A stretch of DNA of 64,000 bases, taken from IMG/VR virus record IMGVR_UViG_3300048837_000975, positions 61,691 to 125,690 of that record; one strand, given 5' to 3'. The position numbers and the translations under genes are program-made. Positions within the stretch are counted from its first letter, which is position 1; the number at the start of each line of letters is the position of its first letter. The notes beneath the pieces were generated by a model. That model was not told where the DNA came from. It ran no database searches and saw only the letters and a list, made by a program, of their open reading frames with translations. The DNA comes from a virus. Positions 1 through 64,000 of the stretch are shown here, one piece after another.

Positions 1-1
1 T

Positions 2-412
2 GGAGGTGTCTGGATCGCCAACGACCGGATTCTGACCGCCGCGCATTGCGCGAATGACCATATGTTAGCTGTGTATGAGAAGCAGCAGATTCTGGGTCGT
101 GAGGTCTGGCGTGACGATATGTTTCTGGACCTGGCGGAGTACGCCACGGACAAGGCTAGCAGCCACTACGCGAAGGTTGGTGACGTTCCGAGTGTAGACA
201 ACAAGCTCACGATCGTGATGGCGGACGGCGGAAGAATCGTCACATGGGTTGTCGGAATCGACTTGACCTGGAAGACTGCTCAGCTAAAGTGGATAGCACC
301 GCGAGGCGCAAGCGGAAGCCCTGCATTCCACGAAGACGGAACTCTTGCTTGCATAATCACTAAGCAGCTGCCCAATAGGGGGTCGCTGTGTGACTTGTAC
401 CAGTTGAGGTAA
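2..412 (+). CDS. Trypsin-like serine protease, 5' end cut off by the window
   Basis: The reading frame is open from the first bases, so the N-terminus lies outside the window. The visible part carries the S1/chymotrypsin-fold signatures in order: catalytic His in 'LTAAHC', a likely Asp in 'MFLDLAEY', and the serine motif 'GASGSPAF' near the end. It should cut peptide bonds by a His-Asp-Ser triad. No signal peptide can be judged. A protease beside a virion-like gene cluster could act in capsid maturation or host-protein degradation; nothing here decides. The family call is firm, the substrate unknown. Confidence 0.85.
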   Translation, partial: GGVWIANDRILTAAHCANDHMLAVYEKQQILGREVWRDDMFLDLAEYATDKASSHYAKVGDVPSVDNKLTIVMADGGRIVTWVVGIDLTWKTAQLKWIAPRGASGSPAFHEDGTLACIITKQLPNRGSLCDLYQLR

Positions 413-415
413 CCT

Positions 416-676
416 ATGCTAGATATTCGAGTCGAGTGTCCAGAATGTTTTCAGAGCTTCGATGTTATCGAAGAGGACCCTGACAACGCGACATATGTTA
501 ACGAGTTCCTTCAGTCCGAAAGAGGTACTGGTTGCGCTCGAGAAATCGAGCAGGAGTTTCGAGATCTTGCGGAGCTTGCGTACGCTCAAGATCCGAAGCA
601 TACAGAGTACCTGCTGACAAAACTCGGACTGCGAAAGATTCTGCGGTCTGTTGAGTTTATGTCGAGGAACCGATGA
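416..676 (+). CDS. Hypothetical protein, 86 aa
   Basis: Starts 4 bases after the protease stop. It has a short Cys pair ('CPEC') near residue 8 and an acidic helical remainder. The pair is not followed by a second one, so a complete zinc ribbon is not visible. Its stop overlaps the next start (ATGA), which supports translation as part of the same operon. No family recognised. Confidence 0.65.
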   Translation: MLDIRVECPECFQSFDVIEEDPDNATYVNEFLQSERGTGCAREIEQEFRDLAELAYAQDPKHTEYLLTKLGLRKILRSVEFMSRNR

Positions 677-834
677 AGGAACAATGGGCTGTAGCTGTCG
701 ACATCATGTGTGTTCCTGCCTCAATGAAGCTAGCAAGCACGAACCTGGATAGCGGCAACTACGTTTTTGCATTCTTGCTTGTTGCGCTTTGCGTTTGGAC
801 ATCGTATAGATTGGCTGGACTCATCATTAAGTAA
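673..834 (+). CDS. Small single-pass membrane protein, 53 aa
   Basis: The ATG overlaps the preceding stop (ATGA). The frame is uninterrupted for 53 codons and holds one hydrophobic stretch, residues 32-50, rich in F, L, V, A and W, ending in a Lys. This fits a membrane-inserted phage microprotein. The GTG start of the next gene lies 2 bases after its stop. Function unknown. Confidence 0.55.
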   Translation: MKEQWAVAVDIMCVPASMKLASTNLDSGNYVFAFLLVALCVWTSYRLAGLIIK

Positions 835-836
835 AC

Positions 837-2042
837 GTGCCGTTCATCAAGAAAAAACTAGGCGTCAACGTGCTCGAGGCGGCTAAGTCTCGGATCTCTG
901 AAGTCTTCGACAACTTCGAGCACATCTACGTGTCGTTCAGCGGAGGCAAGGACAGCAGCGTCATGCTGCACCTTGTTATGGCCGAAGCAAAGAAGCGCAA
1001 CCGCAAGATCGGTGTGCTGTTCGTCGATCTGGAGGCGCAGTACGCTCTGACCATTGAGCACATTCGCGAGTGCTACGACGAGTACGCAGCCAACATCGAT
1101 CCGTACTGGGTTGCGCTTCCGATCGCCCTCAGGAACGCTGTCAGCAACTACCAGCCACAGTGGTTGTGCTGGGATCCTGACGCCAAGGACATGTGGGTGC
1201 GCGAACGCGATCCGATGTCGATTGCGGACGAGAGCTTCTTCCCGTTCTTCGAGCGCGGAATGGAGTTCGAGGACTTCATCGAGGTATTTGGTGAGTGGTA
1301 CGGCAAAGGCGAGCCAACGGCGTGTTTCGTCGGCATCCGATGCGATGAGAGCCTGAACCGGTGGCGCACACTGACCGGTGACAAGGCAATGTGGGGCGGC
1401 CGGAAGTGGAGTACCCAGGTCACGGAAAATGTGACGAACATATATCCAATCTACGATTGGAAAACTGCTGACCTGTGGGTTTTTTCCAGCAAAACCGGAC
1501 TAAAGTACAACAAGCTGTACGACCGGATGCACCAGGCCGGTTTGACCATACATGCGATGCGGATCTGCCAGCCGTACGGAGACGACCAGCGGAAGGGTCT
1601 CTGGCTGTACCAGGTGATTGAGCCTCAGACGTGGGGAAAGGTAGTAGCGCGTGTCAACGGTGCAAACTTTGGGAGTCTTTACGCCCAGGAGTCCGGCAAC
1701 GTCCTGGGGCGCCTCAAGATCGCGAAACCGAATGGGCACACCTGGAAAAGCTTCGCGAAGCTGCTATTGGATACCTTGCCGCCTGCGGCACGAGAACACT
1801 ACACAAACAAGATTATAGTGTTCCTGAAGTGGTACTCTGAACGCGGGTATCCAGATGACATTCCAGACGACGGGCCGGTCAACACAAGGGATACACCGAG
1901 CTGGGCAAGGGTGTGCAAGATGCTGCTCAAGAATGATTATTGGGGAAAAACGCTCGGTTTCAGTCAGCACAAGACTGGCGCCTACCAGAAGTATCTCGAG
2001 TTGATGCGCCGTCGCAAGGAAGCCTGGGGAATCAAAGTATGA
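837..2042 (+). CDS. PAPS-reductase-like ATP-pyrophosphatase (IbrA-like), 401 aa
   Basis: GTG start. The PP-loop motif 'SGGKDSS' at about residue 36 is the ATP-pyrophosphatase signature of PAPS reductase/N-type enzymes. Length and the pairing with a ParB-like protein match the IbrA family (DUF3440), best known from prophages where IbrA/IbrB influence expression of other genes. The chemical reaction of IbrA is not known to me. The gene overlaps the ParB-like partner by 4 bases (ATGA), so the two are translationally coupled. The pair could be a regulator or a nucleic-acid-modifying device. Confidence 0.85.
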   Translation: MPFIKKKLGVNVLEAAKSRISEVFDNFEHIYVSFSGGKDSSVMLHLVMAEAKKRNRKIGVLFVDLEAQYALTIEHIRECYDEYAANIDPYWVALPIALRNAVSNYQPQWLCWDPDAKDMWVRERDPMSIADESFFPFFERGMEFEDFIEVFGEWYGKGEPTACFVGIRCDESLNRWRTLTGDKAMWGGRKWSTQVTENVTNIYPIYDWKTADLWVFSSKTGLKYNKLYDRMHQAGLTIHAMRICQPYGDDQRKGLWLYQVIEPQTWGKVVARVNGANFGSLYAQESGNVLGRLKIAKPNGHTWKSFAKLLLDTLPPAAREHYTNKIIVFLKWYSERGYPDDIPDDGPVNTRDTPSWARVCKMLLKNDYWGKTLGFSQHKTGAYQKYLELMRRRKEAWGIKV

Positions 2043-2674
2043 ATGGGCTAATCGAAAAACTGGTTGCCGAGCTTGGTGCGCTGGACCTGGACGCGCGTGT
2101 TGAGGCGCTGAACAAGATTCGTGAGGCGCTTCACGATGTGAGCCCGTTCAAGGAGGAACCGGTCGACTTCGTTCGATGGGTTAAGTCCGATACAGTTTCC
2201 GCGAACGCGTGGAATCCAAATCACGTCGCTCCGCCTGAGATGAAGCTGTTGGAGCTGTCGATTGTCGCTGATGGGTACACTCAACCAGTGGTAGGGTACG
2301 CCATTGAATCCGGCTACGAGGTTGTTGACGGCTTTCACAGAAATCTAGTGGCCAAAACTTCACCTCAAGTACGCGAACGAGTGAAGGGTTACCTTCCGAT
2401 AGTCCGGATCAAATCCGACCGAGAAGATAAGGGAGATCGGATGGCGGCCACAATACGCCATAACAGGGCTCGCGGAAAACATGAGGTAATGGCCATGTCA
2501 ACCATAGTAGCCGACCTAATCAAGCGCAACTGGTCAGAAAGTCGTGTTGCTACAGAGCTCGGAATGTCCGCTGATGAGGTTTTACGCTTGCGTCAGGTTA
2601 CAGGGCTAGCAGAACTGTTCGCGGATCGCGAGTTCTCAGAGGCTTGGGAGATCGTTGAGGACACTCCGGAATGA
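2039..2674 (+). CDS. ParB-like nuclease-domain protein (IbrB-like), 211 aa
   Basis: The ATG at 2039 overlaps the IbrA-like stop, and is preferred to an in-frame start about 100 bases upstream inside that gene. The middle holds a ParB/sulfiredoxin-fold pattern: 'TQPVVG', then 'EVVDGFHR', and 'ATIRHNRARG' resembling the ParB ENxxR-type box. The C-terminal third looks helix-turn-helix-like ('SESRVATELGMSADEVLRL'). IbrB-type proteins occur next to IbrA. Binding target unknown. It overlaps the following GIY-YIG gene by 4 bases. Confidence 0.85.
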   Translation: MNGLIEKLVAELGALDLDARVEALNKIREALHDVSPFKEEPVDFVRWVKSDTVSANAWNPNHVAPPEMKLLELSIVADGYTQPVVGYAIESGYEVVDGFHRNLVAKTSPQVRERVKGYLPIVRIKSDREDKGDRMAATIRHNRARGKHEVMAMSTIVADLIKRNWSESRVATELGMSADEVLRLRQVTGLAELFADREFSEAWEIVEDTPE

Positions 2675-3948
2675 AGCTTGAGCAGATGCTAGAAACGGAC
2701 GGCTGGAGCAAAAGTTCGCTGTACTCCGACGAATCAGAATACCCATGGTATGTGTATAGGCATATATGCGAGCCAACTGGCAAATGCTACGTTGGTTATT
2801 CGGACAAGCCGATCAGGCGGTGGTTAGAGCACGTCAGGAACTCAAGAAATCAAAACAGCGATTGCTATGATACGAAGCTAAGTCGAGCGATCAGAAAATA
2901 TGGAGAGACACAGTGGTCGCACGAGATAGTAGCAAAGACCGACTGCCAAGAGTCGGCGGCTACACTTGAGCTGAAGTACGTTTCCGTGTTCAATTCGTAC
3001 GAAGATGGTTACAACTCCACGCTGGGCGGAGACGGAGCATCTCAAAAAGAGCGACTTACTGAAGAGTTCATCCTCGATAGGATCCGTGACCACAAGAAGC
3101 TCACGGGAAAGTTTCCGACCACGTCGTCGCTTTCGGTTGCCGGCGGATACGAAGGAGACACCTGGAACGGATACAGCCTAGCACTGTCGCAGGGATTTAG
3201 AGGGTTGCCCGGCGGATCCTCTCTGGCAAAGCTTCTGGCAAAGCACTTTGATCATGCAACAAATATGACCAAAGTGGACCTGACCGAAGAGTTCATTCTT
3301 GAGAGAGCTACCGAGCACTTTAGAATCTTTTCAAGGTGGCCCCGCGGGTCTGATGGAGATGTTATAGGAGGACATCCCGGCGATACCTGGTCAGGGTATC
3401 ATAGTGCTTTGTCGAAAGGTCACAGAGGTCTTCGCGGAGGAACGTCACTGGGAGAATTCCTACTATCAAAGACAGGTTACAGGAACCACAAAAACAAGCA
3501 GAAGCTTACCGAGTCGTTCATTGCAGAAGCTGCAACAAAGTACAAGGATAAAAACGGACGATGGCCAACATCAAAATCTGGTGATGTAGAATTTGGTCAT
3601 CCAGGAGATACCTGGATTGGTTACGACGGTGCGCTTGAGAAGGGTCTCCGCGGCCTGCCAGGCGGAAGCTCACTAGCTAGACTGTTAGACGAGCAAACTG
3701 ATTATGTGAACCACAAGACGAAGCCGGATCTAACTGAAGAATTTATCCTGAACAGGGCAGCAGAATACCTGTCAGAAACAGGAAAGTTACCAACCAAGCA
3801 TTCCGGTAGCGTAAGAAACGGTCACCCTGGCGATACGTGGTGCGGATACGCAGCATCCCTGGAAAGGGGAACAAGAGGTCTTCCTGGCAAATCAACCTTG
3901 CCGAAGCTCCTCAAACCCCTGAAGCTCGTCAAGCCCACTCAAACTTGA
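2671..3948 (+). CDS. GIY-YIG endonuclease with four tandem C-terminal modules, 425 aa
   Basis: Residues about 25-120 form a GIY-YIG nuclease domain: 'YVYRH', 'GKCYVGYSD', the Arg of 'RRWLEH', and 'YGETQWSHEIV'. After it come four copies of a module of about 73 residues, each opening with 'LTE.FI' and containing 'GHPGDTW.GY' (first copy 'GYEGDTW'), then 'G.RGLPGGSSL'. The modules are probably DNA-recognition units, as in homing-type nucleases (inference). A homologue with three modules is encoded on the other strand at 46888-47961. It may act as a free-standing homing endonuclease or help degrade host or competitor DNA. Confidence 0.85.
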   Translation: MKLEQMLETDGWSKSSLYSDESEYPWYVYRHICEPTGKCYVGYSDKPIRRWLEHVRNSRNQNSDCYDTKLSRAIRKYGETQWSHEIVAKTDCQESAATLELKYVSVFNSYEDGYNSTLGGDGASQKERLTEEFILDRIRDHKKLTGKFPTTSSLSVAGGYEGDTWNGYSLALSQGFRGLPGGSSLAKLLAKHFDHATNMTKVDLTEEFILERATEHFRIFSRWPRGSDGDVIGGHPGDTWSGYHSALSKGHRGLRGGTSLGEFLLSKTGYRNHKNKQKLTESFIAEAATKYKDKNGRWPTSKSGDVEFGHPGDTWIGYDGALEKGLRGLPGGSSLARLLDEQTDYVNHKTKPDLTEEFILNRAAEYLSETGKLPTKHSGSVRNGHPGDTWCGYAASLERGTRGLPGKSTLPKLLKPLKLVKPTQT

Positions 3949-3973
3949 ACTTCCGGCCGGCAAAGTGTATTGT
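3945..3973 (+). promoter_or_regulatory. Sigma70-like promoter for the transglutaminase-like gene
   Basis: TTGAAC and TATTGT are separated by 17 bp. The -10 box ends 8 bases before the ATG at 3982, so the message would have almost no leader. The -35 overlaps the stop codon of the GIY-YIG gene. Confidence 0.5.
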
Positions 3974-3981
3974 CAACAGAA

Positions 3982-4518
3982 ATGTTGACGCTTGCCGACG
4001 TTGCCGCTCCGAAACACACCATCCGGTCATTCAAAGGGCCAGAGGATACGATTTCGACCATGACGGAAATGGTGCGCGGTCCAAGAGGCGAGCGCTCCAT
4101 GGTCGTATACGCCGCGACGCAAGCCGTTATTCGCGGTCTGCAGCCGAAGGACTACCTGTCGGAGATCCTGGCGATCCGGAACTTCGTTGCTGAAAAGTGT
4201 AGATACTGCAACGATCCAGCCAGTACCGAGCTCGTTAGGGATCCTCAGCATATCATTGAAGAGATCGCGAAGCACGGTCGCATCAGCGCCGACTGTGACG
4301 ACATCGCCTGTGTGACCGCCGCTATGGCGCGCCAGGTTGGGCGAGATGCGGAGTTCATCACTGTTGGCTTTGGGGAGCCTGGTCGGTTTACTCACGTGTT
4401 CTGCAGGGTTCTGGAGCCGAAGTCAGGCAAGTGGATCGTGTGCGATCCGGTTGCTGGCACCGGCGAAGAAAAGATGCTGTTGCGAGTCAAGACGTGGAAA
4501 GCACACAAGATTCCGTAA
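3982..4518 (+). CDS. Transglutaminase-like cysteine enzyme, 178 aa
   Basis: The papain/transglutaminase-like triad is visible: Cys in 'ISADCDDIACV', His in 'RFTHVFCRV', Asp in 'WIVCDPV'. Members are peptidases or cross-linking enzymes. I chose ATG 3982 because the alternative TTG at 3970 lies inside the -10 box. It heads the long run of tail-anchored proteins, so it might process or cross-link virion proteins (inference). There is no membrane segment. Confidence 0.8.
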   Translation: MLTLADVAAPKHTIRSFKGPEDTISTMTEMVRGPRGERSMVVYAATQAVIRGLQPKDYLSEILAIRNFVAEKCRYCNDPASTELVRDPQHIIEEIAKHGRISADCDDIACVTAAMARQVGRDAEFITVGFGEPGRFTHVFCRVLEPKSGKWIVCDPVAGTGEEKMLLRVKTWKAHKIP

Positions 4519-4529
4519 GGTAAACAAAC

Positions 4530-5201
4530 ATGAGCTACTATCCTACGAATGGTTTGGGCGCGTCCGCGTCTGTTTCGGCCTCTGCCTCGTTGAGCGTTGG
4601 TGCGAAGAAGCCGGCTCCGAAGAAGCCTGCGCCCAAGAAACCGGCTCCGAAGAAGCCTGGTCTCATCACTTCGTTCGCCGCGAAGATAGCTGCGGCTACG
4701 AAATCTGCCGCTGATGCTAAGAAAAAGGCACAGATTGAGGCCGCCCGCAAAGCAGCCTCAGCTGCCGCATCAAAGCCTGGCACACCGAAGGCTGCTTCTG
4801 TTCCCGCTGCGCGGCCAGCGCTGCTGAGCGCTGCTGGTCACGCTATCAAGGCTGCGTCTACGCCAGTTGCTCGCCCAGCGCTCCTGAGCGAGTCCGGCGC
4901 GAAGGCGAACGCCGATGTGATGAATCCGGAAAAGCAGAGCATTTCGACCGACGGAAAGTGCTACGCTGGTAAGGTTCTTTTTGAGAACCGTGGAATCAGC
5001 TTCTGTATGCCTCCCGCCGCGTACGCGCAGATGCAGCTCGAAAAGGCTGGCCCCGCCGTCGTCTCGGTGAAGCCCGAGGATGCCATTAATTCTGATCAGA
5101 AGACGGTGGAGGTGGAGCCAAAGAGTAACCTTCCTCTGAAGATTGCTGTCGGTGGGTTGATTGCTGCCGGAGCCATCACGCTGATTATTGTGGCAAGCTA
5201 A
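4530..5201 (+). CDS. Lys/Ala/Pro-rich protein with C-terminal membrane anchor, 223 aa
   Basis: The N-terminus has a 'NGLG' motif (residues 7-10) and an Ala/Ser run, followed by a 'KKPAPKKPAPKK' repeat. The middle is an Ala-rich helix with 'IEAARKAAS', a relative of the module repeated in the next gene. Two near-identical short segments around 'ARPALLS' follow, then a domain with two Cys, then a hydrophobic C-terminal segment of about 20 residues. The Lys/Pro stretch could contact DNA. Probably a virion membrane protein (inference). Confidence 0.75.
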   Translation: MSYYPTNGLGASASVSASASLSVGAKKPAPKKPAPKKPAPKKPGLITSFAAKIAAATKSAADAKKKAQIEAARKAASAAASKPGTPKAASVPAARPALLSAAGHAIKAASTPVARPALLSESGAKANADVMNPEKQSISTDGKCYAGKVLFENRGISFCMPPAAYAQMQLEKAGPAVVSVKPEDAINSDQKTVEVEPKSNLPLKIAVGGLIAAGAITLIIVAS

Positions 5202-6223
5202 TGTCGGTTCTTACATCAATAGCAAAAGCTCAAGCTGCCGCTGCCAAGGTTGTCGCAGAAGTGAAAGCTAAAGCGGCAGCTGACGCCAAGAAGAAGGCTG
5301 CGATTGAGGCTTCGCGTAAGGCATCATCCGAGATGGCTGCAAAGTCAGCCGCCTACGCCGCTCAGCAGGAGGCAAAGGCTCGTGCCGCTCAGCAAGCTGC
5401 GATCGAAGCCTCACGCCGAGCGTCTGCGGAGCAAGCCGCCAGATCTGCTGCGGCAGCTGCCCAGTCTGAAGCGAAAGCAAAGGCTGAACGCGCAGCTATG
5501 ATCGAGGCATCCCGGAGGGCGTCGGCTGAGATGGCTGCGAAGTCTGCTGCAGCGGCTGCTCAGGCCGAGGCTAAAGCCAAAGCGGAGCGCGCGGCGATGA
5601 TCGAAGCCTCGCGCAAAGCTTCGGCGGAGCAAGCTGCTAAGGCTGCTGCCTATGCTGCTCAACAGGAAGCTGCCGCCAAAGCTGCTGAAGCGAAGCGTCT
5701 AGCTGCGATCGAGGCGTCCCGCAGGGCTTCAGCCGAGATGGCGGCGAAGTCTGCAGCGTACGCTGCTCAACAAGAAGCTGCCGCCAAGGCTGCTCAACAG
5801 GAGGCTATCGAAGCTGGGCGGGCAAAGCTGTCTCAGCAGGCGTCTGCGGCTGCCGCTCAATCCGCGCAGATCGAAGCTGCTGCGAAGCAAACCGAGTCGC
5901 GAGTGTCGATGGAAGCTGCTCGCGCTGCTGACATGGCGGCTCGCGCTGCCGCTTCAGCAAAGACGGCTGAGGATGCTCGCGCAGCACAGATCGCACAGAC
6001 CATCGCTTCAGCAAAGGCTGCCGAAGCGAACCGCATCAAGCAAGAGACCGATTCCGTTCTGGTTCAACCGGAGAAGTCAGCCATAACCCCGATTGACATC
6101 AAGGAATTTGCTCTAAAGCAAGAACCGGTGCAGAATAGACCCAAGGTGTCTAAGGTGGCAGTCGCTGCGGGCGCCGGCATTCTGGGAATCGGTGTGGTTG
6201 CATATCTAGTGTATCGGAAATAA
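5201..6223 (+). CDS. Alanine-rich repeat protein with C-terminal membrane anchor, 340 aa
   Basis: The start overlaps the preceding stop (TAATG). Residues about 30-210 are at least five copies of an Ala-rich unit built on 'AIEASRKASSEMAAKSA', spaced about 33-38 residues. It should form a long helical rod or coiled coil. A short linker leads to a C-terminal segment (about 'VAAGAGILGIGVVAYLVY') ending in RK. The same unit occurs singly at 11114-11500 and 15467-15856. It may be a spacer or spike rod anchored in a membrane (inference). Confidence 0.78.
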   Translation: MSVLTSIAKAQAAAAKVVAEVKAKAAADAKKKAAIEASRKASSEMAAKSAAYAAQQEAKARAAQQAAIEASRRASAEQAARSAAAAAQSEAKAKAERAAMIEASRRASAEMAAKSAAAAAQAEAKAKAERAAMIEASRKASAEQAAKAAAYAAQQEAAAKAAEAKRLAAIEASRRASAEMAAKSAAYAAQQEAAAKAAQQEAIEAGRAKLSQQASAAAAQSAQIEAAAKQTESRVSMEAARAADMAARAAASAKTAEDARAAQIAQTIASAKAAEANRIKQETDSVLVQPEKSAITPIDIKEFALKQEPVQNRPKVSKVAVAAGAGILGIGVVAYLVYRK

Positions 6224-6226
6224 CCA

Positions 6227-6913
6227 ATGTCGAGATATCCTGTTTACCCTACCCAGATTGTTGGCGGTAACCTTCCTTCAATGAAGGATATGGGGCCCCC
6301 AGATCTGAGGCCGTCCTCGAGCACGGCGCCGCGATACCAAAGGAGATTTGATCAAATGTACGGAAGGCACTTGGCTGGCGCGTCGCTGGGCACCGTCGTA
6401 GCGGACGAGGAGGTTCAGTCGGGCTGGGCGCTGAACGAGATTCAGCAAATGGAAGCGATGGACGACACGCAAGCTTCTGGCGTGTTCGACCCGCCCGGCT
6501 CACGTCCCAACATTAACGTTGACTACGGCATTCTTGCTGCGCGCTACTCGCTTCCGGGGTTCCTTGCGCGCGAGAAGATGTTCGCGCCGTCCGAGGTTCG
6601 CGATGCGACTACGGGCGAGCCGATTGTGAACGTTCCTGCCGGCTGGACGGTCGCTGATGACGCGTCGAAGATCGCGTTCATTCAGAATCGCTTTCACCAA
6701 CCTCCGAAGTCTGTGGTCGCTTGGACCAAACAGGATCCGATGGTTGAGCGCTCTACCGTGAATGCGACCATGCCCGCGAAGCCGGTGAGCGGCCTCGGAA
6801 GCCTCGGTTCGTCTACTACCATGATCGCTGTTCTGGGTCTTGCTGGTCTTGCTGCTGGCGTGTATGCGGCTAGCAAGATGGGAGCGATGTCGAAGAACGG
6901 GAGAAAGCGCTAA
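6227..6913 (+). CDS. C-terminally anchored protein, 228 aa
   Basis: Soluble N-terminal 190 residues without a recognised domain, then 'SGLGSLGSS', a hydrophobic Gly/Ala/Leu segment and a basic tail ('KNGRKR'). It starts 4 bases after the previous stop and overlaps the next start by one base (TAATG). The layout matches its neighbours, so a role in the same particle is likely. Confidence 0.72.
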   Translation: MSRYPVYPTQIVGGNLPSMKDMGPPDLRPSSSTAPRYQRRFDQMYGRHLAGASLGTVVADEEVQSGWALNEIQQMEAMDDTQASGVFDPPGSRPNINVDYGILAARYSLPGFLAREKMFAPSEVRDATTGEPIVNVPAGWTVADDASKIAFIQNRFHQPPKSVVAWTKQDPMVERSTVNATMPAKPVSGLGSLGSSTTMIAVLGLAGLAAGVYAASKMGAMSKNGRKR

Positions 6914-7425
6914 TGGCAACTGTTCTTGGTCTGCCTCTGATTCTTGATGATGAAGAGGTGAATGAGCCGGTTACCATTCGTCACGATCCTCGTGAGCCGG
7001 GTCACCCGCTTCACGTTCAGCGAGACTACAACCGTCCGATGAACATTCGGCACGGAGGCAACATGTCAGGGTTCGGAAACCCGGATCCAAGCATGGGCGC
7101 ATTCGGCAACCTCGGCGCGTACTACCCATCTTCCGGCAAGCCTGTTGGCGCAGGCTCAGCGATTGCTGCTACGGTTTCGCCGGTTGCTGGCCTTGGAATG
7201 GGTCCTCTGTCCGCTGCTGGCCTTGGCATGGGAACGATCGCGCTGATTGGGCTCGCGTACGTGGCGGCGCTTGGCGGCTCTGGCTATTACCTCGGCGGTA
7301 AGTTCGCTCCTTCTGCAAAGCAGGAAGAGGCGTACAAGTGGATTGGTGCGGTTGCCAACGTGATTCTTCCTGGCATTGGTCTTGTTGGCCTTGGTCTGGC
7401 TAGCGCGCTGTCCTCAGATGAGTGA
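6913..7425 (+). CDS. Glycine-rich membrane protein, 170 aa
   Basis: It has two 'AGLGMG' motifs and two hydrophobic stretches in the second half (around 'TIALIGLAYVAALGGSGYY' and 'ANVILPGIGLVGLGLA'), so it probably spans the membrane twice. The N-terminal 80 residues are Gly/Asn/Pro-rich. No family recognised. Confidence 0.7.
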   Translation: MATVLGLPLILDDEEVNEPVTIRHDPREPGHPLHVQRDYNRPMNIRHGGNMSGFGNPDPSMGAFGNLGAYYPSSGKPVGAGSAIAATVSPVAGLGMGPLSAAGLGMGTIALIGLAYVAALGGSGYYLGGKFAPSAKQEEAYKWIGAVANVILPGIGLVGLGLASALSSDE

Positions 7426-7427
7426 AT

Positions 7428-7456
7428 TTGTGTTTCATCCCCAAAAGGGGTAGATT
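7428..7456 (+). promoter_or_regulatory. Promoter with a 12-bp palindrome between -35 and -10
   Basis: TTGTGT and TAGATT are 17 bp apart. The spacer ends with CCCCAAAAGGGG (7439-7450), which abuts the -10 box and looks like an operator or small hairpin. A GAGGAG ribosome site follows, just before ATG 7466. Confidence 0.5.
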
Positions 7457-7465
7457 AGAGGAGTC

Positions 7466-7864
7466 ATGTATCAAGGCGTTCCCTCCCCTTTTGCTGTCAG
7501 GGCACATCCATACCCGTCAAGGTTCCACGGAACTTCTTCCGTGCGTCCGGTCTTTAGCTTCCCTTTCGTTAGGAAGCCTCACAATGTGCTGATGCCAAAT
7601 CAGTACAAGGGGCTCGGTGCTGAGATCGCAACCGTTCCGACCACGACCGCTCCGGAGGAGATTGATTATCCCGAGAAGCATATCGGATGGGACACTCGTG
7701 ATGGTATCTTCCGCGACTACGAGGTTGGCGGAGGAGGACTCTTCAACAACGTTTCGGGGCTCGGTATGACCGTAGACGCAAAATCAGTTTCACTGTTCAT
7801 GGTTGGTGCTGGCGTAGCGTTTGCCGCCGTGTCCCTGTTCCTGGCGAACCGAAAGAAGGCGTAA
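7466..7864 (+). CDS. C-terminally anchored protein, 132 aa
   Basis: Pro/Phe-rich N-terminal part, 'KGLG' and 'SGLG' motifs, one hydrophobic segment at residues about 108-126 and a basic end (NRKKA). It has its own promoter and a strong ribosome site. No domain recognised. Confidence 0.72.
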   Translation: MYQGVPSPFAVRAHPYPSRFHGTSSVRPVFSFPFVRKPHNVLMPNQYKGLGAEIATVPTTTAPEEIDYPEKHIGWDTRDGIFRDYEVGGGGLFNNVSGLGMTVDAKSVSLFMVGAGVAFAAVSLFLANRKKA

Positions 7865-7865
7865 C

Positions 7866-8687
7866 ATGGCTTACACTTCTCTTCGCGGTGGACTCGGCGC
7901 TGGCTGTCAGGGGGTGACCCTTGCTGAACCGTCTCCGGTCTGCTGGGACAAGCCCGGCTTCACGGACTGCATGAACGAGCAGCTTCGTAAGGCTCAGGCC
8001 AACTGCAACAACGTTTGGAAGACGCAAGGTTATTGCAGCTACGACAACTGCGTTCAGCAGTATCGGCGCATGTACCAGAAGTCCAATTGCAGCAACATCT
8101 ACTGTGATGTTGGGCCAGCAAAGCCGACCGAGACGAAGTGTTACACCAGCGCGCAGTGCCCATCTGGTCTGATCTGTCAGGGAGCAGGAAGCTTCTCGCA
8201 AGGAATCTGCGTCGCCAAGGTTCTGCCTTCGGTCACCACGTCTGCTCAGAATGCTGTTGCGCAGATGCAGGTCTCGGACGCGAGCAAGTATCCGTGGATG
8301 GTGAAGTCTGCGGCTACCCTCGAGCTTCAGAAGAGAATCAACGCCGCTGGGTTGGACCGCTGGAAGAAGGGTCTAACGAAGGGCTACTGTAAGATCGAAG
8401 AGGACGGAAAGCTTGCCGCTGGCACTTGTGGCGCCGGTCGAGCTAATGGCATTCCGATGCCGACTTCGTGTAAAGAGTACGCGACGGATTGTCGAGGAAC
8501 TTTCGTTGGCGACGCGAAACCTGCGGTTGTTGCGCCTCGCCCCACGTCTGTTCCTGTATATGTGCCTACTCCTGCTCCGGTTGACGTGCCCGCCTACGTG
8601 GCTCCGGAGCCCGTGTACAAAAACAAGGCGCTTCTCTTTGGTATCATCAGCGGAATCGTTGGCGCGGTTCTGAAAACGGGAATGTAA
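7866..8687 (+). CDS. Cysteine-rich protein with C-terminal hydrophobic segment, 273 aa
   Basis: ATG 7866 follows the previous stop by 1 base. Residues about 14-120 contain many Cys, enough for a disulphide-knotted domain; a 'CYTSAQCPSGLICQG' stretch resembles Dickkopf/EB-type Cys-rich repeats. A Pro-rich linker precedes a C-terminal segment ('LLFGIISGIVGAVL'). Disulphides imply an oxidising place such as a virion exterior or periplasm (inference). Confidence 0.7.
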   Translation: MAYTSLRGGLGAGCQGVTLAEPSPVCWDKPGFTDCMNEQLRKAQANCNNVWKTQGYCSYDNCVQQYRRMYQKSNCSNIYCDVGPAKPTETKCYTSAQCPSGLICQGAGSFSQGICVAKVLPSVTTSAQNAVAQMQVSDASKYPWMVKSAATLELQKRINAAGLDRWKKGLTKGYCKIEEDGKLAAGTCGAGRANGIPMPTSCKEYATDCRGTFVGDAKPAVVAPRPTSVPVYVPTPAPVDVPAYVAPEPVYKNKALLFGIISGIVGAVLKTGM

Positions 8688-9475
8688 TGGCTACTCACAC
8701 TATCAAAGCTGGCGATACGCCCTGGTCTCTCGCGGTGAAGTACGTTGGAAACGGAAACCGCTGGAAGGAACTCTGTTCGTCGAATCCGCAGCTTCCGAAG
8801 CACGCGACGTATGGGTGCGTGTTTACGGTTGGTAAGGTGATTGAGCTTCCGCAGTCCTGGGTTCCTGACTCTCCTGTTCAGCAGGATCTGCCGACGGCTC
8901 CGACCACCTACATTACGGTTCCGCAGCAGATCAATATTCCAGGATTTGGGCCGGTATCCGTTCCTCAGATTCCTGGGCTGACGGCTCCGACGGCTACTCC
9001 AGCTCCAGCGACTGCTCCTTCGGTTACGTCCGCTCCGAAGCCTGGTCTGATGGTTCCGGTGACTGCTCAGGTGAAGCCGGGTCTCATTCCTGGGTTGCCC
9101 GCGCAGGTAGCTGGCGTCGACACGTCGTACCTTCTGATTGGTGCCGCTGGCTTGCTCGCGATTGGCGCCGCCGTGGTGTTGACCGGCAAGAAGAAGCCGG
9201 CCATGTCGCAGAACCCGCGCAAGCTCACCAAAGAGCAGCTGTCGGCGTTCAAGCGGTGGGACCGTGCGTCCAAGGCGTGGTACGGAGCGATCAACGCCAA
9301 GAGGAAGCCCGAGGTGATCTCGGTCCTCGCCAAGAAGGAGATGGCGGCTCGAGACAAGATGCGAAATGCTGGTGTACAAGAGCAGTACATCCACAGCATC
9401 GAGACTCGCAATATGAAGCTGCGACCGAAGCGCAAAGCTGCGCCCAAGTCTAAGCGGCGTGGTGGTCGACGATGA
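8687..9475 (+). CDS. LysM-domain protein with membrane segment, 262 aa
   Basis: Residues 3-57 form a LysM-like domain ('TIKAGDTPWSLA' ... 'VGKVIELP') that should bind peptidoglycan or chitin. A Pro/Thr-rich linker follows, then one transmembrane segment around residues 145-165, then about 90 strongly basic residues. LysM on one side and a basic, possibly DNA-facing tail on the other would suit a protein spanning a viral membrane (inference). Overlaps both neighbours (TAATG, ATGA). Confidence 0.8.
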   Translation: MATHTIKAGDTPWSLAVKYVGNGNRWKELCSSNPQLPKHATYGCVFTVGKVIELPQSWVPDSPVQQDLPTAPTTYITVPQQINIPGFGPVSVPQIPGLTAPTATPAPATAPSVTSAPKPGLMVPVTAQVKPGLIPGLPAQVAGVDTSYLLIGAAGLLAIGAAVVLTGKKKPAMSQNPRKLTKEQLSAFKRWDRASKAWYGAINAKRKPEVISVLAKKEMAARDKMRNAGVQEQYIHSIETRNMKLRPKRKAAPKSKRRGGRR

Positions 9476-9954
9476 GCGGTCTATTCAGAAACCAGCGAAT
9501 AACGCGAGAGTCGTGCGGATCCTGCTCCGGTATGGGCGAGGTGACGCAGGATGATCTTGCACGCTGGCAGGCCGGTGACTTCTCATGGGCGGACTGGGCC
9601 TGGTGCAAGGCGTCCCCGAAGGCTCTGCTTGTCCTGGTGCCGCTGATCGGTCCGGCGCTTGGAGTTGCCTCGCTCTTTGGCGCTGGGCGCATTCCAATGC
9701 ACAAGAACGTTCCGCTTGTCGCCGTTCAGGCGGCGTCGGTGTGGCCGTGCTTGTCCGAGGAGGCTCAGCGAGCAGCGAACAAGAAGGCAGAGGAGTACAC
9801 CACCGGCTCTCCGTCTTCGACGCCTACTAACGTACCTGAGACATCTGTTATCCCTGAGGTGTCCAAGGAAACCAAGAAGCAAATTGGACTTTTGACTGTA
9901 GCTGCTGTATTTATCGGTCTGACTATTCTGTCGAAACGTAAGAACAGAAAGTAA
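9472..9954 (+). CDS. Protein with Cys motif and C-terminal anchor, 160 aa
   Basis: Near the N-terminus 'CGSCSGMG' resembles half of a DnaJ-type zinc motif, but the second half is missing. There is a hydrophobic stretch near residues 50-68 and a C-terminal anchor with basic tail (SKRKNRK). Function unknown. Confidence 0.68.
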   Translation: MSGLFRNQRITRESCGSCSGMGEVTQDDLARWQAGDFSWADWAWCKASPKALLVLVPLIGPALGVASLFGAGRIPMHKNVPLVAVQAASVWPCLSEEAQRAANKKAEEYTTGSPSSTPTNVPETSVIPEVSKETKKQIGLLTVAAVFIGLTILSKRKNRK

Positions 9955-9957
9955 CTC

Positions 9958-11106
9958 ATGGCTAGAGACCTGATCATATCCTGCTTCGCTCGTGCGGGGC
10001 AGAGTCAGCTGAACGCGGCTGGGCTCAAGATGATGCGCCCGGAAGACGTGTTTCCGATCAACAAGCTGACTAACTCTGTTGATGTGATCGCCATCGAGAA
10101 GGGGATGGCTGGGCACGTGCGCTCGCCGTCCGGAACCTTCTGCGACGCTGGTGACGTTTGGGGAGGGTTCTGCTTTGATCAGCTTGCGGAGAAGCTGCGA
10201 GCGTCAGGTGGCGGCTCTATCCTCCGCGGAGCCATCCTTCAGAAGGGTCTCAATCCGGCCGACTATGAGGGTGGTCGAATCGCATTGATCGCCTTCAGCG
10301 CCGGTCACACGATGGCCCGCCACATTCTGAATAGCGCAGACGCAGAGAAGATCGATACTGTGATCTCTCTGGACGGCATTGCTTTCTCAAAGGTCAACGG
10401 AAACCTGATTGACGATCAGGGCTGGATGAACTTCGCGCGTCGCGCGTGCGGCATTGACCGAATGGGCGCAAACCGGAATCCGTATCTCGGTCCGATGATG
10501 GTTGTTGCGCACACGCGCATAGCTCCTGCTAGCGCTGCTGTTGCGGCAACCTACCAGTCGTCTGAGAGGATCTTCTGGAGGCTCACCGAGGACTACATGA
10601 AGAAGCTGGCCTCTGTTCCTCGCTCCTTTGTGGAGCAGATGGGCAAAGCTCAGCAAGAGATCATGGCTCGCGTGACTCGGTCGCTCGACACGCTTCCGTG
10701 GCCACTCACGATCAACTGCGCTGGCAGCAAAACGTTCTCTCGTGCATCAGCGACGCCTAGCCGAACAGGCTATCTTGGTAACCTGTGGGATCTAGAGTGG
10801 TCTGGTACGCAGGGAGCCGATCACTGCTTCGTTGCCTATGTTGCGCAGCGCGTGATCATGGAGTCGTACCTAATTCCTCGATGGAACTCGAACGACGTTG
10901 CTGTCGCCGGGCTCGGATCTGACGCTCTCACGAACGGATCTGTTACGTTTCAGTCTCCTTCCTACGCGAACCGTGGTGGAGGAGTTGTCAATCCTGGGTC
11001 TCTAGGACCAGCGAACTATTCGGTTCCCACATTGGCGCTAGGTGCTCTTGCGGCATATGGCGGATACTGGCTCGGCAAGCGTTGGTATTCAAAGAAGCGA
11101 AAGTAA
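9958..11106 (+). CDS. Putative alpha/beta-hydrolase with C-terminal anchor, 382 aa
   Basis: The motif 'IAFSAGHTMARH' at about residues 104-115 resembles a nucleophile elbow (F-S-A-G), with beta-strand-like sequence before it and 'DTVISLDGIAF' after. A later 'GADHCFVAY' could supply the His. The C-terminus is a membrane segment with tail KKRK and is preceded by 'AGLGSD'. An esterase or lipase active on host envelope components would fit an entry role, but the full triad is not proven. Confidence 0.6.
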   Translation: MARDLIISCFARAGQSQLNAAGLKMMRPEDVFPINKLTNSVDVIAIEKGMAGHVRSPSGTFCDAGDVWGGFCFDQLAEKLRASGGGSILRGAILQKGLNPADYEGGRIALIAFSAGHTMARHILNSADAEKIDTVISLDGIAFSKVNGNLIDDQGWMNFARRACGIDRMGANRNPYLGPMMVVAHTRIAPASAAVAATYQSSERIFWRLTEDYMKKLASVPRSFVEQMGKAQQEIMARVTRSLDTLPWPLTINCAGSKTFSRASATPSRTGYLGNLWDLEWSGTQGADHCFVAYVAQRVIMESYLIPRWNSNDVAVAGLGSDALTNGSVTFQSPSYANRGGGVVNPGSLGPANYSVPTLALGALAAYGGYWLGKRWYSKKRK

Positions 11107-11113
11107 ACTCATC

Positions 11114-11500
11114 ATGCGCAGAATTTACACTTCAGTTGCGAACTTTCGCGCTCCGTACAACAACGTTGAGTTCGCCGGCCTTGGCGACGCTCCGACGTGG
11201 CCGAAGGGACGAACGTACTGGGACACGGCCAACTTTATGGCCACTCAGGACGATGGGTATTTCCAGAACAATAGCCTTTTTGGGCTTGGTTTGACCGACG
11301 TTCAGCGAGCAAACATCGAAGCTGCTCGCAAAGCCTCGTCAGAGGCGGCGTCCAAGGCGGGAGCTATCGCCGCCAGAGCCGAAGCTGTCGCTCGCGGTCT
11401 GGTTCCTCCGCCGTCTAGCCTTACGTCCTACCTGTGGCCGGTCGCTATCGGCGCGGCTATCATTGGTGCGGCTGTCGCCTATCGTAAGTTCAAGAGCTAA
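11114..11500 (+). CDS. Ala-rich-module protein with C-terminal anchor, 128 aa
   Basis: ATG 11114 is 7 bases after the previous stop. It contains 'AGLG' and 'GLGLTD', then one copy of the 'IEAARKASSEAASKAGA' helix module also seen at 5201-6223 and 15467-15856, then a C-terminal hydrophobic segment. A perfect inverted repeat AAGAGCT-A-AGCTCTT surrounds the stop codon (11491-11505 region). Confidence 0.7.
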   Translation: MRRIYTSVANFRAPYNNVEFAGLGDAPTWPKGRTYWDTANFMATQDDGYFQNNSLFGLGLTDVQRANIEAARKASSEAASKAGAIAARAEAVARGLVPPPSSLTSYLWPVAIGAAIIGAAVAYRKFKS

Positions 11501-11510
11501 GCTCTTCAAT

Positions 11511-11539
11511 TTGCTCGAGGTTGAAAACCGGTGTACTCT
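11511..11539 (+). promoter_or_regulatory. Sigma70-like promoter
   Basis: TTGCTC and TACTCT with 17 bp between. The -10 ends 11 bases before ATG 11551. The same -10 (TACTCT) recurs at 26684-26689 and nearly at 15440-15445. Confidence 0.45.
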
Positions 11540-11550
11540 ACTGTGAGTAC

Positions 11551-12381
11551 ATGAGCGCACTAATCTCACTTGCGGCCAAGTACACGTCCGCGAACCCGTT
11601 TCCGGTTGGCGACTTTGCCAAACCAGACGTGCGCTGGGCTGTGCTGTGGGCCAAATACCTATCCGCGAAAGCCGTTGTGGACCAGCTGGACAAGACCGGC
11701 TACTCAAAGACCAACGCAACAACGGCTAGTCAGAAGCTGACGACGTTCGCTGAGCAGAATGCTAACAGCTGGATTCCGGAGTCGGTTTCGAGGCTCATCT
11801 CAACCACGGTTAAGACTCCGATCTCTTCTAGAGATCTGCGCGATCTGATTCTGAATCAGTTCTTTGCGGCAGCCGAAGCGATGCGGCTGCATGAGATTGA
11901 TCGAGCATCGAAGCTGATCGCTCAGGGTATCATGTCGAACGACGAGCTAATCCGAGATTTCTCGGCTCGCCTTCGCATCTTCTCTGTCATTGAAGATCTG
12001 AACAAGAAGAAGGCCCTTGAGAGCATCAAGGGAGTCTATTCTCCTGTGCCGCTTGGCGAACCGATCACGATCGGAATCAGCGCTGCCGTGCTGGCTGTCG
12101 TGCTGGCTTTGATCGTTGTTGCTGGCATCGTCGCGTGCATCGTTATGATGTACGAGATTGAGCGAAAGAATCAGTTTGCTCGAGAGCAGTGCCGAATCAA
12201 CCCGAACAGTCTGGCTTGTGTGCAGGCTGTTAAGGAACTTTCCTCGGTATCAAAAGGGATCACCGAGATGGGTGGGGATATTCTGAAGTATGTGCTGATT
12301 GGTGGAGCGATCTACCTTGGAGCAAACATGCTTCTAGCAAAGGCTCAGGGCGCCGCCATCAGTAGGGCTATTCGACGATGA
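11551..12381 (+). CDS. Membrane protein, 276 aa
   Basis: Soluble helical N-terminal 170 residues, a strong transmembrane segment around residues 178-200 ('AVLAVVLALIVVAGIVACIV'), a short loop with two Cys, and a second hydrophobic stretch near the C-terminus. ATG 11551 is chosen because it lies just after the promoter. No family recognised. Confidence 0.72.
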   Translation: MSALISLAAKYTSANPFPVGDFAKPDVRWAVLWAKYLSAKAVVDQLDKTGYSKTNATTASQKLTTFAEQNANSWIPESVSRLISTTVKTPISSRDLRDLILNQFFAAAEAMRLHEIDRASKLIAQGIMSNDELIRDFSARLRIFSVIEDLNKKKALESIKGVYSPVPLGEPITIGISAAVLAVVLALIVVAGIVACIVMMYEIERKNQFAREQCRINPNSLACVQAVKELSSVSKGITEMGGDILKYVLIGGAIYLGANMLLAKAQGAAISRAIRR

Positions 12382-12698
12382 AATACTCTAAGTGGAAGCC
12401 GTCAGTTGGTGGGTACGACGTTTTCGAGGAGCGCGGAGGGCAGTCCGTTGACCTTGGTAACGACCTGCCTGTGCCCAACCTCACAGGAGGAAGCCCTATC
12501 GGCGTTTCCAGCGTGGAAGCTGGAAGACGAGCGACCGGTCGCCATGTGAAGGTTGGAACCTCGCCGATGCCGCAGGGAATGATTTTGGCAACCAGATCTG
12601 GTCAGCTCGGGTTCCTTCCGGAGATTCCTGGCGGGACGAGCGGGCTCTGGATGCTCTTAGCTGGGCTTGGTTTCGGTTGGTTGCTTTGGCGCAAGTGA
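12378..12698 (+). CDS. Small C-terminally anchored protein, 106 aa
   Basis: ATGA overlap with the gene before. Gly/Pro-rich body, then 'LLAGLGFGWLLWRK' at the very end. Typical of this cluster: soluble head, single hydrophobic tail, basic end. Confidence 0.7.
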   Translation: MKYSKWKPSVGGYDVFEERGGQSVDLGNDLPVPNLTGGSPIGVSSVEAGRRATGRHVKVGTSPMPQGMILATRSGQLGFLPEIPGGTSGLWMLLAGLGFGWLLWRK

Positions 12699-12708
12699 AG
12701 AGGTAGCC

Positions 12709-13161
12709 GTGGAATCTCACGAAAAAGCAATTCTTACTACGTTGCTCAACGAAGTTATGGAACTCCGTCGAGAGATTCAATCTATGCAGGTTGAGGATTC
12801 TCGGCGGTTCGATCTGATCACCGGCAGAATAGCTTCGCTCGAAGTCGACGGAAGTTCCGCTCGAACCGTTCGTCACCTAGAGTCGCTGGACAACGCGTTC
12901 GCGCAGCACGTCGAGGATGAGATTGAGTGGCAAGGGCGCGTCGGAGAGAGGCTGCTTGAGATCGACAGAAAGCAGGATGAGTTTCAATCGAACTTCATTG
13001 GCTCACTGCAGGAGATGAATGTTCTCACTCGCGATCTTGGTAACACGCGCGCAGAGATCATTAGTCGAGGTCAGGTTCACGGTCTGAAGGCCGGCGCTCT
13101 GGTATCCTTCGTTGTCAGTGTCGTTGTTGGTGTAATCAACGCGTTTGGTTTCGGGAACTAA
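12709..13161 (+). CDS. Coiled-coil protein with C-terminal anchor, 150 aa
   Basis: GTG 12709 is preceded by AGAGG at good spacing, so it is preferred to an earlier in-frame start inside the previous gene. Residues about 5-120 are heptad-rich and highly charged (long coiled coil); the end is a hydrophobic segment 'LVSFVVSVVVGVI'. This is the architecture of a spanin- or spike-stalk-like protein, but no family can be assigned. Confidence 0.7.
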   Translation: MESHEKAILTTLLNEVMELRREIQSMQVEDSRRFDLITGRIASLEVDGSSARTVRHLESLDNAFAQHVEDEIEWQGRVGERLLEIDRKQDEFQSNFIGSLQEMNVLTRDLGNTRAEIISRGQVHGLKAGALVSFVVSVVVGVINAFGFGN

Positions 13162-13166
13162 AGGCT

Positions 13167-13715
13167 ATGCGCAGAACGGAAGTTGATGCAAAGGCTCTCC
13201 GTGAGACCTTTATGGATCGTCCTGCTAAGCGAAAGACCAAGCTCAAGTGGTCTTGGCCCAAGCAGATGATTGAGGCTGGCTCCTGCGAAGCTGTGATGTA
13301 TACGTCCGACAAGTGGCGCGACGAGGGCGACTATCAGGACTATAAGCACGTCGCGGAGGGTCCGCAGACGCTCTACGTAAAGAAAGGTTTCCTAGCGGAC
13401 CACGCTGGTAAAGAGATCGTTCTTTGTGGACCAGTCGTCGAGATCGTTACGGACATGCCCGACACGATCGCGATGCTCGCTCCGATTCTTGGAGTTCAGT
13501 GCCGCCTCTATGATGAGGATGAGGGCGGCGAGGCGTACCTGCCCAATGGAAACAAGAACCTGTATCAGGTTGACATCAAAGGAGCGAAGCTTGGCGCGGC
13601 GAAACACCCTGAGACCGGCGAGACGTTTCTCGTCGTTTACACAGAGAACGAGGGTGTACTCTGCATGATCACTGGCACCAAGCTCGACGTTCTCAAAGAC
13701 GGAATCGTAGGCTAA
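13167..13715 (+). CDS. Hypothetical soluble protein, 182 aa
   Basis: Mixed alpha/beta sequence with no membrane segment, unlike its neighbours. The stop overlaps the next ATG by one base. No motif recognised. Its place inside the cluster suggests a particle component or assembly factor. Confidence 0.7.
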   Translation: MRRTEVDAKALRETFMDRPAKRKTKLKWSWPKQMIEAGSCEAVMYTSDKWRDEGDYQDYKHVAEGPQTLYVKKGFLADHAGKEIVLCGPVVEIVTDMPDTIAMLAPILGVQCRLYDEDEGGEAYLPNGNKNLYQVDIKGAKLGAAKHPETGETFLVVYTENEGVLCMITGTKLDVLKDGIVG

Positions 13716-14710
13716 TGTACTATTCGCTTTCTGGAACAACCACCGTGAATCAGTATGCCAAGGATGTTGGCATTACTGATGATCTGGTTCGCGCGTGGGA
13801 GGACAAGAAGGCAGCGTTCGTTAGCAAAGCAAGATCCGATATCGAGCAGTTTGCTGCAAACGCAGAGCAGCTGATCGCCAAGAAGAGCAAGTTCGCGAAC
13901 GAACTTCTTTCGATGGATGCCGACAGTCCAGCTGGAAGGGCTGTCATTTCTACTCTCAAGGCTGTTGCGGACGGGAAGCTTCGCGCTTCTGAGGTCGAAC
14001 AGATCGCTGGTGGAGCCGCAGCTTCAGCGGGTGTGATTTGTGGGCCAGGAGCTCCCGCTTGTGCGGCTGCGTTCGCTACAGTTGCCAGCTTCACGGCCGG
14101 ATCCATTCACAGGTGGGTCACCGGTGAGTACAAGAAGGCTCGGCGCGAGGAAAAGAAGGCGGAGAGTTTCTGTCGAGAAACAAAGGTAGCTTGGCAGTCC
14201 GCGATCGACGGCCTCTCGTCCGCATACTATCGACTTCTGAGCCCGTACATCGGCAACAAGGCGTTCTTGAGCAGGGCGGATGCGGAAAGGCATCTGATCA
14301 ACGCTGGAGCCGTTCCTCCTCCAGAATACTGCACAGTTCCGTGTAGCACATGGGGAAACCCGAGTTGCGTCAAGCCAGAGACTGCAAGAGCGAAGGCTTC
14401 CGATCTTACTCGTAAGTCATCGAACACTGTTGAGTCAACTAAGGTTGCGTACGAGGCGGTGATCAAATCGTATGCAGATCTGTCTCTGGCATACCAGATC
14501 AAGTCCAGGGTTGAGGAGGCAGCAAGGTTCGCTCAGCAGTCTGCCGCAGCAAAGTCAGAGGATGACACAAAGAGAGCCGCGTACGAGGCCAAGATGCGCG
14601 CAGCTCAAGCTGAAGTAACCAAGCAGCGTACTCGTAACTTCACAATAGCGGTTGTGTCCGTCTCTGCGCTGGCCGCTGCTGCGATTGTAGTTCTTGCTCC
14701 ACGCAGGTGA
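13715..14710 (+). CDS. C-terminally anchored helical protein, 331 aa
   Basis: Long helical protein with a hydrophobic Ala/Cys-rich stretch around residues 95-130 and a clear C-terminal transmembrane segment ('AVVSVSALAAAAIVVLA') ending PRR. Two Cys near residue 205 lie in 'CTVPCSTWGNPSC'. Function unknown. Confidence 0.72.
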   Translation: MYYSLSGTTTVNQYAKDVGITDDLVRAWEDKKAAFVSKARSDIEQFAANAEQLIAKKSKFANELLSMDADSPAGRAVISTLKAVADGKLRASEVEQIAGGAAASAGVICGPGAPACAAAFATVASFTAGSIHRWVTGEYKKARREEKKAESFCRETKVAWQSAIDGLSSAYYRLLSPYIGNKAFLSRADAERHLINAGAVPPPEYCTVPCSTWGNPSCVKPETARAKASDLTRKSSNTVESTKVAYEAVIKSYADLSLAYQIKSRVEEAARFAQQSAAAKSEDDTKRAAYEAKMRAAQAEVTKQRTRNFTIAVVSVSALAAAAIVVLAPRR

Positions 14711-14715
14711 TCCAA

Positions 14716-15420
14716 ATGTCGGACGGACTAGGTAAACTGAGAATCAAGAGCCCGATCAAGATCAGCACAAAGGGCGGTCTTAAGGTCGGGGTGCAATCGC
14801 CTGTTCAGGTTGATAAGGGAACGAAGCCACTGGAGATCGTTAGTGGCGTAGCTAAAGCGATAATCAGCCCGGTCACGGCTCCCGTAAAGGCCGTAAACCA
14901 GTTGCTGGACAAGGTTCAGGATCAAAAACCAGCAGATCCTTTTGGTGGAATGTGCTGGACAGCAATAGCAGTTTGGTACTCGGACTTTGCCAAGTCGGCG
15001 ACTGCAACTGAGCGGGCATTTGTTCTGGCCAAAGGCAGATCCGCAACGGCTAGCGAGCTCGCACAGATGAGAAAGATCGCCAACCGTGTCCCGGTTGAGC
15101 ACTATAGATTCCTGAGATCCAAGAAGGACAGAAGAAACGATAAGGTATCCAGCACATGCGACAAAACAACCGACGATCTCTTCAAGGCTGATGTCCAGCG
15201 AAGAGAGTCCGAGATCGTGTCGGCGTTGTCGCGTGAAGCTGCGGCTAAGCCGGTGACAAAGAGTCCTGCTCAGCCGACGATAGCTCCCCAGATCGAAAGA
15301 TATGTCGCTCCTCAGGTCTTGGTCGAAGCGGTGTCGTCCGCTCCGGCCAGGATTGCTATATCTGTTGCGGTTGTCGGCGTTGCCGCGATGATTGCATACC
15401 GCATTGCTAGCAAATCTTGA
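14716..15420 (+). CDS. C-terminally anchored protein, 234 aa
   Basis: Starts 'MSDGLGKLRIK'; an alternative GTG three codons earlier overlaps the previous stop (GTGA). Lys-rich N-terminus, a Cys around residue 80 and another near 150, and a C-terminal segment 'AISVAVVGVAAMIAY' with tail RIASKS. No family recognised. Confidence 0.7.
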   Translation: MSDGLGKLRIKSPIKISTKGGLKVGVQSPVQVDKGTKPLEIVSGVAKAIISPVTAPVKAVNQLLDKVQDQKPADPFGGMCWTAIAVWYSDFAKSATATERAFVLAKGRSATASELAQMRKIANRVPVEHYRFLRSKKDRRNDKVSSTCDKTTDDLFKADVQRRESEIVSALSREAAAKPVTKSPAQPTIAPQIERYVAPQVLVEAVSSAPARIAISVAVVGVAAMIAYRIASKS

Positions 15421-15445
15421 CCGAACTTCTCATGTGTGAGACTCT
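15417..15445 (+). promoter_or_regulatory. Sigma70-like promoter
   Basis: TTGACC and GACTCT with 17 bp between. The -35 overlaps the preceding stop codon. An AAGGGG ribosome site lies downstream before ATG 15467. Confidence 0.45.
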
Positions 15446-15466
15446 ACTGGTTAAGGGGAAACAACT

Positions 15467-15856
15467 ATGTTCAGTGGACTAGGCGCTACAGCTCAGGCAT
15501 CGTTGAGCTTCAACGCGAGCAGCTCTGGCGGAACTTCCACCAAGAGCACATCTTCTTCTGGAGGGGTAAATCCTTTCCAGATCATTCAGAAGGTACAGAG
15601 CGATTTCGCCGCCGCGCAGAGGAAGGCGGCAATCGAAGCCTCGCGCAAGGCGTCGTCTGAAGCTGCGTCCAAAGCCGGAGCAATCGCGGCACAGATCGAG
15701 GCTGCAGCAAAGCGTACCGCGGCTGAGCGCTCGCTACTTACGTCTAGTGTCACCGCTCCGACCGCTCCCGCGTCAGGAGTCTCGACTGGGCTTCTTGTCG
15801 CTGGCGCTGCTGTTGTTGCTGCTGGCGTTGTTGGATATCTAGTTCTGAGAAAGTAA
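15467..15856 (+). CDS. Ala-rich-module protein with C-terminal anchor, 129 aa
   Basis: Begins 'MFSGLGATAQ', followed by a Ser/Gly-rich stretch, one copy of the 'AAIEASRKASSEAASKAG' module and a C-terminal hydrophobic segment ending LRK. It is a close relative of 11114-11500 in layout and module, probably by duplication. Confidence 0.72.
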   Translation: MFSGLGATAQASLSFNASSSGGTSTKSTSSSGGVNPFQIIQKVQSDFAAAQRKAAIEASRKASSEAASKAGAIAAQIEAAAKRTAAERSLLTSSVTAPTAPASGVSTGLLVAGAAVVAAGVVGYLVLRK

Positions 15857-15859
15857 CAC

Positions 15860-16540
15860 GTGCCGACACCCTGCGGGAAAGCGTCGTACCAGATTCTGCC
15901 CAACTACCTTGTTGAGGTAAACGGGAAGGTTCCGACTTCTGACGGAATGCGCTCGAAGCTCGAGAAGCTTTGGAAAATGTATGGTCGCGAGGTCGCGGCC
16001 GCTTGCTCCAAGCACGGCATTCCTAAAGCGTGGTTCATGGGAATCATGCTGAAGGAGTCCGGTGGAGATGCGAACGCCTGTAGCCAGTGCAACGCACAGC
16101 TGTGTCCAGCCCTGTATAAGCACGGACTGTGCGCCACGCAGAAGTGTTGCGCATACGGTCTGATGCAGTTTATTGACAGCACAGCTCGCGACTACGGGAC
16201 AACTGGCCCGGCGTTGCTAGGAAACGCTAGCCTGGCGATCGAGATTGCTGCTAGGTTTATTGCAGACAAGCGTTCCGAATATGGAAACGATCTCGTAAAG
16301 ATCGCCGCAAGCTACAACTGTGGAAGCCCAAAGTGTACCGGAGAGGGAACCTTTGGGTACTGCGGACAGAACGACTACTCGATGGGCGTTTTGACCGCAT
16401 CAAATACCTTCCAGCTGATGGGGCTCGGATCTGACTTCAGCTTGAGCCTGGAGCCAATCTTCTGGTATGGCGCCGCCTTGGGCGCCTATCTCGCCTGGCG
16501 CAAAATGCGCAAAGCGCAGCGCCTTCCGGTACCGGTGTAA
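15860..16540 (+). CDS. Lytic transglycosylase (SLT domain) with C-terminal anchor, 226 aa
   Basis: GTG start 3 bases after the previous stop. SLT/goose-lysozyme-like motifs: catalytic Glu in 'MLKESGGD', then 'YGLMQFI' and 'AASYNCGS'. It should cleave the MurNAc-GlcNAc bond in peptidoglycan. Several extra Cys (around 'ACSQCNAQLC') may form disulphides or bind metal. The last 19 residues (from 'GAYLAWRK' to 'LPVPV') are shared with the next gene. Probably opens the cell wall during entry. Confidence 0.88.
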   Translation: MPTPCGKASYQILPNYLVEVNGKVPTSDGMRSKLEKLWKMYGREVAAACSKHGIPKAWFMGIMLKESGGDANACSQCNAQLCPALYKHGLCATQKCCAYGLMQFIDSTARDYGTTGPALLGNASLAIEIAARFIADKRSEYGNDLVKIAASYNCGSPKCTGEGTFGYCGQNDYSMGVLTASNTFQLMGLGSDFSLSLEPIFWYGAALGAYLAWRKMRKAQRLPVPV

Positions 16541-16545
16541 CTTAG

Positions 16546-17214
16546 ATGGCTGTTTCCGTAAAAGACGTTTGTGGCCAAGCTCACCTAAAGCGAGGTGTCT
16601 GGGAGAAGGTGTGCTTTTCTCAGCAGTCTGACGCTTTCAAGGTGAAGATGGTCCAGGTCGCCCAGAGGTTAGGAATGGATCCTAGCTGGCTGGCCGCCGC
16701 GATTGCGTTTGAGAGCGGATTCAACCCGCAGGCCGTTAACCCGATATCTGGAGCTACTGGTCTTATCCAATTTATGCCGAAGTCGACAGCTCCTCAGCTT
16801 GGAACCTCCCAGGCTGAATTGCTGAAGATGAGCGCCATTCAGCAGTTGGACTACGTTGAGAAGTACTTTACGAAGTTCCACGCGAACAGATCCTGGAAAG
16901 GTCCCCAGGATGTCTACTTTGCCATCTTCCTTCCAGTACTGATCGGAAAGGGACTGGATGACGTTGCGGCAAAGGCTGGCTCCCCGATCTATGATCAGAA
17001 TAGGGGTTTTGACAGATCTGGAAAGGGATACTTTACGGCAAGAGACGTGGCTCAGCCCATCCTCTCTATTCTTAGCTCTGCAGATAGCAAACCACTTGTG
17101 ATCGCGGCCGCGGCCGCAACAATCGGAGCGGCTGTCTGGTTTGGTGTCGCGGTTGGCGCATATCTCGCCTGGCGCAAGATGCGTAAAGCCCAGCGCCTTC
17201 CGGTGCCGGTGTAA
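16546..17214 (+). CDS. Lytic transglycosylase (SLT domain) with C-terminal anchor, 222 aa
   Basis: Catalytic Glu in 'AFESGFNP', then 'GATGLIQFMP' and the YxAxxxP-like 'VYFAIFLP'. Divergent from the preceding SLT protein in the catalytic half but almost identical in the last 19 residues and in the DNA just after the stop (TAACTTAGA). This suggests fusion or recombination onto one shared anchor. Two wall hydrolases in tandem may differ in substrate. Confidence 0.88.
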   Translation: MAVSVKDVCGQAHLKRGVWEKVCFSQQSDAFKVKMVQVAQRLGMDPSWLAAAIAFESGFNPQAVNPISGATGLIQFMPKSTAPQLGTSQAELLKMSAIQQLDYVEKYFTKFHANRSWKGPQDVYFAIFLPVLIGKGLDDVAAKAGSPIYDQNRGFDRSGKGYFTARDVAQPILSILSSADSKPLVIAAAAATIGAAVWFGVAVGAYLAWRKMRKAQRLPVPV

Positions 17215-17222
17215 CTTAGAAC

Positions 17223-17251
17223 TTGACTATACATAAATCGGATGGTACCTT
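17223..17251 (+). promoter_or_regulatory. Sigma70-like promoter of the histone-like gene
   Basis: TTGACT and TACCTT with 17 bp between, about 127 bases before the start codon. Confidence 0.5.
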
Positions 17252-17377
17252 CCTACGTGAAGCTGAGTGATTCCTGGTTTTGTGTTCTCGCCAATCCAAA
17301 AATGGCGAATGACCATGCCAGGTACTCTCTAAAGAGAGACGGCGGGCTCCGTGTCGTGCGGAGTTGTGTATTCAGAC
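17252..17377 (+). promoter_or_regulatory. Structured 5' leader with at least three hairpins
   Basis: Three inverted repeats lie in order: TCGCCA/TGGCGA around 17288-17309, CTCT/AGAG around 17325-17338, and CTCCG/CGGAG around 17347-17363. CCTGG and CCAGG flank the first one. The start codon follows the last hairpin, and no good ribosome site is visible. The leader could control translation or stability of this message. Confidence 0.4.
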
Positions 17378-19639
17378 ATGGCTGCTAAGCGAACAACCAA
17401 AGGTAAGGCGTTCAAGATCACCGAGAAGCAGGTGAAGGGCTACGGTTATGCGAAGCCTAATCCTGTTCCGGTTACCGCCATTGTCGCTGTGAACGGCAAA
17501 GGCGCGTACAAGAAGGCGCAGTCCGCTAAGTCTGTCATGTCCGGTCGCTCCAAGTCCGAAAGGCTCGGACGCGCACGGAAGTTGACTGCAAACACCCTAA
17601 AGGGTGAGAATGCAAAAGGTTCGGCCTCTTACAAGAGCAACAAGGAGATTGGTATGCGGAAAACGGTAGCGCGCGCTCGAGTAAGGGCCGCGCTGAAAAA
17701 GAACCCCAAGTCGCCCACTGCGGCGCAGCTGAAAGCTCGTCAAGCTTTCGCCAAGATGGTCAAGGCGAAGTCTGGTAAGCTCAAGAAGAACCCGGGCAAA
17801 ACTTCTGCGAAGAAAGCTCTGGCTGCTGCGCGCAAAGAATGGGCATCAAAGATGACCGCTAACAAGCGGCGTCGCGGTGGAAAGGCCAAGAAAAAGTGGG
17901 CCACTCCGCCAAGTTGGGCTCGCGGTCCTGCTGGCACCCAGGTGATGGGCGCCATTGGTCCTACCGGAACCAAGGTGATGGATGCTGCGAGGACTACGCG
18001 CATGGACGCCGTTGGCGCCCGTACGATGGTCTCCCCGGTCTACAGTGAAAGTTCTGCGCCCACTCGGCGCGCCGGTCGCAAGACCGCTTCTGTTCGTGTT
18101 GTGAAGCCTACTAAGAAAGCAAGAAAGGGATCTCGTAAAATGGCTCGAAAAGCGGCCAGCAAGCGCGCCAAGAAGGCCGCTTCGGTCAAGTCGGTTAAGG
18201 TTGTTCGTCGTCGTCGGAAGCGCGTTGCCAAGAAGGCGGCGAAGAGCGTCAAGTCTCGACGCACGCGCAAGGCTGCGAAGTCTCGCAAGCCCCGTCGGCG
18301 AGTGAAGCGCACCGCGAAGAAGGCAAAGCGCACCAAGAAGGCGAGCAAGCGTCGCACCAAGAAGAGCCGCAAGGCTGCCGCGAAGAAGGCTCCCCGCAAG
18401 GCTCGCAAGACGCGGAAGGCTCGCAAGAGCCGCAAGACGCGACGTATGCGCAAGAATGGTCTGACTCGTCGTCAGCGCGCGGCTCGCAAGGCCGCTGCCA
18501 CTCGCGCGGAGAAGAAGGCGCGACGTAGCGCTGCTGCGAAGAAGGCTGCTCGCAAGCGTTCACGCAAGTCTTCTGCGAAGAAATCGGTTCGTCGGGTGCG
18601 TCGTCGTCGGTCCGCTAAGCGGACGACCAAGCGATCCGCGAAGCGTGCTGCTCCGAAGAAGAAGGCTCGCAAGGCTCGCAAGTCGCGTCGCTCGTACAAG
18701 CGCAATGGCGTCGGTGCGAAGGTCAAGAGCTTCTTCAAGCGGAATGGCGTGATGGAGATCGTGAAGTTGGCGGGTCTCGTGACCGCTGGCGTCGTGACTC
18801 ACCGCGCTTTGACCGCTGGTCTGAACGCTCTCGTTCTCAACCCGCTGCTCAACCCCGCTCCGACGGTTGCTGAGCCTGCTGCGACCGGATTCGTTCCGGA
18901 AGCTGCGAAGCCGATCGTCAAGCTGCTCGCTTCGGCTGCTGTTGCCGCGGCTGGTACGCTCGCCGTCAAGGCTGTCTCGAAGGATGCTCAGGTCGTCAAC
19001 TCGGTTGCTGCCGGTATGATTGCCTCGGTTCTCCATCAGGCGGTTGTGACTGCGGTGGATATGGTCTCGCCCAAGGTTGCTGGCTACCTCGCTGGCGTCG
19101 AAGACGGTACCGCGGCTCGCCTCTCGGCGATGTACGGTTACGGCGCTGCGTCGCTGCAACCGAGCTATGCTCCGATCTCGGGCATGGGCGAGTACTTCGA
19201 GGGTACGGCGGGTCTCGGCGAGTACTTCGAGGGTACGGCGGGTCTCGGCGAGTACTTCGATAGCACCTCCGGTCTCGGCTCGTATGGCGGCAACCCCGAC
19301 ATCTTCGAGGCGGCGGCGGGCTACGGAATGCTCGGCGACAACTCGGACGGCTACACGAACAACATCAACCCCAATGACGACCTCGATCGCCAGCTGACGA
19401 TCGCGGAAGCGGCGGCTGGTGTTGGCGCGGCGCCCTATGAGGCTGCTGCTGGCATCGCGGAAGCGGCGGCGGGCTTCGGCTCGATCCAGTCGGTTCCCTC
19501 GGCGGACACCTGGGTTCCGGGTTCTGCTAACGGTCAGCTGTGGGCGGGTACGCGAGCTGTGAGCAATCCGCAGTCGGCAACCGCGATGGTTCCGGCCGGC
19601 GTGCTCGAGAGCGGCGGCGGCGCTGGCATCTTCGGCTGA
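17378..19639 (+). CDS. Large histone-like, Lys/Arg/Ala-rich virion protein, 753 aa
   Basis: ATG 17378 is preferred to a GTG 27 bases upstream inside a hairpin. Residues about 1-460 are extremely basic, with runs of 'KKA', 'RKAR' and 'KSRK' like linker histone tails, which fits DNA condensation. A hydrophobic, Ala-rich middle (about 470-620) could be membrane-associated. The C-terminal part is acidic, with near-perfect 'GLGEYFEGTA' repeats and repeated 'EAAAG'. DNA-binding tail plus membrane part would tether the genome to an inner membrane (inference). Low-complexity composition makes homology searches unreliable. Confidence 0.8.
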   Translation: MAAKRTTKGKAFKITEKQVKGYGYAKPNPVPVTAIVAVNGKGAYKKAQSAKSVMSGRSKSERLGRARKLTANTLKGENAKGSASYKSNKEIGMRKTVARARVRAALKKNPKSPTAAQLKARQAFAKMVKAKSGKLKKNPGKTSAKKALAAARKEWASKMTANKRRRGGKAKKKWATPPSWARGPAGTQVMGAIGPTGTKVMDAARTTRMDAVGARTMVSPVYSESSAPTRRAGRKTASVRVVKPTKKARKGSRKMARKAASKRAKKAASVKSVKVVRRRRKRVAKKAAKSVKSRRTRKAAKSRKPRRRVKRTAKKAKRTKKASKRRTKKSRKAAAKKAPRKARKTRKARKSRKTRRMRKNGLTRRQRAARKAAATRAEKKARRSAAAKKAARKRSRKSSAKKSVRRVRRRRSAKRTTKRSAKRAAPKKKARKARKSRRSYKRNGVGAKVKSFFKRNGVMEIVKLAGLVTAGVVTHRALTAGLNALVLNPLLNPAPTVAEPAATGFVPEAAKPIVKLLASAAVAAAGTLAVKAVSKDAQVVNSVAAGMIASVLHQAVVTAVDMVSPKVAGYLAGVEDGTAARLSAMYGYGAASLQPSYAPISGMGEYFEGTAGLGEYFEGTAGLGEYFDSTSGLGSYGGNPDIFEAAAGYGMLGDNSDGYTNNINPNDDLDRQLTIAEAAAGVGAAPYEAAAGIAEAAAGFGSIQSVPSADTWVPGSANGQLWAGTRAVSNPQSATAMVPAGVLESGGGAGIFG

Positions 19640-19645
19640 TAGTTG

Positions 19646-19674
19646 TTGACAAATGATGTAGGTTCATGTAGTAG
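19646..19674 (+). promoter_or_regulatory. Strong promoter of the capsid-like gene
   Basis: TTGACA and TAGTAG with 17 bp between; a slightly better -10 (TAGTAT) lies 3 bp further on. It starts 6 bases after the histone-like gene ends, so the capsid-like gene is separately transcribed. Confidence 0.6.
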
Positions 19675-19689
19675 TATCTGAACACATCG

Positions 19690-19748
19690 CACCTTGCCCC
19701 AGAGACTTCCGGAAAACCGGGGTCCTGGGGTTAAGGTGTCAGAAGGGT
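19690..19748 (+). promoter_or_regulatory. Long stable hairpin in the capsid-like 5' leader
   Basis: Nested inverted repeats: CACCTT with AAGGTG, CCCCAG with CTGGGG, and CCGG with CCGG around an AAAA loop. It forms one long stem shortly after the expected transcription start. Such stems often stabilise very abundant phage messages. There is no T-run, so it is not a terminator. Confidence 0.6.
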
Positions 19749-19813
19749 CCGAGCGGGAACCAGGCCCGTAACTAACCAAGGTAGACCTTTCAGGAAAGTA
19801 AAAGCAAAAGACC

Positions 19814-20563
19814 ATGGCAAAAATTGTTTCTATTCGCGAGCGCGTTCATCAGCCCTTCTATGACCACCTGATCCGTACGGCTGGTATGGCGCAGGGCTCG
19901 GTCCAGGACACGAACGCTCTGTTCACCTCGAACGGCGCGCGCACCGAGGCGACCACGAACTTGATCAACGGCGCGACGCTGCCGTCTGACCAGTCGCACG
20001 TGACCCTCGTGCTTCGCGTTTTCACGTGGTTCCGTAACCCCGTTCTCCGCGTTGCGGGTGCGGATGCTGGTGAAGTGGCTGGCAACGGCGATTATGACGA
20101 TCTGGACGAGTTCCAGACCGGCGGGATCGCGGTCGGCAACGCTCCGGGTTCCACGAAGGACGTGTACCGTCTGGCGTGGCAGTCGAGCGAGCAGCTTCAC
20201 TGGACGTTCGGTGCGGGTCTGAAGCCCAGCATTGACAATATGCCTACTTGGTACTTCCCGACGGGTGGCGGCCTCCTGTCGGACCTCGCCGGCAGCACGG
20301 ACCTCGTGCACCTCAACAACGGTATGCCCTCGCATGAGAGCATTCTCCGCCTCGGCCGCGCGGTGCTCATCCCCCCGCGTCAGAACATTCTCTGCACTGC
20401 CAAGATTTTCAGCCTTCCCGACGCCGGGAACGCGCTGGCGTTCGGCACGGTGCAGGGCAGCCGCAACATGCTGTCGCTCCGCGACAACCTGAACGCGGTC
20501 GACCTCGTGCAGAAGTGCGTGAGCTTCTGTATCGATGGTCTGTTCAGCCGCGACGTTCAGTAA
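19814..20563 (+). CDS. Candidate small major capsid protein, beta-rich, 249 aa
   Basis: Monocistronic, with a strong promoter, long-leader hairpin and strong terminator, as expected for a very abundant protein. The sequence is beta-rich with few charges clustered, begins 'MAKIVSIRERVHQPFYDHL', and ends 'DGLFSRDVQ'. It has no HK97-type features and is too short for that fold. A jelly-roll capsid subunit is my inference; a structure prediction would decide. It is the target of all five guides in the adjacent mini-array. The start codon is not preceded by a close ribosome site; AGGAAAG lies about 17 bases upstream. Confidence 0.7.
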   Translation: MAKIVSIRERVHQPFYDHLIRTAGMAQGSVQDTNALFTSNGARTEATTNLINGATLPSDQSHVTLVLRVFTWFRNPVLRVAGADAGEVAGNGDYDDLDEFQTGGIAVGNAPGSTKDVYRLAWQSSEQLHWTFGAGLKPSIDNMPTWYFPTGGGLLSDLAGSTDLVHLNNGMPSHESILRLGRAVLIPPRQNILCTAKIFSLPDAGNALAFGTVQGSRNMLSLRDNLNAVDLVQKCVSFCIDGLFSRDVQ

Positions 20564-20595
20564 CAGCGGATTCTGTCGAAATCGACAGGGCGAAG

Positions 20596-20624
20596 GGGCT
20601 CCGGGGTTGACTCGGGGCCCTTTT
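20596..20624 (+). terminator. Intrinsic terminator after the capsid-like gene
   Basis: GGGCTCCG (20596-20603) pairs with CGGGGCCC (20613-20620) and TTTT follows. A second small perfect hairpin (CTGTCGA/TCGACAG) lies just after the stop codon at 20573-20588. The promoter of the mini-array is embedded in this terminator. Confidence 0.7.
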
Positions 20625-20634
20625 CGTCTACAAT
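20607..20634 (+). promoter_or_regulatory. Promoter of the CRISPR mini-array, embedded in the terminator
   Basis: TTGACT (20607-20612) and TACAAT (20629-20634) with 16 bp between, the best match to a sigma70 consensus near the CasPhi gene. Transcription should begin near 20641, right at the first mini-repeat at 20642. The -35 is in the loop of the terminator hairpin. Confidence 0.6.
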
Positions 20635-20641
20635 GTAGAGC

Positions 20642-20863
20642 ATTGCGCTCTGAGGAGCGACATACAGAAGCTGACGCACCGTCGCAAATTGCGCTCTGAG
20701 GAGCGACATGCTGGGCTTCAGACCTGCGGCACCTATCATTCCACAAATTGCGCTCTGAGGAGCGACTAGAAGGGCTGATGAACGCGCTCGCGAATAGAAT
20801 TGCGCTCTGAGGAGCGACAGCCGCGACGTTCAGTAACAGCGGATTTGCGCTCTGAGGAGCGAC
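20642..20863 (+). CRISPR. Five-unit CRISPR-like mini-array with shortened repeats, guides match the capsid-like gene
   Basis: The 20-nt repeat 'attgcgctctgaggagcgac' occurs at 20642, 20688, 20747, 20799 and 20844 (the last with one change). It equals the 3' end of the 36-nt repeat of the large array and forms CGCTC-TGAG-GAGCG, the 5-bp stem and 4-nt loop typical of CasPhi crRNAs. Spacers are 26, 39, 32 and 25 nt, and a fifth guide runs on from 20864. Each guide matches 19814-20563 or its stop region (see findings). The array is on the same strand as, and just upstream of, the nuclease gene, so both may share a transcript. Confidence 0.85.
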
Positions 20864-20951
20864 ACTTGGTACTTCCCTACACACTGTAATCTGGAGTGGT
20901 GCAAAAAAAGTTCTTGCTCCGCTTCGCATGGGCTGCTACAACGCTGGAGCG

Positions 20952-23255
20952 ATGAAGAAAACGACAAATCTGAAGATTGAAAATGGCGTATCGCCGCTTG
21001 CGCAGATGACTCGCAAGCATTTTCCGGGAAAAAGGTTTCCAGCTAGCGTCTTGAAGCCAGCTGGCAGGAAGCTCAAGGATCACGGTGAGCAAGCTGCGAT
21101 CGAATTTCTGCAGGCCAACATTGATGTTCCTTACGGGAACTTTAAGGCGCCGGCAAAGTGTAATGTTGTCGCTACTAGTCGCCCGTATAGCGAGTGGCCG
21201 CTTTACAAGTTCTCATCTGAGCTTCAGAAAGCAGTCTTTGCACTCTCAAAGGATAGGCTGATGGAGATTGAACCATCAAAGCAATCCGACGCAGAGAACG
21301 AGAAGTTCCTGTCAGCGATCGGAGTCAGCGCGGATCCGTCAATTAACGTGACGTTCGTTAGCGCGTGCATTTCAAAGGCCGTGCATACGTACCTTGGAAT
21401 GGAGAAGAAGGCTGAGAACAAGTACCAGAAGAAGTTGTCAAGGTGTCGCTCAGAGAGCGAGCTAAGTAGCGTCACACCAGAAAACGTATACAATGAAGAC
21501 GGAACGCTTTCTGACGGGTGGCGGCCCGGTTTCAATGCTAACCTATACGGAAACTCAAATAGCAAGCTGAGTCTATTCGGATCCGTTAGGTCGCACAACA
21601 AGGTGGAGCTGCCTGTGTGGCTTTCTGAATACCGAGAGTGGGCAAAGAATCGCTCAAAGGATTCAAAGATCAATGAGTACAGCGCAAGCGTTGATCGACT
21701 GTCGATTCCGGAGGGCCAGCCCGGTCACGTTCCGCTTTGGCAAAGAGACTCGTCTAAGCGAACTAAGCCGGGCGGTGGAGAGATCAAAGAAGGGGTTCGT
21801 CGTCATCGATGGTACTCGAACCGAAACAACGCGAACCGAAGGAACAAGGTTGACCAGGCAACCAGGTTGGCCGCATCGGCTATGGAGATGGTTCTTGCAA
21901 TCGCATTCTTCGGAGAGGACTGGGTTCTCTTTGACATTCGCGGACTACTTAGGAACGCTCGCTACCGCAAGCTTGTGAACAAGAATACGACATATGGCGA
22001 TCTGATGGAGTTGTTTACGGCAGATCCTGTTCTTGATACAAAGCGAGGAATCATCACCGCATCGTATAAGGACACGACTCTCAAGATCGTTCAGCAGACA
22101 ATAGTCGGCGAAAAGAAGTCCAAATCCAAGATTCTGGAAGAGGTCCAGAAGAACGGGCCGGTTGCTGTTGTATCGATCGATCTCGGTGTAAATGAGCCCG
22201 TGTCGTACCGTGTGTCGAGGGTTGATGTAGCTGGAGGGAACGCCATCGTTGCCGAGCTTGCCGCTGAAGGATTCATGAGCAACGAACTAAAGAAAGAGAT
22301 TTCTAGTTATCGGGAAAAGTCGGACGAGCTTAACGGCGATCTTCGTGAGAAGGCAGTCCTTTCCCTCTCGGACGAAATGCAGGCAGAGATTCGCCGAGTC
22401 GACGCAACGAATGCCAGTGACTCGAAGAACAGAATCTGCGAAATGCTCAGCCTGGATCCGGAAAGCGTTGACTGGTCAAAGATGACCACGCAAACCAGGT
22501 TCATTTTCAACAAGCACGTTGAGAACGGCGGGGATCCTAACGTCCTTCTGTTCACTCCGACCGAGGACAAAAAGAACAAAGGTAAGAAGAGCAAGAATAA
22601 GAAGGGCGAGTACGGAGACAGGGTTCCGCACTCCGACAGTGGGATCGCTCGGAACATTGCCAGAGAGAAGCTCAGTATGGAGACTTGCGAGGCTCTCAAC
22701 AAAGCAAAACGGGAACTGCAACAAGAAGATCCTCGGTATGGTAAGCTTTCCAAGCGAAAGCAGGAGTTCGCTCGACGCGTAGTGAACGGAGTGGTTGTGC
22801 GCGCACAGGAAGTCACTGGGTGTGATAACGTTGTGCTGGTCGTTGAGAAGCTCAACGTATCAAACAAGATGTTTAGCGGAAGCGGAAAACGAGCTCCAGG
22901 ATGGGACAACTTCTTCGTTCACAAGAAAGAGAACCGCTGGTTTATTCAGGCGCTACACAAGGCGTTCACCGACAAGGCTGCGCACAAGGGCATTCCTGTA
23001 ATCGAAATTAAACCGAGCTATACAAGTCAGACTTGCCCAGCGTGCGAGCATTGTGACAAGGACAACCGAGACGGGGTTCACTTCTGCTGCACCAGGTGCG
23101 GGTTCACCGGTCACGCGGACCTCAACGTAGCGTGCTTCAACATTGAGAAAGTTGCTCTTACTGGAGAAGCTATGAGCGGACCCGGCAGCGCAACTGCGCA
23201 CAAAAAGACTCGCAAACCAAAGAAGGCTATGGTAGAGTCAGATAAAGCCGCGTAA
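20952..23255 (+). CDS. cas12j: CasPhi (Cas12j) RNA-guided DNA nuclease, 767 aa
   Basis: Single-effector type V nuclease of the phage-borne CasPhi family. Family hallmarks are visible: N-terminal 'KHFPGKRF', 'RGLLRNARYRKL' before the RuvC core, and 'GSGKRAPGWDNFF..KKENRWF' near the end. The RuvC catalytic acids are all present: Asp in 'SIDLGVNEP' (about D410), Glu in 'VVEKLNV' (about E632) and Asp in 'HADLNVA' (about D723). A CxxC...CxxC zinc ribbon lies between about 690 and 715. Length fits the family (700-800 aa). CasPhi matures its own crRNA with the RuvC site and cuts DNA next to a T-rich PAM. ATG 20952 has TGGAG 5-6 bases upstream and is preferred to the ATG 24 bases earlier. No cas1, cas2 or cas4 is nearby, as usual for this family. 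Confidence 0.95.
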   Translation: MKKTTNLKIENGVSPLAQMTRKHFPGKRFPASVLKPAGRKLKDHGEQAAIEFLQANIDVPYGNFKAPAKCNVVATSRPYSEWPLYKFSSELQKAVFALSKDRLMEIEPSKQSDAENEKFLSAIGVSADPSINVTFVSACISKAVHTYLGMEKKAENKYQKKLSRCRSESELSSVTPENVYNEDGTLSDGWRPGFNANLYGNSNSKLSLFGSVRSHNKVELPVWLSEYREWAKNRSKDSKINEYSASVDRLSIPEGQPGHVPLWQRDSSKRTKPGGGEIKEGVRRHRWYSNRNNANRRNKVDQATRLAASAMEMVLAIAFFGEDWVLFDIRGLLRNARYRKLVNKNTTYGDLMELFTADPVLDTKRGIITASYKDTTLKIVQQTIVGEKKSKSKILEEVQKNGPVAVVSIDLGVNEPVSYRVSRVDVAGGNAIVAELAAEGFMSNELKKEISSYREKSDELNGDLREKAVLSLSDEMQAEIRRVDATNASDSKNRICEMLSLDPESVDWSKMTTQTRFIFNKHVENGGDPNVLLFTPTEDKKNKGKKSKNKKGEYGDRVPHSDSGIARNIAREKLSMETCEALNKAKRELQQEDPRYGKLSKRKQEFARRVVNGVVVRAQEVTGCDNVVLVVEKLNVSNKMFSGSGKRAPGWDNFFVHKKENRWFIQALHKAFTDKAAHKGIPVIEIKPSYTSQTCPACEHCDKDNRDGVHFCCTRCGFTGHADLNVACFNIEKVALTGEAMSGPGSATAHKKTRKPKKAMVESDKAA

Positions 23256-23443
23256 TGATCTAAAACGCCGAGATCCTCTGAACCGGAGGCGCTCGCAAAC
23301 AGAAATTGACAACAAGTTCGACAGGATGCCATCTGAGCATAGAATGGCACCAGGAGGCACGAGCGCGAGATCGCTCCCGGATCGGAAAGGCTCTCGCAAA
23401 CCGTTCGGTAACCGCGCGAATCTACAGGGTCTCACGGAGACCC
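23256..23443 (+). promoter_or_regulatory. Leader of the large CRISPR array
   Basis: 188 bases between the nuclease stop and the first repeat. A TTGACA lies at 23306-23311 but no good -10 follows at 16-18 bp; TAGAAT at 23340-23345 is an alternative -10. A perfect hairpin, GGGTCTC-ACG-GAGACCC (23427-23443), touches the first repeat. Repeat degeneration at the far end (short last spacer, mutated seventh repeat) agrees with the leader being on this side. Confidence 0.5.
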
Positions 23444-23972
23444 ATAGAAACCCCTACAAATTGCGCTCTGAGGAGCGACGACCGCCAAAGCAGCCAAGGT
23501 GCCAGCGCTACCGACATAGAAACCCCTACAAATTGCGCTCTGAGGAGCGACTGACCACGGGATCGCTCGCCGTCGTGAACGGAATGATCATAGAAACCCC
23601 TACAAATTGCGCTCTGAGGAGCGACCCAGTGTTCGTGACCTCTACCGCCGTCTACTTTTGGCATAGAAACCCCTACAAATTGCGCTCTGAGGAGCGACTT
23701 GGTGCCAGCCTCACCACGACCGCCGCATCAGGCGCGATAGAAACCCCTACAAATTGCGCTCTGAGGAGCGACTGAGTCCACCCAATCACTATCGAGCATA
23801 TGCCACTCCTATAGAAACCCCTACAAATTGCGCTCTGAGGAGCGACCGCGACGAACGCAAAGAGCTTGTGGCTGCGGCCCGCCATAGAAACCCCTACATA
23901 TTGCGCTCTGAGGAGCGACTTAGCTTCGCCGAGGATCTAGAAACCCCTACAAATTGCGCTCTGAGGAGCGAC
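23444..23972 (+). CRISPR. CasPhi CRISPR array, eight repeats and seven spacers
   Basis: 36-nt repeats start at 23444, 23516, 23590, 23663, 23737, 23811, 23884 and 23938 (the last lacks its first base). The repeat begins 'atagaaacccctacaa' and ends with the mini-array unit, with stem CGCTC/GAGCG. Spacers are 36, 38, 37, 38, 38, 37 and 18 nt; the last is unusually short. Repeat 7 has one substitution. By eye I found no match of these spacers in this window, unlike the mini-array. Their targets are probably other phages or plasmids (inference). Confidence 0.97.
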
Positions 23973-24018
23973 ACTCAAACGGAACGAACGTCAGGGGAGA
24001 CGCCACAAAACGTAAAGC

Positions 24019-24047
24019 TTGATTGAATTCCTGCGTCATGGTAACTT
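24019..24047 (+). promoter_or_regulatory. Promoter of the second capsid-candidate operon
   Basis: TTGATT and TAACTT with 17 bp between. A small leader hairpin CCGCC-ATGTT-GGCGG follows at about 24064-24078, then AGGAG and ATG 24099. Confidence 0.5.
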
Positions 24048-24098
24048 GCTATGTGTTGCAGCCCGCCATGTTGGCGGAGACCCAATCATAGGAGAACC

Positions 24099-25031
24099 AT
24101 GGCAAATATCGATCTGACTCAGCTCATTCAATCCGCTAATTTTGCGAGCGCGGCCGCGCGTAAGCACGAGCAGCAAATCTCTGGCATCGGAATGCGCGTT
24201 GCGGAGATTCAGAAGGAGTTCGGCAACCTTCGTGATGCTCTTTCGCGCGTTGAGATCTCGTCCCGCATGGGCGATCCCGGAATTCAGCGTGTTGAGAACA
24301 TTCCCGGCCGACGAGTGCCCTTCGATCTGCTCGTAGACATTCCGATCGCTGCGGGCAGCACCGCTGTTCAGCAGGGCACTATCACGATCAGCCAAGAAGG
24401 CCCGTTCGTGGCGGTCTCGCGCTTCGCTACGCTGCTTTCTGCGTACGAGTACACCTACACGGAGCCCGGCACTTCTAGCACGACGCGTTACCAAGGCCGC
24501 AGCTACGGCCGGTACCGCCCGATTCACTCTGCGTGGGATCTGAACGATGGCAATCCGATTGCGACTACGACTCTGACGACTCCGCCCACCTTCCCTGGTA
24601 CCGGTGCGCCTCTGATCGTGTCTCCGAGCAACGCGAGCAGCTTCCGCACGATGGAGGGAGACTTCCGAATCAAGTTCGAGAACGCCGGTTCCAGCTTCCC
24701 CAGAAGCAACCTCGAAGTTCCGAGCCCGTTCTGGACGAAGAGCATCAACGAGGCATTCGATCTTGGGGCTCTGGATGTGTTTGAGCGCGGCGAGGTGCTG
24801 AGCTTCCGTGTTCTTCCGCTTCATGCCGCAAACGCCTCCTATGGCAACCTCGCTGGCTACGGAACGGGCGACTATCCGTACATTGAGTCGCAGTGGGATG
24901 CTGTCGAAGGTATTGACGATACGGTCGACGCGGAAGCCACGGTGGATCCGATTACGCGTTACCCGAACTCGATTCTGACTATTGGCTTCCACGGATACCG
25001 GATCATCCAACAGCCGGGCGTCGTCTACTAA
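24099..25031 (+). CDS. Candidate large capsid protein, beta-rich, 310 aa
   Basis: ATG 24099 follows AGGAG at good spacing. The N-terminal 60 residues are helical ('LTQLIQSANF' to 'LSRVEI'); the rest is beta-rich with many Gly, Pro, Thr and aromatic residues and no membrane segment. Together with 19814-20563 it could form a two-protein capsid of the kind seen in viruses with paired single jelly-roll subunits. That is inference: no sequence family is recognised. Confidence 0.65.
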   Translation: MANIDLTQLIQSANFASAAARKHEQQISGIGMRVAEIQKEFGNLRDALSRVEISSRMGDPGIQRVENIPGRRVPFDLLVDIPIAAGSTAVQQGTITISQEGPFVAVSRFATLLSAYEYTYTEPGTSSTTRYQGRSYGRYRPIHSAWDLNDGNPIATTTLTTPPTFPGTGAPLIVSPSNASSFRTMEGDFRIKFENAGSSFPRSNLEVPSPFWTKSINEAFDLGALDVFERGEVLSFRVLPLHAANASYGNLAGYGTGDYPYIESQWDAVEGIDDTVDAEATVDPITRYPNSILTIGFHGYRIIQQPGVVY

Positions 25032-25039
25032 GGAGCATT

Positions 25040-25870
25040 ATGAGCGATTTCGCGAGGCAATTTAGCCAAGCGTTCGCGCAGACCAACCCGCACATCGGTG
25101 GCAATCGTTCTGCCAGTGTGCGGGTTGGACAACCGGCGCCAATTCCCGAGTCCGTAAGGGGTCGGGGGTGTAGCGACGCTGCGCGCACTGTTGTGGCTGG
25201 CGGAGCAATGTCACAGTTGCTTCTGCACCCTACGTTCGTTCCGTTTGAGCTTACGTTCCGTAAGCTACCCGACGACGGCGTTTATACCGCTAACAGAATA
25301 AACCAATACGCATTTGAGCTTGGATCCTTCACGGTTCCCACTTCGATGTCATTGGCTGTCGCGGAGTACTCGTTTCGACCTTACCGCATCTCTGGGGCTG
25401 CTCCTGGAGAAGCTGTTCCGCTCGAGACAGGTAGATTGTCGTTGGAGCTTGCGTACGACCTGAACATTGACCAGTACCGTAAGGGAAACATCAAGACACA
25501 GGTTGTCCCGCGGCTACCTTCGCCTGCACAGAACGCGTTTGCTGGTAATCCTTCTGGCGGATCTGTGTTTCAGCAGTCGGTTGGCGGGCTGGCTGGATCG
25601 GCGTCGCTGGCGAGCTTCAACTCTGACGTTACATCCGGGCTCACCAACTATGGTGACGCTCTCATCATTCAGGGAACAAAGACTCAGCAGGGTCCTGAGA
25701 AGTTCCCGTTCACCTATTACGTTAGGTCCAACCAGGCTGTTCAGATGCGAGTGATCGTGTTTGGGCAGATCACGATTCCTCTTGCGTTCTTCGAGGGCGT
25801 GTTGAGCGGGTATCTGATGCCGCAGAACACTCTTGAGTCGATGCTTGACGGCGTGAGTCCCTGTCAGTGA
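25040..25870 (+). CDS. Candidate minor capsid or vertex protein, beta-rich, 276 aa
   Basis: AGGAG precedes ATG 25040, 8 bases after the previous stop. A disordered N-terminal 55 residues precede a beta-rich body ('FVPFELTFRKL', 'LSLELAYDL', 'MRVIVFGQITIPLAFF'). No membrane segment, no known motif. Position in a two-gene operon with the previous protein suggests a structural partner. Confidence 0.65.
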   Translation: MSDFARQFSQAFAQTNPHIGGNRSASVRVGQPAPIPESVRGRGCSDAARTVVAGGAMSQLLLHPTFVPFELTFRKLPDDGVYTANRINQYAFELGSFTVPTSMSLAVAEYSFRPYRISGAAPGEAVPLETGRLSLELAYDLNIDQYRKGNIKTQVVPRLPSPAQNAFAGNPSGGSVFQQSVGGLAGSASLASFNSDVTSGLTNYGDALIIQGTKTQQGPEKFPFTYYVRSNQAVQMRVIVFGQITIPLAFFEGVLSGYLMPQNTLESMLDGVSPCQ

Positions 25871-25878
25871 GTTTGCTT

Positions 25879-25931
25879 GTTGCGTTGCTGCTGCGGAGGA
25901 GACAAAACACCCTACGTGGCAGCGGCGCAAC
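25879..25931 (+). promoter_or_regulatory. 13-bp stem hairpin between genes
   Basis: GTTGCGTTGCTGC (25879-25891) pairs over all 13 positions, two of them G-U, with 25919-25931. No T-run follows, so it may be an RNA-stabilising or processing element rather than a terminator. Confidence 0.45.
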
Positions 25932-25961
25932 GGGCAGTATCGTTAGCGAAGAGAGTGGATA

Positions 25962-26105
25962 ATGGCAAAGACAGTTTCCGTTATCTCTGGAGTGCCTGAT
26001 GGGCTGAGCGGATCGCCTGGAGCGACTATCGTTCCGTGGGTGATCATTGCCAGTGTCGTTGGATTTGTGTTTTGGTCTACGACATGTCAGATTAAGGGGA
26101 GCTAA
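25962..26105 (+). CDS. Small membrane protein, 47 aa
   Basis: Uninterrupted frame with one hydrophobic segment ('WVIIASVVGFVFW') near the C-terminus and a Ser/Gly/Pro N-terminus. The stop overlaps the next ATG by one base (TAATG), which supports translation. Same layout as the other tail-anchored proteins. Confidence 0.6.
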   Translation: MAKTVSVISGVPDGLSGSPGATIVPWVIIASVVGFVFWSTTCQIKGS

Positions 26106-26431
26106 TGTCCCTTAGTCTCGCAGACATAGAGACGATCTCCAACGTGGCGACTCGGATTGACGCGAATCCGGTGTTGCTGCTTGGAAGGTTCTTTGGGCTG
26201 AGCGCGGAAGAGCAGCGCGCGGGCGTTCCGACGTGGGGATGGATCGCTTTGGGGGTTGGCGTAGCTGTGGCTGGCGGACTGCTTCTTCATCGCAAGTACG
26301 CGAAGAACAGTAGTGAAGACGACGACGAGGAAGAGGACGAGAAGCCCAAGAAGCGTGTGAAGAAGCGCAAGAACCCAGCGAAGCGCTCTAAGATGTTTCG
26401 CGTAGTTAGGACTCCAAATGAGACGGTCTGA
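26105..26431 (+). CDS. Membrane protein with acidic then basic tail, 108 aa
   Basis: One transmembrane segment at about residues 44-63, then a block of Asp/Glu, then a strongly Lys/Arg-rich end. The charged C-terminus could bind DNA or another basic virion protein. It overlaps the next gene by 14 bases. Confidence 0.68.
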   Translation: MSLSLADIETISNVATRIDANPVLLLGRFFGLSAEEQRAGVPTWGWIALGVGVAVAGGLLLHRKYAKNSSEDDDEEEDEKPKKRVKKRKNPAKRSKMFRVVRTPNETV

Positions 26432-26666
26432 CACTGAGTTTATTGCTGAGGTTGCTCTGAGGGCCGGGTTATCCGTTAACGCAACCGGCGTCGGGTATAT
26501 GTGCCTCGTGAGTCCGGACGATCCTCATTCGTCGGTCGCCTGCTATGCGGTCGTTTTGACCCAAGATGGCGTTGAGACCATTTTTGATCCTGGCGTGGGC
26601 GGTACAGTTGCTCAGGCTGAGGAAGACCTACTGTCGATTGTCAAGCGAGTTCACAAGAAATTGTGA
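26418..26666 (+). CDS. Hypothetical protein, 82 aa
   Basis: Small soluble alpha/beta protein, no motif recognised. It overlaps the preceding gene by 14 bases, and its 3' end carries the -35 of the next promoter. Confidence 0.62.
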   Translation: MRRSDTEFIAEVALRAGLSVNATGVGYMCLVSPDDPHSSVACYAVVLTQDGVETIFDPGVGGTVAQAEEDLLSIVKRVHKKL

Positions 26667-26689
26667 TTCACAAGAGTTTTTGATACTCT
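26661..26689 (+). promoter_or_regulatory. Sigma70-like promoter
   Basis: TTGTGA and TACTCT with 17 bp between, then AGGAG and ATG 26711. Confidence 0.5.
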
Positions 26690-26710
26690 GTATCTCAGGA
26701 GTCGAAGATT

Positions 26711-26998
26711 ATGGCTAACGGAATTCTGCAAGTTGGGCAAGGTCGTGCGGTTCGTGATGGTGTGCTTGGTTCGGTGCTTGCTACCGGTCCTGGCGCGTCG
26801 TATCGTGATGGCTCGCTTGGCGAGTACATGAGCTACGGAACGAACGGCCTTGGCGGCTGCAGCTCGTGTGGTACGAGCGGTCTCGGCGAGGGCGCGAGCG
26901 TGCTCGGTTTCGATATCGGCACTAACACCATCCTTGGCGCGCTGATCGGTGCCGCTGCAGTGTACTACGCGATTGCTAACGGCCATATCAAGGTGTGA
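26711..26998 (+). CDS. Gly-rich membrane protein, 95 aa
   Basis: Two 'GLG' motifs ('TNGLGGCSSC', 'SGLGEGAS'), a Cys pair between them, and a C-terminal hydrophobic stretch ('TILGALIGAAAVYYAIA'). Own promoter and good ribosome site. It belongs to the tail-anchored set. Confidence 0.7.
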   Translation: MANGILQVGQGRAVRDGVLGSVLATGPGASYRDGSLGEYMSYGTNGLGGCSSCGTSGLGEGASVLGFDIGTNTILGALIGAAAVYYAIANGHIKV

Positions 26999-27501
26999 TC
27001 GTGGCGCACAGATCCGAACATAGTCAACGGATCCTGTCTATGGCGGCGGAGTACAACGCTAAGAAGGTTGAGAGCTGCCTACGGCACATTGATCTGGAGA
27101 TGAACCGTCTTCAGGAAGCGTCAGATCGCGGCGTTGATGTTTATGAGCTGTGGACAACGGCTACTCCAGAGTCTCTCGGTAAACTCCAAGAGATGGGCAT
27201 AATCCGCAACGCCAAAGCTCTCGCTGACTCGATGGACTACTGCGCTGAGCACTATGCGCGGTGGGAGAAGGAGCAGCAGAGCGATCGTAGCTACGACTCC
27301 GAGGAGTACGAGTACAACGGAAAGAACTCGTTTAAGACGAGGGCAGCTTTCCAGATTGGTGGCCGCTGGAAGTGGGTAACGTGGGTTCACGAGGAGCCCA
27401 ATAAGCACGCAGCGATCATCGAAAAGGCGAAGGAGCTCGGAGCTTCCCGGTGGGATTACGGAAACGCAGATCATGCGTTTGTGAGTGAAGCTAACTTCTG
27501 A
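26995..27501 (+). CDS. Hypothetical helical protein, 168 aa
   Basis: GTG start overlapping the previous stop; a second GTG two codons on is equally possible. The first 100 residues are helical and charged; the last 60 look like a small alpha/beta fold. No motif recognised. A terminator follows. Confidence 0.65.
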   Translation: MIVAHRSEHSQRILSMAAEYNAKKVESCLRHIDLEMNRLQEASDRGVDVYELWTTATPESLGKLQEMGIIRNAKALADSMDYCAEHYARWEKEQQSDRSYDSEEYEYNGKNSFKTRAAFQIGGRWKWVTWVHEEPNKHAAIIEKAKELGASRWDYGNADHAFVSEANF

Positions 27502-27557
27502 TCTCTGCGCCAAGCCACGTCGCGAACAGCGAAGGCGCCAGACTCCTGTTGTGGCCT

Positions 27558-27595
27558 GACCCGGTGATCGCAAGGTTGCCGGGTCCTACTTTTTT
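27558..27595 (+). terminator. Intrinsic terminator
   Basis: GACCCGG (27558-27564) pairs with CCGGGTC (27579-27585) and a T-run follows. It closes the 24.0-27.5 kb transcription unit. Confidence 0.7.
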
Positions 27596-27598
27596 GTC

Positions 27599-27627
27599 TT
27601 CCATTTAAGCTGGATCTGTGCTAACAC
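27599..27627 (+). promoter_or_regulatory. Weak promoter immediately before a start codon
   Basis: TTCCAT and TAACAC with 17 bp between. The -10 ends 6 bases before ATG 27634, so the first transcribed base would be at or next to the A of ATG. Confidence 0.4.
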
Positions 27628-27633
27628 CGTTGG

Positions 27634-28284
27634 ATGGTACAGTTTTTGGATTGGCTTGAGGTAGCCGGGCGCGTTGCTACATCGTTTCAGGTTGCGCCCG
27701 AGGGAACGCCTCAGCGAGTGTGGGCGGAGATTGCTCCGTGGCTCACGCGCTTTAGCAAGAACGCAGCGCAGAAGTGGCTTCCTCGCATTCTCAACAACCA
27801 GACGTGTCAGGTTCCGAGTCTGACCAGCGGCATTCCTTCGCCGTGTACGCGTCACGCCGTATCTACGTGCGATGTCTGCGGTCGGCAGGTTTGCTTGGAG
27901 CACGCTCGAGTAGACCACCGAGCAGAAGCGATCTGCTTTCCGTGTGTTGCGGCGGCGATGAAGGCGGCTCGCGCGCAAGGAACAGGGTTCTACGGCGAGA
28001 ATCAGCCAGCTGACAAGGGCTATGAGGGGGATCCTGGTCAACCTAAGGCTCAGCAGCCTCCTCATCGAGACAAAAAGGAGATTCTTCGGGAAGCGTACAA
28101 GATTCTTGGCGTCAAGCAGTCGTGCACAGATGCTGAGTTGAAGTCTGCTTACAAGAAACTTGCTGCGAAGTGGCATCCAGATCGGCATCCGGATGACAAG
28201 AAGGCGGCCGCCGAGGAGCGGTTCAAGCGTGTCCAGAAGGCGTACGAATACGTCACTGCAGCCAGAGAAAACTCCGAAACTTGA
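27634..28284 (+). CDS. J-domain (DnaJ-like) co-chaperone with N-terminal zinc-binding part, 216 aa
   Basis: The C-terminal 70 residues are a J-domain with the HPD motif ('KWHPDRHPDD') after 'YKILGV' and before 'VQKAYEYV', so it should stimulate the host Hsp70 DnaK. Residues about 70-110 hold a B-box-like Cys/His cluster ('CTRHAVSTCDVCGRQVC', 'CFPC'). The J-domain at the C-terminus is unlike classical DnaJ. It probably recruits host chaperone to viral proteins during assembly or replication. Confidence 0.88.
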   Translation: MVQFLDWLEVAGRVATSFQVAPEGTPQRVWAEIAPWLTRFSKNAAQKWLPRILNNQTCQVPSLTSGIPSPCTRHAVSTCDVCGRQVCLEHARVDHRAEAICFPCVAAAMKAARAQGTGFYGENQPADKGYEGDPGQPKAQQPPHRDKKEILREAYKILGVKQSCTDAELKSAYKKLAAKWHPDRHPDDKKAAAEERFKRVQKAYEYVTAARENSET

Positions 28285-28309
28285 TATAAGTCCTCTGATA
28301 GTGCAGACT
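28281..28309 (+). promoter_or_regulatory. Weak promoter immediately before a start codon
   Basis: TTGATA and CAGACT with 17 bp between; the -10 ends 7 bases before ATG 28317. The -35 overlaps the J-domain stop codon. Confidence 0.35.
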
Positions 28310-28316
28310 GTAGAGC

Positions 28317-28637
28317 ATGAGTTACCTAGGCGTAAATCCGGGCTGGTATCAGATGACGGCGCCGGATACCGTTCTATCGGCCGGCAGCAAAGGGTGGAGC
28401 GAAGCTCCCTGGGTTGATTGGGGCGACAATCCCAACACCGCTGGCGGGCCTAGGCTTGCTGTGGGAGCGTTTGGTGAAACGAAGCCAGTGACTGGGCTTC
28501 TGGATCCTTCGCTTGTTGCCGCTGCTCAGCCTGCTCAAGCTAAGTCGAGCGGGCTCCTGGTGACCGGTGGTCTTTTTCTGGCAGCCGCGGCCCTGATCGG
28601 AGCGGCGGTGTATATGGTCAAAAAGGAGTCCGTGTAA
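28317..28637 (+). CDS. C-terminally anchored protein, 106 aa
   Basis: Gly/Pro/Trp-rich body and a C-terminal transmembrane segment ('LVTGGLFLAAAALIGAAVYM') followed by KKESV. The stop overlaps the next start by one base. Confidence 0.68.
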   Translation: MSYLGVNPGWYQMTAPDTVLSAGSKGWSEAPWVDWGDNPNTAGGPRLAVGAFGETKPVTGLLDPSLVAAAQPAQAKSSGLLVTGGLFLAAAALIGAAVYMVKKESV

Positions 28638-29359
28638 TGTTGTACGCGGAAGAAGTTGAAGTTCCGGATCTTGGAGCGGACGCTCCAAAGAAACCTCCGT
28701 TTTGGCAGTCAGGCGGCTTTCAGTGGCAGGGGTTCGTTCGTCCGGAAGCTGCTCCATGGGGCGACTTTCGGCGCGCGTACGCTTCTCCTCGTGAGAGCAC
28801 GTGCCCAAGCTGTGTAGGTACTCCGGTTGGCCTTTCCGGAACGGAAGCTTGCCAGGTGATGCCTCTCGCGGCCTCGTCGCGGACTGGCCGCTGGGCGGAG
28901 ATGACGGCTAAGTTCGGTTGCCCGGTGCGACTGTACCCGTTTTGGTTTTGGCCCAAGTCGCCAGTTACCGGAGCCTTCGGGTACGGATGGTTCAAGTACA
29001 TTCCGTTCATTCACGGTGAGAAAGATATGCGCGCACGGGATGCCTGGTCCAAGGCTCACCCGAGCGACTACATGACTCCTCCTTACATGGAGGACTTCGG
29101 ATCTGACTCGAAGCCGGCCGCTCCAGTTAAGCCCGCGGATCCTGCGATTCAGGCAAGCACGGCGCCTACGGCTACGGTAAACGTGATTCCGCCTCCTCCT
29201 GTTACGTCAAACCTTGCTAAGAAAGCAGAAGAAGAGCTTCTGATCCAAAGCACCATTGATGCTAGCAAGAAGAAGAAGGAGCAGCAGCTAGTTGCGGCTC
29301 TTGCTATCGGAGCGGTCGCGCTGATCTGGTGGACGCGCAAGAATAAGAAGCGCAAGTAA
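28637..29359 (+). CDS. C-terminally anchored protein, 240 aa
   Basis: Pro/Trp/Phe-rich N-terminal half with 'CPSC' near residue 55, a Pro/Ala linker, and at the end a charged helix leading to a membrane segment and KKRK. Typical of the cluster at 4.5-17 kb although 11 kb away. Ends at a strong terminator. Confidence 0.7.
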   Translation: MLYAEEVEVPDLGADAPKKPPFWQSGGFQWQGFVRPEAAPWGDFRRAYASPRESTCPSCVGTPVGLSGTEACQVMPLAASSRTGRWAEMTAKFGCPVRLYPFWFWPKSPVTGAFGYGWFKYIPFIHGEKDMRARDAWSKAHPSDYMTPPYMEDFGSDSKPAAPVKPADPAIQASTAPTATVNVIPPPPVTSNLAKKAEEELLIQSTIDASKKKKEQQLVAALAIGAVALIWWTRKNKKRK

Positions 29360-29390
29360 ACAGTCCTCCCTCACGGTACGCCCGTGAGCC

Positions 29391-29420
29391 GCCCCGGGTT
29401 AACAGCCCGGGGCTTTTTTA
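29391..29420 (+). terminator. Strong intrinsic terminator
   Basis: GCCCCGGG pairs with CCCGGGGC around a 7-nt loop, and six T follow. A smaller hairpin TCACGG/CCGTGA (29371-29387) stands just before it. Confidence 0.85.
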
Positions 29421-29446
29421 TGCTGTTATTGTAACTCAGAAATGTG

Positions 29447-29475
29447 TTGACCGGATCCGAACGGTGCGCTAGTCT
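29447..29475 (+). promoter_or_regulatory. Promoter immediately before a start codon
   Basis: TTGACC and TAGTCT with 17 bp between. Only 6 bases separate the -10 from ATG 29482, so the message would be leaderless. Confidence 0.55.
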
Positions 29476-29481
29476 CTCGGC

Positions 29482-30069
29482 ATGGCTGAAGAAACTAGCA
29501 AGAAGACTGCGTCGCCGACCGTGTTCATGCGCGGCGGCTCAACTACATCAACCTGGGCTCAGCAGAAGGCTGACGACCAGATGCGCGTTGAGACCGCGAA
29601 ACGTCGAGCGGCCGCTGACAAGATGAAGAAGGTTGCGAAGGAGCAACCGCGTAACGCGAAGTTGTTCTCGTATAAGATGGGAACAGCCGACAGCAATGCG
29701 AGCATTGTGCTCTCTGTGCAGGGAAAGGACTCCACCTCTCAGGAGTTTGAGACCTGTGAGCTGAACTTGGTGGATCTTCCTTCTGGCGGAAACGAGATGA
29801 CCCTGACCCTCGTTTGCCCAGTTTGCGCGATCACCAACAACAAAGGACATGCGGCGTCACAAATGACGTTGCACAGCTCATCGCGAGCTTTCACACTCGA
29901 TACTCGTACACCTTCAGAAGGTGGAGTGGCCGGTACGCTGTGGGTCAACCCGAACGATTCCTCTGACGTTGTTCACCTGGCTGGCCAGATCAACATGCAC
30001 GGCCCAGCTAGGTGTCCGGTGTGTTCTTGGCAGTTTATCATCGAAAACAATGTGCTGCGACGGTACTAA
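29482..30069 (+). CDS. Zinc-ribbon-like protein, 195 aa
   Basis: Two CPVC knuckles about 70 residues apart (around residues 112 and 180) should bind one zinc across a beta-rich domain. The N-terminal 60 residues are charged and flexible. The start fits a leaderless message from the promoter above. Function unknown. Confidence 0.72.
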   Translation: MAEETSKKTASPTVFMRGGSTTSTWAQQKADDQMRVETAKRRAAADKMKKVAKEQPRNAKLFSYKMGTADSNASIVLSVQGKDSTSQEFETCELNLVDLPSGGNEMTLTLVCPVCAITNNKGHAASQMTLHSSSRAFTLDTRTPSEGGVAGTLWVNPNDSSDVVHLAGQINMHGPARCPVCSWQFIIENNVLRRY

Positions 30070-30072
30070 TAA

Positions 30073-31419
30073 ATGACTACACCCGATCAACTGCATAGCT
30101 TTGCTGGCGCTCCGACTCCAATCGAGGACGGTGAAAACGTTGCAATCTGCGCTCAGGGAGAACCGGCGAAGTACATTACCGGAATCGAGTACCGTGGGCC
30201 TCACGAGACCGTTGCCGACGGAACGAACCGTGCCGTCAGACTTAACGCTCGAGCCTTAGCTTCTGCTGGACTTCCTTTACTTCTTACTTCCTTCGCCCAT
30301 ATCGTTGTCGACGAGAGCGGAATCTGTCACCGGGTATTCGATGTAGGTCTTCCGGAGGACGTTGAGAACGAGGTTGGACCGCTTCGGCGCACCAGCATCG
30401 GAACCGTTTCTGCGCGAATTCTTCACATGGTGGTGACGAGCGCAGATCATCTTCGTCGCAGCGTTCTGCCTCGAAGCTATGCTCTCATGGAGCTGGACGA
30501 GGTTGAACAGCTTCTGGCGACGACTGTTGTGTATTCCGTATGGGAACGTGATCGAATCGACCGAGAGATCGTGGAGATCATGAACCGTTGCGGGCAGCAG
30601 TGGGTTCCGTGTGAGCAGAACAAGCAGATGCTTGTCGACAGCGGGGTGATCGAGTCCAAGGTGAAGGTTGTTCCTCACCCGTTCGATCCTGAAAGCAAGA
30701 TCGCGAAGCTCACCAAGCGACCCGTCGGCTACAAGCCTCCAGGTGGCGCCACGAAGCGCTTTTACAGCATTGGGCACTGGCAGCCGCGAAAGGGCTACCA
30801 CGAGCTTATCGGGGCGTTTCTCCAGGCGTACGGGCCAAACGATGACGCTACGCTGACGCTCAAGATCAATGGGCACTCCTGGCCGGACTATCCGAATCCT
30901 GAGGAGTCCGTGTCTCAGTGGCTTCAGGACTCTGCGGTAAAGCGCAACGGGTGGGACTCTGCGTCGCTTGATAAGCGAGTCACGCTGATCCGAAAGCGAA
31001 TCTCAGAAGATCAGATCGTGAAGCTGCACTTTGAGAATAACATCTATGTTTCTGCCTCTCGAGGCGAAGCGTGGAATCTCGGAGCTTGGGATGCCAAGAT
31101 CGCCGGAAACGTAATGGTCCATGTACCTTACGGCGGAACGGCTGATTTTGAGGACATGTCTCGAGATCTGATTGTCCCGTATCACATGTCTCCTGTGCAC
31201 TCGAGCTATCGCTGGGAACCTGGCGCTCAGTGGGCGGATTTCGACCAGCAAGACTTGGTTGAGGCTTTGCGCGATGCACAGCCGGCACCGTTCGTGCGAA
31301 CCGACAAGTTCAACCGATTCACCATTGAGTCTGTTGGAAAAGAGATGAGAGCAAACTTGCTTAACATGCTTGAACTTACATTTCCGCAAGCTTGGGAGTA
31401 TCTGAATGCGCAACGTTGA
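30073..31419 (+). CDS. Glycosyltransferase, GT-B fold (GT4-like), 448 aa
   Basis: The C-terminal half has the nucleotide-sugar-binding pattern of GT4 enzymes: 'SIGHWQPRKGYHELIGAF' around residues 230-247, then a Glu-containing 'SASRGEAWNLGAWDAK'. It should transfer a sugar to a surface or virion acceptor. A second GT4 protein lies at 32229. Start 4 bases after the previous stop. Confidence 0.8.
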   Translation: MTTPDQLHSFAGAPTPIEDGENVAICAQGEPAKYITGIEYRGPHETVADGTNRAVRLNARALASAGLPLLLTSFAHIVVDESGICHRVFDVGLPEDVENEVGPLRRTSIGTVSARILHMVVTSADHLRRSVLPRSYALMELDEVEQLLATTVVYSVWERDRIDREIVEIMNRCGQQWVPCEQNKQMLVDSGVIESKVKVVPHPFDPESKIAKLTKRPVGYKPPGGATKRFYSIGHWQPRKGYHELIGAFLQAYGPNDDATLTLKINGHSWPDYPNPEESVSQWLQDSAVKRNGWDSASLDKRVTLIRKRISEDQIVKLHFENNIYVSASRGEAWNLGAWDAKIAGNVMVHVPYGGTADFEDMSRDLIVPYHMSPVHSSYRWEPGAQWADFDQQDLVEALRDAQPAPFVRTDKFNRFTIESVGKEMRANLLNMLELTFPQAWEYLNAQR

Positions 31420-31870
31420 TTGGGTTCTTAGCGAAGATGAGGCACAGGATCTGAACGAGGACGAGGACCAAGATCCAAGTCGTCTCACAGAGACCATGGC
31501 TGCGCTAGAAGGAGAGTCCTTCGGCGTGGCGTTCGCGGATGAGCAGTCACACTCATCCGGAGACCGAGGTGTAGAGATCGGTTGTGCTCTGATGTGGAAC
31601 TGGAAGCTTGCGACCGGAATTCTGTTCGTCCAGGTCACAATTTCCGCTCCTGACACCGATACTACGGATGTGATCTGGAAGACCTTCTGTGCCTCTCTGC
31701 CTGACGATCAGGTCGTCTCCGTGTGCGAGTCGAACCACTTTGACATGTTCTTTGTTGCGGGAAACCTGAAGACTCGCCGATCTGCGGTTCGGTGGGCGGC
31801 CCACATGGCTCACGACGTAAACAAGGCTGCAGAGGAATCTCTTTCCATGATTCCGCGGGGGACGGCATGA
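31406..31870 (+). CDS. Acidic hypothetical protein, 154 aa
   Basis: The first 35 residues are strongly acidic ('EDEAQDLNEDEDQD'), and the rest is a compact alpha/beta sequence. Overlaps both neighbours (ATG within the previous gene, ATGA with the next). Possibly a partner of the flanking glycosyltransferases. No family recognised. Confidence 0.68.
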   Translation: MRNVDWVLSEDEAQDLNEDEDQDPSRLTETMAALEGESFGVAFADEQSHSSGDRGVEIGCALMWNWKLATGILFVQVTISAPDTDTTDVIWKTFCASLPDDQVVSVCESNHFDMFFVAGNLKTRRSAVRWAAHMAHDVNKAAEESLSMIPRGTA

Positions 31871-32208
31871 CCAAGCAGGAGGAATTGGCTGATCACATTC
31901 AGAACATCTTCCCTGTTCTGAAGAAGTTGGTGATGGCTACTCCGGAGATTCCTGTAAAGGAAGCTCTTGCTGTGGCGATTCAGAACAAGGGCGAATACTC
32001 GATCTTGTACCACGACTTCTATGAGATCATGAGTGAGTTCGAGGTTCTGAATGAGCAGCACCCGAGCAAGGAACTTGAGCTCATGATCGATGCTTGTGAT
32101 CAGATCAAGAGCAAGACTGATGCCACGCTGCTACGAATCATTGTCGTAGCGGAAAGTGGATCATCGTACTGTGGAAGAGTCCAAATCTGGAACAACCCAG
32201 TCTGCTGA
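31867..32208 (+). CDS. Hypothetical protein, 113 aa
   Basis: ATG 31867 overlaps the previous stop (ATGA). Mostly helical, no membrane segment, no motif recognised. Confidence 0.65.
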   Translation: MTKQEELADHIQNIFPVLKKLVMATPEIPVKEALAVAIQNKGEYSILYHDFYEIMSEFEVLNEQHPSKELELMIDACDQIKSKTDATLLRIIVVAESGSSYCGRVQIWNNPVC

Positions 32209-32228
32209 TCGTGTGACGGGGGATTCAA

Positions 32229-33299
32229 ATGGCAAGAGTTTACGGAGTTACGGGAACTTACACGAGCCACGCAGCTGTAACGCGTGGAATGGTCGCGGGG
32301 CTGAAGGCTAACGACTGCTTCTCTGGGTTGTATTCCTTGAATGAGGAATGGGATCCCGATGTTGATGAGCCGCGCACCGGCTTTGATGCGTCAGTGGCAG
32401 TCTTCACTGGCAGCTTGGATCAGACGGCAAAGATGAAGCAGTGGGGCAAGCACGAGCACCGTCTTGCGATGGTTGCTCCGAATAGCTCCGCTCTTCCGAA
32501 GCGCCTCATGGTCTCCCTCGAGCACACATGCACAGGACTGCTGGCTCCGAGCGGCTGGGCAGCGTCTGTGATTCGAGCTCACACCTCGCTTCCTGTGCTT
32601 ACCGTACCTCACGGCCTTGATGAGGAGTTTGCTCCCGATCCGGAGGCCAACCTGCGGGATGCGTTTACGGCTCTGCATTTCTCAACGTCAGACAGGTCCA
32701 GGAAGGGAACCGATCAGCTTGTTCAGGCGTGGTCGTACCTGAAGGATGCTGGAAAGCTTCCTGAGAGCGCGAACCTGAAGTTGATTCTCAACGATCATGT
32801 TCTGTGCGCCAACGAGAAGAAGTACAACGGGTGCAAGCGCTGGGGAATCGACCTGGTTGAGCGCCCTGGCGGTGGAAACGGTTTCTCGCCGGAGCAGATG
32901 GCTTTCGTTCTGCAGCACTCCCACCTTGTGATTCAACCTTCTCGCGGCGAGGGCTTCGGAATGGTGCCGTTGCAGGCGCTGGCTTGCGGAACCCCGATCG
33001 TGGCAACGGATTGCACCGGGCAGGGCGAATACCTTGTTATGCGATCTCTGCAAGACGGTTTTGTGAAGGTAGAAACCGGCAAGAACGAGCCGATTGACGA
33101 TCTTCCCGACGAGGGATCTCTGGCTCCCTCTCTGTCGTGGGAAAGCGTTGCGGAGTCGATTGCTCTGGCTTATGATGTGTGGCCGCTGCTGAAGCAGGCT
33201 GCGATGGAGCGGGCTGTGGACGTTTGCCAGGAATGGTCCTGGAAGCGACAAACCCGTGAGTTTGCTGAACGAATCAAGAACGGATTTTCTTATGAGTAA
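32229..33299 (+). CDS. GT4-type glycosyltransferase, 356 aa
   Basis: GT-B fold signs: 'LTVPHGLDEEF', 'FSTSDRSRKGTDQLVQAW', and the donor site 'SRGEGFGMVPLQALACGTP'. In most GT4 enzymes the last motif is E-x7-E; here the second Glu is Gln, which may alter donor use. GGGGG lies before ATG 32229. With 30073, 35480, 37700 and 38374 it forms a sugar-modification cluster. Confidence 0.88.
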   Translation: MARVYGVTGTYTSHAAVTRGMVAGLKANDCFSGLYSLNEEWDPDVDEPRTGFDASVAVFTGSLDQTAKMKQWGKHEHRLAMVAPNSSALPKRLMVSLEHTCTGLLAPSGWAASVIRAHTSLPVLTVPHGLDEEFAPDPEANLRDAFTALHFSTSDRSRKGTDQLVQAWSYLKDAGKLPESANLKLILNDHVLCANEKKYNGCKRWGIDLVERPGGGNGFSPEQMAFVLQHSHLVIQPSRGEGFGMVPLQALACGTPIVATDCTGQGEYLVMRSLQDGFVKVETGKNEPIDDLPDEGSLAPSLSWESVAESIALAYDVWPLLKQAAMERAVDVCQEWSWKRQTREFAERIKNGFSYE

Positions 33300-33714
33300 T
33301 GCGATGACACCCGAGCTGAATGCCGAAGTGAAGCCCTCTCCAGCTGTGGAGCGATTGGCCGAGTTCTTTATGGTTCCGGTCGTTGTGCAGCTGAAGCACG
33401 CGATCTATCAGGCCGCTCCTGTTCTCGAAAAGGGATATGTTCCCACGAGCTCCGGACAAGCGCTGTGCTATCCGGGAATCGACACGACCGACGATGGTAA
33501 TTATATCGCGTCTGATGTGATCGCTCCGGCGATCCTGAAGCCCGAGCATACCGGAACCTGCGTTCGCATTCTTCAGGAGTACAAGAAAGCCGGCGTCACT
33601 GTAGCTGTCACGGAGACCGTTGTTGCGGCCGAGGACATTGCTGCGGTCACTCTGATTTGGTCCAACGGAAAGCAGCCGGCTCCTCAGAAGCCGAGCATCA
33701 TCCTCACGAAGTAA
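33292..33714 (+). CDS. Hypothetical beta-rich protein, 140 aa
   Basis: ATG 33292 lies inside the end of the glycosyltransferase gene. The body is beta-rich with no Cys knuckle or membrane segment. No family recognised. Confidence 0.65.
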   Translation: MSNAMTPELNAEVKPSPAVERLAEFFMVPVVVQLKHAIYQAAPVLEKGYVPTSSGQALCYPGIDTTDDGNYIASDVIAPAILKPEHTGTCVRILQEYKKAGVTVAVTETVVAAEDIAAVTLIWSNGKQPAPQKPSIILTK

Positions 33715-33715
33715 C

Positions 33716-33910
33716 ATGACAATTCTACAAGCTTCCGCCGTCGGGCTTCTCTTCTCAGCGTGGATCGTTAAGTTCATGGCTCTCGTGCTGCTCCTGTCCG
33801 GAGAGCGCGTTGGAGCATGGTTTGCGCTGTGTGCCGCAATCGTTATGGTAGTAGCGTGCGTGTCTATTTGCATATACGATCTTAAGATCAATGCGACTTC
33901 CCAAGACTGA
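33716..33910 (+). CDS. Small two-pass membrane protein, 64 aa
   Basis: Two hydrophobic segments ('ASAVGLLFSAWIVKFMALVL' and 'AWFALCAAIVMVVACVSICI') joined by a short basic turn, so a hairpin in the membrane. It could be a holin by size and topology, but that is a guess; the lytic enzymes are 17 kb away. Confidence 0.65.
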   Translation: MTILQASAVGLLFSAWIVKFMALVLLLSGERVGAWFALCAAIVMVVACVSICIYDLKINATSQD

Positions 33911-34346
33911 CGAAACCAGAGCAAGGATCCAGCTCTTTGTTCGACTGAACCCTGGTTGCATTATCGCTGATGTGATTCAGGATCTTCGCGACGCGGATCT
34001 CTTCTTCTGGAAGAACGCCAAGCAGGCGAGACTCAGTATCCGTCACATGATCAAGAAGAAGCTGATTGACGTGGTTGGCGTTAACCGCAGGCATCTGCTA
34101 CTGTTTCCTGGCGACAAGCGATCTTCACTTCGCAAGGTGGAGCGGCAGTTGCTTGCGGTGGTGAAAGAAACGCCTGGAATACCGATCAAGACTGCTGTAA
34201 GCAAGATCGAGTGGAAAGGAACTTGGCGCAGTTACGAGAGCGCTATCTGCTCCGTTGACTATCTTGTTCGCAACGGAAGTATTCCGGTGTACTCGAAGAT
34301 TGCAGGAACTAAGCGCGGGCCGCGCATTGAGCTGTATGCGGAGTGA
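33891..34346 (+). CDS. Winged-helix-like DNA-binding protein (putative), 151 aa
   Basis: Two half-molecule repeats each look like a winged helix: 'ARIQLFVRLNPGCIIADVI..L' and 'RQLLAVVKETPGIPIKTAVSKI', each followed by a second helix and a basic turn. Basic throughout. Likely binds nucleic acid. Overlaps the previous gene by 20 bases. Confidence 0.6.
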   Translation: MRLPKTDETRARIQLFVRLNPGCIIADVIQDLRDADLFFWKNAKQARLSIRHMIKKKLIDVVGVNRRHLLLFPGDKRSSLRKVERQLLAVVKETPGIPIKTAVSKIEWKGTWRSYESAICSVDYLVRNGSIPVYSKIAGTKRGPRIELYAE

Positions 34347-34348
34347 CT

Positions 34349-34939
34349 ATGTTTCCTGATCTGTTGGAAGGTGTTCTGGAGGAGTTTGCTGCTGTTCAGC
34401 GACCAGGTGGCGAGTTTCTGCGACCTGACGCGTGGTCCGGATACGGAATGGTCATAGTTCCATATCATGTGTGCCACGCCTGCAAGAAACCATGTGAGTC
34501 GTCATACTGTTCTGACAAATGCAGAAACAGGAGCATTGAAGCATCAAAGAGGTATTACCAGAGCCTCACCAGCGAACAGAAAGCCAAGAAGAACGAAGCT
34601 GGAAGAGCCAAAAAGCGTCAGCGCGATGCGAAGTACAGGGAGGCGCGCAGGCTCAAGAATGGAACGAAGCGGATAGCCAAGAAGGGCTCCTCGCGAGCTG
34701 ACAAAAGGACGGAGTATAACAAGAGGTACTACGAAAATAACAGAGAGCGAATCAGAGAATTGAAGAGAGCAAGTGAAGCCAGGGCGAAGGCGGCCGATCC
34801 GGAAGGATGGGCAACCAAGAAGCGAGCCAGGGTCAAAAAGTCTCAAAACAATAAGAAAGCCAAGAATGCCGCGTTACGAGTCGATTCGGAAGTGGCTGGT
34901 AGCACGCCTAGCAACAACAGGACTGGTAAAGCCAAATGA
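34349..34939 (+). CDS. Basic protein with Cys knuckle, 196 aa
   Basis: Four Cys ('CHACKKPCESSYCSDKC') near residues 35-52 form a probable zinc knuckle, followed by a long Lys/Arg-rich helix. Similar layouts occur in small phage HNH-like or RNA-binding proteins, but no catalytic His motif is visible. Starts at ATG 34349 (a GTG lies two codons upstream). Confidence 0.62.
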   Translation: MFPDLLEGVLEEFAAVQRPGGEFLRPDAWSGYGMVIVPYHVCHACKKPCESSYCSDKCRNRSIEASKRYYQSLTSEQKAKKNEAGRAKKRQRDAKYREARRLKNGTKRIAKKGSSRADKRTEYNKRYYENNRERIRELKRASEARAKAADPEGWATKKRARVKKSQNNKKAKNAALRVDSEVAGSTPSNNRTGKAK

Positions 34940-35480
34940 CATGTCGGACGCCGAGTTTGCGAAGGTTCTCGGCGTTGACGTTTCGGTGTGGCTCGAGGCG
35001 AAGGCGATCATTCCGAAGCGTCACGGAAGAGCTAAGCGCATCTCTGGCACCAGCACGAAGAAGCTTGGTATAGAGATGCCAAAAACAGTTCACGCGGCTT
35101 TGACCGGGTACGCAAAGAACCAGGACCTTGAAGCTTCGGTTCTCGTCCGATCCTGCGCTGACTGGGTTCTGAGGCAGCACGATCTACCAACCTCGCAGAA
35201 CTACGGCCCCGGTGAGGGCTGGACACTGTTCGGAAAGACCTACCACTTCAACTCAAGAGCAAGGAAGACCGAGCGCTTTCGAGTCCAGTGCCTTTTATCG
35301 ATCGGTGCTCATGATGCTCTTGCGGTTCGCGCAGCATCTGCTACAACTAGTGTTCACGGTCTTGTCCGTGGGGCGATCATTGACCTGATGGAAGGAAGAA
35401 TCACAACACTTCCGATCATAGCGCAGGCGTCCTACATGCCCGACGATCTTACAATGTATACGAAACTTTGGAGCAAGTAA
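34866..35480 (+). CDS. Hypothetical protein, 204 aa
   Basis: Two starts are possible: ATG 34866, overlapping the previous gene by 74 bases, and ATG 34941, two bases past its stop. I favour the first because the intervening residues form a plausible helical extension. No family recognised. The stop overlaps the next ATG by one base. Confidence 0.6.
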   Translation: MPRYESIRKWLVARLATTGLVKPNDMSDAEFAKVLGVDVSVWLEAKAIIPKRHGRAKRISGTSTKKLGIEMPKTVHAALTGYAKNQDLEASVLVRSCADWVLRQHDLPTSQNYGPGEGWTLFGKTYHFNSRARKTERFRVQCLLSIGAHDALAVRAASATTSVHGLVRGAIIDLMEGRITTLPIIAQASYMPDDLTMYTKLWSK

Positions 35481-36313
35481 TGGCTAACGTCATCAGTATT
35501 CTCAAGAACCAGGAGCGAGACCAGATCGAAAACTGGTGTCGAGGCAAGGCGCAGACCGTTTCCCGTGGAGACGGTACGGCACTGTGCAGGGTTCTCGGCG
35601 ACTACCTTGTTCTAGTGGATGCCCGAGATCTTAGCGTTGCTCCTCACTTGATGATGAGCGGCTTCTGGGAGATCTGGATCACCATGTTTATGGCGCGCAC
35701 CATAAAGCCAGGGTGGCGCTGCATCGACGTTGGTGCGAACCTGGGATATTTCAGTGTTGTGATGTCTGCCCTTAGTGAGCGGCCTGTGCAGGCTTGGGAG
35801 CCGCAGAGGAGCCTTGCTGGTCTGATTCGAGGCACTTCGATTCTGAACGGAATGAACATCGAAGTTCAGCAGTGCGCGGCCAGCGACTCCGGTGGTCATA
35901 TTCGACTCACTACGCATCCAGTCGAAGGAGCCGGCGTCCTGTGCGGGTCAGGCAACGTGTCCAGTCAGGTGACAGATCCGTTCGACGACAGTATTTGCGT
36001 TGTCGAAACGAAAACAATCGACTCAACAAGCTTCGCTCAGTCACCAGTGAACTTCATCAAGATTGATGCAGAAGGACACGAGCCTCAGGTCTGGGGCGGG
36101 ATGAGCAATCTGCGAAAGATCAGCCCTGATCTAAGGGTCCTTCTCGAGTGGAGCCCCAAAGCATACTCTGACAAGGAGAAGTTTATGAGTGATATTGTGT
36201 CGGAAGGGTGGAAGCTTCACACGATCGACTCGCGAGGCGCCGCTAAGCCGGTTTTGCGCGAGACGCTTCTTGCGATGGACGATGGCTTTGAGATGGTTCT
36301 GTTGACGCGGTGA
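35480..36313 (+). CDS. FkbM-family SAM-dependent methyltransferase, 277 aa
   Basis: GGAG 7 bases before ATG 35480. SAM-binding motif I is 'CIDVGANLGYFS', and the family motif 'INFIKIDAEGHE'-like stretch ('VNFIKIDAEGHEPQVW') is present. FkbM enzymes methylate oxygen atoms of sugars or small molecules. In this cluster it probably methylates a glycan built by the neighbouring glycosyltransferases. Confidence 0.88.
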   Translation: MANVISILKNQERDQIENWCRGKAQTVSRGDGTALCRVLGDYLVLVDARDLSVAPHLMMSGFWEIWITMFMARTIKPGWRCIDVGANLGYFSVVMSALSERPVQAWEPQRSLAGLIRGTSILNGMNIEVQQCAASDSGGHIRLTTHPVEGAGVLCGSGNVSSQVTDPFDDSICVVETKTIDSTSFAQSPVNFIKIDAEGHEPQVWGGMSNLRKISPDLRVLLEWSPKAYSDKEKFMSDIVSEGWKLHTIDSRGAAKPVLRETLLAMDDGFEMVLLTR

Positions 36314-36318
36314 TTACA

Positions 36319-36648
36319 ATGAGCGAAGAACTTATGAAACTGGAGTGCGAAGCTGTCGTATCTGCGGCGAAGGTCGCCTTGGACATGTACTTGTGCGGGG
36401 CTAGTGACGAGGCGTTGCGAGCGCTTGACAGGGCGCGCTCTGCGGCGGAGAATCTACGGAAGTATCCAAGTCACAAGCGCGCGGTGCGGAAGTCTCTAGA
36501 GGCATTCGATCGCGTGACTGACGCAGTATTCGAGAGGCAGGATCCTTCTGCCAGCAACTACAATGAGTACCTCGAAGAGACACCGGAAGAACAGGCCCAG
36601 CGTAGACTTGGCGCTGCGCGACGAGCCGTCCAAAGGGCAGGAGCATAG
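36319..36648 (+). CDS. Hypothetical helical protein, 109 aa
   Basis: ATG 36319 (a GTG lies three codons upstream, overlapping the previous stop). Almost entirely helical and charged; the last 40 residues are acidic then basic. No family recognised. Confidence 0.6.
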   Translation: MSEELMKLECEAVVSAAKVALDMYLCGASDEALRALDRARSAAENLRKYPSHKRAVRKSLEAFDRVTDAVFERQDPSASNYNEYLEETPEEQAQRRLGAARRAVQRAGA

Positions 36649-37201
36649 TACATCGTACTGGTTTGCGAACAAGAAGCTTCGTGAGCTAGTGCGAGACTGT
36701 GTTGCGATTGCCATAATGGGGCAGCCAGATCAGTCTACCATGGTGGTTACTGTCCCTGAGACACCTAAGCTCACTAGCGAGACGTACGAAGTCAGAGTGT
36801 CTCGTGAGAACGGAAGGACCTTCGTTGGAGTAGGTCTTGTTCAGGGAACAAATATCGCACAATGGAGCGCTGTTTCGTATCTGATCGAGAGCATGATTCC
36901 CGGTTGCGAGTTTCGTCCTGATATATGGTACTTTGGACAAGGAAAACGACGCATTGTGATGAGCCGAGAAGCTCTAAAGTCTGCCGGGTGGACGAATTAT
37001 GTAAACACGGACTTCTCTGGTGTGAGCATGGTAGGTGAGGTGTTCCGTGGGCCAAACAGGATACCGGATGGGTATTACTGTCTGTTCTCTGGCGCCAACG
37101 ACGATTATGTGATCACGATTCACGACCTGAAGCTCGTTATTCAAACACACCACAAGACGCTTGAGAATTGGTACAGAGATGGACTGGTCCTTCCTATCTG
37201 A
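36563..37201 (+). CDS. Hypothetical protein, 212 aa
   Basis: The first ATG makes an 86-base overlap with the previous gene; a later start is possible but the next Met is about 50 residues on. Mixed alpha/beta, no recognised motif. It overlaps the start of a 38-codon gene at its end. Confidence 0.58.
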   Translation: MSTSKRHRKNRPSVDLALRDEPSKGQEHSTSYWFANKKLRELVRDCVAIAIMGQPDQSTMVVTVPETPKLTSETYEVRVSRENGRTFVGVGLVQGTNIAQWSAVSYLIESMIPGCEFRPDIWYFGQGKRRIVMSREALKSAGWTNYVNTDFSGVSMVGEVFRGPNRIPDGYYCLFSGANDDYVITIHDLKLVIQTHHKTLENWYRDGLVLPI

Positions 37202-37295
37202 TCCGGCTTTCGCGTGGTGGGCAGACAGGCTCGCTGTCGTCTACTTTATGTGCGTGTTTAGCTTCTGGTTCTCCTTCGGATCAAAGGACGCATGA
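37179..37295 (+). CDS. Membrane microprotein, 38 aa
   Basis: Trp/Phe-rich, with one hydrophobic segment ('VVYFMCVFSFWFSF'). It starts inside the end of the previous gene, and its stop overlaps the next ATG (ATGA), the same coupling used by larger genes here. Confidence 0.5.
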   Translation: MDWSFLSDPAFAWWADRLAVVYFMCVFSFWFSFGSKDA

Positions 37296-37663
37296 TTCTG
37301 TATCTGGTGCCACTTAGGCGGCTTGGTAGCGGAGATCTTCTGTCGTTCCACAACGTTGGAAGACGCAGGAGAGTCTACGGAGTTGAGCGAGTGTTCGTCT
37401 CCGAGATAAAGCAAAAGGTATTCGTAAGGGCTTACCTGTTCAAGTTCCTTCGACTCAACGAGGCAGACGGCCTGACTCCGCGTGACGCGTGGAAGCGCAG
37501 TCACCGAAATATGTCGTTCTCCTTCAGCAGCGGTTCACTGAGAGCATCCGATAGCGTAAACGAGTATGACGTATTTGTTTCCAGGAAGGAAGCAAACCAG
37601 CATATGACGAGCCTGGACGCAATGGCTTCACTTAGCTACGACCCGCACGAGACACCTTTCTAG
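37292..37663 (+). CDS. Hypothetical protein, 123 aa
   Basis: Basic N-terminal half with beta-strand character, Ser-rich C-terminal half. No motif recognised. The next gene has its own promoter. Confidence 0.62.
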   Translation: MILYLVPLRRLGSGDLLSFHNVGRRRRVYGVERVFVSEIKQKVFVRAYLFKFLRLNEADGLTPRDAWKRSHRNMSFSFSSGSLRASDSVNEYDVFVSRKEANQHMTSLDAMASLSYDPHETPF

Positions 37664-37664
37664 C

Positions 37665-37693
37665 TTGCACGAGGTTGACTTCTCGTGTAACGA
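37665..37693 (+). promoter_or_regulatory. Promoter with inverted repeat, abutting the start codon
   Basis: TTGCAC and TAACGA with 17 bp between. CACGAG (37668-37673) and CTCGTG (37682-37687) form a palindrome overlapping the -35 and the spacer, a possible operator. GTG 37700 is 6 bases after the -10, so the message is probably leaderless. Confidence 0.5.
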
Positions 37694-37699
37694 TTTCGT

Positions 37700-38386
37700 G
37701 TGGCCGACAAGATCATCGTTGCTGCTGGCGGTTCTGGAAAGCGTTGGGTTGAGTCGATCGGGTGCGCACACCTGCCGGCTGACAAGTGCAGGATTCGCAT
37801 AAACGGCGAATCTCTGATGGATCGGTCGGCTGAGATGCTTAGAGCACTACTTCCGGAAGCTTCCGTAACCGTAGTTACTCACGAGACCGGATACGGTTTA
37901 CCATACGAAACTGTCGCTCCTGTTCCAGAGACCGGACTGGACATCGACAAGTTCCTTTCATATAGCAACGTATGGTCACAGAACGGTAGAACCGTTATCG
38001 TTTTCGGTGATGTATTTCTGACCGAAGCCTCGGCAGCTGCTCTGGCTGACGCTAGGAGCGGCCTTCGTTGGGTTGGTAGGCAAGCCGCCAGCAGCTGCAC
38101 CGGAAAGCGCTACGGGGAGATTTTTGGACTCAGCTTCGGTTGCCAGGACATTCCAGCGTTCCGAGCTGGGTGTTATGAGGTGGTCCGGCAGTTTAAGACG
38201 GGGCGACGGGTACGCACCATCGGATGGGATGTGTTCGAGGTGATGAGCGGAAAGCGGGCCGGCGAGCCGCACGATTCCTTTGTTAGCATAGATGACTGGA
38301 CGGAAGATTTTGACACGCTGCTTGACTACGAAAGATGGGTTGCAAACGCCAACAAGCGTGGTATGCTCCGTCGGTGGTCAAAATAG
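37700..38386 (+). CDS. Sugar nucleotidyltransferase-like protein, 228 aa
   Basis: The N-terminus 'KIIVAAGGSGKRW' is the nucleotide-binding signature of MobA-like/sugar-nucleotide transferases, followed by the substrate region with 'VIVFGDVF' (a GD metal-binding pair). It should activate a sugar or alcohol phosphate with an NTP, feeding the glycosyltransferases nearby. GTG start from the adjacent promoter. Confidence 0.78.
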   Translation: MADKIIVAAGGSGKRWVESIGCAHLPADKCRIRINGESLMDRSAEMLRALLPEASVTVVTHETGYGLPYETVAPVPETGLDIDKFLSYSNVWSQNGRTVIVFGDVFLTEASAAALADARSGLRWVGRQAASSCTGKRYGEIFGLSFGCQDIPAFRAGCYEVVRQFKTGRRVRTIGWDVFEVMSGKRAGEPHDSFVSIDDWTEDFDTLLDYERWVANANKRGMLRRWSK

Positions 38387-39135
38387 ACGATCTTTTCATC
38401 TGGGTAAATCACTGCGCGCAACGTGAAGGAACCGGTTTTCTTGAAGAAACTGTAAGATCTCTAGACGCTAGCGATGCTGTCGGTCGTTACGAGGTATGGA
38501 CGCACGATCCGGCTGAGCAGAGCCAAAACGACTGGCTGGTTGACCGGCTTCGACAGGCCGCGTCAATGTCAAAATGGTTCATCCGTCTCGAGAATGATGT
38601 TGTCGTCAACAGAAACCTGTGTCACAACGTCTGTAACTGGAGTGCCACGGAAGAGCCTGACTTTGGGCTCGGTCTGCTGTTTGGAAACTGGACCATTTTC
38701 AATGGCGCCGCCCGCCTGAACCTATCTAGGAACAAGAACGGAAACCTGTCTAGGAAGACTCGATGGATTGAAGGCGCTCAGGCGCAGCTGTTCAAAAGCT
38801 CGACCGTTGAGCGCATTCTTAGCAACTATGCGAAGAACAAGCGCGAGCTACAGCTTGCTCCGTGGTACACAGAGGACAGGTGTATGCCTGACTTCTGGGT
38901 GTCGACAGGAGTTTTTGAAGCTGGTCTAGCTACATACATTCACACTCCAAGCCTAGTTCAGCACGTTGGAACGGTCAGCACGTTCGGTGGAAAAGACGCC
39001 AGCACGATATACTCCGAAGACTTTGATTTAAATTGGAAGAACGATGGATCCACTGTATCTCACCATTCAAGGACAGTCCGACAAGGTCGTCGCGCACGCC
39101 TGCGGAAAATGCCGGGTCGTCGCGCCAAGCCTTGA
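38374..39135 (+). CDS. Putative GT-A glycosyltransferase, 253 aa
   Basis: GTG 38374 is chosen because an ATG 39 bases upstream adds residues that merely shadow the previous gene. The motif 'WFIRLENDVVVN' about residue 70 resembles the acidic metal-binding site of GT-A enzymes. The C-terminal part overlaps the next gene by about 90 bases. Moderately confident. Confidence 0.62.
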   Translation: MVKIDDLFIWVNHCAQREGTGFLEETVRSLDASDAVGRYEVWTHDPAEQSQNDWLVDRLRQAASMSKWFIRLENDVVVNRNLCHNVCNWSATEEPDFGLGLLFGNWTIFNGAARLNLSRNKNGNLSRKTRWIEGAQAQLFKSSTVERILSNYAKNKRELQLAPWYTEDRCMPDFWVSTGVFEAGLATYIHTPSLVQHVGTVSTFGGKDASTIYSEDFDLNWKNDGSTVSHHSRTVRQGRRARLRKMPGRRAKP

Positions 39136-39643
39136 GGACGCTGAGAAGTGCTGCAAGCCGACTGTTTGCGCCTGCGGAACTCCTACTATTAACAAGTACT
39201 TCGATCAGTGTACGGAGTGTCGTAATCGAAGGATGATGATTGAGAGCGCTGAGCGCGAGAACGCCAGAATCGCCTCACTGAAGCGCGTACGGATCGAGGA
39301 CTACGACGGGGATGGTTTCTTCCTGGACGGAGAGTACTGTGCGGACGAGTTCGACCTTGCTGACCAGATCAGAGACAAGTACGATCTCGGAGAGGAGCCT
39401 AGCCACGTCTTCTCAGCAAACAAGCTGAGTTTTGGGTTCAACGCCGAAGATATGCTCGAAAATGCTTTATCTGATCTTGGTGTAGATATGAGAGTCTCCG
39501 ACCTGTGTTTGGACGGAAAGGACCTTCAGAGAAGGCTCGACGAGTGGATCTCCGAGAATCCCATCAACTGGTACGAGGAGGGCGGGCTGCTTGTTGAATT
39601 ATCGGAAGAGTGGCTGGACGAGGTGAGAGACAATGAGCGCTAA
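39044..39643 (+). CDS. Zinc-binding acidic protein, 199 aa
   Basis: Residues 20-60 contain seven Cys in CxxC-like pairs ('CGKC', 'CCKPTVCACG', 'CTEC'), enough for two zinc sites. The remainder is strongly acidic. No enzymatic motif. Possibly binds a protein or nucleic acid partner. Confidence 0.68.
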   Translation: MDPLYLTIQGQSDKVVAHACGKCRVVAPSLEDAEKCCKPTVCACGTPTINKYFDQCTECRNRRMMIESAERENARIASLKRVRIEDYDGDGFFLDGEYCADEFDLADQIRDKYDLGEEPSHVFSANKLSFGFNAEDMLENALSDLGVDMRVSDLCLDGKDLQRRLDEWISENPINWYEEGGLLVELSEEWLDEVRDNER

Positions 39644-40004
39644 GACGAAGTGGACCAGAGAGGCAGGCGGCATCTACCACCTGCATGGAACGACCTGCGT
39701 AAGAAGAGTTCTCCATGTGAACGAAGATCTCAAGTCGTCTGGGTCTTCGTACCACTGGGAGGTTCGTTCGACGGATCCTCGAGCTGAGCACCTTAGCCAG
39801 TTTTCGTTCAAAAACCTGGTTTGCGCGAAGGCGGCCGTTGAGAAGTCTTTGGATCTGTATGTGTATGCGGTGATGTCGCGCAATTTCCTAGATGTTAGAG
39901 TAAAACGTACGGTTGGAGCTTTATTGGACAGAAACGTAAGGTCCTTCGCCACCGAGGAAGAAGCTGAGTCTTATGCTGCTGTCATGGTTATGAAAGAACA
40001 ATGA
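39633..40004 (+). CDS. First of three tandem paralogues, 123 aa
   Basis: Beta-rich, ending with a 'EEAESYAAVMVMK' helix that is shared, with variation, by the next two genes. The three overlap one another by 4 bases, so they arose by tandem duplication and are co-translated. Function unknown. Confidence 0.68.
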   Translation: MSAKTKWTREAGGIYHLHGTTCVRRVLHVNEDLKSSGSSYHWEVRSTDPRAEHLSQFSFKNLVCAKAAVEKSLDLYVYAVMSRNFLDVRVKRTVGALLDRNVRSFATEEEAESYAAVMVMKEQ

Positions 40005-40435
40005 GCGTAGAGCTTCGCTGGAATCAGGATTCGGAAGGACCGTGGCGCCTCGTGTCAGGAGACGGAACGGAACTGGCATCCGTGCGGATATACGGTAAGC
40101 TGCGAATTGACGACCTGGTTTTCTCCAGGATCTATATTTGCGAGTCCCCTGGTAAAATCAGCTTCGAGTGTCAGATTCTTGAGCGCTCTCTGCACAAGTG
40201 TGAAAAGCTGCTTGGTTTATGGACCGTATCAACGCACACGGAGCCATCAGCTGTTAGCTGCAGCAGAGTGATTCGCAACGAACACAGCTACTTTGGTATC
40301 AGGCCGGTCGGGTATCACGACAAGGGACTGGTTAAAGAAGCTGATTGGATTGCCTCAGTACAGGCTCCTCGCTTTCTGAATCAGGAGGACGCTGAGGCGT
40401 ACGCTGCTCTTCTTACTCTGAAGAAATCAGGATGA
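40001..40435 (+). CDS. Second of three tandem paralogues, 144 aa
   Basis: Ends 'APRFLNQEDAEAYAALLTL', close to its neighbour's 'APRFLKQEDAEAYAAVMVM'. Middle part beta-rich with two Cys. ATGA overlaps on both sides. No known family. Confidence 0.7.
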   Translation: MSVELRWNQDSEGPWRLVSGDGTELASVRIYGKLRIDDLVFSRIYICESPGKISFECQILERSLHKCEKLLGLWTVSTHTEPSAVSCSRVIRNEHSYFGIRPVGYHDKGLVKEADWIASVQAPRFLNQEDAEAYAALLTLKKSG

Positions 40436-40857
40436 TCATGGCAGAAGCATTCTGGGAGTACGATATAGACAAGAATTCGTGGCACCTTATGGAGGGATGC
40501 AAGGAGCTGTGTTCTGTGTTTGAATCGTACATCAATCCAGTAGGGCTTCCTCGAAGCGGTTGGTCTAATAGGATCCCTGGAGGAGGCATTCCTGGGTCGT
40601 TCAGTTTCCGAGAAGAGGCGATCTTGGATTGCGAAACTGCTCTCAGTCTGTGGGTCGTATTCGATTACCCGGTACCAAAAGCCTCACTGTCAAGCCGCTG
40701 TAACAACATACATGAAAGGTTTGAAGGTCAAGGCGGCTGCTTTTGCTATGTAAACGGAATCGCTAGATATCTCCCTCCTCTGTCCGCTCCAAGGTTCCTT
40801 AAGCAGGAGGATGCTGAGGCTTACGCTGCCGTTATGGTTATGGGGAAAGCACCGTGA
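40432..40857 (+). CDS. Third of three tandem paralogues, 141 aa
   Basis: Same C-terminal helix as the second copy. The N-terminal part differs from the others, so the copies have diverged in their specific half. A GTGA overlap couples it to a 24-codon reading frame. Confidence 0.7.
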   Translation: MIMAEAFWEYDIDKNSWHLMEGCKELCSVFESYINPVGLPRSGWSNRIPGGGIPGSFSFREEAILDCETALSLWVVFDYPVPKASLSSRCNNIHERFEGQGGCFCYVNGIARYLPPLSAPRFLKQEDAEAYAAVMVMGKAP

Positions 40858-40928
40858 ACGAACTTGTTTTTGCTGCAGTTGTGCTGTCGTTCCTGTGGGG
40901 ACTTATACTTGGTGAGGACTACCGATGA
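40854..40928 (+). CDS. Possible 24-aa membrane microprotein
   Basis: GTG overlapping the previous stop (GTGA) and a stop overlapping the next ATG (ATGA). The product is almost all hydrophobic ('FAAVVLSFLWGLIL'). Either a real microprotein or a coupling frame between two genes. Confidence 0.4.
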   Translation: MNELVFAAVVLSFLWGLILGEDYR

Positions 40929-41920
40929 GCTCAGATTCAAACGTGTATGTTGTTAGAGTTGACGAGGTGCGGAAGCACGAGAACGCAGACACTCTCGGGA
41001 TCGTCAACGTGTTTGGCGGATACCCGTGCATCGTTCGATTGGCCGACTTCAAAGCAGGAGATCTGGCAGCGTACATTCCGATTGACATGATCGTTGATTC
41101 GACACGGCCAGAGTTCAGTCACATGGTCGGGAAGGAGAGAATCAAGGCTGTTCGCCTACGAGGCATCTTCTCGATGGGCCTGCTGGTGAAGGCTCCGGAA
41201 GGAAGTAGGGAGGGCGACGTTGTCACCGAGACGCTGGGGTGCGTCAAGTGGGAGCCAGACCAGAGCAACCTTCCGGCCTGGTACAATCAGCCCGGCAGGA
41301 AGATCCGGTTCGATCAGGCGACTCCGCCGGACGGGCACTTCCCGTACTATGACATCGAGAACATTCGGCGCTGGAAGAGCGTTCTCGATGAAGGCGAGGA
41401 GGTTGTTCTGACCGAGAAGATCCACGGAAGCTCCTGCGTCTATCACTATGACGGTGAGATCTTCCACGTCCGCTCTCGAAACCACTGGCGGAAGCCTAGC
41501 GACTCCTGCCACTTCTGGAGAGCTGCGCAGAAGCAGGAGATCGCAAGGAAGATCCGTGCCTATGAGCACCTGGCGTTCTACGGAGAGGTGTTCGGACCCG
41601 TTCAGGATCTGAAGTACGGACTTGTCGATCCTACGTTCCGGTGCTTCGACATTCTGAACATACGCAACGGTGAGTGGCTCAACTACGATGACGCTCAGGC
41701 GGTTCTTCGAGACGCTGCAATCGAGTCGGTTCCGCTGATCTACCGAGGCCCGTGGCAGGAGTCTTTGACGGAGACCATGTGCGAAGGAACGTCTCTGATC
41801 GCGTCACACACGCGCGAAGGATTCGTCGCGAAACCAACAAAAGAGCGCTACCATCACAGTCTTGGACGTGTTATTCTGAAAAGCGTCGGACAAGGATACC
41901 TTCTGCGAAAAGAGAAGTAG
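40925..41920 (+). CDS. RNA ligase (Rnl5/DRB0094-like), 331 aa
   Basis: The nucleotidyltransferase core has motif I 'LTEKIHGSS' (adenylated Lys near residue 165), then 'FYGEVFG' and 'EGFVAKP' (motifs III and IV-like) and 'VILKSV' (motif V). The N-terminal 100 residues look like an OB-fold, which is the order found in the DRB0094-type ligases. It should seal 3'-OH/5'-phosphate breaks in RNA. It could repair tRNAs or rejoin RNAs, including 5'-OH ends after kinase action. Confidence 0.85.
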   Translation: MSSDSNVYVVRVDEVRKHENADTLGIVNVFGGYPCIVRLADFKAGDLAAYIPIDMIVDSTRPEFSHMVGKERIKAVRLRGIFSMGLLVKAPEGSREGDVVTETLGCVKWEPDQSNLPAWYNQPGRKIRFDQATPPDGHFPYYDIENIRRWKSVLDEGEEVVLTEKIHGSSCVYHYDGEIFHVRSRNHWRKPSDSCHFWRAAQKQEIARKIRAYEHLAFYGEVFGPVQDLKYGLVDPTFRCFDILNIRNGEWLNYDDAQAVLRDAAIESVPLIYRGPWQESLTETMCEGTSLIASHTREGFVAKPTKERYHHSLGRVILKSVGQGYLLRKEK

Positions 41921-41921
41921 C

Positions 41922-42290
41922 ATGGGAACAAATTTCTATCTGGTGTTCGAGACGAAACCTCCGTGCGAAGCCTGCTGCCGACCGTTCGAGAAAGAGCGGA
42001 AGCACATCGGGAAGTCCTCGTGGGGCTGGCGATTTTCCTTGCACGTGATCCCGGAAGATGGCATAAACAGTCTCGACGACTGGAAGCGAGAATGGAGCAA
42101 GCCAAACTCGTTCATAGAAAACGAGTACGGCGAACGAGTATCTACTGACAAGCTTCTTGATATCATCACGAAGCGATACCCTGGTCGATTCTGTCAAGCC
42201 GACCAGCAGCTGGCTGCTCATCCGATTGGACCTTATTGCATCGGAAGAGGCGAAGGACCGTGGGACCTTGTTCCCGGGGAGTTCTCATGA
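41922..42290 (+). CDS. Hypothetical protein, 122 aa
   Basis: Starts 'MGTNFYL' and has 'CEACC' near residue 15, a layout common in small phage proteins. Probably binds a metal. Stop overlaps the next ATG (ATGA). Confidence 0.68.
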   Translation: MGTNFYLVFETKPPCEACCRPFEKERKHIGKSSWGWRFSLHVIPEDGINSLDDWKREWSKPNSFIENEYGERVSTDKLLDIITKRYPGRFCQADQQLAAHPIGPYCIGRGEGPWDLVPGEFS

Positions 42291-42475
42291 CTTACGAATA
42301 CAAGTGTTCAGCGTGCGGTCACGAATGGGAAGCGGAACAGAAGATTTCGGAAGAGCCGCTCAAGTCGTGCCCAAAGTGCGGCCTTACCGAGGCGAAGCGC
42401 CAGATCAACGCTGGAGGCGGGTTCAGGCTTGCTGAGGGCGGAGTTGGTTGGGCAAAGAACCTGTACAGCAAGTGA
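42287..42475 (+). CDS. FmdB-like zinc-ribbon protein, 62 aa
   Basis: Starts 'MTYEYKCSACGHEW', with a second pair 'CPKCG' 22 residues later: a single zinc ribbon of the FmdB/putative-regulatory type, common in phages and bacteria. Role unknown. Confidence 0.85.
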   Translation: MTYEYKCSACGHEWEAEQKISEEPLKSCPKCGLTEAKRQINAGGGFRLAEGGVGWAKNLYSK

Positions 42476-42479
42476 AGTT

Positions 42480-43610
42480 ATGAGAACAACTCGGCGGAAC
42501 AGTGCTGTATGTTGCGCCGATTGCGGCGTTTTGTTCGGTTGTTTGCCAATGACAAGACTAACCATCACAGACCTTGAGGACGTGCGTAAAGGACACGGAT
42601 CGCCTTCTAATACCGTCCCCTTGAACACGATCTTGCTTGGAGATTGCCTAAATCTACTTCGGACCATGCCACCGAGCTGTGTCGACCTGATCGTGAGTTC
42701 GCCGCCGTACAACCTAGGAAAGGAGTACGAGGCTCGCTGTGCCCTTGATGTCTATCTGGAGGAACAGACCGAGGTTCTGCGCGAGTGCGTCCGCGTGCTC
42801 AAGCCGAGCGGATCAATCTTCTGGCAGGTCGGGGCGTTTTCAGATGATGGAGCATTGATTCCACTCGACATCCGCTTCTTTCCAATACTTGAAAGACTCG
42901 GACTCATTCCCAAAAACCGAATTGTTTGGGCTCGACAACACGGGCTTCATGCGACGAAAAAGTTTTCTTGTCGGTACGAGACCATCCTGTGGTTTACGAA
43001 GACTCCTGAATATGTATTCCATTTAGACCCGATTCGGGTGCCCCAGAAGTATCAGAACAAAAAGCATTTTCGGGGTGACCGGAAGGGTGAGTTTTCATGC
43101 AATCCCGACGGCAAGAATCCAGGCGATATCTGGATGTTTCGCAACGTTAAGCACAATCACGAAGAACAAACGATTCATCCGTGTCAGTTCCCGGAAGACC
43201 TCGTCGCGCGCATTTTGCTCGCTACCACTGACGAGGGCAGTGTGGTTTTGGATCCATACATGGGTACAGGCACCGTCGCAGTCGTGGCGCGCGACCATGG
43301 TCGACGCTTCGTGGGCGCCGAACTTGATCCCAAGTACCACGCGGTTGCGGTGCGGCGGCTTACGGGAACTCCTGACGCTAACGGGATGTTCCCGAACCTG
43401 AAGACTCTGCGCGACTATTGCGAGAGAACTGGAGCGTCGACTTCTAGGTTCCGCTTCGATGTGCAAGTTGGCGCTGTCGCCAGCGAGCGCTCAAAGGCGA
43501 AGATTTTCTCCGAAGAGCATCATCTTGAGGAACTCGAACGGCGACTCGGTTACGAGGAGGGCGCGTTTGCCGCGAAGCGTCGGGGCGCGACGGTCCTGGA
43601 AAGCAAGTGA
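42480..43610 (+). CDS. DNA methyltransferase, N4-cytosine/N6-adenine type, 376 aa
   Basis: Catalytic motif IV 'SSPPYNLG' comes before the SAM motif 'LDPYMGTGTVAVVA', the beta-class order. It should methylate an exocyclic amino group in a specific DNA site, probably to protect phage DNA. The start could instead be ATG 42549; the extra N-terminal part has three Cys ('CCADCG'). One of three methyltransferases in 4 kb. Confidence 0.88.
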   Translation: MRTTRRNSAVCCADCGVLFGCLPMTRLTITDLEDVRKGHGSPSNTVPLNTILLGDCLNLLRTMPPSCVDLIVSSPPYNLGKEYEARCALDVYLEEQTEVLRECVRVLKPSGSIFWQVGAFSDDGALIPLDIRFFPILERLGLIPKNRIVWARQHGLHATKKFSCRYETILWFTKTPEYVFHLDPIRVPQKYQNKKHFRGDRKGEFSCNPDGKNPGDIWMFRNVKHNHEEQTIHPCQFPEDLVARILLATTDEGSVVLDPYMGTGTVAVVARDHGRRFVGAELDPKYHAVAVRRLTGTPDANGMFPNLKTLRDYCERTGASTSRFRFDVQVGAVASERSKAKIFSEEHHLEELERRLGYEEGAFAAKRRGATVLESK

Positions 43611-43614
43611 CCAT

Positions 43615-43893
43615 ATGTCTAAGATAACAACATTTGAGCTTGAGGAGCTTCACACGTGCTGCTACTCCCACCGGGAACGTATCCTGAAGGAAGAGACGAT
43701 CGGCTGTTTCTTCTGCAGAAACATGTCAAAGTCGTCCGATATCAAGGAGTGGGCAGACAAGGGAACAACGGCGTTGTGCCCAAAGTGCGGAGTTGATGCT
43801 GTTCTCCCCGGAAGTGTTTGCGACGAGTCCGTGTTGATTAAAATGGACAACTATTGGTTTGGCTTTGCGATAAGCGGACACGAGGAGTCATGA
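43615..43893 (+). CDS. Small Cys-rich phage protein, 92 aa
   Basis: Cys pairs 'CC', 'CFFC' and 'CPKCG', the last in a 'TALCPKCGVDAVL' context that I know from many small phage proteins of unknown function. Probably binds zinc. ATG 43615 lies 4 bases after the methyltransferase stop. Confidence 0.75.
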   Translation: MSKITTFELEELHTCCYSHRERILKEETIGCFFCRNMSKSSDIKEWADKGTTALCPKCGVDAVLPGSVCDESVLIKMDNYWFGFAISGHEES

Positions 43894-44114
43894 GCGGAGA
43901 ACCTTGTGCGTCGACAGGCGGCGACTGGAATCTGCTGATTCCGCTTGTGGTGATGCCGGTGCTTCTTGCTTTCTGCATCAACGCTTTCTCGAGCGATCCA
44001 CCGACTTGCCAGGATCGGATTATTACCGAAGGTCGCTGCTCAGATTACCCGGGAAGCCGAGGAAGCGATCTCGTTGTTGATCGAGGTGTCGCAACCTGTA
44101 GGTGTAAGAAATGA
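43890..44114 (+). CDS. Small membrane protein with Cys-rich tail, 74 aa
   Basis: One transmembrane segment (residues about 14-32, 'LIPLVVMPVLLAFCI'), then four Cys in the outer part. Start overlaps the previous stop (ATGA). Disulphides are likely if the tail is outside. Function unknown. Confidence 0.62.
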   Translation: MSGEPCASTGGDWNLLIPLVVMPVLLAFCINAFSSDPPTCQDRIITEGRCSDYPGSRGSDLVVDRGVATCRCKK

Positions 44115-44554
44115 GCTGGGAAACCGTGTACGACGGTTACGCGAAGCTGGCTTCCGCGGAGAAGGCTGTCGCTGCTGTTGAGGCGCTTCTGAAGGAGCTT
44201 TCTGTGCTTGGGGCAAGGAGCGACGGTCTGGCTCACATCAAGGACATTCTCAGGATGTACGGGTTGCAACTTGATTCATGCAAGTTCAAGCCCGGCGACG
44301 TTGTCACCTTCAAGAAGAAGTGGGAGTTCGGCCCGGACCACGGGTGGCGCGCTTATGCGCACATGTTCGTTCCTGGCAGGCTAGCTGATGTGGTTGCGAT
44401 CACGATCAGTGACGGAATGCCGTTCGTTACGATTCGATTCCAGGAGAATACGTTTATTCCGGAAGGCGGACCTGACAAAGGAAAAGAGGTTATCTCGAAG
44501 TACGACAGTGGATTGTTTTCAAACATTCCTGAAGACGAGCTGATTCCCCAATGA
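44111..44554 (+). CDS. Hypothetical protein, 147 aa
   Basis: Helical first half, beta-rich second half ('FKPGDVVTFKKKW' suggests an SH3/OB-like barrel). ATGA overlaps on both sides. No family recognised. Confidence 0.66.
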   Translation: MSWETVYDGYAKLASAEKAVAAVEALLKELSVLGARSDGLAHIKDILRMYGLQLDSCKFKPGDVVTFKKKWEFGPDHGWRAYAHMFVPGRLADVVAITISDGMPFVTIRFQENTFIPEGGPDKGKEVISKYDSGLFSNIPEDELIPQ

Positions 44555-45234
44555 GCGCAACCAACCGAGGCGGTTCGCGAATCGCGAACGACTTCTACCC
44601 GACTCCAGAGTGGCTGACCGAGGCTATTCTGGCAAAGATCCGTATTGAGGATGTGATTCTGGATCCGTTCGCCGGAACCGGAGACATCCTTGCGGTTGCG
44701 AAGCGTGTCTTTCCAAAAGCTTCGTTGTACGCGATTGAGCTCAACGAAAGTCGAGCAAAACTGTGTAAGAAGGTCGCGTCTGTCCAGGTTGGAGATGCGC
44801 TAACAACCGATCCTGGGCTTCACCCTAAACGAATCACGATCGTAACCAATCCTCCGTTTGGAATGGCTCTCCAGGCCGTTCAACGGTGTATGGATCTGGC
44901 GGACAGTAGCGCTATCCTGCTTCCGACCTCGTTTTCTGGAAGCGAGGAGCGCCGGAAGTTCTGGGATGGTATCCAGTACGGCCCCTGGCGCTGCGATCGG
45001 TACGACTCCGTTCGCCGACCGTCATTCTGCAAGAGTATACGCTGCTCCGACAAAGAAGGATGCGGATGGTCCGTAAAGCTTTCTCCAAACGCCGAGACGA
45101 TCCGTAACTGCCCGAGATGCGACAAGAAAACCAAATCCTCGTCCTCGGACGCTCAGACGTACTCGTGGTTTCACTTCCAACGTCTGAATCAGGCGAAGGA
45201 CGGCGGCTATGTGGGGACCTGGCATGTCATTTAG
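44551..45234 (+). CDS. DNA N6-adenine methyltransferase-like protein with zinc motif, 227 aa
   Basis: SAM motif 'LDPFAGTGDILAVA' precedes the catalytic 'TNPPFG', the order of gamma/alpha-type N6-adenine enzymes. Near the C-terminus four Cys ('CSDKEGCG', 'CPRC') could form a zinc site. Begins with 'NDFYPTPEWL', typical of this phage methylase group. Substrate site unknown. Confidence 0.82.
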   Translation: MSATNRGGSRIANDFYPTPEWLTEAILAKIRIEDVILDPFAGTGDILAVAKRVFPKASLYAIELNESRAKLCKKVASVQVGDALTTDPGLHPKRITIVTNPPFGMALQAVQRCMDLADSSAILLPTSFSGSEERRKFWDGIQYGPWRCDRYDSVRRPSFCKSIRCSDKEGCGWSVKLSPNAETIRNCPRCDKKTKSSSSDAQTYSWFHFQRLNQAKDGGYVGTWHVI

Positions 45235-45463
45235 TCGAATCCGAGAACCGAGCCGGCGCCAGATGAAGTGGCCTCGGGTCGATCGCGAGGTTCGCGATGG
45301 GCTTGTGCGTCATATCTTCCTGAACAAAAACCAGGACGGAACCTGGAGCGCTTGGACGAATGTTGGGCCGCTTGGCTACAGCGGATCAGGAAGCGACCAG
45401 AACGAGGCTCTGGCGGAGATGTTTCGGACGGCTCTTGATTGGGTTGAGACTCGAGATGGCTAA
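45224..45463 (+). CDS. Hypothetical protein, 79 aa
   Basis: ATG 45224 overlaps the end of the methylase gene by 11 bases. Short beta-hairpin-rich sequence, no motif recognised. Confidence 0.6.
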   Translation: MSFSRIREPSRRQMKWPRVDREVRDGLVRHIFLNKNQDGTWSAWTNVGPLGYSGSGSDQNEALAEMFRTALDWVETRDG

Positions 45464-46235
45464 GCTGATAGAGCTTTATGCTGGCTTTGCCGGTCTGTCG
45501 TGTTACGTCCTTGGCGCTCGTCCTCCTGTTAGCCGCATCGGGTCCAAGTTTGGTTATGCTGAAGCGATTCTTGATGAATCCGGTTTCTCAAAGTCAGATT
45601 TTGAGTCAATTCTGATAGTTGACTCAGACGAGCGCGTGACCAATCTTTGGTCTTGTCTGATGATTCAGGGAGCGATCGGGCTGCGCGCAGAGCTTCTTAT
45701 GGAGCGCGGTAAGGAGGGCTGGGAATACGCAAGAACCGAGTCTCCGTGCAGCGCTGCCGATCATGAGGCTGCCGCTGCTTTCGTTGTTTCTGTTGCCGGA
45801 TCCAGAGGCGGAGTAGGTGGGTGGCGCGGAACGCACAAGCACCGTCCTTCTGTTAACGGGTTTTCTCCGTCACCTGAAACCATAAAGAAGCGACTGGATC
45901 GTCTGTCCGACCTGCTTGGAAGGATGCCAAGGTGCTCCTGGACGATCAACCGGAAAGCCGAAGAGATTCCTCCGACTGCGTTCGGAACAGGGAATCTGGT
46001 GTACATTGATCCACCGTATTATGGGAGGACAGGATACGGAAAGCAGGAGCGCTCCGACTTCGTTAGCGTTGCTGAGTCCTGGCGTGTAGCCGGTAACAAA
46101 GTTATCGTCAGTTACGACAGTCCGGTAGAGATCGGGCAGTCCTGGAGACACGTGGATATAACTAGCAAAAGGAAGGGCCAGAAGCGTGTTTCCTTATCAA
46201 AGAACAATAGAGAATGGTTGACGATTAGCTCTTGA
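45456..46235 (+). CDS. Dam-like DNA adenine methyltransferase, 259 aa
   Basis: N-terminal SAM-binding part 'YAGFAGLSCYVLGARPP' and 'RIGSKFGYAEAIL' matches the Dam family's start, and the catalytic motif 'YIDPPYYGRTGY' is D-P-P-Y. The order (SAM motif first) is the alpha class. ATG 45456 overlaps the previous gene by 8 bases. The promoter of the RNA region begins within its last codons. Confidence 0.85.
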   Translation: MAKLIELYAGFAGLSCYVLGARPPVSRIGSKFGYAEAILDESGFSKSDFESILIVDSDERVTNLWSCLMIQGAIGLRAELLMERGKEGWEYARTESPCSAADHEAAAAFVVSVAGSRGGVGGWRGTHKHRPSVNGFSPSPETIKKRLDRLSDLLGRMPRCSWTINRKAEEIPPTAFGTGNLVYIDPPYYGRTGYGKQERSDFVSVAESWRVAGNKVIVSYDSPVEIGQSWRHVDITSKRKGQKRVSLSKNNREWLTISS

Positions 46236-46260
46236 CTGGTCTGTGGCCATCGGTTAGACT
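46232..46260 (+). promoter_or_regulatory. Promoter of the structured RNA region
   Basis: TTGACT and TAGACT with 17 bp between, overlapping the methylase stop codon. Transcription should start near 46267. Confidence 0.55.
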
Positions 46261-46281
46261 GTTTCCGTAGCTCGAGTTAAC

Positions 46282-46384
46282 GAGAAGTCATACTGTTCAA
46301 GGTGCGCCTGATCACCGCAAACCAGAACAGAGGAACGTAGCGACGGAGACACCGTCGTGTCGGGTTCGATTCCCGAGCTTCTCC
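46282..46384 (+). tRNA. tRNA-like element A, anticodon not assignable
   Basis: GAGAAGT (46282-46288) pairs over 7 bp, one G-U, with GCTTCTC (46377-46383). A perfect 5-bp T-arm with loop TTCGATT (46360-46376) directly abuts the 3' acceptor strand, as in real tRNAs. A long variable-arm-like hairpin precedes it. The D-arm and anticodon region does not fold canonically, because CTGTTC/GAACAG closes a 26-nt insert. No CCA is encoded. Confidence 0.35.
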
Positions 46385-46630
46385 TAAGGTCGGTTCGATT
46401 CCGACTCGGTGGCAGAGGTCTGGTGAGACGGGAGGCGGTTCAACTCCGTGATGTGACTCCGGCGAGTCAAAGGCCCGCGAGTGGTAGGCGTAAACATCCA
46501 CAAGCCCAGCGGAAGGCGGATCCGTACTGGTGAACGAGGGATCCGCACGGAGAGGCACCTACCGTTAACTGGTGCCTAGTCGAACGCCGGAGAAATGGCT
46601 AGGCGTGGCAGCCGGGAGAGACCGGCTTTC

Positions 46631-46720
46631 GCCGCATCATGGATGAGCAAAGGCAGCTGGGCGCCAAAAGATCCAGACGTAAGCGCGTCGGAGCTGGTTC
46701 GATTCCAGCCTGCGGCTCCA
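46631..46720 (+). tRNA. tRNA-like element B with encoded CCA, possibly class II
   Basis: GCCGCAT and CTGCGGC pair at six of seven positions. The T-arm GCTGG-TTCGATT-CCAGC (46693-46709) abuts the acceptor, and the element ends with a discriminator base and CCA (46718-46720). At 90 nt with a variable arm GACG/CGTC it has the size of a Leu or Ser tRNA. The anticodon arm is irregular; CAA (Leu) is one reading. A tRNA-like mimic is as likely as a working tRNA. Confidence 0.42.
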
Positions 46721-46887
46721 GTGGAGATCGGTTGAGCGATAGCCTTAACTCCACTTCAAAACAAAGGGTAATCGCTACCGGAATCCCGATCTGCCGGACT
46801 ACCAAGTACGGGCTGTCGAGGGTTATCCTTCGATAAGTGCGATCCGCGGCCATAACTATTGAGCGGTGACGAGTGGGAAAAGTACCA

Positions 46888-47961
46888 CTAGCCCTGCTCA
46901 GGGAAACCTGGGCGGGGCATTTTTATTGTCGACACGAGCTTAAAGAGAGAGGACCCGCCAGGTAGCCCACGCAGACCCCTTCTGAGGGCGTTTTCGTAGG
47001 ACTGCCACATGTCACCGCTCCCGTCATTTACTGGTCCGCTTTTATGAGACGGAAGAGTTCCTGTCCTTGTAAGAAATTCAGAAGCCATTTGGAGTATGTG
47101 TCCCTCGCTGAGCTTAGGAAGAGACTTCTGGTTCCTGAACCCCCTGTGACGCTTTAGCAAATCAGAAAGAGAAGACCCTCCAGGCAGACCCCTTGTTCCC
47201 CTGCGAAGACTTACGCAGTACCCGGCCCAGGTGTCGCCGCCTGTTCCGTCAACGGTCCCGCTTAGATAATTTGGCAGCTTTCCGTTCCTGCGAAGGAATT
47301 CATCTGCTCTTTGAAGAATCAGTTGCTCAGTGAGAGGCTCTAGCCTAAGCTTGTGCCTAGCGCCGCACGCATCGCTTAGCAGATTAGCCAGAGAAGATCC
47401 GCCTTTCAGCCCCCTGGTTCCGGATCTAAGATTTGCGTCGTACGACGCCCAGGTGTCGCATGTTCCTGAGACGCTTCCGCTTTTGTAGGAAGGCCACTTT
47501 CCTGTTTGGCTTTTGAATTCAACAGCCTTCCAAAGTATATAGGTCTCAGACAGTCTTGATTTTAGAGCTGCATTCTCGCCGCCAACAGAACCGTTGTATC
47601 CGCCCACAAAAGTCTTGTACAGATCAACGAGTTCGCGCTCCTGATCAAGAGCGATATCTCGCGACGGGCACGCCCTTAGCAAGCTCATGCTAAATGAGCG
47701 TTCCCCGTATTTGCGTATGGCCCTGTATAGCTTGTTTTTTGTGCCGCCCTTGATCCTGGCGCAAGAAAAATGAGACCTGAGTCTATAGTGCGGGTTCTCA
47801 GAAATACCAATGTAAGATTTGCCATTTGTGGAACACGTAATCATATAAACATAGCACAGAGGAGCCCCTCCGTCGCACAGATCTAAGAAGTCATTGTGTC
47901 TGCTAATCGTTGTCATCAAACAGAAAAGCCAGAGTCTCCCCTGGCTAGCTGCGGCCGACAT
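46888..47961 (-). CDS. GIY-YIG endonuclease with three tandem C-terminal modules, 357 aa
   Basis: GIY-YIG core: 'YVYMI', 'GKSYIGISE', Arg in 'YRLRSHF', then 'YGERSF'. Three modules follow, with 'GDTW.GY'/'CDTWASY'-type centres and 'G.RGL.GGSSL' ends, the same unit as in 2671-3948. GAGG 7 bases before ATG 47961 supports this start over ATG 47916. It has its own promoter. The two proteins are paralogues with different module numbers, so probably with different DNA targets. Confidence 0.85.
   Translation of the reverse strand: MSAAASQGRLWLFCLMTTISRHNDFLDLCDGGAPLCYVYMITCSTNGKSYIGISENPHYRLRSHFSCARIKGGTKNKLYRAIRKYGERSFSMSLLRACPSRDIALDQERELVDLYKTFVGGYNGSVGGENAALKSRLSETYILWKAVEFKSQTGKWPSYKSGSVSGTCDTWASYDANLRSGTRGLKGGSSLANLLSDACGARHKLRLEPLTEQLILQRADEFLRRNGKLPNYLSGTVDGTGGDTWAGYCVSLRRGTRGLPGGSSLSDLLKRHRGFRNQKSLPKLSEGHILQMASEFLTRTGTLPSHKSGPVNDGSGDMWQSYENALRRGLRGLPGGSSLFKLVSTIKMPRPGFPEQG
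46891..46924 (+). terminator. Intrinsic terminator of the structured RNA region
   Basis: GCCCTGCTCAGG pairs with CCTGGGCGGGGC over 12 positions around a GAAA loop, followed by ATTTTTA. It overlaps the 3' end of the convergent GIY-YIG gene. Confidence 0.75.
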
Positions 47962-47988
47962 ATGCCGACCTCGCGGGTTATGCCCGAA

Positions 47989-48174
47989 TCAACTATAGCG
48001 ATCCCTGTGTCTAGAGTCAACAGCGCTACGCTGTTCCTTCTCATCGAGTTTCGACCTCTTTTCCTGTCGAGTCTCGATCCGGTGATGAATGCAATGAAAT
48101 CGCTCCATCATACACATTCCGCAGCATCCTCTTACTCCAGCTGCCCTACGTCGCTTCCTCTTGAAGTTTGCCAT
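47989..48174 (-). CDS. Small basic Cys/His protein, 61 aa
   Basis: Lys/Arg-rich start ('KRKRRRAAG'), then 'CCGMCMMERFHCIHH', which could hold one zinc, then a charged helix. Similar small basic proteins are frequent in phages. It overlaps the previous gene by 29 bases. Confidence 0.5.
   Translation of the reverse strand: MANFKRKRRRAAGVRGCCGMCMMERFHCIHHRIETRQEKRSKLDEKEQRSAVDSRHRDRYS
47992..48020 (-). promoter_or_regulatory. Strong promoter of the second GIY-YIG gene
   Basis: On the minus strand, TTGACT (48020-48015) and TATAGT (47997-47992) with 17 bp between. It lies inside the end of the small upstream gene. Confidence 0.6.
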
Positions 48175-48475
48175 CAGCGCACCCTTTCGCGGCCGTCAGC
48201 CGCTCGGACATGCTGAGCCTGATCTCTGGTACTGGTTCTGGATCGAAGCAAACGTCTGGATAGTCGTAGTAGTCGTCCAGATCCCAGAACTCGTTCCAGT
48301 TAGATGGTGATAAGTAGAGCTCGTACTCACGATCGCTATCGGCAAGATCTGACAGAATACGCTCCCTCTTGTCCGGTGGACTGTATAGCATCTCGTGCAC
48401 AACGAAGCAGGCCCTGTGACCCGAAGGGCACCGCAGGCGCTTCCTTGGCTTGCGCTCTCCAAATGAACGGCTCAT
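48146..48475 (-). CDS. Hypothetical acidic protein, 109 aa
   Basis: Basic N-terminal 20 residues with two Cys, then an Asp/Tyr-rich middle ('WDLDDYYDYPDVCFD'). Start overlaps the stop of the gene before (ATGA). Function unknown. Confidence 0.62.
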   Translation of the reverse strand: MSRSFGERKPRKRLRCPSGHRACFVVHEMLYSPPDKRERILSDLADSDREYELYLSPSNWNEFWDLDDYYDYPDVCFDPEPVPEIRLSMSERLTAAKGCADGKLQEEAT

Positions 48476-48654
48476 CCGAAGTCCCAGTCAGTGAATCGGA
48501 TCGGCTTGAACTCGAAGTCTTCGCCTCGCTGTTTGAGCCGCTGGCGGTTGACACGCCGCTCCAGGCGATGTGCGTCAGCTCGCCAGTCCCCACGAGGACC
48601 GCCAACGATCTTGCGGATCCTCTTCAAGTTGGAGACGGTCATCTTCGCGTTCAT
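48472..48654 (-). CDS. Small basic protein, 60 aa
   Basis: Arg/Lys-rich helical N-terminal 40 residues, then an aromatic tail. First gene of a short minus-strand unit with a promoter about 120 bases upstream. Probably nucleic-acid binding by composition. Confidence 0.58.
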   Translation of the reverse strand: MNAKMTVSNLKRIRKIVGGPRGDWRADAHRLERRVNRQRLKQRGEDFEFKPIRFTDWDFG

Positions 48655-48808
48655 ACCACTCTCCGTGCAGGAATAGGGAGCAAAGGCCGCGACACGCGAG
48701 CGCCGTAGCTAACCCGCGTCTCCTGGTCTAACGGCGACCCGCCCTTCCGCTTGCGCGGACGCTCCAGTGGACAGCTTCAAAGTAACTCTTCAACGATACT
48801 ATGTCAAC
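48655..48808 (-). promoter_or_regulatory. Promoter and 118-base leader of the small-gene unit
   Basis: TTGACA (48807-48802) and TACTTT (48784-48779), 17 bp apart, near-consensus, placed just after the phosphoesterase stop. The leader contains a perfect hairpin TCCGC-GCAA-GCGGA with a GNRA loop, and other GC-rich pairings. I see no gene in it. Confidence 0.6.
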
Positions 48809-49612
48809 TCAGTCGATCTCGAGCACGCATTCGACTTCTGGAAACCCATAGTGCGACTGCGCCGCCTTTGCTATCATATTCGGCGATCGGATTATGCTGT
48901 TCCTCGAGTGGGTGTGCCCGCACAGAACGGTGAAGTTCACCTGGGGGTTCTCTGCGGCAACAGAGTCTAGAGCGTCACCGGTGGCCTTCGAGGTATACCA
49001 CGGGCGAGCATAGTCGTGCTGCGCTCGACCTTCGTGCACCGCTACTTCGTCAAACGGCGGAATATGCGTGGCCACAATAACGGAAGAGAATCCCTGCTCG
49101 ATCGCAGCGTTTAGCGAATAGAGCAGATCTGTAGCGTCGCGATCCGCGCGCAACCTCAGGACATCAAGGAAGTATTCTCTGTCACCGTGGTTCCACTGGA
49201 AGTAGTCATAGTGCTTGCGCAAAGACATGATCTCGGTCCAGTCGTTCATCTCGAAGTTGGACTGAAGAGGGTTTCCGAATCGTCCGTCATACCAGCCATC
49301 GACCCCGACGAGCGCACAGTTTTCCGTTAGCGCAATAACCCTTCTGCGCAGGTACGTAGCTGTGCCAGTCATGCGATCCGCAATGCTCTCCATCTGCTCG
49401 AAGGATGAGCCCCAGAAGTCGTGATTGCCCATCACGAAGTAGATGGGTTTGCGATAGAACCGCCGCACCTGCTCGAGGTTATGGCGCATCTGTTCGCTTC
49501 TGGAGATGTCGCCGGTGATAACAAGCGCATCTGAATTAGGAACGTAATCGCCGAACTGGCCCGGGAAGCGGACCATGTCTAGGTGGATATCGGAGGCCCA
49601 GGCGAGTTTCAT
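48809..49612 (-). CDS. Calcineurin-like metallophosphoesterase, 267 aa
   Basis: Metal-binding motifs in family order: 'WASDIHLD', 'ITGDISR', 'VMGNHDFWG', 'VATHIPP' and 'LCGHTHSR'. These coordinate a two-metal centre that hydrolyses phosphate esters. The substrate may be a nucleotide, nucleic acid end or phosphoprotein. It ends a minus-strand transcription unit and overlaps the previous gene by 4 bases. Confidence 0.92.
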   Translation of the reverse strand: MKLAWASDIHLDMVRFPGQFGDYVPNSDALVITGDISRSEQMRHNLEQVRRFYRKPIYFVMGNHDFWGSSFEQMESIADRMTGTATYLRRRVIALTENCALVGVDGWYDGRFGNPLQSNFEMNDWTEIMSLRKHYDYFQWNHGDREYFLDVLRLRADRDATDLLYSLNAAIEQGFSSVIVATHIPPFDEVAVHEGRAQHDYARPWYTSKATGDALDSVAAENPQVNFTVLCGHTHSRNSIIRSPNMIAKAAQSHYGFPEVECVLEID

Positions 49613-49896
49613 TTGCTTCGGTGTTCTTTCACAGATTTGGAAACGTATTCCCTGTAAGCGAAGATAATACTGTCACGCCAGTTTTCGCGGCTCGATTCGT
49701 CCGGTTTAACCAGCACAGGAGTGATCTCGAACTCGCCGCGCAGGACGCGCGGATACATCGCTTTTGCTAGGTTATCTGTTATCCCGTTCGTCGCGAACGT
49801 GTCGGCCATGACACCGTATCCGCGAACGAACCTGACCCTTCCAACGAATCCGGTTGCTTTACACCTGTACTCGAAAGCGACAACTTCCTCTTTCAT
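49609..49896 (-). CDS. Hypothetical protein, 95 aa
   Basis: ATG 49896 is chosen because it overlaps the stop of a small upstream gene (ATGA); a GTG 13 codons earlier lies inside that gene. Beta-rich first half. No motif recognised. Confidence 0.65.
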   Translation of the reverse strand: MKEEVVAFEYRCKATGFVGRVRFVRGYGVMADTFATNGITDNLAKAMYPRVLRGEFEITPVLVKPDESSRENWRDSIIFAYREYVSKSVKEHRSK

Positions 49897-50027
49897 AGCG
49901 AAAACAATGCCTTCCGGATCTTCACGATCCACCACGAAGCCAGCTGCCTGACTCGCTTGTTCTCAGTCATATCACGCGCTATGGCCTGCAGCAAGGACAA
50001 ATCTAGTTCAAGTCCGGACTTGTTCAT
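49893..50027 (-). CDS. Small basic protein, 44 aa
   Basis: GAGGAG lies 4 bases before ATG 50027, one of the best ribosome sites here, and the stop overlaps the next ATG. The product is helical with a basic, Trp-rich second half. It overlaps the end of the gene before by 20 bases. Confidence 0.6.
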   Translation of the reverse strand: MNKSGLELDLSLLQAIARDMTENKRVRQLASWWIVKIRKALFSL

Positions 50028-50592
50028 TGCTCTCCTCGGCGTCCAAAAGCTCATCTAGCCTACGAACGGCCGACCAGGCATGGAGCATGGCCCATGTTGG
50101 AAGTGCTCCAAAAGCATATAGTTCTGAGTTGTACTCAGCTATGATGTTTCTGGCTCCCTCGAGATCGTTCCACCTTTTTACAAGGTCGTATGCCTCTCTG
50201 GCAAGGTCGGCCGGAATAACATCGTTCTGGCGGTAGTCAAGTATGTCCCGTATGCACTCCTCCGGATCGAGCTCCTCAAGATCCTCGCCGGTTCCCAGGC
50301 GCGCCTTCTGTTGAGCGTAGCCGATGCTGGAGCTGCCGATCCATCCGATCTTTCCGCGCCAGGATCCGCCGCAGTGCCTTCCGAAGACCACCGGTTCCCA
50401 GTCTCCGTGAACAATAAGATCACCGAAAGACGCGCAGATGATCTCGACGTGCTCTCCCAGAGACGCTCTCCCTGACTTCGCTGGGCGCAAGGTGAACGCT
50501 GCGAACGTAGGACTAACTATGTGCTTGTCAGTGATTGTGTGGTTCGCAAATGTCCGCGTGGACAGCTGAATCCTTTGCTCAAGAGGCGTCAA
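50008..50592 (-). CDS. Hypothetical protein, 194 aa
   Basis: The TTG at 50592 has GGAAGGGGG just upstream, better than the earlier TTG at 50637, so it is taken as the start. Mixed alpha/beta, acidic C-terminal half. It resembles the next protein in layout (beta-rich then a helical 'EES' tail). No family recognised. Confidence 0.62.
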   Translation of the reverse strand: MTPLEQRIQLSTRTFANHTITDKHIVSPTFAAFTLRPAKSGRASLGEHVEIICASFGDLIVHGDWEPVVFGRHCGGSWRGKIGWIGSSSIGYAQQKARLGTGEDLEELDPEECIRDILDYRQNDVIPADLAREAYDLVKRWNDLEGARNIIAEYNSELYAFGALPTWAMLHAWSAVRRLDELLDAEESNEQVRT

Positions 50593-51070
50593 ACGGTCCC
50601 CCTTCCAGAATGCTCGGATCCCTGCGAACGTCCTCAACGAACAGCGTCACGGCCTTCTCGAGGTTACGGATGCTTTCCTCGGCCGGCAGCCAGCCTCCGG
50701 CGTGACCGTAGTAACAGCGTTCTCCATAGTACCATATCTCTCTTGCGCTCTTCTTTGAGTAAACAGTGAGAGACCAGGACTCATGACGAGCCCTGTAGTA
50801 GCAGTCAAGCCCAAGAATCTGTGATTCGAAGTCGGATTGAACCGGGCAGGCTCCTCCGAAATGGATGTCGCATACTGCGTTGGAGTAGGAGCCGGAGGTT
50901 CCGCTAGGCCCACGGGCTTCCTTCACGCGCCGAGCGCCCTGGAACCACCTAACAGGGTAGTAGATCAGAACACGAAGAACAGAGTTACTGCAGATCATGT
51001 CCCAAAGTATCAGGTGAGCGATCTCTGGGGACTTGAAGCAGCACCAGATGTTTGCGAGTGTGGTTTTCAT
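50579..51070 (-). CDS. Hypothetical protein, 163 aa
   Basis: GGAGAAG before ATG 51070, which overlaps the previous stop (ATGA). The N-terminal 30 residues are hydrophobic and could be a signal or membrane segment; three Cys follow. Beta-rich end. Function unknown. Confidence 0.62.
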   Translation of the reverse strand: MKTTLANIWCCFKSPEIAHLILWDMICSNSVLRVLIYYPVRWFQGARRVKEARGPSGTSGSYSNAVCDIHFGGACPVQSDFESQILGLDCYYRARHESWSLTVYSKKSAREIWYYGERCYYGHAGGWLPAEESIRNLEKAVTLFVEDVRRDPSILEGGPFDAS

Positions 51071-51330
51071 TTCTCTTCTCCGTCCCAATTCACTTCCAGG
51101 TTGAACCTGACGTTCTCGATGTCTTCATAGTTCAGTGTTTGAATGATCCGAGCAATCGTCCTAAGAGCAGATTGCTCACAGGGATCGCTGGATGTCCTGG
51201 TGAACAGAAACCTAACAGCCTCAGCAACGGATTCGCCAGAAGCAATCGTGGATAGTGCAACTATGGTGCTTGCGGCATCCACGAGTCTGGCTGCGTTTAC
51301 GGCGCCCTGGTCTAGTTTGATGGTTGTCAT
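51067..51330 (-). CDS. Hypothetical helical protein, 87 aa
   Basis: Helical with a small hydrophobic Ala/Ser-rich middle and acidic end. ATGA overlaps on both sides indicate operon membership. No motif recognised. Confidence 0.65.
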   Translation of the reverse strand: MTTIKLDQGAVNAARLVDAASTIVALSTIASGESVAEAVRFLFTRTSSDPCEQSALRTIARIIQTLNYEDIENVRFNLEVNWDGEEK

Positions 51331-51521
51331 TTCACCTTCACCGCTTTCAATCCGCCGTCAGGCTGAGCGCACACGGCGATTCCGGCCCTACACACTTCGA
51401 CCTTAAACGCTCCGCAGGCGCTGTCACAATACATGTGGTCGAATTGCAGTCCGGCCATGACACCAAGGAATCCGCCCATACCTAAACCTAATATCAACGC
51501 AAGAGGGGAATAGTCATACAT
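51327..51521 (-). CDS. Small membrane protein with Cys-containing domain, 64 aa
   Basis: GGAGA precedes ATG 51521. A Gly-rich hydrophobic segment (residues about 6-26, 'LALILGLGMGGFLGVMAGL') is followed by 38 residues with four Cys. First gene of this minus-strand unit. Confidence 0.62.
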   Translation of the reverse strand: MYDYSPLALILGLGMGGFLGVMAGLQFDHMYCDSACGAFKVEVCRAGIAVCAQPDGGLKAVKVK

Positions 51522-51540
51522 CGAAGTCTCCGTTCGGGTA

Positions 51541-51569
51541 GTTCTGACAGGTTCACCGATACCGGTCAA
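51541..51569 (-). promoter_or_regulatory. Weak minus-strand promoter
   Basis: TTGACC (51569-51564) and CAGAAC (51546-51541), 17 bp apart, about 20 bases before ATG 51521. The -10 is poor. The rest of 51570-51669 has short direct repeats of ACCGGT/AACCGG type and one imperfect hairpin (around 51651-51670). Confidence 0.35.
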
Positions 51570-51669
51570 CCGGAAACCGATCGCGTGGAGAAGAAAAGTT
51601 CTGAGCTAACACAACCAAAACTTTCACACCGTTCACGTTCCGTACGGGCAGAAGATTCTGTCCGAATGC

Positions 51670-51698
51670 TTGACCAAAACTCGGCCGGGTGTTAGGAT
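51670..51698 (+). promoter_or_regulatory. Promoter of the recombinase gene
   Basis: TTGACC and TAGGAT with 17 bp between; GGAGGGG then precedes ATG 51746. Confidence 0.5.
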
Positions 51699-51745
51699 AA
51701 AACCGCGTTAAAGGATTCTTATCCGCGTTTCATACGGAGGGGTTC

Positions 51746-52666
51746 ATGGGGGAAAGTTTTCAGATTGTAAGAGCAGAATCCGTGCCCGAGATGGGTCTGA
51801 CGCGACCCGTTCAGCGCCTGGACATGTCGGGGGCTCGAGACGACGATCAGTTTGTCATGCTGTGGCTCAGCAGGTACTGCCCCAATACACGGAGGGCATA
51901 CCGGTTCGAGTCCGACAAGTTCCTGAAAGCAATCAGAGCAAGGGGGAAGGAGATCCGGAACCTGACGTTCCTGGATGCAACCGAAGTAATGGCAGATCTC
52001 ACCGAGGGTCTGTCGCCGTGCGCTGCGGCTAGACGCATTGACGCGATTCGGTCCCTGTACTCACTTGCTATGCGACTTGGTTACATTCCCATGAACGTCA
52101 TGGCTGCGGTAGAACGTCCGAAGATTCCAGACGGACTGGCTGCTAGGATTCTTACGAAGGAACAGATCTACGGCATGATGGCTCACGCCGATCCGGAAAC
52201 CAAGTTCATCATCAAGCTTCTCTACATCTCCGGTATGCGCGTGTCGGAGGCGGCCGCTCTCAGGTGGAAGGATGTTTCTGAGCGTGAAGGCGGGAAGGTG
52301 CAGCTCACCGTGTTCGGCAAGGGTGGAAAGACTCGATTTGTTCTGGCGCCCGTCAGCATGGGGAAGATGCTTGCTGAGCGCCGCAAGGGAGCGAACGACT
52401 TCGTTATCGAGATCGGGCGCTCCAGCAAGATCCACACTCGAGCCAGGCGTATCGAGGAAAGAGTTTCCGCAGCTGGCGAGTCCGTTGGCCTCGAGAAGAA
52501 CCCGAGCCCCCACTGGATGCGCCACGCTCACGCGTCTCATGCGCTGGACGCAGGGGCCAAGCTTCACGTCCTCATGGAAACGCTTGGGCATTCCGATGCT
52601 AGAGTAACGTCGCATTACCTTCACGTTCGTCCTGGCGAATCTAGCGCTGACTATCTTGGGGAGTGA
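51746..52666 (+). CDS. Tyrosine recombinase (XerC/D-like), 306 aa
   Basis: N-terminal SAM-like core-binding domain ('RYCPNTRRAYRFESDKF'), then the catalytic domain with Arg in 'SGMRVSEAAALRW', Lys in 'GKGGKTRF', 'HWMRHAHASH', and the tyrosine in 'HSDARVTSHYLHV'. All catalytic residues are present. It could resolve genome multimers, integrate the phage, or invert DNA. No attachment site is recognisable nearby. It is the only plus-strand gene after 46.2 kb and converges on the primase, overlapping it by 26 bases. Confidence 0.92.
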   Translation: MGESFQIVRAESVPEMGLTRPVQRLDMSGARDDDQFVMLWLSRYCPNTRRAYRFESDKFLKAIRARGKEIRNLTFLDATEVMADLTEGLSPCAAARRIDAIRSLYSLAMRLGYIPMNVMAAVERPKIPDGLAARILTKEQIYGMMAHADPETKFIIKLLYISGMRVSEAAALRWKDVSEREGGKVQLTVFGKGGKTRFVLAPVSMGKMLAERRKGANDFVIEIGRSSKIHTRARRIEERVSAAGESVGLEKNPSPHWMRHAHASHALDAGAKLHVLMETLGHSDARVTSHYLHVRPGESSADYLGE

Positions 52667-54347
52667 CACGCAGAAGGCGACGGTTCTTTCGCTGAAGCTT
52701 CTTCGCATTGAGAAAAAGCTCACGCTTGGCGTCATCAGGGGACTCGTGTTCCGGAGCCACGAGTCTCGCTTCGACCTGCGCGCGCAGCCGCGGACCCACG
52801 AGAGGCGGAACAGCTTTCGCGAAAGACTTCTGGTCTAGTTCAGACTGTCGCCACGCCGAAACAACGTCCATAGCAGCCAGCGCGTAATCGTCAGACAGAG
52901 ACTCTAGGCTTTCGCGAACGGAAGCGTCCTCGGATATGCTTGGGCAGTCCAGAAGGCAGCCCAGCATCCTGAAAGAGAAGTTCTCTTCGCTCGGGGCGAG
53001 CTTTGCGGCTTCTCCAGGATCGTTCGGCGACGCTGCGCGAACGAAAGCGCGGAACTTCTTGTCGCTGGCTCCGGCCAGCATCACGGATGCTCGGTACGCG
53101 CACTGATCGGCTATGGCTCGAACAACGGGATCGTCCTCTCCGTCTACGAGCTGCCGAATGCGCTTCAGGTGAGCGGACTTGGTCTCCGCGTCCTGCGACA
53201 GCTGAGCAGCGCTCGCTTCCTGGTTGATCAGGTGCTCGATGATTCCGACGGCCTTAGCGGCGACCTCCCTGATAGCCTCAGGGCCGCTCGATCGAGCGTA
53301 CGCGTCTGGATCCGTTCCGTCAGGAAGAACAGCTACCTTCGCCAGCAGCCCGCCCTCTTTGCACGGTCCGTGCGACTTGATCACGGCCTCTCGACCAGCA
53401 CGGTCGCCGTCGAACATGAGAACGACAGCCTTCGTGAACTTGGATACGAGCCTGGCCTGTTCGGGTGTGAAAGCCGTTCCAAGCGGAGCTACGGCGCTCG
53501 TGATCCCGCGCGCGTGCAATCCGACAACGTCGAAGTTTCCCTCGACCACGATGCATCCCTCGTGCCTAAGGGCACCCTTGGCCTGGTGCAGTCCGAAGAC
53601 AACGTCTCGCTTCTTGTATATCTCGGACTCTGGAGAGTTAACGTACTTCGGAAGCTTCTCCTGTTGCGTCTCTCCGGGCGGTGGAGGAAGCTCTCGACCG
53701 CTGAAGCCGATCACTCGCCCGCGAAGATCGATCACAGGGAACATAAGACGATTCCGGAACTTATCGTAGTATCCGCCGGAGCGCTTTGAAGCTACCAGAC
53801 CGATCTTCTCAGCAGCCTCGACCAACTCTTTCGGTAGGGCGTCTGCCAGCGATGACCATCCCGGCGGCGCGTACCCAAGTCGGAAGCTCAAGACGTGCTC
53901 GGAGCACGGGTCTACTTCTCGCTTAAGAAGCTCGCTCTCGGCCAGGCTCCGGTGCTCGTTCGTCGTTAGGTTTTTCTGAAAGAACTTCGCCGCGAACTCA
54001 GCGGCCTCATACAGCGGATCTGTATCTACTGAAGTGGACTCTTTCCCAGAACCGTCAGTTTCAACTACGGTGATACCAGACCTATCAGCGAGACTTCGCA
54101 CGGCTTCCTGGAACGAAAGCCCATGGTGCTCCTGCATGAATGCGATGTTGTCTCCGCTGGCTCCGCACCCGTAACAGCGATAGAACGACCGCTCATCGCT
54201 TACGTAAAAGCTCGGAGTCTTCTCCTTGTGAAAAGGGCAGAGACCTGACCACGACCTGCCCTTGCGCACAAGGCGCACGCTCTCCCCGATCACCTGCACT
54301 ATGCTGACGGTGTTCCGGACGCGTTCGATTGTCTCTTCAGCAATCAT
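52641..54347 (-). CDS. DnaG-type DNA primase, 568 aa
   Basis: CHC2 zinc finger at about residues 37-62 ('CPFHKEKTPSF', 'CYGCGASGD'), the catalytic core with 'FPVIDLRGRVIGFSGR', and a Toprim domain ('GCIVVEGNFDVVGLH', 'VVLMFDGDRAG'). It makes RNA primers for replication. The C-terminal helicase-binding part is degenerate, as usual. Start overlaps the previous gene by 11 bases. This points to the phage running its own replication fork. Confidence 0.95.
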   Translation of the reverse strand: MIAEETIERVRNTVSIVQVIGESVRLVRKGRSWSGLCPFHKEKTPSFYVSDERSFYRCYGCGASGDNIAFMQEHHGLSFQEAVRSLADRSGITVVETDGSGKESTSVDTDPLYEAAEFAAKFFQKNLTTNEHRSLAESELLKREVDPCSEHVLSFRLGYAPPGWSSLADALPKELVEAAEKIGLVASKRSGGYYDKFRNRLMFPVIDLRGRVIGFSGRELPPPPGETQQEKLPKYVNSPESEIYKKRDVVFGLHQAKGALRHEGCIVVEGNFDVVGLHARGITSAVAPLGTAFTPEQARLVSKFTKAVVLMFDGDRAGREAVIKSHGPCKEGGLLAKVAVLPDGTDPDAYARSSGPEAIREVAAKAVGIIEHLINQEASAAQLSQDAETKSAHLKRIRQLVDGEDDPVVRAIADQCAYRASVMLAGASDKKFRAFVRAASPNDPGEAAKLAPSEENFSFRMLGCLLDCPSISEDASVRESLESLSDDYALAAMDVVSAWRQSELDQKSFAKAVPPLVGPRLRAQVEARLVAPEHESPDDAKRELFLNAKKLQRKNRRLLRVTPQDSQR

Positions 54348-54732
54348 CGTTGCAGCTGGCTAGCATAGATATGTCTTCTGCGTTCAGCTGACACGCGTGT
54401 TCGTCATCCAGACGACTCCCAAGCTTCGCTCGCAGTAGAGCATCCTGCTTGTCCAGAAGCTCGCGCGCCTTCAAAGCATCGAGCCGCTCGATCCACTTTA
54501 CGGCAACAGCAGCCACCTGGACAAGCTCGTCTCGAAGCTCTTCAGACGTAGGCCCGTTCTCTATGTATGCCCGCGCAACCTCGCCAGTCTCCTCGAACAG
54601 AACAGCAAACCGTGTTGCGTCATCGTAGTTGGACCAGTCAGGCGGATCGTTAAACTTCTGATCCTGACGCTCGCGTTCGTCCTGGATATCATCCAGGACT
54701 TGCCACATTGATTGGTAATCAATCATCTTCAT
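54337..54732 (-). CDS. MazG-like NTP-pyrophosphohydrolase-like protein, 131 aa
   Basis: Contains 'DERERQDQKF' and 'FEETGEVARA' followed by 'LRDELVQVAAVAVKW', the helical, Glu-rich metal site of MazG-like proteins. It may hydrolyse nucleotides or alarmones to favour phage replication. Confidence 0.8.
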   Translation of the reverse strand: MKMIDYQSMWQVLDDIQDERERQDQKFNDPPDWSNYDDATRFAVLFEETGEVARAYIENGPTSEELRDELVQVAAVAVKWIERLDALKARELLDKQDALLRAKLGSRLDDEHACQLNAEDISMLASCNDDC

Positions 54733-54820
54733 GTTCCTTGAGAACTAGCATCATCATTCCGATTGAGATCAGAAGGTAAGAGCACACGACGCAGAGCGCT
54801 GAAAGCAACAGTAGATCCAT
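54719..54820 (-). CDS. Membrane microprotein, 33 aa
   Basis: Nearly the whole product is hydrophobic ('DLLLLSALCVVCSYLLISI'), ending in an acidic tail. It begins 3 bases after the previous stop and its end overlaps the start of the MazG-like gene, so it fits the operon pattern. Confidence 0.5.
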   Translation of the reverse strand: MDLLLLSALCVVCSYLLISIGMMMLVLKEHEDD

Positions 54821-54822
54821 GA

Positions 54823-55017
54823 TCATTTCATCTTAGGGTTCACGAATTCAAACGCCGCCAGGTTAACTTCGGTGTTCAGATCAGCGTAGTCGTCCGGGTA
54901 GTACTTGAAAGCCTTGGCGCAGATGTCCTGCTCTTCCTCGGTCAAGCGGGTTCCTGTCTTCGAGGCAATGCGCAGAGCGAGCACACGCGCTCGTAGGTCT
55001 TCAGGCATCTTTCTCAT
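54823..55017 (-). CDS. Hypothetical helical protein, 64 aa
   Basis: Short helical protein with ATGA overlap to the gene before. No motif recognised. Confidence 0.62.
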   Translation of the reverse strand: MRKMPEDLRARVLALRIASKTGTRLTEEEQDICAKAFKYYPDDYADLNTEVNLAAFEFVNPKMK

Positions 55018-55214
55018 GGCTGCTCAACAACTTTCGTATTGAGTCTGCAAACGCATTTCCCATAATCAGAAACGATGAAATCGTTAGGTAGGCACGCTTT
55101 CGAGCAACGCTCAACACGCTCAGCGTTGATCCAGATCAGGAATACGACGAACAGAAAAGGAAGAATCGCTGGCAACGCATACAGAGCATTTGTGACGGTG
55201 TGCTTGATGGTCAT
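55014..55214 (-). CDS. Small membrane protein, 66 aa
   Basis: One transmembrane segment (residues about 11-30, 'LYALPAILPFLFVVFLIW'), then a region with three Cys. ATGA overlap on both sides. Confidence 0.62.
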   Translation of the reverse strand: MTIKHTVTNALYALPAILPFLFVVFLIWINAERVERCSKACLPNDFIVSDYGKCVCRLNTKVVEQP

Positions 55215-55462
55215 CGCGACAGCTCCCTAATCGCGTGCTGCCTACTCAGAAACACGCTTCGATCCCACACGTGCTCAGTGTACTCGCCTCTAACGGCAGG
55301 CTCCTTGTTAGGGTGTATCTTTACGAAGTCCGAGCACGAAAGACCAGCATAGAACATCAGGTCCGCTTGCTGCGGTCGTTGCCTATCACGAACTACCCAA
55401 ACACGATCACCCGGCCTCACGAAAGTGCCCTTTCGGATAGAGTATGGTTCGCTTTCGTCCAT
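55211..55462 (-). CDS. Hypothetical protein, 83 aa
   Basis: Basic beta-rich start ('GTFVRPGDRVWVVRD') like a small barrel, then an aromatic middle. It overlaps the previous gene by about 56 bases, longer than usual here, so the start could lie a little further on. Confidence 0.58.
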   Translation of the reverse strand: MDESEPYSIRKGTFVRPGDRVWVVRDRQRPQQADLMFYAGLSCSDFVKIHPNKEPAVRGEYTEHVWDRSVFLSRQHAIRELSR

Positions 55463-55718
55463 CTTCGCATCGTTCTACTCGCCAAGAGACCTTAACAGAT
55501 CCTGCGTTCAGCATCCACTGCAAACTGTGAGAAGCCTGGTCTTTCGTCTTCCATGGGTGCGACAGCTTGTCGATCGCGTCAAGCAAACGAATTCCCGGCT
55601 CGGAGGCAACCAGCTTCTCCAGTTCATCGCGAACGGGTTGCAGCCTAGCGCGATTCTTTTCTAGAGTCCTCTGGCGGCAGGCGCCAAGGAGGCGAAGTCC
55701 GCGAGGTTCAGTCGACAT
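55407..55718 (-). CDS. Winged-helix-like small protein (putative), 103 aa
   Basis: ATG 55718 with GAGG upstream is preferred to the ATG four codons earlier. The middle ('LEKLVASEPGIRLLDAIDKL' ... 'ASHSLQWMLNAGSVKVSWR') has the helix-turn-strand order of a winged helix. It may bind DNA; not proven. Confidence 0.58.
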   Translation of the reverse strand: MSTEPRGLRLLGACRQRTLEKNRARLQPVRDELEKLVASEPGIRLLDAIDKLSHPWKTKDQASHSLQWMLNAGSVKVSWRVERCEDGRKRTILYPKGHFREAG

Positions 55719-56031
55719 CGAAGTCCTCATCTTTCCTGTGCAGCTCTCGTATCACTGGCCACGCTTGCCAAGGAAGCGATCTGTTTGATATGACATACGA
55801 CAATCGCTCACAAAAACAGATCATTGACTCAATGGATCTCGACAACATCCCGAATGGGATTAACGCGATCAGGAAAAGCAGGACAACCGGAGTAAGCGCA
55901 AGGTAGGCGCATGAAATCGCAAGGTTCTTTGCGGAATCCATAGCTGACCAATTCGGATACTTTGCTCGAACCCGATCCGCAGTACGGATAGCATCTTCTT
56001 TAGAAATTAAGCCCCAGCCAAGCTTGCTCAT
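55708..56031 (-). CDS. Memb­rane protein, 107 aa
   Basis: One strong hydrophobic stretch (around residues 35-65, 'YLALTPVVLLFLIALIPFG') with charged ends. ATG 56031 overlaps the previous stop. Function unknown. Confidence 0.64.
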   Translation of the reverse strand: MSKLGWGLISKEDAIRTADRVRAKYPNWSAMDSAKNLAISCAYLALTPVVLLFLIALIPFGMLSRSIESMICFCERLSYVISNRSLPWQAWPVIRELHRKDEDFDVD

Positions 56032-56375
56032 TGCTTTGCACTCCACCACAGATGACAGAACCCGTCCTCAGGCTCAAACGAGTTCCGTGCCGAACAGAAC
56101 AGGCGCCCACCGACATCGTATTGTTGCGCGCACGAATCACAACTCGCACCGAGACAAACTCTAACGCCCCACGCAAGGGCCTGTTCTGCGGACGTGAAGT
56201 AAAAGTTTCCGCTCAGAACCGACCAACGAAGCTGACCGTTCGCTCTTACGCTGGCCCTCAGGTTTAGCTGGTACTCGCCTACGAGCGCGAACCAGGTCGG
56301 AGTAATCGGATCCTCCTGCGGTTCAAATCTAAGTCCGTGATATTCAAACGCCTTACCGGGCTCCGGTTCGATCAT
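56028..56375 (-). CDS. Hypothetical beta-rich protein with Cys cluster, 115 aa
   Basis: Beta-rich first 70 residues, then five Cys ('VCLGASCDSCAQ', later 'FCSAR' and 'FCHLW'), which may bind metal. ATGA overlaps both neighbours. Confidence 0.65.
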   Translation of the reverse strand: MIEPEPGKAFEYHGLRFEPQEDPITPTWFALVGEYQLNLRASVRANGQLRWSVLSGNFYFTSAEQALAWGVRVCLGASCDSCAQQYDVGGRLFCSARNSFEPEDGFCHLWWSAKQ

Positions 56376-56539
56376 TGCTTATTGTCCTCCTCAGGTTGGT
56401 ACGTCCTGAAGTTGTCTGGATTGATATTGATTCCAGCCTTGCGCCACGCGGGCCAGCTCTTGACCTCTTCCGCAGTCTTCTTGATTGAATCCCAGAAGGC
56501 TCTGCGCTCAGGCGTTGATTTGTCGCGAACGAGCTTCAT
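56372..56539 (-). CDS. Small phage protein, 55 aa
   Basis: Charged helical protein around 'RAFWDSIKKTAEEVKSWPAW', a layout I know from small phage proteins ('TPE..FW..V..TA..V..WP.WK'). ATG 56539 is preferred because longer starts would overlap the next small gene. Function unknown. Confidence 0.6.
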   Translation of the reverse strand: MKLVRDKSTPERRAFWDSIKKTAEEVKSWPAWRKAGININPDNFRTYQPEEDNKQ

Positions 56540-56558
56540 TTGATACACCTGCAAACCG

Positions 56559-56684
56559 CTACGTAACATCACTGCGAATGTGCTCCGAGATATTTTCATA
56601 GGAGCATTCCGACACATCAGCTGCCCAGTGTGCATAGACCGATGCGTAAACCGCCGCCCAAACCGCTTCTTTGCTTGCTTTCAT
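56559..56684 (-). CDS. Small phage protein, 41 aa
   Basis: AAAGGAG about 9 bases before ATG 56684. Its start 'KASKEAVWAAVYA' is typical of a widespread class of tiny phage proteins. It overlaps no other credible start. Function unknown. Confidence 0.62.
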   Translation of the reverse strand: MKASKEAVWAAVYASVYAHWAADVSECSYENISEHIRSDVT

Positions 56685-56699
56685 CTTCAAAATCTCCTT

Positions 56700-56927
56700 T
56701 CAAAAACCAGCTAGAACGTGAAGAGCAACCATACCCTCCGCGTCTTCCTTTTCCAAGAACAACTTGTCTTCTGAGATGGTGGTCAGCTCACCGTGAGCGT
56801 TGACGACCCAGGTTACTCTTCCGGAGGCGGACACCGTACTCCTGAGGCTAGCTATCTTCGCCTTCACCGGAGTGTAGTAGCCGCTACTGTCTTTGCGTAG
56901 GAAGAAAACTCGGTCACCCTTCTTCAT
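56700..56927 (-). CDS. Small barrel-like protein, 75 aa
   Basis: Starts 'MKKGDRVFFLRKD', beta-rich, and ends with 'LEKEDAEGMVALHVL', which resembles the C-terminal helix of the three paralogues at 39.6-40.9 kb. May share that fold. Confidence 0.62.
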   Translation of the reverse strand: MKKGDRVFFLRKDSSGYYTPVKAKIASLRSTVSASGRVTWVVNAHGELTTISEDKLFLEKEDAEGMVALHVLAGF

Positions 56928-56928
56928 G

Positions 56929-57135
56929 TTACCACCGAACCTCGAATCCTTTCGGGAAAGCTTGAACCTTGTATCCCATGCGCGCAAGGTCTAACTGAAC
57001 CTCGATCGGCATTTTCTCGAACCAAACGCGCCTGCGCCTGTCGTTGGCTGCTGTAATTATGCAACCAAGGAAGTTCAGTGTTAGTTCTTCTGGCGGGTGC
57101 GACTCCGCAATCTTCCTAGCCTCGTCTGCGGTCAT
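56929..57135 (-). CDS. Hypothetical protein, 68 aa
   Basis: ATG 57135 overlaps the previous stop (ATGA). Helical start, basic middle, beta end. No motif recognised. Confidence 0.6.
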   Translation of the reverse strand: MTADEARKIAESHPPEELTLNFLGCIITAANDRRRRVWFEKMPIEVQLDLARMGYKVQAFPKGFEVRW

Positions 57136-57494
57136 CCTGACTTCATCCTTTCTCTGTTGATTGCCACGAGGCATGTTTCGGGAATGGTTTCAAGATACTC
57201 TGCCAACGCAACCAGGCACCTGCGATACTCCAGATCAAAGTCTGTGCAAGCAGAAAACTTCTCAGCCTTGGCTGTCATTCGCGCCTGTTCTGCCGCCGAC
57301 AGAATCGCCGCGGCTGCCGGAGTGAGGCGGAATCGCTCACCAGTTACCGGTTCAGTAATTCCTTTCCGGTTCGTCGACGTAACGACTCGTCTAGCTACCC
57401 TTGGGTCAGGGCCAGGAACATGATGGGCGTCGTCGACGTGATCCGGGTCGAATGTCCTAACCAGAAAAAGCACGAAGTCTTTCGCAGCTGTCAC
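57132..57494 (-). CDS. Hypothetical helical protein, 120 aa
   Basis: GTG 57494 has GGAGGG just upstream and overlaps the previous stop (GTGA). The product is helical with His pairs near residue 20. No family recognised. Confidence 0.62.
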   Translation of the reverse strand: MTAAKDFVLFLVRTFDPDHVDDAHHVPGPDPRVARRVVTSTNRKGITEPVTGERFRLTPAAAAILSAAEQARMTAKAEKFSACTDFDLEYRRCLVALAEYLETIPETCLVAINRERMKSG

Positions 57495-57727
57495 GGCTGC
57501 CCTCCGAAGCCCAGCCTCGCAACCGACTGCGCCTCGGCTTTGCACATCTCGAAACTCTTGTTTTCGTTCATTGTGTTATGGCCCATTCCATACCAGAAGA
57601 ACGAGCCCGAGATCGACTCCTGGATGGTAGCGATCTGTTTGTGATCCTCGGTAAACAGCCCCCACATGCGCGGGCTCTCGTCATGCGCTCTGCGCATCTT
57701 GCGCCAGTGAACCTTACTGGATGACAC
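57491..57727 (-). CDS. Hypothetical protein, 78 aa
   Basis: GTG 57727 with GGAGAG upstream. Mixed alpha/beta. It overlaps both neighbours. No motif recognised. Confidence 0.58.
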   Translation of the reverse strand: MSSSKVHWRKMRRAHDESPRMWGLFTEDHKQIATIQESISGSFFWYGMGHNTMNENKSFEMCKAEAQSVARLGFGGQP

Positions 57728-58010
57728 CGTTCTCTCCTTCCAGAACATGAACGTTGATCACCTGTGGCTTGTCGCCCTCTGGCCGCTTGCGAGTTGAGAT
57801 TACGAACGTAACAAGATCGGGACCGTCCTCAGCGATCCAGTATTCCAGGTCGCCCGGCTCGGTCATTGCCAGCTCAGCGTCCTGAGACATGTCGATCAGG
57901 ATGTCTCGAGCTTCACGAAAGCCGCTCTCGGTCTGCGGGTCGATTCCGACCTTGATCGCATAGCGGCGCACAGCACTCGGAGTAATGAACCACCTACCAA
58001 AGAATGTCAC
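57714..58010 (-). CDS. Hypothetical alpha/beta protein, 98 aa
   Basis: GTG 58010 overlaps the previous stop and has GGAG at fair spacing. Acidic, with 'VTFVISTRKRPEG' near the end. No motif recognised. Confidence 0.6.
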   Translation of the reverse strand: MTFFGRWFITPSAVRRYAIKVGIDPQTESGFREARDILIDMSQDAELAMTEPGDLEYWIAEDGPDLVTFVISTRKRPEGDKPQVINVHVLEGENGVIQ

Positions 58011-58297
58011 TTGATCATCTCCTTCAACCAGGCTTTTGCTTGAACTTTGCACTCGTCTGCGGTTAGCTCACTCTTTGCATAACACGAATTGAAATGGTTC
58101 CCTTCCTTGTCCCAAGCGTACCAGTACCAGCGCTTTTCGTTGAAATCCGCGTACCTGGAACCGAACTCCATCCCAGATATCACACTGACGCATCCGTGAC
58201 GCACTCCGTCTACGTTAACGCTCCAGCCGCGCGTTCCCTGGGTTACGCGAGCGTTGCCGGTTGCCGCAGGGATTCTCTTGAACGTAATCTTCGGCAT
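58007..58297 (-). CDS. Small beta-rich protein, 96 aa
   Basis: ATG 58297 overlaps the previous stop by one base (TAATG). Strand-rich with aromatic residues ('KRWYWYAWDKEG'). No family recognised. Confidence 0.62.
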   Translation of the reverse strand: MPKITFKRIPAATGNARVTQGTRGWSVNVDGVRHGCVSVISGMEFGSRYADFNEKRWYWYAWDKEGNHFNSCYAKSELTADECKVQAKAWLKEMIK

Positions 58298-58476
58298 TAC
58301 TTCGGTTCTTTCGTTGAGCACCAGACTCGGGCGCCGTTCACTGGTATGTTATCACCACCGGCTCTCATCATAGACTCCCATGCCTCGAGCTGGGTGTCGA
58401 ATGGCCCCATCCAGCGGATGAGGTCAGAGGAGGCGTACCACTTGATCTCAGGAGTCTTTTTGCTTGCTTTCTTCAT
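58297..58476 (-). CDS. Small basic protein, 59 aa
   Basis: AAAGGG before ATG 58476. Basic N-terminus, Trp-rich middle. It overlaps the end of the previous gene by 29 bases. Confidence 0.58.
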   Translation of the reverse strand: MKKASKKTPEIKWYASSDLIRWMGPFDTQLEAWESMMRAGGDNIPVNGARVWCSTKEPK

Positions 58477-58723
58477 CTTCAACCCTTTCACTTTCAGGGA
58501 CCGGGATATCCTTCCAGGTCAGATCTTTCTTTAGCACACGCATCGTTTCCGTGCCAATCACCTGGCGCACGATCCAGAACAACCAGAACCGGTTGTAGGC
58601 TCGCGCCGTCAGCCGCGGCGGCCAACCGGCTTTGCGGGCGAACTCCTGCGCTTCTTTTTTGGTTGCGAACGCTGCGAAGTCTTCTTGTGCGAGCGAGTAT
58701 CTACGTAGGTCGATAGGTAGCAT
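58448..58723 (-). CDS. Hypothetical basic protein, 91 aa
   Basis: Helical with an aromatic core ('RFWLFWIVRQVIG'). Its first 115 bases overlap the 3' end of the gene upstream in another frame, and both frames look coding. Confidence 0.58.
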   Translation of the reverse strand: MLPIDLRRYSLAQEDFAAFATKKEAQEFARKAGWPPRLTARAYNRFWLFWIVRQVIGTETMRVLKKDLTWKDIPVPESERVEDEESKQKDS

Positions 58724-58866
58724 GTCCCCTCCAGAATTCTTGCGGCCGCAAGCAGAAGCGCGGCGTCGCCCTCTTCGATCTTGAGAAGCCGAGCAACGTC
58801 AGCCGACTGAGCCCCGGCGCCCAGTAGGGTCCGAGACTTTTGGATCATCACCTCGTCCATGCTCAC
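58609..58866 (-). CDS. Hypothetical protein with basic tail, 85 aa
   Basis: First 45 residues form a helix-turn-helix-like pair ('QSADVARLLKIEEGDAALLL'), followed by a Lys/Ser/Arg tail that lies in the region shared with the next gene. The start is GTG 58866 (GTGA overlap) or the ATG 6 bases on. Confidence 0.55.
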   Translation of the reverse strand: MSMDEVMIQKSRTLLGAGAQSADVARLLKIEEGDAALLLAAARILEGTCYLSTYVDTRSHKKTSQRSQPKKKRRSSPAKPVGRRG

Positions 58867-59168
58867 GAGCGATCCCCGTAGAGACGAAGAGCGATCTCGT
58901 CGGCCGACTCGTCGCTATCCATGTCCCAGTCACCCTCGCAGAATCCGAGGTATACCTCGTTTCGAGCATCACGAACACACTCGATCGGTAGCCCTACGTC
59001 CACGTGAGTTCTGTTACCCATCCGAACAATAGCGTCAGGAAACTGCAGCTTCAGAGCACGGAACGTAATCTCATCAATCGCGTCAGCGACACTGTCCGGG
59101 GACCACTCCCCGGTGTCTCCCATAGAGCACGTCTCAGTCGGACCAACGGTAATGATCTTCGTTTTCAT
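58863..59168 (-). CDS. Hypothetical acidic protein, 101 aa
   Basis: ATG 59168 with AAAGGT about 10 bases upstream. Acidic alpha/beta protein. It ends with GTGA overlap. No motif recognised. Confidence 0.64.
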   Translation of the reverse strand: MKTKIITVGPTETCSMGDTGEWSPDSVADAIDEITFRALKLQFPDAIVRMGNRTHVDVGLPIECVRDARNEVYLGFCEGDWDMDSDESADEIALRLYGDRS

Positions 59169-59173
59169 ACTGT

Positions 59174-59551
59174 TCAACCTTTCTTGTTCTTACTCACAGA
59201 GGTTCCGACGACTCTCTCAACGAACTCGGCCCACACGGCTGGCTCTTCCTTGTCAAACATGCCTTCAAGGTCATAATCGTCTTCCTCAAAGGTCTCTACC
59301 GTAACCTCGATAGTAACGACTCTAGGTGGCTTTGTTACCGTAACAGGCACCCACGCTTCATTTTGGTACACCTCAACTTGCTTCCCGACGGAGACGCTTG
59401 CCAAAGGCACGAGCTTCCTGTCAGGAGTTCGCGCCGGAGCGTCGCCACGAAGGCATAGGTGACCGGTAAACTCTACGGTGTCACCCGTTCCGAGAACCAA
59501 CCAGACCTTTAGGTTTTCTGTCGTGGATAGCCCTACGTTTTTCTTTGTCAT
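59174..59551 (-). CDS. Hypothetical protein with intein/hedgehog-like strand pattern, 125 aa
   Basis: The stretch 'FTGHLCLRGDAPARTPDRKLVPLASVSVGKQVEVYQNEAW' contains turns resembling a small barrel; the last 50 residues are acidic. It is the first gene after a hammerhead ribozyme in the reading direction, so its message would begin with the cleaved stem. Function unknown. Confidence 0.62.
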   Translation of the reverse strand: MTKKNVGLSTTENLKVWLVLGTGDTVEFTGHLCLRGDAPARTPDRKLVPLASVSVGKQVEVYQNEAWVPVTVTKPPRVVTIEVTVETFEEDDYDLEGMFDKEEPAVWAEFVERVVGTSVSKNKKG

Positions 59552-59572
59552 CTTTCAAACCTTTCTTTCAAC

Positions 59573-59624
59573 GGACTCGTCAGCGACGGCCTTACCGTCG
59601 GACCGGGCGAACCCGGTTTCGTCC
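59573..59624 (-). ncRNA. Type II hammerhead ribozyme 1
   Basis: Read on the minus strand: GGAC, GAAA, stem III CCGGG-TTCG-CCCGG, TC (cleavage site), stem I CGACGG/CCGTCG around TAAGG, CTGACGA, GTCC. The GGAC/GTCC pair is the open stem II. All core residues of the hammerhead are present. It begins directly after the TAA of the gene upstream, with expected cleavage between 59601 and 59600. Confidence 0.88.
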
Positions 59625-60503
59625 TTACAGAACCGGCATAGCGTTCGGATCCGCCATGACAATCAGTGCTAGCATTGACATTGCGTCTTCTAGGCGCTTG
59701 CGGACGGCCTCGCTCTTGACCCCAAGTAGCCGCTCGTATGACTCGAGCTTGTCAGCCGCAACCTTGAGGCGCTCTTCTCTAATTCTCACGCTGCGAACGG
59801 TCCGGTTCTTAGTCGTTTGAACCAGCTCGCCCGCGCTAGCTTCCTCAACGATCGCGTTGATCGCTTCCTCGGTTTCGCGGTTAACGGCGTCGATCACGGC
59901 CTCGACCGCGTCCTCCGACTTTAGTGCAGGAATTGAATAAACCTTGTGGGAAGAAACTTCCTCAATGACATTCGAGATCTTCTCGAGCACCTCAATCCGG
60001 TCGGCCGGAACGAAGTACACTCCGCCGCGTGGCCGAAGCGGAACGCCGTTGCAGCGTCCGGCTACCATGGTCGTCAGCCACATGCTGAACTCGGTCACCC
60101 CGAGGTTCTCTCGCTCGTTCGTGAAAGCTTCGTTAATCTGTTCGGCAACCTCGCGGTTGCCCTTGAACTCCAGCTCAGAGTCTCCAGCGAGGCGGACCAC
60201 CACGACCGTTTCGTGGTCGAGCGGGTTCTCGTCGTCGCCCGTGCGAGCCTCAGCAAGGAGCGCGAAGGTTCCCTCTTGAACCGGACGAACGATTCGGCGA
60301 CCCTTGGCGAATTTTGCAAGCACGCTCCGGAGAGTTGCGGAAGCGCCAGGAGCGCTCGGGCAGTCGTCAGGATCCAGGCCGGAATCTTCCCACGCCTTTT
60401 GAAGCGCCGCGTACGGAACCGCACCGTCGAGGCTCCACATGACAATCGCGCCACACTTCTCGGATTCAACGTTCGTCACGATCAGATTCTTGATATTTTC
60501 CAC
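59625..60503 (-). CDS. Large hypothetical phage protein, 292 aa
   Basis: GTG 60503 with GAGG 7 bases upstream is preferred to a TTG two codons before. Long alpha/beta protein with a helical C-terminal third ('REERLKVAADKLESYERLL'). A protein conserved in many large phages has this layout, but I cannot name it. It lies between two hammerhead ribozymes. Confidence 0.72.
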   Translation of the reverse strand: MENIKNLIVTNVESEKCGAIVMWSLDGAVPYAALQKAWEDSGLDPDDCPSAPGASATLRSVLAKFAKGRRIVRPVQEGTFALLAEARTGDDENPLDHETVVVVRLAGDSELEFKGNREVAEQINEAFTNERENLGVTEFSMWLTTMVAGRCNGVPLRPRGGVYFVPADRIEVLEKISNVIEEVSSHKVYSIPALKSEDAVEAVIDAVNRETEEAINAIVEEASAGELVQTTKNRTVRSVRIREERLKVAADKLESYERLLGVKSEAVRKRLEDAMSMLALIVMADPNAMPVL

Positions 60504-60530
60504 TTTCAACCTCGCTTGAATTCTTTCAAC

Positions 60531-60582
60531 GGACTCGTCAGCGCACGCCTTACGTGCGGACCGGGTTTCCCCGGTTTCGTCC
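60531..60582 (-). ncRNA. Type II hammerhead ribozyme 2
   Basis: Same order as copy 1: stem II GGAC/GTCC, core GAAA and CTGACGA, stem III CCGGG/CCCGG closed by a GAAA tetraloop, stem I CGCACG/CGTGCG. Stem I differs from copy 1 at several paired positions with pairing kept. It lies 31 bases after the upstream stop and 27 bases before the downstream start. Confidence 0.88.
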
Positions 60583-60613
60583 TATCTACCATGCTAAGAG
60601 AAGCTACGCAACA

Positions 60614-61945
60614 CTAATTAATGACCACGGTATGAATGTGGGATGGCACGCTCTTTGCGTCGAATCCGCCGATCAGGCCGGCCACAAACTCAACGTCAGA
60701 GATCTCGTCAGGCCACGGCGTGTAACCGTCAGTCAGAATCACGATGATCCGGTGCGCCGGAAGGTTCTCGCGAGCGGCCTTTACGCCGACCCGCATATCC
60801 GTTCCGCCGCCGCCGACCAGCTTCACGTCTAGAGCGCTTGTGACGCGCTGAACCTTGCTCGCCGCCGAGTCGCAGCATATGACCGGAAGCTCGTGCTGGC
60901 CTAGCGCGTTTATGATCCCCTGAACCTCGGCCAGAACACCCTTGAGCATATCGTCGGACATAGACCCCGACGTATCCACAATCGCGCACACCTCCGGCTG
61001 CGGACGAACTAGGCGTGGCATGATAACGCCGGTCGGGTTACCGCGACGGCTAGGTCTCTGCCAGGTGTAGTCAGAGGCGCCGGAAGCCATCACAACGGCC
61101 TGCGATAGCTTCGCCCGAAGCTCCTGCTCCCACGGTACCTTAGGAGGAGCCAATCGATCGTCAGCCCACCGTTTAGCGAAAGCCGGCATATCCCCGCGCA
61201 TCTTACTAGCCGACTTTACCGCGTTCGCCAGGCTGTCGCGAAGCATATCGTTCTCGGTGTCAGTCAGCCCGCGTGGCGCGTCTTTCTCGCCGGCCTTATC
61301 TCCTGCCCCGTCGGTCTCTGAACCATCTTCCCAGGGCCGCTTCTGGCCATGCGCGCCGGATCCGCAATCCCAGGACTCGCCAGGCTTCCCGTGTCCGCCC
61401 TGACCTTGACCTTGTGGGCAGTTTTCGGAGCCCTGGCCTTGGCCTTGGCCCTTGCTTTCCTGGCCTTTACCGCCGTTTCCTTGCTGCTTCTGACCCTGAC
61501 CCTGTTGTTTCTTACCCTGCTGCTTTAGCAGGTCATAGTACTGCTCAAAAGGCAGGTGGTTCGGAAGCTTGTAGTTCTCCGGAAAGGCTCCTTCGGGCGG
61601 CAGATTGGCGCCGGCCGCCTTCATTCCGCCGTTGATCTCAAGATCCGCGGCGATATTCGATTGCTTTGCGTCGTACGCGTCACCCTCGCGAGCGGCAACG
61701 TACTTTGCGCGACCAGCGTGACCAAGCGCCCAGTGCCAGATCTCATGAACCAGAACCCAGGCCGCCTGTTCTAGAGTCCATGTGCTACCAATCAGCTTCG
61801 GATCGAGATACAGCGTGCCCCTATCATCGATCGCGAAGGTTCCGATACCGGGCTTCTCGATCATGGGCAGCGCGAACAGCGTCGTCGCCATATATGGGCA
61901 TTTGTGCCCGGCGATTGACCTAAGGTCTGCCAGGATTCGTGACAT
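60614..61945 (-). CDS. Metallopeptidase/VWA-domain protein (DUF2201-like), 443 aa
   Basis: N-terminal zinc-peptidase motif HExxH in 'VLVHEIWHWALGH' (about residues 64-76), then a Gly/Gln-rich linker, then a VWA-like domain with the MIDAS motif 'DTSGSMS' and 'GGGTDMR'. Such proteins pair with MoxR-type AAA+ ATPases, and one lies just upstream here. The pair probably remodels or activates a protein complex. GGGAG precedes ATG 61945. Confidence 0.88.
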   Translation of the reverse strand: MSRILADLRSIAGHKCPYMATTLFALPMIEKPGIGTFAIDDRGTLYLDPKLIGSTWTLEQAAWVLVHEIWHWALGHAGRAKYVAAREGDAYDAKQSNIAADLEINGGMKAAGANLPPEGAFPENYKLPNHLPFEQYYDLLKQQGKKQQGQGQKQQGNGGKGQESKGQGQGQGSENCPQGQGQGGHGKPGESWDCGSGAHGQKRPWEDGSETDGAGDKAGEKDAPRGLTDTENDMLRDSLANAVKSASKMRGDMPAFAKRWADDRLAPPKVPWEQELRAKLSQAVVMASGASDYTWQRPSRRGNPTGVIMPRLVRPQPEVCAIVDTSGSMSDDMLKGVLAEVQGIINALGQHELPVICCDSAASKVQRVTSALDVKLVGGGGTDMRVGVKAARENLPAHRIIVILTDGYTPWPDEISDVEFVAGLIGGFDAKSVPSHIHTVVIN

Positions 61946-61962
61946 TAAACTCTCCCTTCAAT

Positions 61963-62014
61963 GGACTCATCAGCGCTGGCTTCACCAGCGGACCGGGTTT
62001 CCCCGGTTTCGTCC
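61963..62014 (-). ncRNA. Type II hammerhead ribozyme 3
   Basis: Stem III CCGGG/CCCGG with GAAA loop, stem I CGCTGG/CCAGCG around TGAAG, core CTGATGA, stem II GGAC/GTCC. It lies 8 bases after the MoxR stop. Confidence 0.88.
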
Positions 62015-62022
62015 TTTTTACT

Positions 62023-63186
62023 TCATGTGCTCCTACCTTGCAAGCCAATACTTTGAAGATACTTCGCGTAAGTAAGCAACTCTTTCGGCGGGCGCCATCC
62101 GCGAGGCTGATTCGAGGCGAGAATCCGGCCGGCCGCCACGGCAAGATCCGGACGATCGGCCTCAAAGCACCTGTGCATCACCTTGAAACCGCGTTCCCAT
62201 CGTTCCGGAGTGTTTCTAGCAACAACCGCTCCGGCGACGGACATAAGGATCGCGAAGGCTTTGTCGCCACGGTCCTTCGGAAGCACTAGCTTGGTGGGAT
62301 CCGCCAGCAGCGTCTCGGGATCCGGTAGGTCAAGCTGCTCGGCATACGTCAGGAATTGGCGAGCGGCTCCCTCGCCAACGGCTCCAGCTACCAGGATCCG
62401 GAGAACGTCGTGCGCGTTGCGAAGCCCGGGGTTCTTCTTGTCCGGAAGCAGCCCCACGCCGGCCGCGTTGCACGCCGCCAGGAGTCGCGATACCACCGTC
62501 CAGGAGCGAAGAGACGGCCATGGCTTAGACTGATCGGAACGCGCTTTCGGGACCACTTGCATTGCAGCGTCACCGAAACGCATGGCATACGACGCGACAA
62601 GCGTGCGAGCCTCTCCGATATGCGTCTCTTCCCAGTTTTCCGGAACAGGAACGATCAGATTGGTCGGAGCCGGGAACCCGGCGATCATCTGTTCCGCCCA
62701 GTATGCAGAGTCTAGTTTCCAGTCAAGGTGCACGAATCTGTTCGCAAGCGGAGCGGAGAGAGCATATCCGCTTTCGGCAAGTTCCGGCGGGTTCATTGCG
62801 GCGATCGTGGACATATTGTCAACCTTCACGTCACCCCACGTGGAGTCGAGAATTCCGCGAAGAGCAGCGGAACGAACGGCAGGCGGCGCGTTCGAGAATT
62901 CGTCCAGGAATAGACCTTTGCGACCCTTGCCCTCGGTCAGTCGAGCAAGCCACGCCGCGGGAAGCAGCGCGACCCGATCACCTTGCGGAACCGGAAAGCC
63001 GCCAAAGTCAACCGGCTCGGACAGTGACGCGATCCGTGTGTCAGAGACCGTGCAAAGCTCGCTCATCAGCGCCTCAACGATCGCCGTCTTAGCAACGCCG
63101 GGCTCACCGACCAGCAGGGCCGGCGTATTGGTTTGAATCAGGATCGAAACCGCCCTGATCAGATTCTGTGTGTGTTCAACGCTCAT
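62023..63186 (-). CDS. MoxR-family AAA+ ATPase, 387 aa
   Basis: Walker A 'GEPGVAKTA', Walker B 'GLFLDEFSN', sensor 1 'AAMNPPE' and the arginine-bearing 'LANRFVHLDW' are present. MoxR ATPases act as chaperones with a VWA partner, here 60614-61945. GGGAG precedes ATG 63186. The two genes are separated only by a hammerhead ribozyme. Confidence 0.92.
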   Translation of the reverse strand: MSVEHTQNLIRAVSILIQTNTPALLVGEPGVAKTAIVEALMSELCTVSDTRIASLSEPVDFGGFPVPQGDRVALLPAAWLARLTEGKGRKGLFLDEFSNAPPAVRSAALRGILDSTWGDVKVDNMSTIAAMNPPELAESGYALSAPLANRFVHLDWKLDSAYWAEQMIAGFPAPTNLIVPVPENWEETHIGEARTLVASYAMRFGDAAMQVVPKARSDQSKPWPSLRSWTVVSRLLAACNAAGVGLLPDKKNPGLRNAHDVLRILVAGAVGEGAARQFLTYAEQLDLPDPETLLADPTKLVLPKDRGDKAFAILMSVAGAVVARNTPERWERGFKVMHRCFEADRPDLAVAAGRILASNQPRGWRPPKELLTYAKYLQSIGLQGRST

Positions 63187-63203
63187 CTTCTACTCCCTTC
63201 AAT

Positions 63204-63255
63204 GGACTCATCAGCGCTGGCTTCACCAGCGGACCCGCCGGAGCGGGTTTCGTAC
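63204..63255 (-). ncRNA. Type II hammerhead ribozyme 4
   Basis: Stem III is CCCGC/GCGGG with a TCCG loop, a fully compensated change from the other copies. Stem I CGCTGG/CCAGCG, core CTGATGA. Stem II is GTAC/GTCC with one mismatch, so this copy may be weaker. It starts one base after the upstream TAA. Confidence 0.82.
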
Positions 63256-63256
63256 T

Positions 63257-63469
63257 TTACGCAAGTTCCATCGCGCCGTCTTCTGCGAACGTTGCCCGAT
63301 CCATGACCCACGAATCAAGGAGATCTCTGATAGCACGGCGCAAAGCCTTGTCGCAAGCGATTCCGAGATCAAGCAGATCCTTTTCTCCGCACCATACCGC
63401 GATCCGATCCTCGGGACGGATCTTGGAGATCAAACGCTTTGCAGTCTTGCTAGAATCTTTTCGTGACAT
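63257..63469 (-). CDS. Small hypothetical protein, 70 aa
   Basis: AAAGGC before ATG 63469. Basic first half, acidic second half with 'DLLDLGIACDKALRR'. No motif recognised. Framed by two hammerhead ribozymes. Confidence 0.64.
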   Translation of the reverse strand: MSRKDSSKTAKRLISKIRPEDRIAVWCGEKDLLDLGIACDKALRRAIRDLLDSWVMDRATFAEDGAMELA

Positions 63470-63489
63470 AATCTTGCCTTTCAACGTGT

Positions 63490-63541
63490 GGACTCATCAG
63501 GCGGCGCCTTACGCCGCGACCGGGTTTCCCCGGTTTCGTCC
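63490..63541 (-). ncRNA. Type II hammerhead ribozyme 5
   Basis: Stem III CCGGG/CCCGG with GAAA loop, stem I GCGGCG/CGCCGC around TAAGG, core CTGATGA, stem II GGAC/GTCC. One base after the upstream TAG. Confidence 0.88.
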
Positions 63542-63542
63542 T

Positions 63543-63848
63543 CTACTTTGACTTTCCGATCGCTTTCTCTAGGTCAGCCGACCAGCGTTCGATCCCTTCG
63601 GATGATAGGCGCCAGGTGTTGTCCTTTAGCCACATGCTCTTACCGCGGGTTTCGTAATCAGACTTATCAAGCTTCACTACGCTGCGCTTTCCACCGAACG
63701 CTGCGATCAGAACGAATCCGTCACTGCCGTAATCGAGAGTTAGGCTGAGATCCTCTCCCTTTACCTGTACGCCTGGCACGCTGACCCGGCGAACCTTTCC
63801 AGTGCTCCACCGGACCTTTGAAAGCGATTCTTTCAATGCTTCAATCAT
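63543..63848 (-). CDS. Hypothetical beta-rich protein, 101 aa
   Basis: GGAGAAG precedes ATG 63848. Beta-rich with basic strands and a helical end. No family recognised. Framed by two hammerhead ribozymes. Confidence 0.66.
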   Translation of the reverse strand: MIEALKESLSKVRWSTGKVRRVSVPGVQVKGEDLSLTLDYGSDGFVLIAAFGGKRSVVKLDKSDYETRGKSMWLKDNTWRLSSEGIERWSADLEKAIGKSK

Positions 63849-63860
63849 ATTCTTCTCCGT

Positions 63861-63913
63861 GGACTCATCAGGCGGCGCCTTACGCCGCGACCGGGACAGG
63901 CCCGGTTTCGTCC
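63861..63913 (-). ncRNA. Type II hammerhead ribozyme 6
   Basis: Stem III CCGGG/CCCGG around CCTGT, stem I GCGGCG/CGCCGC, core CTGATGA, stem II GGAC/GTCC. Its first G is also the last base of the upstream TAG stop. Confidence 0.88.
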
Positions 63914-64000
63914 TATACCGCCAGCTCCGCCAGCTCTTTGGCCGCGGCCGCGATCTTCTCGTTCAGCTCCCCAAGGGCTTCGTCGACCATATCCGAGAAG
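63913..64000 (-). CDS. C-terminal fragment of a gene cut by the window edge
   Basis: Open frame from the edge to a TAG at 63915-63913. The visible 28 residues are an Ala/Glu-rich helix ('KIAAAAKELAELAV'). Its stop overlaps a hammerhead ribozyme, like the other genes here. Function cannot be judged. Confidence 0.6.
   Translation of the reverse strand, partial: FSDMVDEALGELNEKIAAAAKELAELAV

Follow-up and report, generated by a model that had tools for sequence, protein, structure and literature searches.

At the left edge of a CasPhi island inserted in this phage genome, we find a 47-base element that appears to be shared between the end of one transcript and the start of another, with a candidate promoter for a small CRISPR array overlapping the terminator of a capsid-like gene. 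Every guide of that array matches the capsid-like gene, and the reading that we develop here, which in our judgement is evenly poised between right and wrong, is that the element drives guides against the same gene in the phage's relatives. The virus record comprises 125,690 bases; the window analysed is the stretch of 64,000 nucleotides that runs from base 61,691 to base 125,690, and positions are those of the window unless given as genome positions.

A CasPhi island between conserved phage genes

The capsid-like gene (19814–20563, + strand) is an open reading frame for a protein of 249 aa, which has 25 relatives at 33–72% identity and no sequence match in Pfam, PHROG or PDB. A structure model of this protein (pLDDT 68.9, pTM 0.71) gave jelly-roll-type fold matches that were weak and non-significant; these come from a second model, the first (pLDDT 34) not being usable, and we use the name 'capsid' tentatively. 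More than 20 relatives keep their counterparts of gene 17351, the capsid-like gene, gene 24051 and gene 25040 in this order, and ten relatives searched whole lack CasPhi. Because the flanking order is conserved and these ten genomes are without CasPhi, we conclude from the comparison that the CasPhi module is an insertion between two conserved neighbour genes. The gene upstream of the capsid-like gene (17351–19639), conserved in relatives, encodes a 762-aa protein with long Lys/Arg/Ala-rich stretches and a histone-like composition. The same phage encodes a GIY-YIG domain protein (2671–3948) and a homing-endonuclease-like protein (L040:14307–15431).

The effector gene (20928–23255, + strand) encodes CasPhi (Cas12j), 775 aa from the first ATG, with a likely start at ATG 20952 after GGAG. 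By phmmer it matches CasPhi-3 (7odf, 8e-133) and CasPhi-2 (7lys, 4e-124), covering 23–768. The RuvC residues D418, E640 and D731 are present, together with two CxxC motifs (CPAC and CTRC) and a TNB domain. The protein thus has the marks of a type V-J effector, namely homology over most of its length and a size of 700–800 aa with a C-terminal RuvC and zinc-ribbon region, and beside it lies an array whose 36-nt repeats each end in a short hairpin.

This full array (23444–24000, 3' end approximate, + strand) holds 8 repeats of 36 nt (ATAGAAACCCCTACAAATTGCGCTCTGAGGAGCGAC), and its leader contains a promoter-like TCGACA-16-TAGAAT (23318–23345, + strand). The published CasPhi-2 repeat has a 3' end like that of the repeat found here (ATTGC....GAC; PMC11048056). 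The last guide, s8 (23973–24009, + strand, 3' end undefined), matches 25232–25249 on the minus strand through guide bases 2–19; these 18 bases, flanked by TAA, lie in gene 25040–25870, on the other side of the island and two genes downstream. The other full-array guides gave nothing convincing in the phage's own genome, with longest exact runs of 10–12 bases. The seventh spacer (23920–23937) is about 17–18 nt long, half of the usual 36–38. Searches for further CasPhi loci confirmed none in viral contigs (by protein query or motif alignment) or in genome contigs and gave nothing beyond TnpB-like matches in named phages, while a 19-mer of the repeat hit no viral contig and one genome contig, about chance level.

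All guides of a mini-array match the neighbouring gene

Between the capsid-like gene and casPhi lies a mini-array of five 20-nt repeats (20642–20863, + strand), at 20642–20661, 20688–20707, 20747–20766, 20799–20818 and 20844–20863. The repeat equals the last 20 bases, at the 3' end, of the 36-nt repeat in the full array and contains the hairpin CGCTC-TGAG-GAGCG; the last copy begins with T, and the spacing is irregular (45–59).

All five guides, which are encoded on the + strand, match the adjacent capsid-like gene, and all do so from guide base 1, with exact runs of 11, 17, 33, 27 and 14 nt. Guide m1 (20662–20687) matches 20515–20532 on the minus strand, 11 nt exactly and then 17/18 (flank TCG); m2 (20708–20746) matches 20213–20232, also on the minus strand, 17 nt exactly and then 19/20 (flank TCA); m3 (20767–20799, its last base shared with repeat 4) matches 19828–19860 on the minus strand perfectly over 33 nt (flank TCA); m4 (20819–20843) matches 20546–20572 on the plus strand perfectly over 27 nt (flank TTC); and m5 (20864–20899, 3' end undefined) matches 20246–20262 on the plus strand, 14 nt exactly and then 16/17 (flank CCT). 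The m4 target covers the stop codon of the gene, and the match extends 2 nt into repeat 5. Random 30-mers from the genome reach 11 nt at a frequency of 6.6e-4 (~0.07%) and 14 nt at 5e-6 (0.0005%). Guide m1 also has a 13-base exact match at window position 5008 (minus strand), which exceeds the 11 bases matched in the capsid-like gene and has a flank other than TBN. Rfam and tRNA searches found nothing.

Guides m1, m2 and m5 each differ from their own target by one mismatch, in every case a silent change at a third codon position, as if these guides had been drawn from a slightly different allele of the capsid-like gene. Their matches run for about 17–20 nt and then stop, so a used guide length of about 17–20 would fit; Cas12j needs a guide-target match of about that length, with ~17 nt for strong activation (PMC11600238). 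We also considered that the tails of m1, m2 and m5 came from a divergent capsid gene and rejected this for m2 and m5, since the residues that they would encode conflict with positions that the relatives conserve.

The PAM of CasPhi-2 is TBN (PMC9943656), and four of the five flanks fit it, against 17% of positions, although this candidate PAM was inferred from five sites and after the fact. In Cas12j3 a T-rich PAM is read by Q123 and Q197 (PMC8298400). The protein described here differs from Cas12j3 in that both glutamines are replaced (T142, S210), a change that may point to an altered PAM and makes the PAM of this CasPhi a guess; the inferred flanks are mostly TCN or TTC.

Taken with the effector next door, the matches make it likely that CasPhi, led by these guides, acts on the capsid-like gene. 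Whose copy is meant is a harder question, and for relatives as the intended target we see about as much reason to believe as to doubt. No sequenced relative matches all the guides: m3 fits one relative (L001) at 23/24, m1 and m2 fit no relative above chance, and a 17-mer of m2 found two unrelated contigs only. Because collections may omit very near relatives, the real targets have perhaps not been seen.

The main rival to the targeting of relatives is that the phage regulates itself, the mini-array guides letting CasPhi repress or thin out its own capsid-like gene, for example to hold back late expression; in a variant of this idea, short or mismatched guides (m1, m5) bind without cutting. The element does lie directly behind the gene to be regulated, and among the phage's own genome and its relatives the best overall match of every guide is the phage's own capsid-like gene, even though m1 has its longer exact run elsewhere. 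Moreover, m1 and m5 are exact over only 11 and 14 nt, when a hybrid of >12 nt is needed for Cas12j cutting (PMC8298400) and ~17 nt for strong Cas12j activation (PMC11600238). However, the RuvC residues are intact, and m3 and m4, with matches of 33 and 27 nt, should cut rather than repress; the guides are also spread across the whole gene and not its promoter. We consider self-regulation unlikely. The targeting of relatives carries a difficulty of its own. Guides m3 and m4 have perfect matches in the carrier phage, next to acceptable PAMs, and m2 has a nearly perfect one; the carrier's own genome should be cut by an active nuclease unless it is shielded by timing, DNA modification or a compartment. 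Late expression, modification or compartment could possibly give such protection; the same phage encodes a methyltransferase (42429–43610).

A probable promoter overlapping the terminator of the capsid-like gene

The stop codon of the capsid-like gene (20561–20563) is followed by a 14-pair hairpin that ends in TTTT (20592–20624, + strand). Read directly from the sequence, its arms and loop are GAAGGGGCTCCGGG-GTTGA-CTCGGGGCCCTTTT, with the loop at 20606–20610 and the tail TTTTCGTCT. The segment 20588–20632 has a folding energy of -30.6 kcal/mol, whereas its shuffled versions average -16.1 (z -5.5; 0 of 200 shuffles were as good), and the terminator scores 18.7–21.6, a positive value, by the d'Aubenton-Carafa formula. 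A G+C-rich hairpin followed by a T-run, the form of an intrinsic terminator, is thus found 3' of the capsid-like gene. Of 18 relatives, one (L026) has a clear comparable terminator behind the gene and another (L018) a borderline one; given this rarity, the terminator may have come with the CasPhi island rather than being an old regulator of the capsid-like gene.

The initial annotation had read a promoter, TTGACT-16-TACAAT, within the hairpin and T-run, with its -35 in the hairpin loop and its predicted start at the first mini-repeat. Direct reading of the sequence bears out both hexamers and the spacer of 16, with TTGACT at 20607–20612 and TACAAT at 20629–20634 (+ strand). The overlap with the terminator also holds, given the hairpin's z score, the positive terminator score and a -35 inside the hairpin, but the nesting is less complete than first described: TTGA occupies the loop (20607–20610) while CT falls in the 3' arm, and TACAAT lies 4 nt downstream of the T-run, so that the hairpin interior proper holds the -35 only. 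The start fits as well, since the position of the -10 implies a +1 at 20641–20642 and mini-repeat 1 begins at 20642. The -10 sits within a dyad, CTACAATGTAG (20628–20638), a possible operator.

To judge how readily such a site arises, we scanned for at least 10/12 hexamer matches at a spacing of 16–18, for which chance predicts 0.027 sites per kb on each strand. Across all 125,690 bases of the genome there are 5 + strand sites of this quality, and two of these precede the two CRISPR arrays (20607, 23318). The chance that a site would put its +1 no more than 5 nt from a repeat is ~3e-4, a figure stated post hoc. Independent support comes from the decamer GGGGTTGACT (20603–20612), of which the -35 is part: it occurs exactly twice in the genome, here and before a solitary mini-repeat elsewhere, each time with TTGACT 35 nt upstream of the mini-repeat.

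The hexamers could instead be fortuitous, in which case the mini-array and casPhi would depend entirely on transcripts that read through from the capsid-like gene. Both hexamers depart from consensus at one position, the choice of sigma factor is conjectural, and the free-standing nuclease genes of T4 are often without promoters of their own (PMC2988022). Set against this are the 10/12 match, the spacing of 16, the exact placement and the duplication of GGGGTTGACT at the solitary unit, and we think coincidence quite improbable. The mini-array promoter is, in our estimation, likely real. With -35 and -10 hexamers spaced within the 16–18 range and a start that is a predicted position, a sigma-70-type promoter probably overlaps the terminator and is placed to begin RNA at the first mini-repeat.

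A solitary unit shows the same promoter geometry without a terminator

The solitary mini-repeat lies outside the window, at genome positions 53602–53621 (ATTGCGCTCCGAGGAGCGAC), with one loop base changed. It is preceded by GGGGTTGACT, and TTGACT starts exactly 35 bases before it, as in the mini-array; its -10, TATCCA, is weak. The unit is placed in the promoter region between divergent genes, where there is no terminator. Its guide, TAGGGCACCATATGTCAATG, has no match in the phage's own genome, in relatives or in viral contigs, and searches with this guide and with the s8 19-mer gave no matches. For the lipoprotein beside the unit, a search of 13 relatives returned one distant match and was not informative.

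Because the -35 motif recurs at an equal offset before the solitary unit, where there is no terminator, guide synthesis probably does not need a promoter nested in a terminator, and the nesting is probably a matter of saving space. This bears on a further proposal, that the overlap is a regulatory device in which the polymerase ending the capsid-like gene clashes with the one starting the guides and capsid transcription sets guide levels. The -35 does lie in the hairpin loop, and a terminator of such quality is rare at this place in relatives. Yet, besides the evidence of the solitary unit, such overlap is expected in compact phage genomes and nothing in the sequence shows coupling, and we hold a regulatory device to be decidedly improbable. 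Interference between reading-through and initiating polymerases is to be expected wherever a terminator and a promoter overlap in this way.

Least probable of all is that the mini-array is a decayed, functionless part of the main array, as its truncated repeats, irregular spacing (45–59) and the tails of m1, m2 and m5, which match nothing past about 20 nt, might suggest, since all five units agree in the functional part of the repeat, with one difference at a flanking base, the five guides keep one target gene, a good promoter is present, and the portion lost from the repeats is the portion that processing would remove.

The mini-array as a probable leader of the casPhi mRNA

We found no + strand terminator between the mini-array and casPhi, and on that ground think that the mini-array probably forms the 5' leader of the casPhi mRNA. 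Cas12a destabilises mRNA that carries its repeats in the leader, and CasPhi-2 does likewise with repeats in the untranslated region (PMC9943656). By analogy with these effects, self-limitation of CasPhi through the repeats in its own mRNA would be a possible by-product.

Together, these observations suggest the following sequence of events. An intrinsic-type terminator closes the capsid-like gene, and the overlapping promoter would start RNA at mini-repeat 1. Because transcription would begin at the mini-repeat itself, guide 1 would need no 5' trimming. The same RNA would continue into casPhi with the mini-array as its 5' leader, and CasPhi would cut the guides out of the leader of its own mRNA. 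The guides would then direct CasPhi to the counterpart of the capsid-like gene in close relatives without the island, which it would cut, and these competitors would be either excluded or converted to the island-bearing allele, as by the free-standing homing endonucleases of T4. The overlap of promoter and terminator would be compaction, with at most modest interference; the link between the capsid-like gene and the guides that is visible in the sequence is complementarity.

Discussion

Like the CasPhi/Cas12j (type V-J) loci of huge phages, the locus described here has a single compact RuvC effector beside an array of 36-nt repeats, with a repeat 3' end like that of CasPhi-2. Unlike them, it carries a further array upstream, a mini-array with truncated repeats whose guides point to the phage's own neighbouring gene, and the record, at 125.7 kb, is smaller than the huge phages from which CasPhi was described. 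Spacers of huge phages match structural genes of other phages (PMC7162821).

Virus mini-arrays target adjacent genes of close kin (PMC6858448), and the mini-CRISPR arrays of SPV1 and SPV2 resemble ours in being small, virus-borne and equipped with spacers that match a region near the array (PMC6858448). The SPV1 and SPV2 arrays have no cas genes, host repeats and 1–2 spacers, whereas here there are five guides, truncated repeats and casPhi directly downstream. In virus mini-arrays the spacers match related viruses and not the carrier, and the carriers' own sites in SPV1 and SPV2 are mutated; here two guides, m3 and m4, match the carrier perfectly, and the best fit to a relative is the 23/24 of m3.

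The free-standing nucleases of T4 cut neighbouring genes in relatives (PMC2988022), and SegF, SegG and MobE share with our island a nuclease gene that lies between conserved genes and is absent from relatives; their target is in a neighbouring gene (PMC2988022), as that of the island's guides is predicted to be. As with a free-standing homing endonuclease, the island is inserted between genes that adjoin in relatives without it. By sequence, guides match sites in its left neighbour (five guides) and in a right neighbour (s8). It is conceivable, if unlikely, that the CasPhi island acts in nature as an RNA-guided homing element, lying between conserved phage genes and carrying guides to both sides (five left, one right). 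Such an island would cut the region in relatives lacking it, and repair would then copy it across together with the allele beside it; its promoter and the leader that holds its guides would be fitted into the end of the gene that it targets. The T4 enzymes are protein-guided, whereas this island is RNA-guided, and its own sites are not clearly resistant, those of m3 and m4 being intact in the carrier allele; homing is here a sequence-based proposal.

Synthetic switches built with Cas12a and CasPhi-2 likewise place Cas12 repeats in the untranslated region of an mRNA (PMC9943656). Those were engineered in yeast, whereas the arrangement described here is natural and lies on the effector's own presumed mRNA.

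CasPhi is widely used for genome editing. To our knowledge, its natural role in phages is poorly known. In this phage its targets can be read: every guide in one of the arrays matches the adjacent gene, and the sites point to a likely PAM. Whether a phage CasPhi serves against rivals, on the phage itself or in homing thus becomes directly testable. The truncated repeats, together with a predicted start at the repeat, suggest that 5' processing is not needed to make a guide, and guides that match the neighbouring gene suggest that the CRISPR system of this virus is directed at close relatives or at the virus itself.

Follow-up and report, generated by a model that had tools for sequence, protein, structure and literature searches.

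The window analysed here comprises 64,000 nucleotides and covers the 3' half of a linear IMG/VR phage record of 125,690 nt. Three features follow one another on its plus strand: a CRISPR mini-array (20639-20887), a gene encoding a CasPhi/Cas12j nuclease of 775 amino acids (20928-23255) and a large array (23444-24009). Together they occupy an insertion slot (20564-24098), delimited by synteny with relatives, between a conserved virion-region gene (19814-20563, plus strand) and the gene at 24099-25031.

The mini-array was resolved into five truncated repeats and five guides by re-reading the sequence and comparing the repeats. The repeat cores, TTGCGCTCTGAGGAGCGAC, begin at 20643, 20689, 20748, 20800 and 20845, and guides 1 to 5 start at 20662, 20708, 20767, 20819 and 20864. 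The mini-array repeats (20643-20863) correspond to the 3' 19 to 24 nt of the 36-nt repeat of the large array, the 5' part being lost. The 19-nt core is identical in all 13 repeat copies of the two arrays, and we take it to be approximately the handle retained in mature CasPhi crRNA. A sigma-70-like promoter (TTGACT-16-TACAAT, 20607-20634, plus strand) ends 8 nt before the first mini-array repeat, and a promoter-like site (TCGACA-16-TAGAAT, 23318-23345, plus strand) precedes the large array. Three promoter-like sites were counted in the region against 2.2 expected in shuffles, and it is their position, not their score, that supports them as promoters. No plus-strand terminator-like site was seen between the mini-array and casPhi; therefore the two may be co-transcribed.

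All five mini-array guides match the upstream gene (19814-20563), over 14 to 33 nt starting at guide position 1; alignment re-derived every position given in the first-pass annotation. Guide 1 (20662-20679) matches the minus strand of 20515-20532 at 17 of 18 positions, with the mismatch at guide position 12 and the 5' flank ATCG. Guide 2 matches the minus strand of 20216-20232 at 17 of 17 positions and then diverges (5' flank GTCA). Guide 3 (20767-20799) is identical to the minus strand of 19828-19860 over 33 nt, again behind GTCA, and guide 4 (20819-20845) to the plus strand of 20546-20572 over 27 nt, a site that spans the stop codon and is preceded by GTTC. Guide 5 matches the plus strand of 20246-20262: the first 14 nt are exact, and a mismatch at position 15 leaves 16 of 17 (16 of 18 if counted over 18 nt). 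Its 5' flank, GCCT, does not conform to TBN. The differences between guides 1 and 5 and the target gene are synonymous. The full-length matches of guides 3 and 4 suggest that these two are younger.

The nuclease is full-length and clearly a CasPhi protein. Its phmmer E value was 8e-133 against CasPhi-3 and 4e-124 against CasPhi-2 (residues 23-768), and it shares 39-41% identity with CasPhi-2, CasPhi-3 and Cas12j-SF05 over the aligned C-terminal part. Residues D418, E640 and D731 align with the CasPhi motifs that form the single RuvC active site with its three acidic residues; judged by these catalytic residues, the enzyme looks intact. The large array, 3' of the gene, has eight 36-nt repeats, each ending in a hairpin and GAC, and guides B1 to B8, mostly of 37 nt. 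Guide B7 (23920-23937) is only 18 nt long, about the length of a CasPhi hybrid, and the other guides of this array are 37 nt. A TnpB-like gene (OrfB, PHROG 506) is present elsewhere in the same genome (L023:8475-9671).

The last guide of the large array, B8 (23973-24009, plus strand), is also self-directed. It matches the minus strand of 25233-25250 at 17 of 18 positions, the mismatch being at position 1, so that the match begins at guide position 2; its 5' flank is GTAA, not TBN. The matched gene (25040-25870), which also belongs to the virion region, is the second downstream of the cassette. For guides B1-B7, self-matches over the whole genome were no better than those of shuffles (100 per guide), and a search of the large array against phages and plasmids found no matches. 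Effector homology and guide matches thus bear out the first-pass annotation of a CasPhi with a second, self-directed mini-array. Its statement that all five mini-array guides are self-directed is correct as far as it goes but understates the pattern. Self-directed guides amount to 6 of 13, and all of their targets lie in cassette-flanking genes, less than 1.3 kb away.

The significance of the matches was assessed by comparing the first 17 nt of each guide, and 100 shuffles of each, with the whole genome. Guides 1-4 were equalled by 0/100 shuffles and guide 5 by 1/100. Exact 17-mer matches would be expected by chance about 1.5e-5 times per guide in a genome of 125,690 nt. The shuffle test thus rules out chance as the source of the matches, in line with the first reading of the sequence. 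The three bases 5' of sites 1-5 are TCG, TCA, TCA, TTC and CCT; as previously noted, four of the five fit the TBN PAM, and this has P = 0.004 given the base composition. With B8 included, T stands at -3 in 5 of 6 sites (P = 0.001). The matches of guides 1, 2 and B8 end at 17-18 nt and that of guide 5 at 14-17 nt, which upholds, for guides 1 and 2, the point made earlier about guide length. The guide-target hybrid of Cas12j3 does not extend beyond 17 nt, and more than 12 nt are needed for activation and cutting (PMC8298400). Undirected copying of local DNA would not readily produce PAM-like flanks, anchoring at position 1 and match ends at 17-18 nt together. The proposal that the array itself is shielded by repeats ending in GAC also holds.

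Conservation of the guide sites was examined in near relatives. Within their genes, the sites of B8 and of guides 3 and 5 rank among the 1-3% of windows with the highest conservation. Those of guides 1 and 2 lie where conservation is poor, and testing the five guides jointly gave p = 0.07. Support for the guide sites as conserved sites overall is thus weak.

The target gene encodes a protein of 249 amino acids. It had been called capsid-like, a description that we cannot sustain: searches of Pfam, PHROG and PDB found no relative of the protein, and a structure model of moderate confidence (deeper alignment, pLDDT 70) gave no significant fold match. The weak top matches, all with E > 0.001, include jelly-roll coat and C1q-like proteins. 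A first model from a shallower alignment (pLDDT 33) was unusable. Relatives of the gene were present in 25 IMG/VR loci, and none was found in GenBank phages.

In these 25 loci the target gene adjoins the homologue of gene 24099-25031, usually with a gap of 118-407 nt. The same layout was not found in related phages: no CasPhi turned up in the ten records searched whole, and in four relatives the slot is filled by a homing-endonuclease ORF of HNH or LAGLIDADG type. The ORF in L030 is an HNH endonuclease (PHROG E 2e-55) and that in L047 a LAGLIDADG endonuclease (Pfam E 1e-12); the slot ORFs of L045 and L046 are homologues of this latter enzyme (E 1e-36 and 6e-29, respectively). When the slot nucleases were used as queries against the ~20-kb loci of the relatives, matches were found in the slot only, a result that is partly circular as the queries were taken from the slot. 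A comparison slot one gene downstream is expanded in L026 and L027, and its ORFs resemble, by eye, peptidoglycan-binding domains and not nucleases. The G+C content of casPhi and its cassette is 0.51, against 0.60-0.63 in the upstream flank. An assembly join of unrelated DNA was ruled out, both flanks of the cassette being syntenic with relatives.

The guides were also compared with the relatives' versions of the target gene. Of the relatives, just L045 and L047 match guide 3 at 17/17; for guides 1 and 2 the best was 13/17 across all relatives compared. For all five guides, the phage's own gene was the best or equal-best match among these relatives. A relative carrying the exact guide sequences was considered as a source allele and rejected for the records searched, from which very near relatives may be missing, the only IMG/VR hits (L050 and L051) being unrelated contigs. 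The repeat was sought in other viral contigs and not found. Scans of IMG/VR, GTDB genomes and GenBank phages revealed no second CasPhi locus; they relied on short peptide patterns and may have missed near-identical records, and such absence is not proof.

The genome carries further nuclease genes and repeats outside the slot. Three related genes resembling GIY-YIG homing endonucleases are found at 2671-3948 (plus strand) and 46888-47961 (minus strand) of the window and at L022:14307-15431 (minus strand); the phage is rich in homing nucleases. A PAPS-reductase/DUF3440 gene (837-2042) lies near one of the GIY-YIG genes. Similar genes occur at L046:12107-13324 and L047:10407-11621, in both cases directly after the LAGLIDADG-type endonuclease of the slot, and this gene is possibly cargo of homing islands. 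Near the 3' end of the window, an imperfect repeat of ~66 nt occurs in five dispersed copies (59562-59627, 60520-60585, 61952-62017, 63193-63258 and 63479-63544). Its internal inverted arms appear to covary (e.g. GCGCTGG..CCAGCGG), and it resembles a structured RNA or regulatory element present in repeated copies. Five copies of a tandem repeat of ~99-108 nt are found at 5283-5795, inside the gene at 5201-6223.

The cassette shares features with several known systems. CasPhi/Cas12j systems (CasPhi-1, -2 and -3) have a related effector, a 36-nt repeat with a hairpin and GAC end, and a compact array beside the gene. Here, in contrast, there is a second, mini-array with handle-length repeats and apparently its own promoter, and it is aimed at the neighbouring gene. 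Free-standing homing endonucleases such as SegF, SegG and MobE (intronless homing) likewise lie in an intergenic slot, and their cut sites are in neighbouring genes hundreds of bp off, where the cassette has guide matches, but their specificity comes from a protein DNA-binding domain and not from crRNA; the many target sites and the mostly intact donor sites are further differences. The cassette nuclease belongs to the Cas12 family (Cas12f1-like TNB, CasPhi) and is without homology to the LAGLIDADG, HNH or GIY-YIG families; it may work like a homing endonuclease but is not one by descent. In Tn7-like CAST elements, delocalized crRNAs also provide guides outside the main array, with repeats that are partly alike and a target beside the element (PMC11656645). 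CAST effectors, however, do not cut and act via a transposase, whereas in the cassette the RuvC residues are present and no transposase lies between the flanking genes, which rules out a CAST. Mini-CRISPR arrays carried by viruses are similarly short and directed against genes of related viruses. Those arrays use host Cas proteins and match other viruses, whereas here the phage has its own CasPhi and the best match is to itself; no compared relative is matched better than self, which speaks against classing this as an array for inter-virus conflict. SegB of T4/T6, although a protein-guided GIY-YIG enzyme, is a homing nuclease with sites in its own locus and poses a similar self-cutting puzzle (PMC13096335).

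We propose, with a probability just under even (about 0.48), that the CasPhi cassette is an RNA-guided free-standing homing, or marker-exclusion, element with private homing guides. The mini-array, casPhi and large array would together make up a cassette of mobile type, placed between two conserved genes of the virion region. The mini-array would have its own promoter, and its transcript would yield handle-length crRNAs for loading into CasPhi. In co-infecting relatives that lack the cassette, CasPhi would cut the adjoining gene and, guided by B8, also one on the far side. Recombinational repair templated by cassette-bearing genomes would then carry the cassette, with its flanks, into the cut genome, resulting in homing and localized marker exclusion; alternatively, the rival would simply be disabled. 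The other guides of the large array would serve conventional targets, and cutting of the donor itself would be inefficient or repaired. A more specific form is that this is a natural nuclease-active CRISPR homing element, a phage gene drive in which casPhi and a handle-length private array cut the slot-flanking genes of relatives and replace the slot's protein homing endonucleases. This we put forward more tentatively.

The homing reading is favoured because the mini-array guides all match the gene beside the cassette, with B8 matching one on its other side, and because protein homing endonucleases occupy the same slot in relatives. It also draws support from the match ends at 17-18 nt, which fit the Cas12j3 hybrid length, from the four TBN flanks in five, and from the 19-nt handle core, kept while the 5' part of the repeat is gone. 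The distances here (~0.05-1.2 kb) fit the geometry of free-standing homing endonucleases, B8 and guides 3 and 5 hit conserved windows, and the cassette has a lower G+C content than its upstream flank. Moreover, cutting of its own locus by a phage homing nuclease is documented for SegB (PMC13096335). In T4-like phages, genes for free-standing homing endonucleases lie in intergenic regions flanked by conserved genes, and the enzymes cut at a distance of hundreds to thousands of bp; repair must reach homology flanking the nuclease gene, leading to marker exclusion around it (PMC2988022). Phage nuclease genes also tend to adjoin essential genes (PMC10448857).

Repression or timing of the target gene, attack on relatives and copy control had all been suggested by the first-pass annotation. 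Attack survives as the proposed mechanism, but the slot comparison, together with targets on both sides of the slot, makes RNA-guided homing or marker exclusion the better option for its role. Attack without copying would amount to interference competition, in which the cassette kills or cripples co-infecting relatives through cuts in an essential virion gene and the donor survives through timing, compartment, DNA modification or repair. There are precedents: phage arrays against structural genes of other phages (PMC7162821), virus mini-arrays against relatives (PMC11656645) and a homing nuclease, gp210, used for competition (PMC11620839). In addition, the phage encodes an N6/N4 DNA methylase (42429-43610, Pfam E 4e-55). 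Interference leaves unexplained, however, why the self-directed guides hit cassette-flanking genes and not essential genes anywhere, and none of the compared relatives was matched better than the phage itself. We consider it unlikely as the whole account.

The best match of the five guides to the phage's own gene would be expected if CasPhi and its guides bound this gene and repressed or timed its expression, or trimmed late genome copies. The short or imperfect matches of guides 1, 2 and 5 recall known crRNA-like regulators, and the promoter and array lie directly downstream of the supposed regulated gene. Such self-regulation seems slightly less likely again than pure interference. Indeed, all RuvC acidic residues are present, which rules out a nuclease-dead repressor, and hybrids of more than 12 nt, exceeded by guides 2-4, activate Cas12j3 cutting (PMC8298400). 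The sites lie within the gene on both strands and not at its promoter, and both the nuclease slot and B8 would be left unexplained. Finally, the guides could be by-products or relics that arose from the adjacent gene through self-acquisition or local template switching, in a system that is silent or tolerated. Guides 3 and 4 reproduce local sequence over their full length, and among the genes checked none for adaptation was seen. This is the most doubtful of the explanations: PAM-like flanks, conserved 19-nt handles, matches that start at position 1 and decay distally, and a promoter-like site where the array begins indicate selection for guide function.

The main difficulty for the homing reading is the donor. 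Classical homing donors are altered or poorly cut. Here, sites 2, 3 and 4 are perfect over 17 nt and have a TBN flank, whereas sites 1, 5 and B8 have a mismatch, no TBN or both. Guides 2, 3 and 4 are therefore expected to cut the donor, and self-cleavage must be tolerated, limited or useful; from its sequence, the donor gene appears a full target for these guides, with no protection visible. It also counts against homing that none of the relatives examined offers a better target than the phage, that joint conservation of the guide sites reached only p = 0.07, with guides 1 and 2 in poorly conserved stretches, and that the pattern-based scans found no second CasPhi cassette for comparison. For SegB, recombination-dependent repair and inefficient donor cutting have been suggested by authors who regard the matter as open (PMC13096335). 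The N6/N4 DNA methylase is a candidate for self-protection or anti-restriction. Together with two glycosyltransferase-like genes it could matter, but would not tell the donor from close relatives.

CRISPR effectors are usually viewed as weapons of immunity or, when catalytically dead, as guides for transposons. If the homing reading is true, a nuclease-active CRISPR cassette in the role of a homing endonuclease, directed at the surroundings of its own insertion, would parallel the laboratory CRISPR gene drive in nature and connect CRISPR with homing elements in a new way. Whether CasPhi drives its own inheritance, and how a phage lives with self-matching guides, would become questions testable in phage crosses.

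Follow-up and report, generated by a model that had tools for sequence, protein, structure and literature searches.

Within the window, the whole 64-kb stretch of viral DNA analysed here, the minus strand carries part of an operon whose genes are separated by type II hammerhead ribozymes. In the direction of transcription, the 3′ part of gene F (63915–64000, minus strand, as are all features below) stands between the ribozymes HH3 and HH4; gene G (63543–63848; 101 aa, no family) between HH4 and HH5; gene H (63257–63469), small and likewise of no family, between HH5 and HH6; gene I (62023–63186), encoding an AAA ATPase (PHROG 1297), between HH6 and HH7; gene J (60614–61945), encoding a DUF2201 metallopeptidase-like and VWA-like protein (PF13203, PF09967), between HH7 and HH8; and gene K (59625–60503), encoding a DUF6744 protein, between HH8 and HH9. 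Gene L (59174–59551) is the first downstream of HH9. Each copy is preceded by a stop codon and followed by a Shine-Dalgarno-like (SD-like) site: the stop codon begins 6–8 nt ahead of the GAAA motif in seven of the nine copies, and the start codon lies 12–27 nt past stem II in all nine.

The record comprises 125,690 bases and is taken as circular, because the reading frame of gene F runs on unbroken across the record join (window 63915–64000, minus strand, to record 50–1). The window stops within the run, and three further copies lie past the join (record 1163–1109, 812–761, and 120–69). All six copies described in the earlier note are present on the minus strand where it placed them, but the run is longer than was recognized, with nine type II hammerheads in series over the whole record, all on that strand. 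Similarly, the claim of a ribozyme at every gene junction is borne out inside the window, whereas over operon genes A to L it applies to nine of eleven junctions, the two ribozyme-free ones being gene overlaps. Downstream of gene L (from 59551), tightly packed and mostly overlapping genes extend to a DnaG-type primase (52641–54347) without hammerheads, an absence that counts against the role in transcript cutting proposed below. A regular-expression scan of the genome found no type I or III hammerheads, and no tRNA genes were found near the operon. Nor did a sigma-70 scan find a promoter for the operon, which likewise counts against the proposed role.

Structure and detection of the ribozymes

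HH4, the fourth of nine (63861–63913; predicted cut 63889/63888; 61.3 bits, E = 5.2e-18 under the covariance model described below), and HH5 (63490–63541; predicted cut 63518/63517; 69.9 bits) share stem III ACCGGG and stem I GCGGCG, with stem III loops CCUGU and GAAA, respectively. HH6 (63204–63255; predicted cut 63232/63231; 61.7 bits) has stem III ACCCGC with loop UCCG, and its stem I, CGCUGG, recurs in HH7 (61963–62014; predicted cut 61991/61990; 70.2 bits) together with stem III ACCGGG and loop GAAA. HH8 (60531–60582; predicted cut 60559/60558; 70.0 bits) and HH9, the last of the run (59573–59624; predicted cut 59601/59600; 70.6 bits), both carry stem III ACCGGG and C at N7, with loops GAAA and UUCG and stem I CGCACG and CGACGG, respectively. 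The six window copies thus show the four stem I sequences, two stem III sequences, and four stem III loops that had been read from them, all stems pairing, and the predicted cut in HH9 falls where it had been placed. The 4-bp stem II attributed to all six is fully paired in five, HH6 having one mismatch (GUAC/GUCC).

The type II assignment is upheld: stem II is open, stems I and III are closed by loops, the core is intact, and the covariance model lends support. The core residues C3 U4 G5 A6 N7 G8 A9 and G12 A13 A14, the A15.1–U16.1 pair, and C at H17 are found in all nine copies, and the minimum free energy fold is the type II fold in eight. The three helices and the flanking pairs N1.1–N2.1, N10.1–N11.1, and A15.1–U16.1 are also intact in nine of nine, but this 100% pairing arises partly by construction, since the finder required stems, and the search patterns also largely dictated the GTC triplet and the terminal GG/CC of stem II. 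What counts as evidence is therefore that base pairs are exchanged; the percentage carries no weight. Stem I and stem III variants are reshuffled among the copies in all four combinations (HH2, HH6, HH4/5, and HH3/7). Stem sequences are swapped without loss of pairing, from copy to copy as well as at equivalent positions of related Streptomyces phages, which sustains the reading of covariation as a sign of selection.

A covariance model (R1) trained on 53 hammerheads from other viruses only matched precisely the nine across the whole genome (61–71 bits, E of about 5e-18 or lower; 5e-18 to 3e-21 for the six window copies), the next-best match scoring 10.2 bits; because a model built from other viruses separates the copies from the rest of the genome to this degree, chance is excluded. 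The earlier note had proposed such a check with the Rfam model. Rfam RF02276 (Hammerhead_II) had no match in the genome at its gathering score of 37 bits, a threshold that marks a detection limit and is no property of the RNA. HH6 was the sole copy seen by the Rfam model, below gathering (27.3 bits, E = 0.067), and in eight multi-copy loci with about 66 copies that model gave just two matches. The null result is due to the model, not to an absence of hammerheads, and suggests that the Rfam type II model misses most of the class, such that phage annotation undercounts these elements.

RF02276, which describes ribozymes found in phages and prophages, has the same core and permutation as the nine copies, but a stem II of 2 bp in its consensus as opposed to 4 bp here. 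The nine also differ from it in a conserved GU-NNN-GC stem I apex, and in that the pseudoknot between loop I and the 3′ tail was undetected. Complementarity between these segments equalled that of permuted pairs among about 490 viral relatives, and the contact was also invisible by inspection in the nine, an observation that counts against the proposed role in transcript cutting and leaves the speed of cleavage in vivo uncertain. This pseudoknot is reported as a rate-enhancing contact in the majority, not all, of type II hammerheads, and so is a typical trait, not a defining one or a requirement (PMC3088659). The GU-NNN-GC apex may act as a stand-in for it.

Hammerheads of other viruses

Searches for close kin of the phage returned none among viral contigs via the DUF2201, ATPase, or CasPhi proteins, and none in the phage collection by DNA or DUF6744 protein. 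As the nine copies could not for this reason be compared at equivalent positions, we turned to cultivated Streptomyces phages, six of which (Yara, PHTowN, Gibson, Dryad, Wentworth, and phiRKBJ001) contain unannotated type II runs of 6–8 copies per genome on one strand. Of the 41 copies in these six phages, 40 are clear of annotated coding sequences, most of them standing 11–17 nt before a start codon. They thus resemble the nine in type, in occupying a single strand, and in standing directly before start codons, and differ in having unrelated stem sequences and genes and in being tied mainly to the downstream start, not the upstream stop. At one equivalent position, stem III has been swapped wholesale with stem I unchanged. 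Core mutations in relatives, which had been raised as contrary evidence, are absent from the nine and present in one group of equivalent Streptomyces phage copies (U4 to C); this change also counts against the role in transcript cutting.

In a wider comparison set of 504 hammerheads from 347 other loci, the layout is seen again in which an upstream stop codon touches the ribozyme and a start codon follows directly. The stop of an open reading frame of at least 50 codons lies 5–12 nt before GAAA in 65% of 490 viral hammerheads, vs. 3.8% of random positions; a start codon is found at most 63 nt downstream in 454 of 477, and an SD-like site in 393. All copies occupy a single strand in 96 of 97 multi-copy loci, runs of 4–12 are present in many viral contigs, and unrelated phages combine this layout with unrelated stem sequences. 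Where the loop has four nucleotides, it is GNRA or UNCG in 188 of 269 cases on stem III and in one of 90 on stem I, a bias to be expected if stem III were kept as a stable terminal hairpin.

Discussion

We consider it probable that the nine hammerheads cut one long transcript, as it is made, into gene-sized mRNAs with hairpin-protected ends. Of the three hammerhead permutations, only type II yields two new ends that each carry a hairpin. While RNA polymerase is moving out of each gap between genes, the 52-nt RNA would fold and cut itself after C17, cleavage and end groups being predicted from known hammerhead chemistry. The upstream message would then have at its 3′ end the GC-rich closed hairpin of stem III and a 2′,3′-cyclic phosphate. 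The downstream message would start at nucleotide 1 with a 5′-OH and the closed stem I hairpin, after which come 11 nt left over from the core and the stem II strand, and next the ribosome-binding site. Predicted stabilities are −9.5 to −13.5 kcal/mol for the 3′-end hairpins and −9.1 to −11.5 kcal/mol for those at the 5′ end. The transcript would yield about ten units (A, B, C-D-E, F, G, H, I, J, K, and L onward), of which C-D-E, comprising overlapping genes, should remain translationally coupled. Hairpins on both ends should shield each unit from end-dependent RNases, so that each could have its own half-life and translation; we infer that such end protection and uncoupling are the benefit. 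Release of the SD by cutting is not supported as a rule: mean predicted accessibility is about 0.50 uncut and 0.59 cut, and falls upon cutting in four of nine copies. This want of a consistent change counts against the proposal.

Self-cleavage of mRNA normally lowers expression, and the small genes and ATPase/VWA pair of this operon could be needed only briefly, such that the cuts might chiefly make messages short-lived or switch early genes off. We regard this as unlikely, given that the cuts fall between coding regions and not inside them, that closed GC-rich hairpins with stable tetraloops are predicted on both new ends, and that the downstream pieces each retain a ribosome-binding site.

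The defined ends of pieces between two hammerheads, together with a phage RNA ligase resembling NgrRnl (Rnl5; PF09414 plus an OB fold), raise the prospect that such pieces are circularized or re-joined. Ligases of the T4/Rnl5 type require a 5′-phosphate and a 3′-OH, which by established enzymology is the opposite of what hammerheads leave; neither PNKP (PF13671, HAD_PNKP) nor RtcB was found in the phage, and the two ends of each piece would be held in separate hairpins. Furthermore, spliced or circular products were sought in 2011 and none were found (PMC3088659), and we judge ligation to be quite improbable. We hold a similarly low opinion of the notion that the hairpins, which are very stable and present at all non-overlapping operon junctions, insulate genes as terminators, attenuators, or blocks to translational read-through, with catalysis unused. 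Intrinsic terminators were rejected, as neither hairpin is followed by a U-run on the coding strand, and a hairpin alone would have no use for the CUGANGA, GAAA, and GUC core, yet this core is invariant in nine of nine copies while the stems vary. Least credible is that the copies are mainly recombination sites for reassorting gene cassettes and act as ribozymes only incidentally, since exchange through a shared core would produce the four stem combinations and the wholesale stem III replacement in Streptomyces phages, but accounts neither for the intact core and pairing, nor for the tight stop/start spacing, nor for the same layout in unrelated phages with unrelated stems.

Transcript cutting was anticipated in 2011, when Perreault et al. 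described the type II class and its clustered arrangement, reported that prophage hammerheads flank single genes or short gene blocks, and proposed the same processing idea (PMC3088659). Their clusters share the present layout and proposed role, the processing of long phage transcripts to mRNAs the size of an operon or a gene, and the Agrobacterium tumefaciens triple (ardA) cut on expression in E. coli (PMC3088659). In view of this precedent and of the runs of 4–12 in many other phages, the novelty claimed in the earlier note was too strong: the kind is already known, and the run of nine is a long one, occupying all non-overlapping junctions from A to L, compared with the triple that serves as a worked example in the 2011 text. 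Theta ribozymes of gut phages, which are HDV-like, are likewise self-cleaving ribozymes in phage genomes, but they have another fold, and stand beside suppressor tRNAs in connection with tRNA-based recoding, not at mRNA junctions (PMC10879173).

The function of bacterial and phage hammerheads has been an open question since 2010–2011, and an article of 2023 (PMC10085705) continued to describe it as unknown. An operon with a ribozyme at nearly every junction bears on what phage hammerheads are for, and the positional rule of stop codon, ribozyme, and ribosome-binding site holds across hundreds of viral loci. More tentatively, and with some doubt, we suggest that hammerhead arrays may be a general mRNA-making system in some phages, replacing separate promoters and terminators at non-coupled junctions and giving each unit a hairpin cap and tail, and that in a subset of relatives, not including the nine, a second hairpin covarying with core position 7 (CUGAU/AUCAG, CUGAC/GUCAG) may refold the core, either once the cut has been made or in place of it, rendering the cut irreversible or conditional. 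With 6–8 copies each, the cultivated Streptomyces phages make the use of these ribozymes directly testable. Incidentally, the present phage is a carrier of CasPhi CRISPR, as a 775-aa CasPhi (Cas12j) effector (Cas_phi3, 7odf, E = 8e-133; CasPhi-2, E = 4e-124) is followed by an array with eight repeats.

Results

Type II hammerheads lie on the minus strand at window positions 63913-63861 (HH4), 63541-63490 (HH5), 63255-63204 (HH6), 62014-61963 (HH7), 60582-60531 (HH8) and 59624-59573 (HH9), and three additional copies (HH1, HH2 and HH3) occupy record positions 1163-1109, 812-761 and 120-69 of the same strand. The elements of each copy run stem II 3' strand, GAAA, stem III hairpin, GUC, stem I hairpin, CUGANGA and stem II 5' strand, which is the type II permutation; core residues are consensus throughout, and H17 is C in each. 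The window spans positions 61691-125690 of a 125,690-base virus record. Gene F reads in one unbroken frame from record position 50 through 1 into position 125,690; a circular genome is therefore most likely, with all nine copies consecutive. A covariance model trained on 53 hammerheads from other viruses, excluding this genome, returned nine matches over both strands of the whole genome (61-71 bits, E 5e-18 to 3e-21), the tenth-best match reaching only 10.2 bits (E 1.8). The six copies that an earlier note had claimed by eye at window 59573-63913 are all among them, with intact cores and E 5e-18 or lower. The Rfam type II search suggested in that note gave no hammerhead at gathering score and a single match at 27.3 bits, whereas the model from other viruses found the full set. 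Since the Rfam model reports just two matches across eight viral loci where our pattern finder counts about 66 copies, these misses are a limit of that model (consensus, 2-bp stem II) and not an absence of ribozymes. No type I or III hammerheads were found in the genome by regular expression. Folded in isolation as 52-55 nt RNAs, eight of the nine had the type II fold as their minimum free energy (MFE) structure; in HH6 (63255) that structure lacks stem II because of a single mismatch.

The operon reads, on the minus strand, A-HH1-B-HH2-C,D,E-HH3-F-HH4-G-HH5-H-HH6-I-HH7-J-HH8-K-HH9-L, followed by a string of tightly packed genes. Gene A ends at 1163 and likely starts at about 1438 (L128, numbering at the record start); gene I, between HH6 and HH7, encodes an AAA ATPase, gene J, between HH7 and HH8, a DUF2201 metallopeptidase/VWA-like protein, and gene K, between HH8 and HH9, a DUF6744 protein. 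The claim that every gene junction carries a hammerhead stands inside the window, but from A to L a ribozyme occupies nine of 11 junctions and the other two are gene overlaps, among C, D and E between HH2 and HH3. Neighbouring genes of this stretch thus either overlap, and are hence probably translationally coupled, or have a ribozyme between them. Spacing is close on both sides: the stop codon starts 6-8 nt ahead of GAAA in seven of nine copies, so that its last base belongs to stem II in several, and a start codon follows 12-27 nt past stem II in all nine. Upstream of the operon, a GC-rich noncoding region of roughly 700 nt (L128 about 1500-2240) contains many hairpins; neither a sigma-70-like promoter nor an Rfam match of note was found there. 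Just 5' of the first gene, a tRNA-like minihelix (L128 1520-1474, minus strand; MFE -21.3, z -2.6) combines an 8-bp acceptor-like stem with a T-arm bearing a TTCGATA loop, and may be where RNase P or RNase Z processes the operon leader.

Four stem I and three stem III sequences occur among the nine copies, with pairing kept in all. Because all four combinations of stem III and stem I are present (ACCCGC/GCGGCG in HH2; ACCCGC/CGCUGG in HH6; ACCGGG/GCGGCG in HH4 and HH5; ACCGGG/CGCUGG in HH3 and HH7), the sequences imply that copies either swapped hairpin modules via their common core or changed repeatedly in parallel.

Four pooled collection scans yielded at least 504 distinct type II hammerheads in at least 347 loci. 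Among the matches listed with sufficient upstream sequence, the stop of an ORF of 50 codons or longer lies 5-12 nt ahead of GAAA in 319 of 490 (65%), compared with 3.8% at random same-strand positions; among the matches listed, the start of an ORF of 40 codons or longer falls within 63 nt downstream in 454 of 477 (393 with a Shine-Dalgarno-like site), all copies share one strand in 96 of the 97 loci that have more than one, and the longest run is 12. The covariance model confirms 4-11 copies in each of 20 multi-copy viral records, and three-copy runs occur in contigs of the cultured bacteria Streptomyces iakyrus NRRL ISP-5482 and Phycicoccus jejuensis.

The cultivated Streptomyces phages Yara, PHTowN, Gibson, Dryad, Wentworth and phiRKBJ001 (L361-L366) show homology to one of the viral loci, L110, and carry 7, 8, 7, 7, 6 and 6 hammerheads, respectively, at 52-60 kb of their records. 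None of these hammerheads is annotated, and our literature search found no report on them; 40 of 41 lie outside annotated coding sequences, most 11-17 nt ahead of an annotated start codon. At one equivalent position, where five phages have a copy 5' of the same gene, stem I stays constant while stem III has been swapped for unrelated paired sequences. The earlier note had counted core mutations in relatives against the ribozymes: one group is so affected, with U4 replaced by C at a second equivalent position in all five phages having that copy, a natural core variant whose cleavage may be slowed or lost, whereas the core is intact in all nine copies here.

Discussion

After hammerhead cleavage, the upstream piece bears a 2',3'-cyclic phosphate and the downstream piece a 5'-OH. 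With type II geometry the upstream piece terminates in the stem III hairpin (predicted here at -9.5 to -13.5 kcal/mol) and the downstream piece opens with the stem I hairpin at its first nucleotides (predicted at -9.1 to -11.5 kcal/mol); in each of the other two permutations, one of these two ends lacks its closed hairpin. Among the matches listed, GNRA or UNCG sequences make up 188 of 269 four-nucleotide loops on stem III versus one of 90 on stem I, which fits maintenance of stem III as a stable terminal hairpin. Cutting as release of a ribosome-binding site is unsupported as a rule. Given the hairpins closing both new ends and the stable stem III loops, we favour co-transcriptional processing, whereby the transcript would be divided into about ten units with protected ends, and decay and translation of these units would be uncoupled. 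We infer the cutting step from fold, core and precedent; its benefit would lie in that protection and uncoupling.

Type II hammerheads, their prophage clustering and the processing idea were already described by Perreault et al. (2011; PMC3088659), who reported that tandem arrangements cleave in vitro and that an Agrobacterium triple cleaves in E. coli. The nine-copy run is therefore a new, unusually long instance of an arrangement known since 2011, in a CasPhi-encoding phage; the biological reason for hammerhead gene associations was still called unknown in 2023 (PMC10085705). In the set analysed we did not see the pseudoknot that was described in 2011 as joining loop I to the 3' tail; instead, stem I ends in a GU-NNN-GC apex in 246 of 504 copies among the matches listed, including the form present in all nine here. 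In the 53-sequence alignment the apical U-G pair and the G-C pair beneath it are nearly invariant while other stem I pairs vary freely, and the apex looks like a putative docking motif.

About 70 relatives among the matches listed (including loci L008, L014, L080, L177 and L162) carry AUCAG or GUCAG directly 3' of stem II, able to pair with core CUGAU or CUGAC. Counting each stem I sequence once among these matches, U7 accompanies AUCAG 35:2 and C7 accompanies GUCAG 19:1 (Fisher p = 6e-12). The downstream product is predicted to fold its core into this anti-core hairpin in 70 of 71 such relatives, and some such hairpin is predicted in 74 of 432 others. As modelled, the hairpin, which is mutually exclusive with the active core, would mask the core after cleavage or turn the ribozyme off beforehand. 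It is absent from all nine copies here, and no description of a covarying anti-core hairpin was found in the literature examined.

Elsewhere in the genome, an intergenic stretch on the plus strand (window 46340-46413) holds two T-arm-like hairpins (GGTTCGATTCC) and a weak tRNA-Sec match (21.7 bits), with no tRNA called. A plus-strand gene (window 40925-41920; PF09414) encodes an RNA ligase resembling Naegleria NgrRnl (Rnl5); neither RtcB nor PNKP was detected in the genome. The virus, whose apparently circular genome measures 125.7 kb, is a 'Biggiephage'-like phage; its CasPhi (Cas12j) gene (window 20928-23255, plus strand; 775 aa; match to 7odf, E 8e-133) is followed on the same strand, at about 23445-23972, by a CRISPR array of eight repeats (TAGAAACCCCTACAAATTGCGCTCTGAGGAGCGAC).
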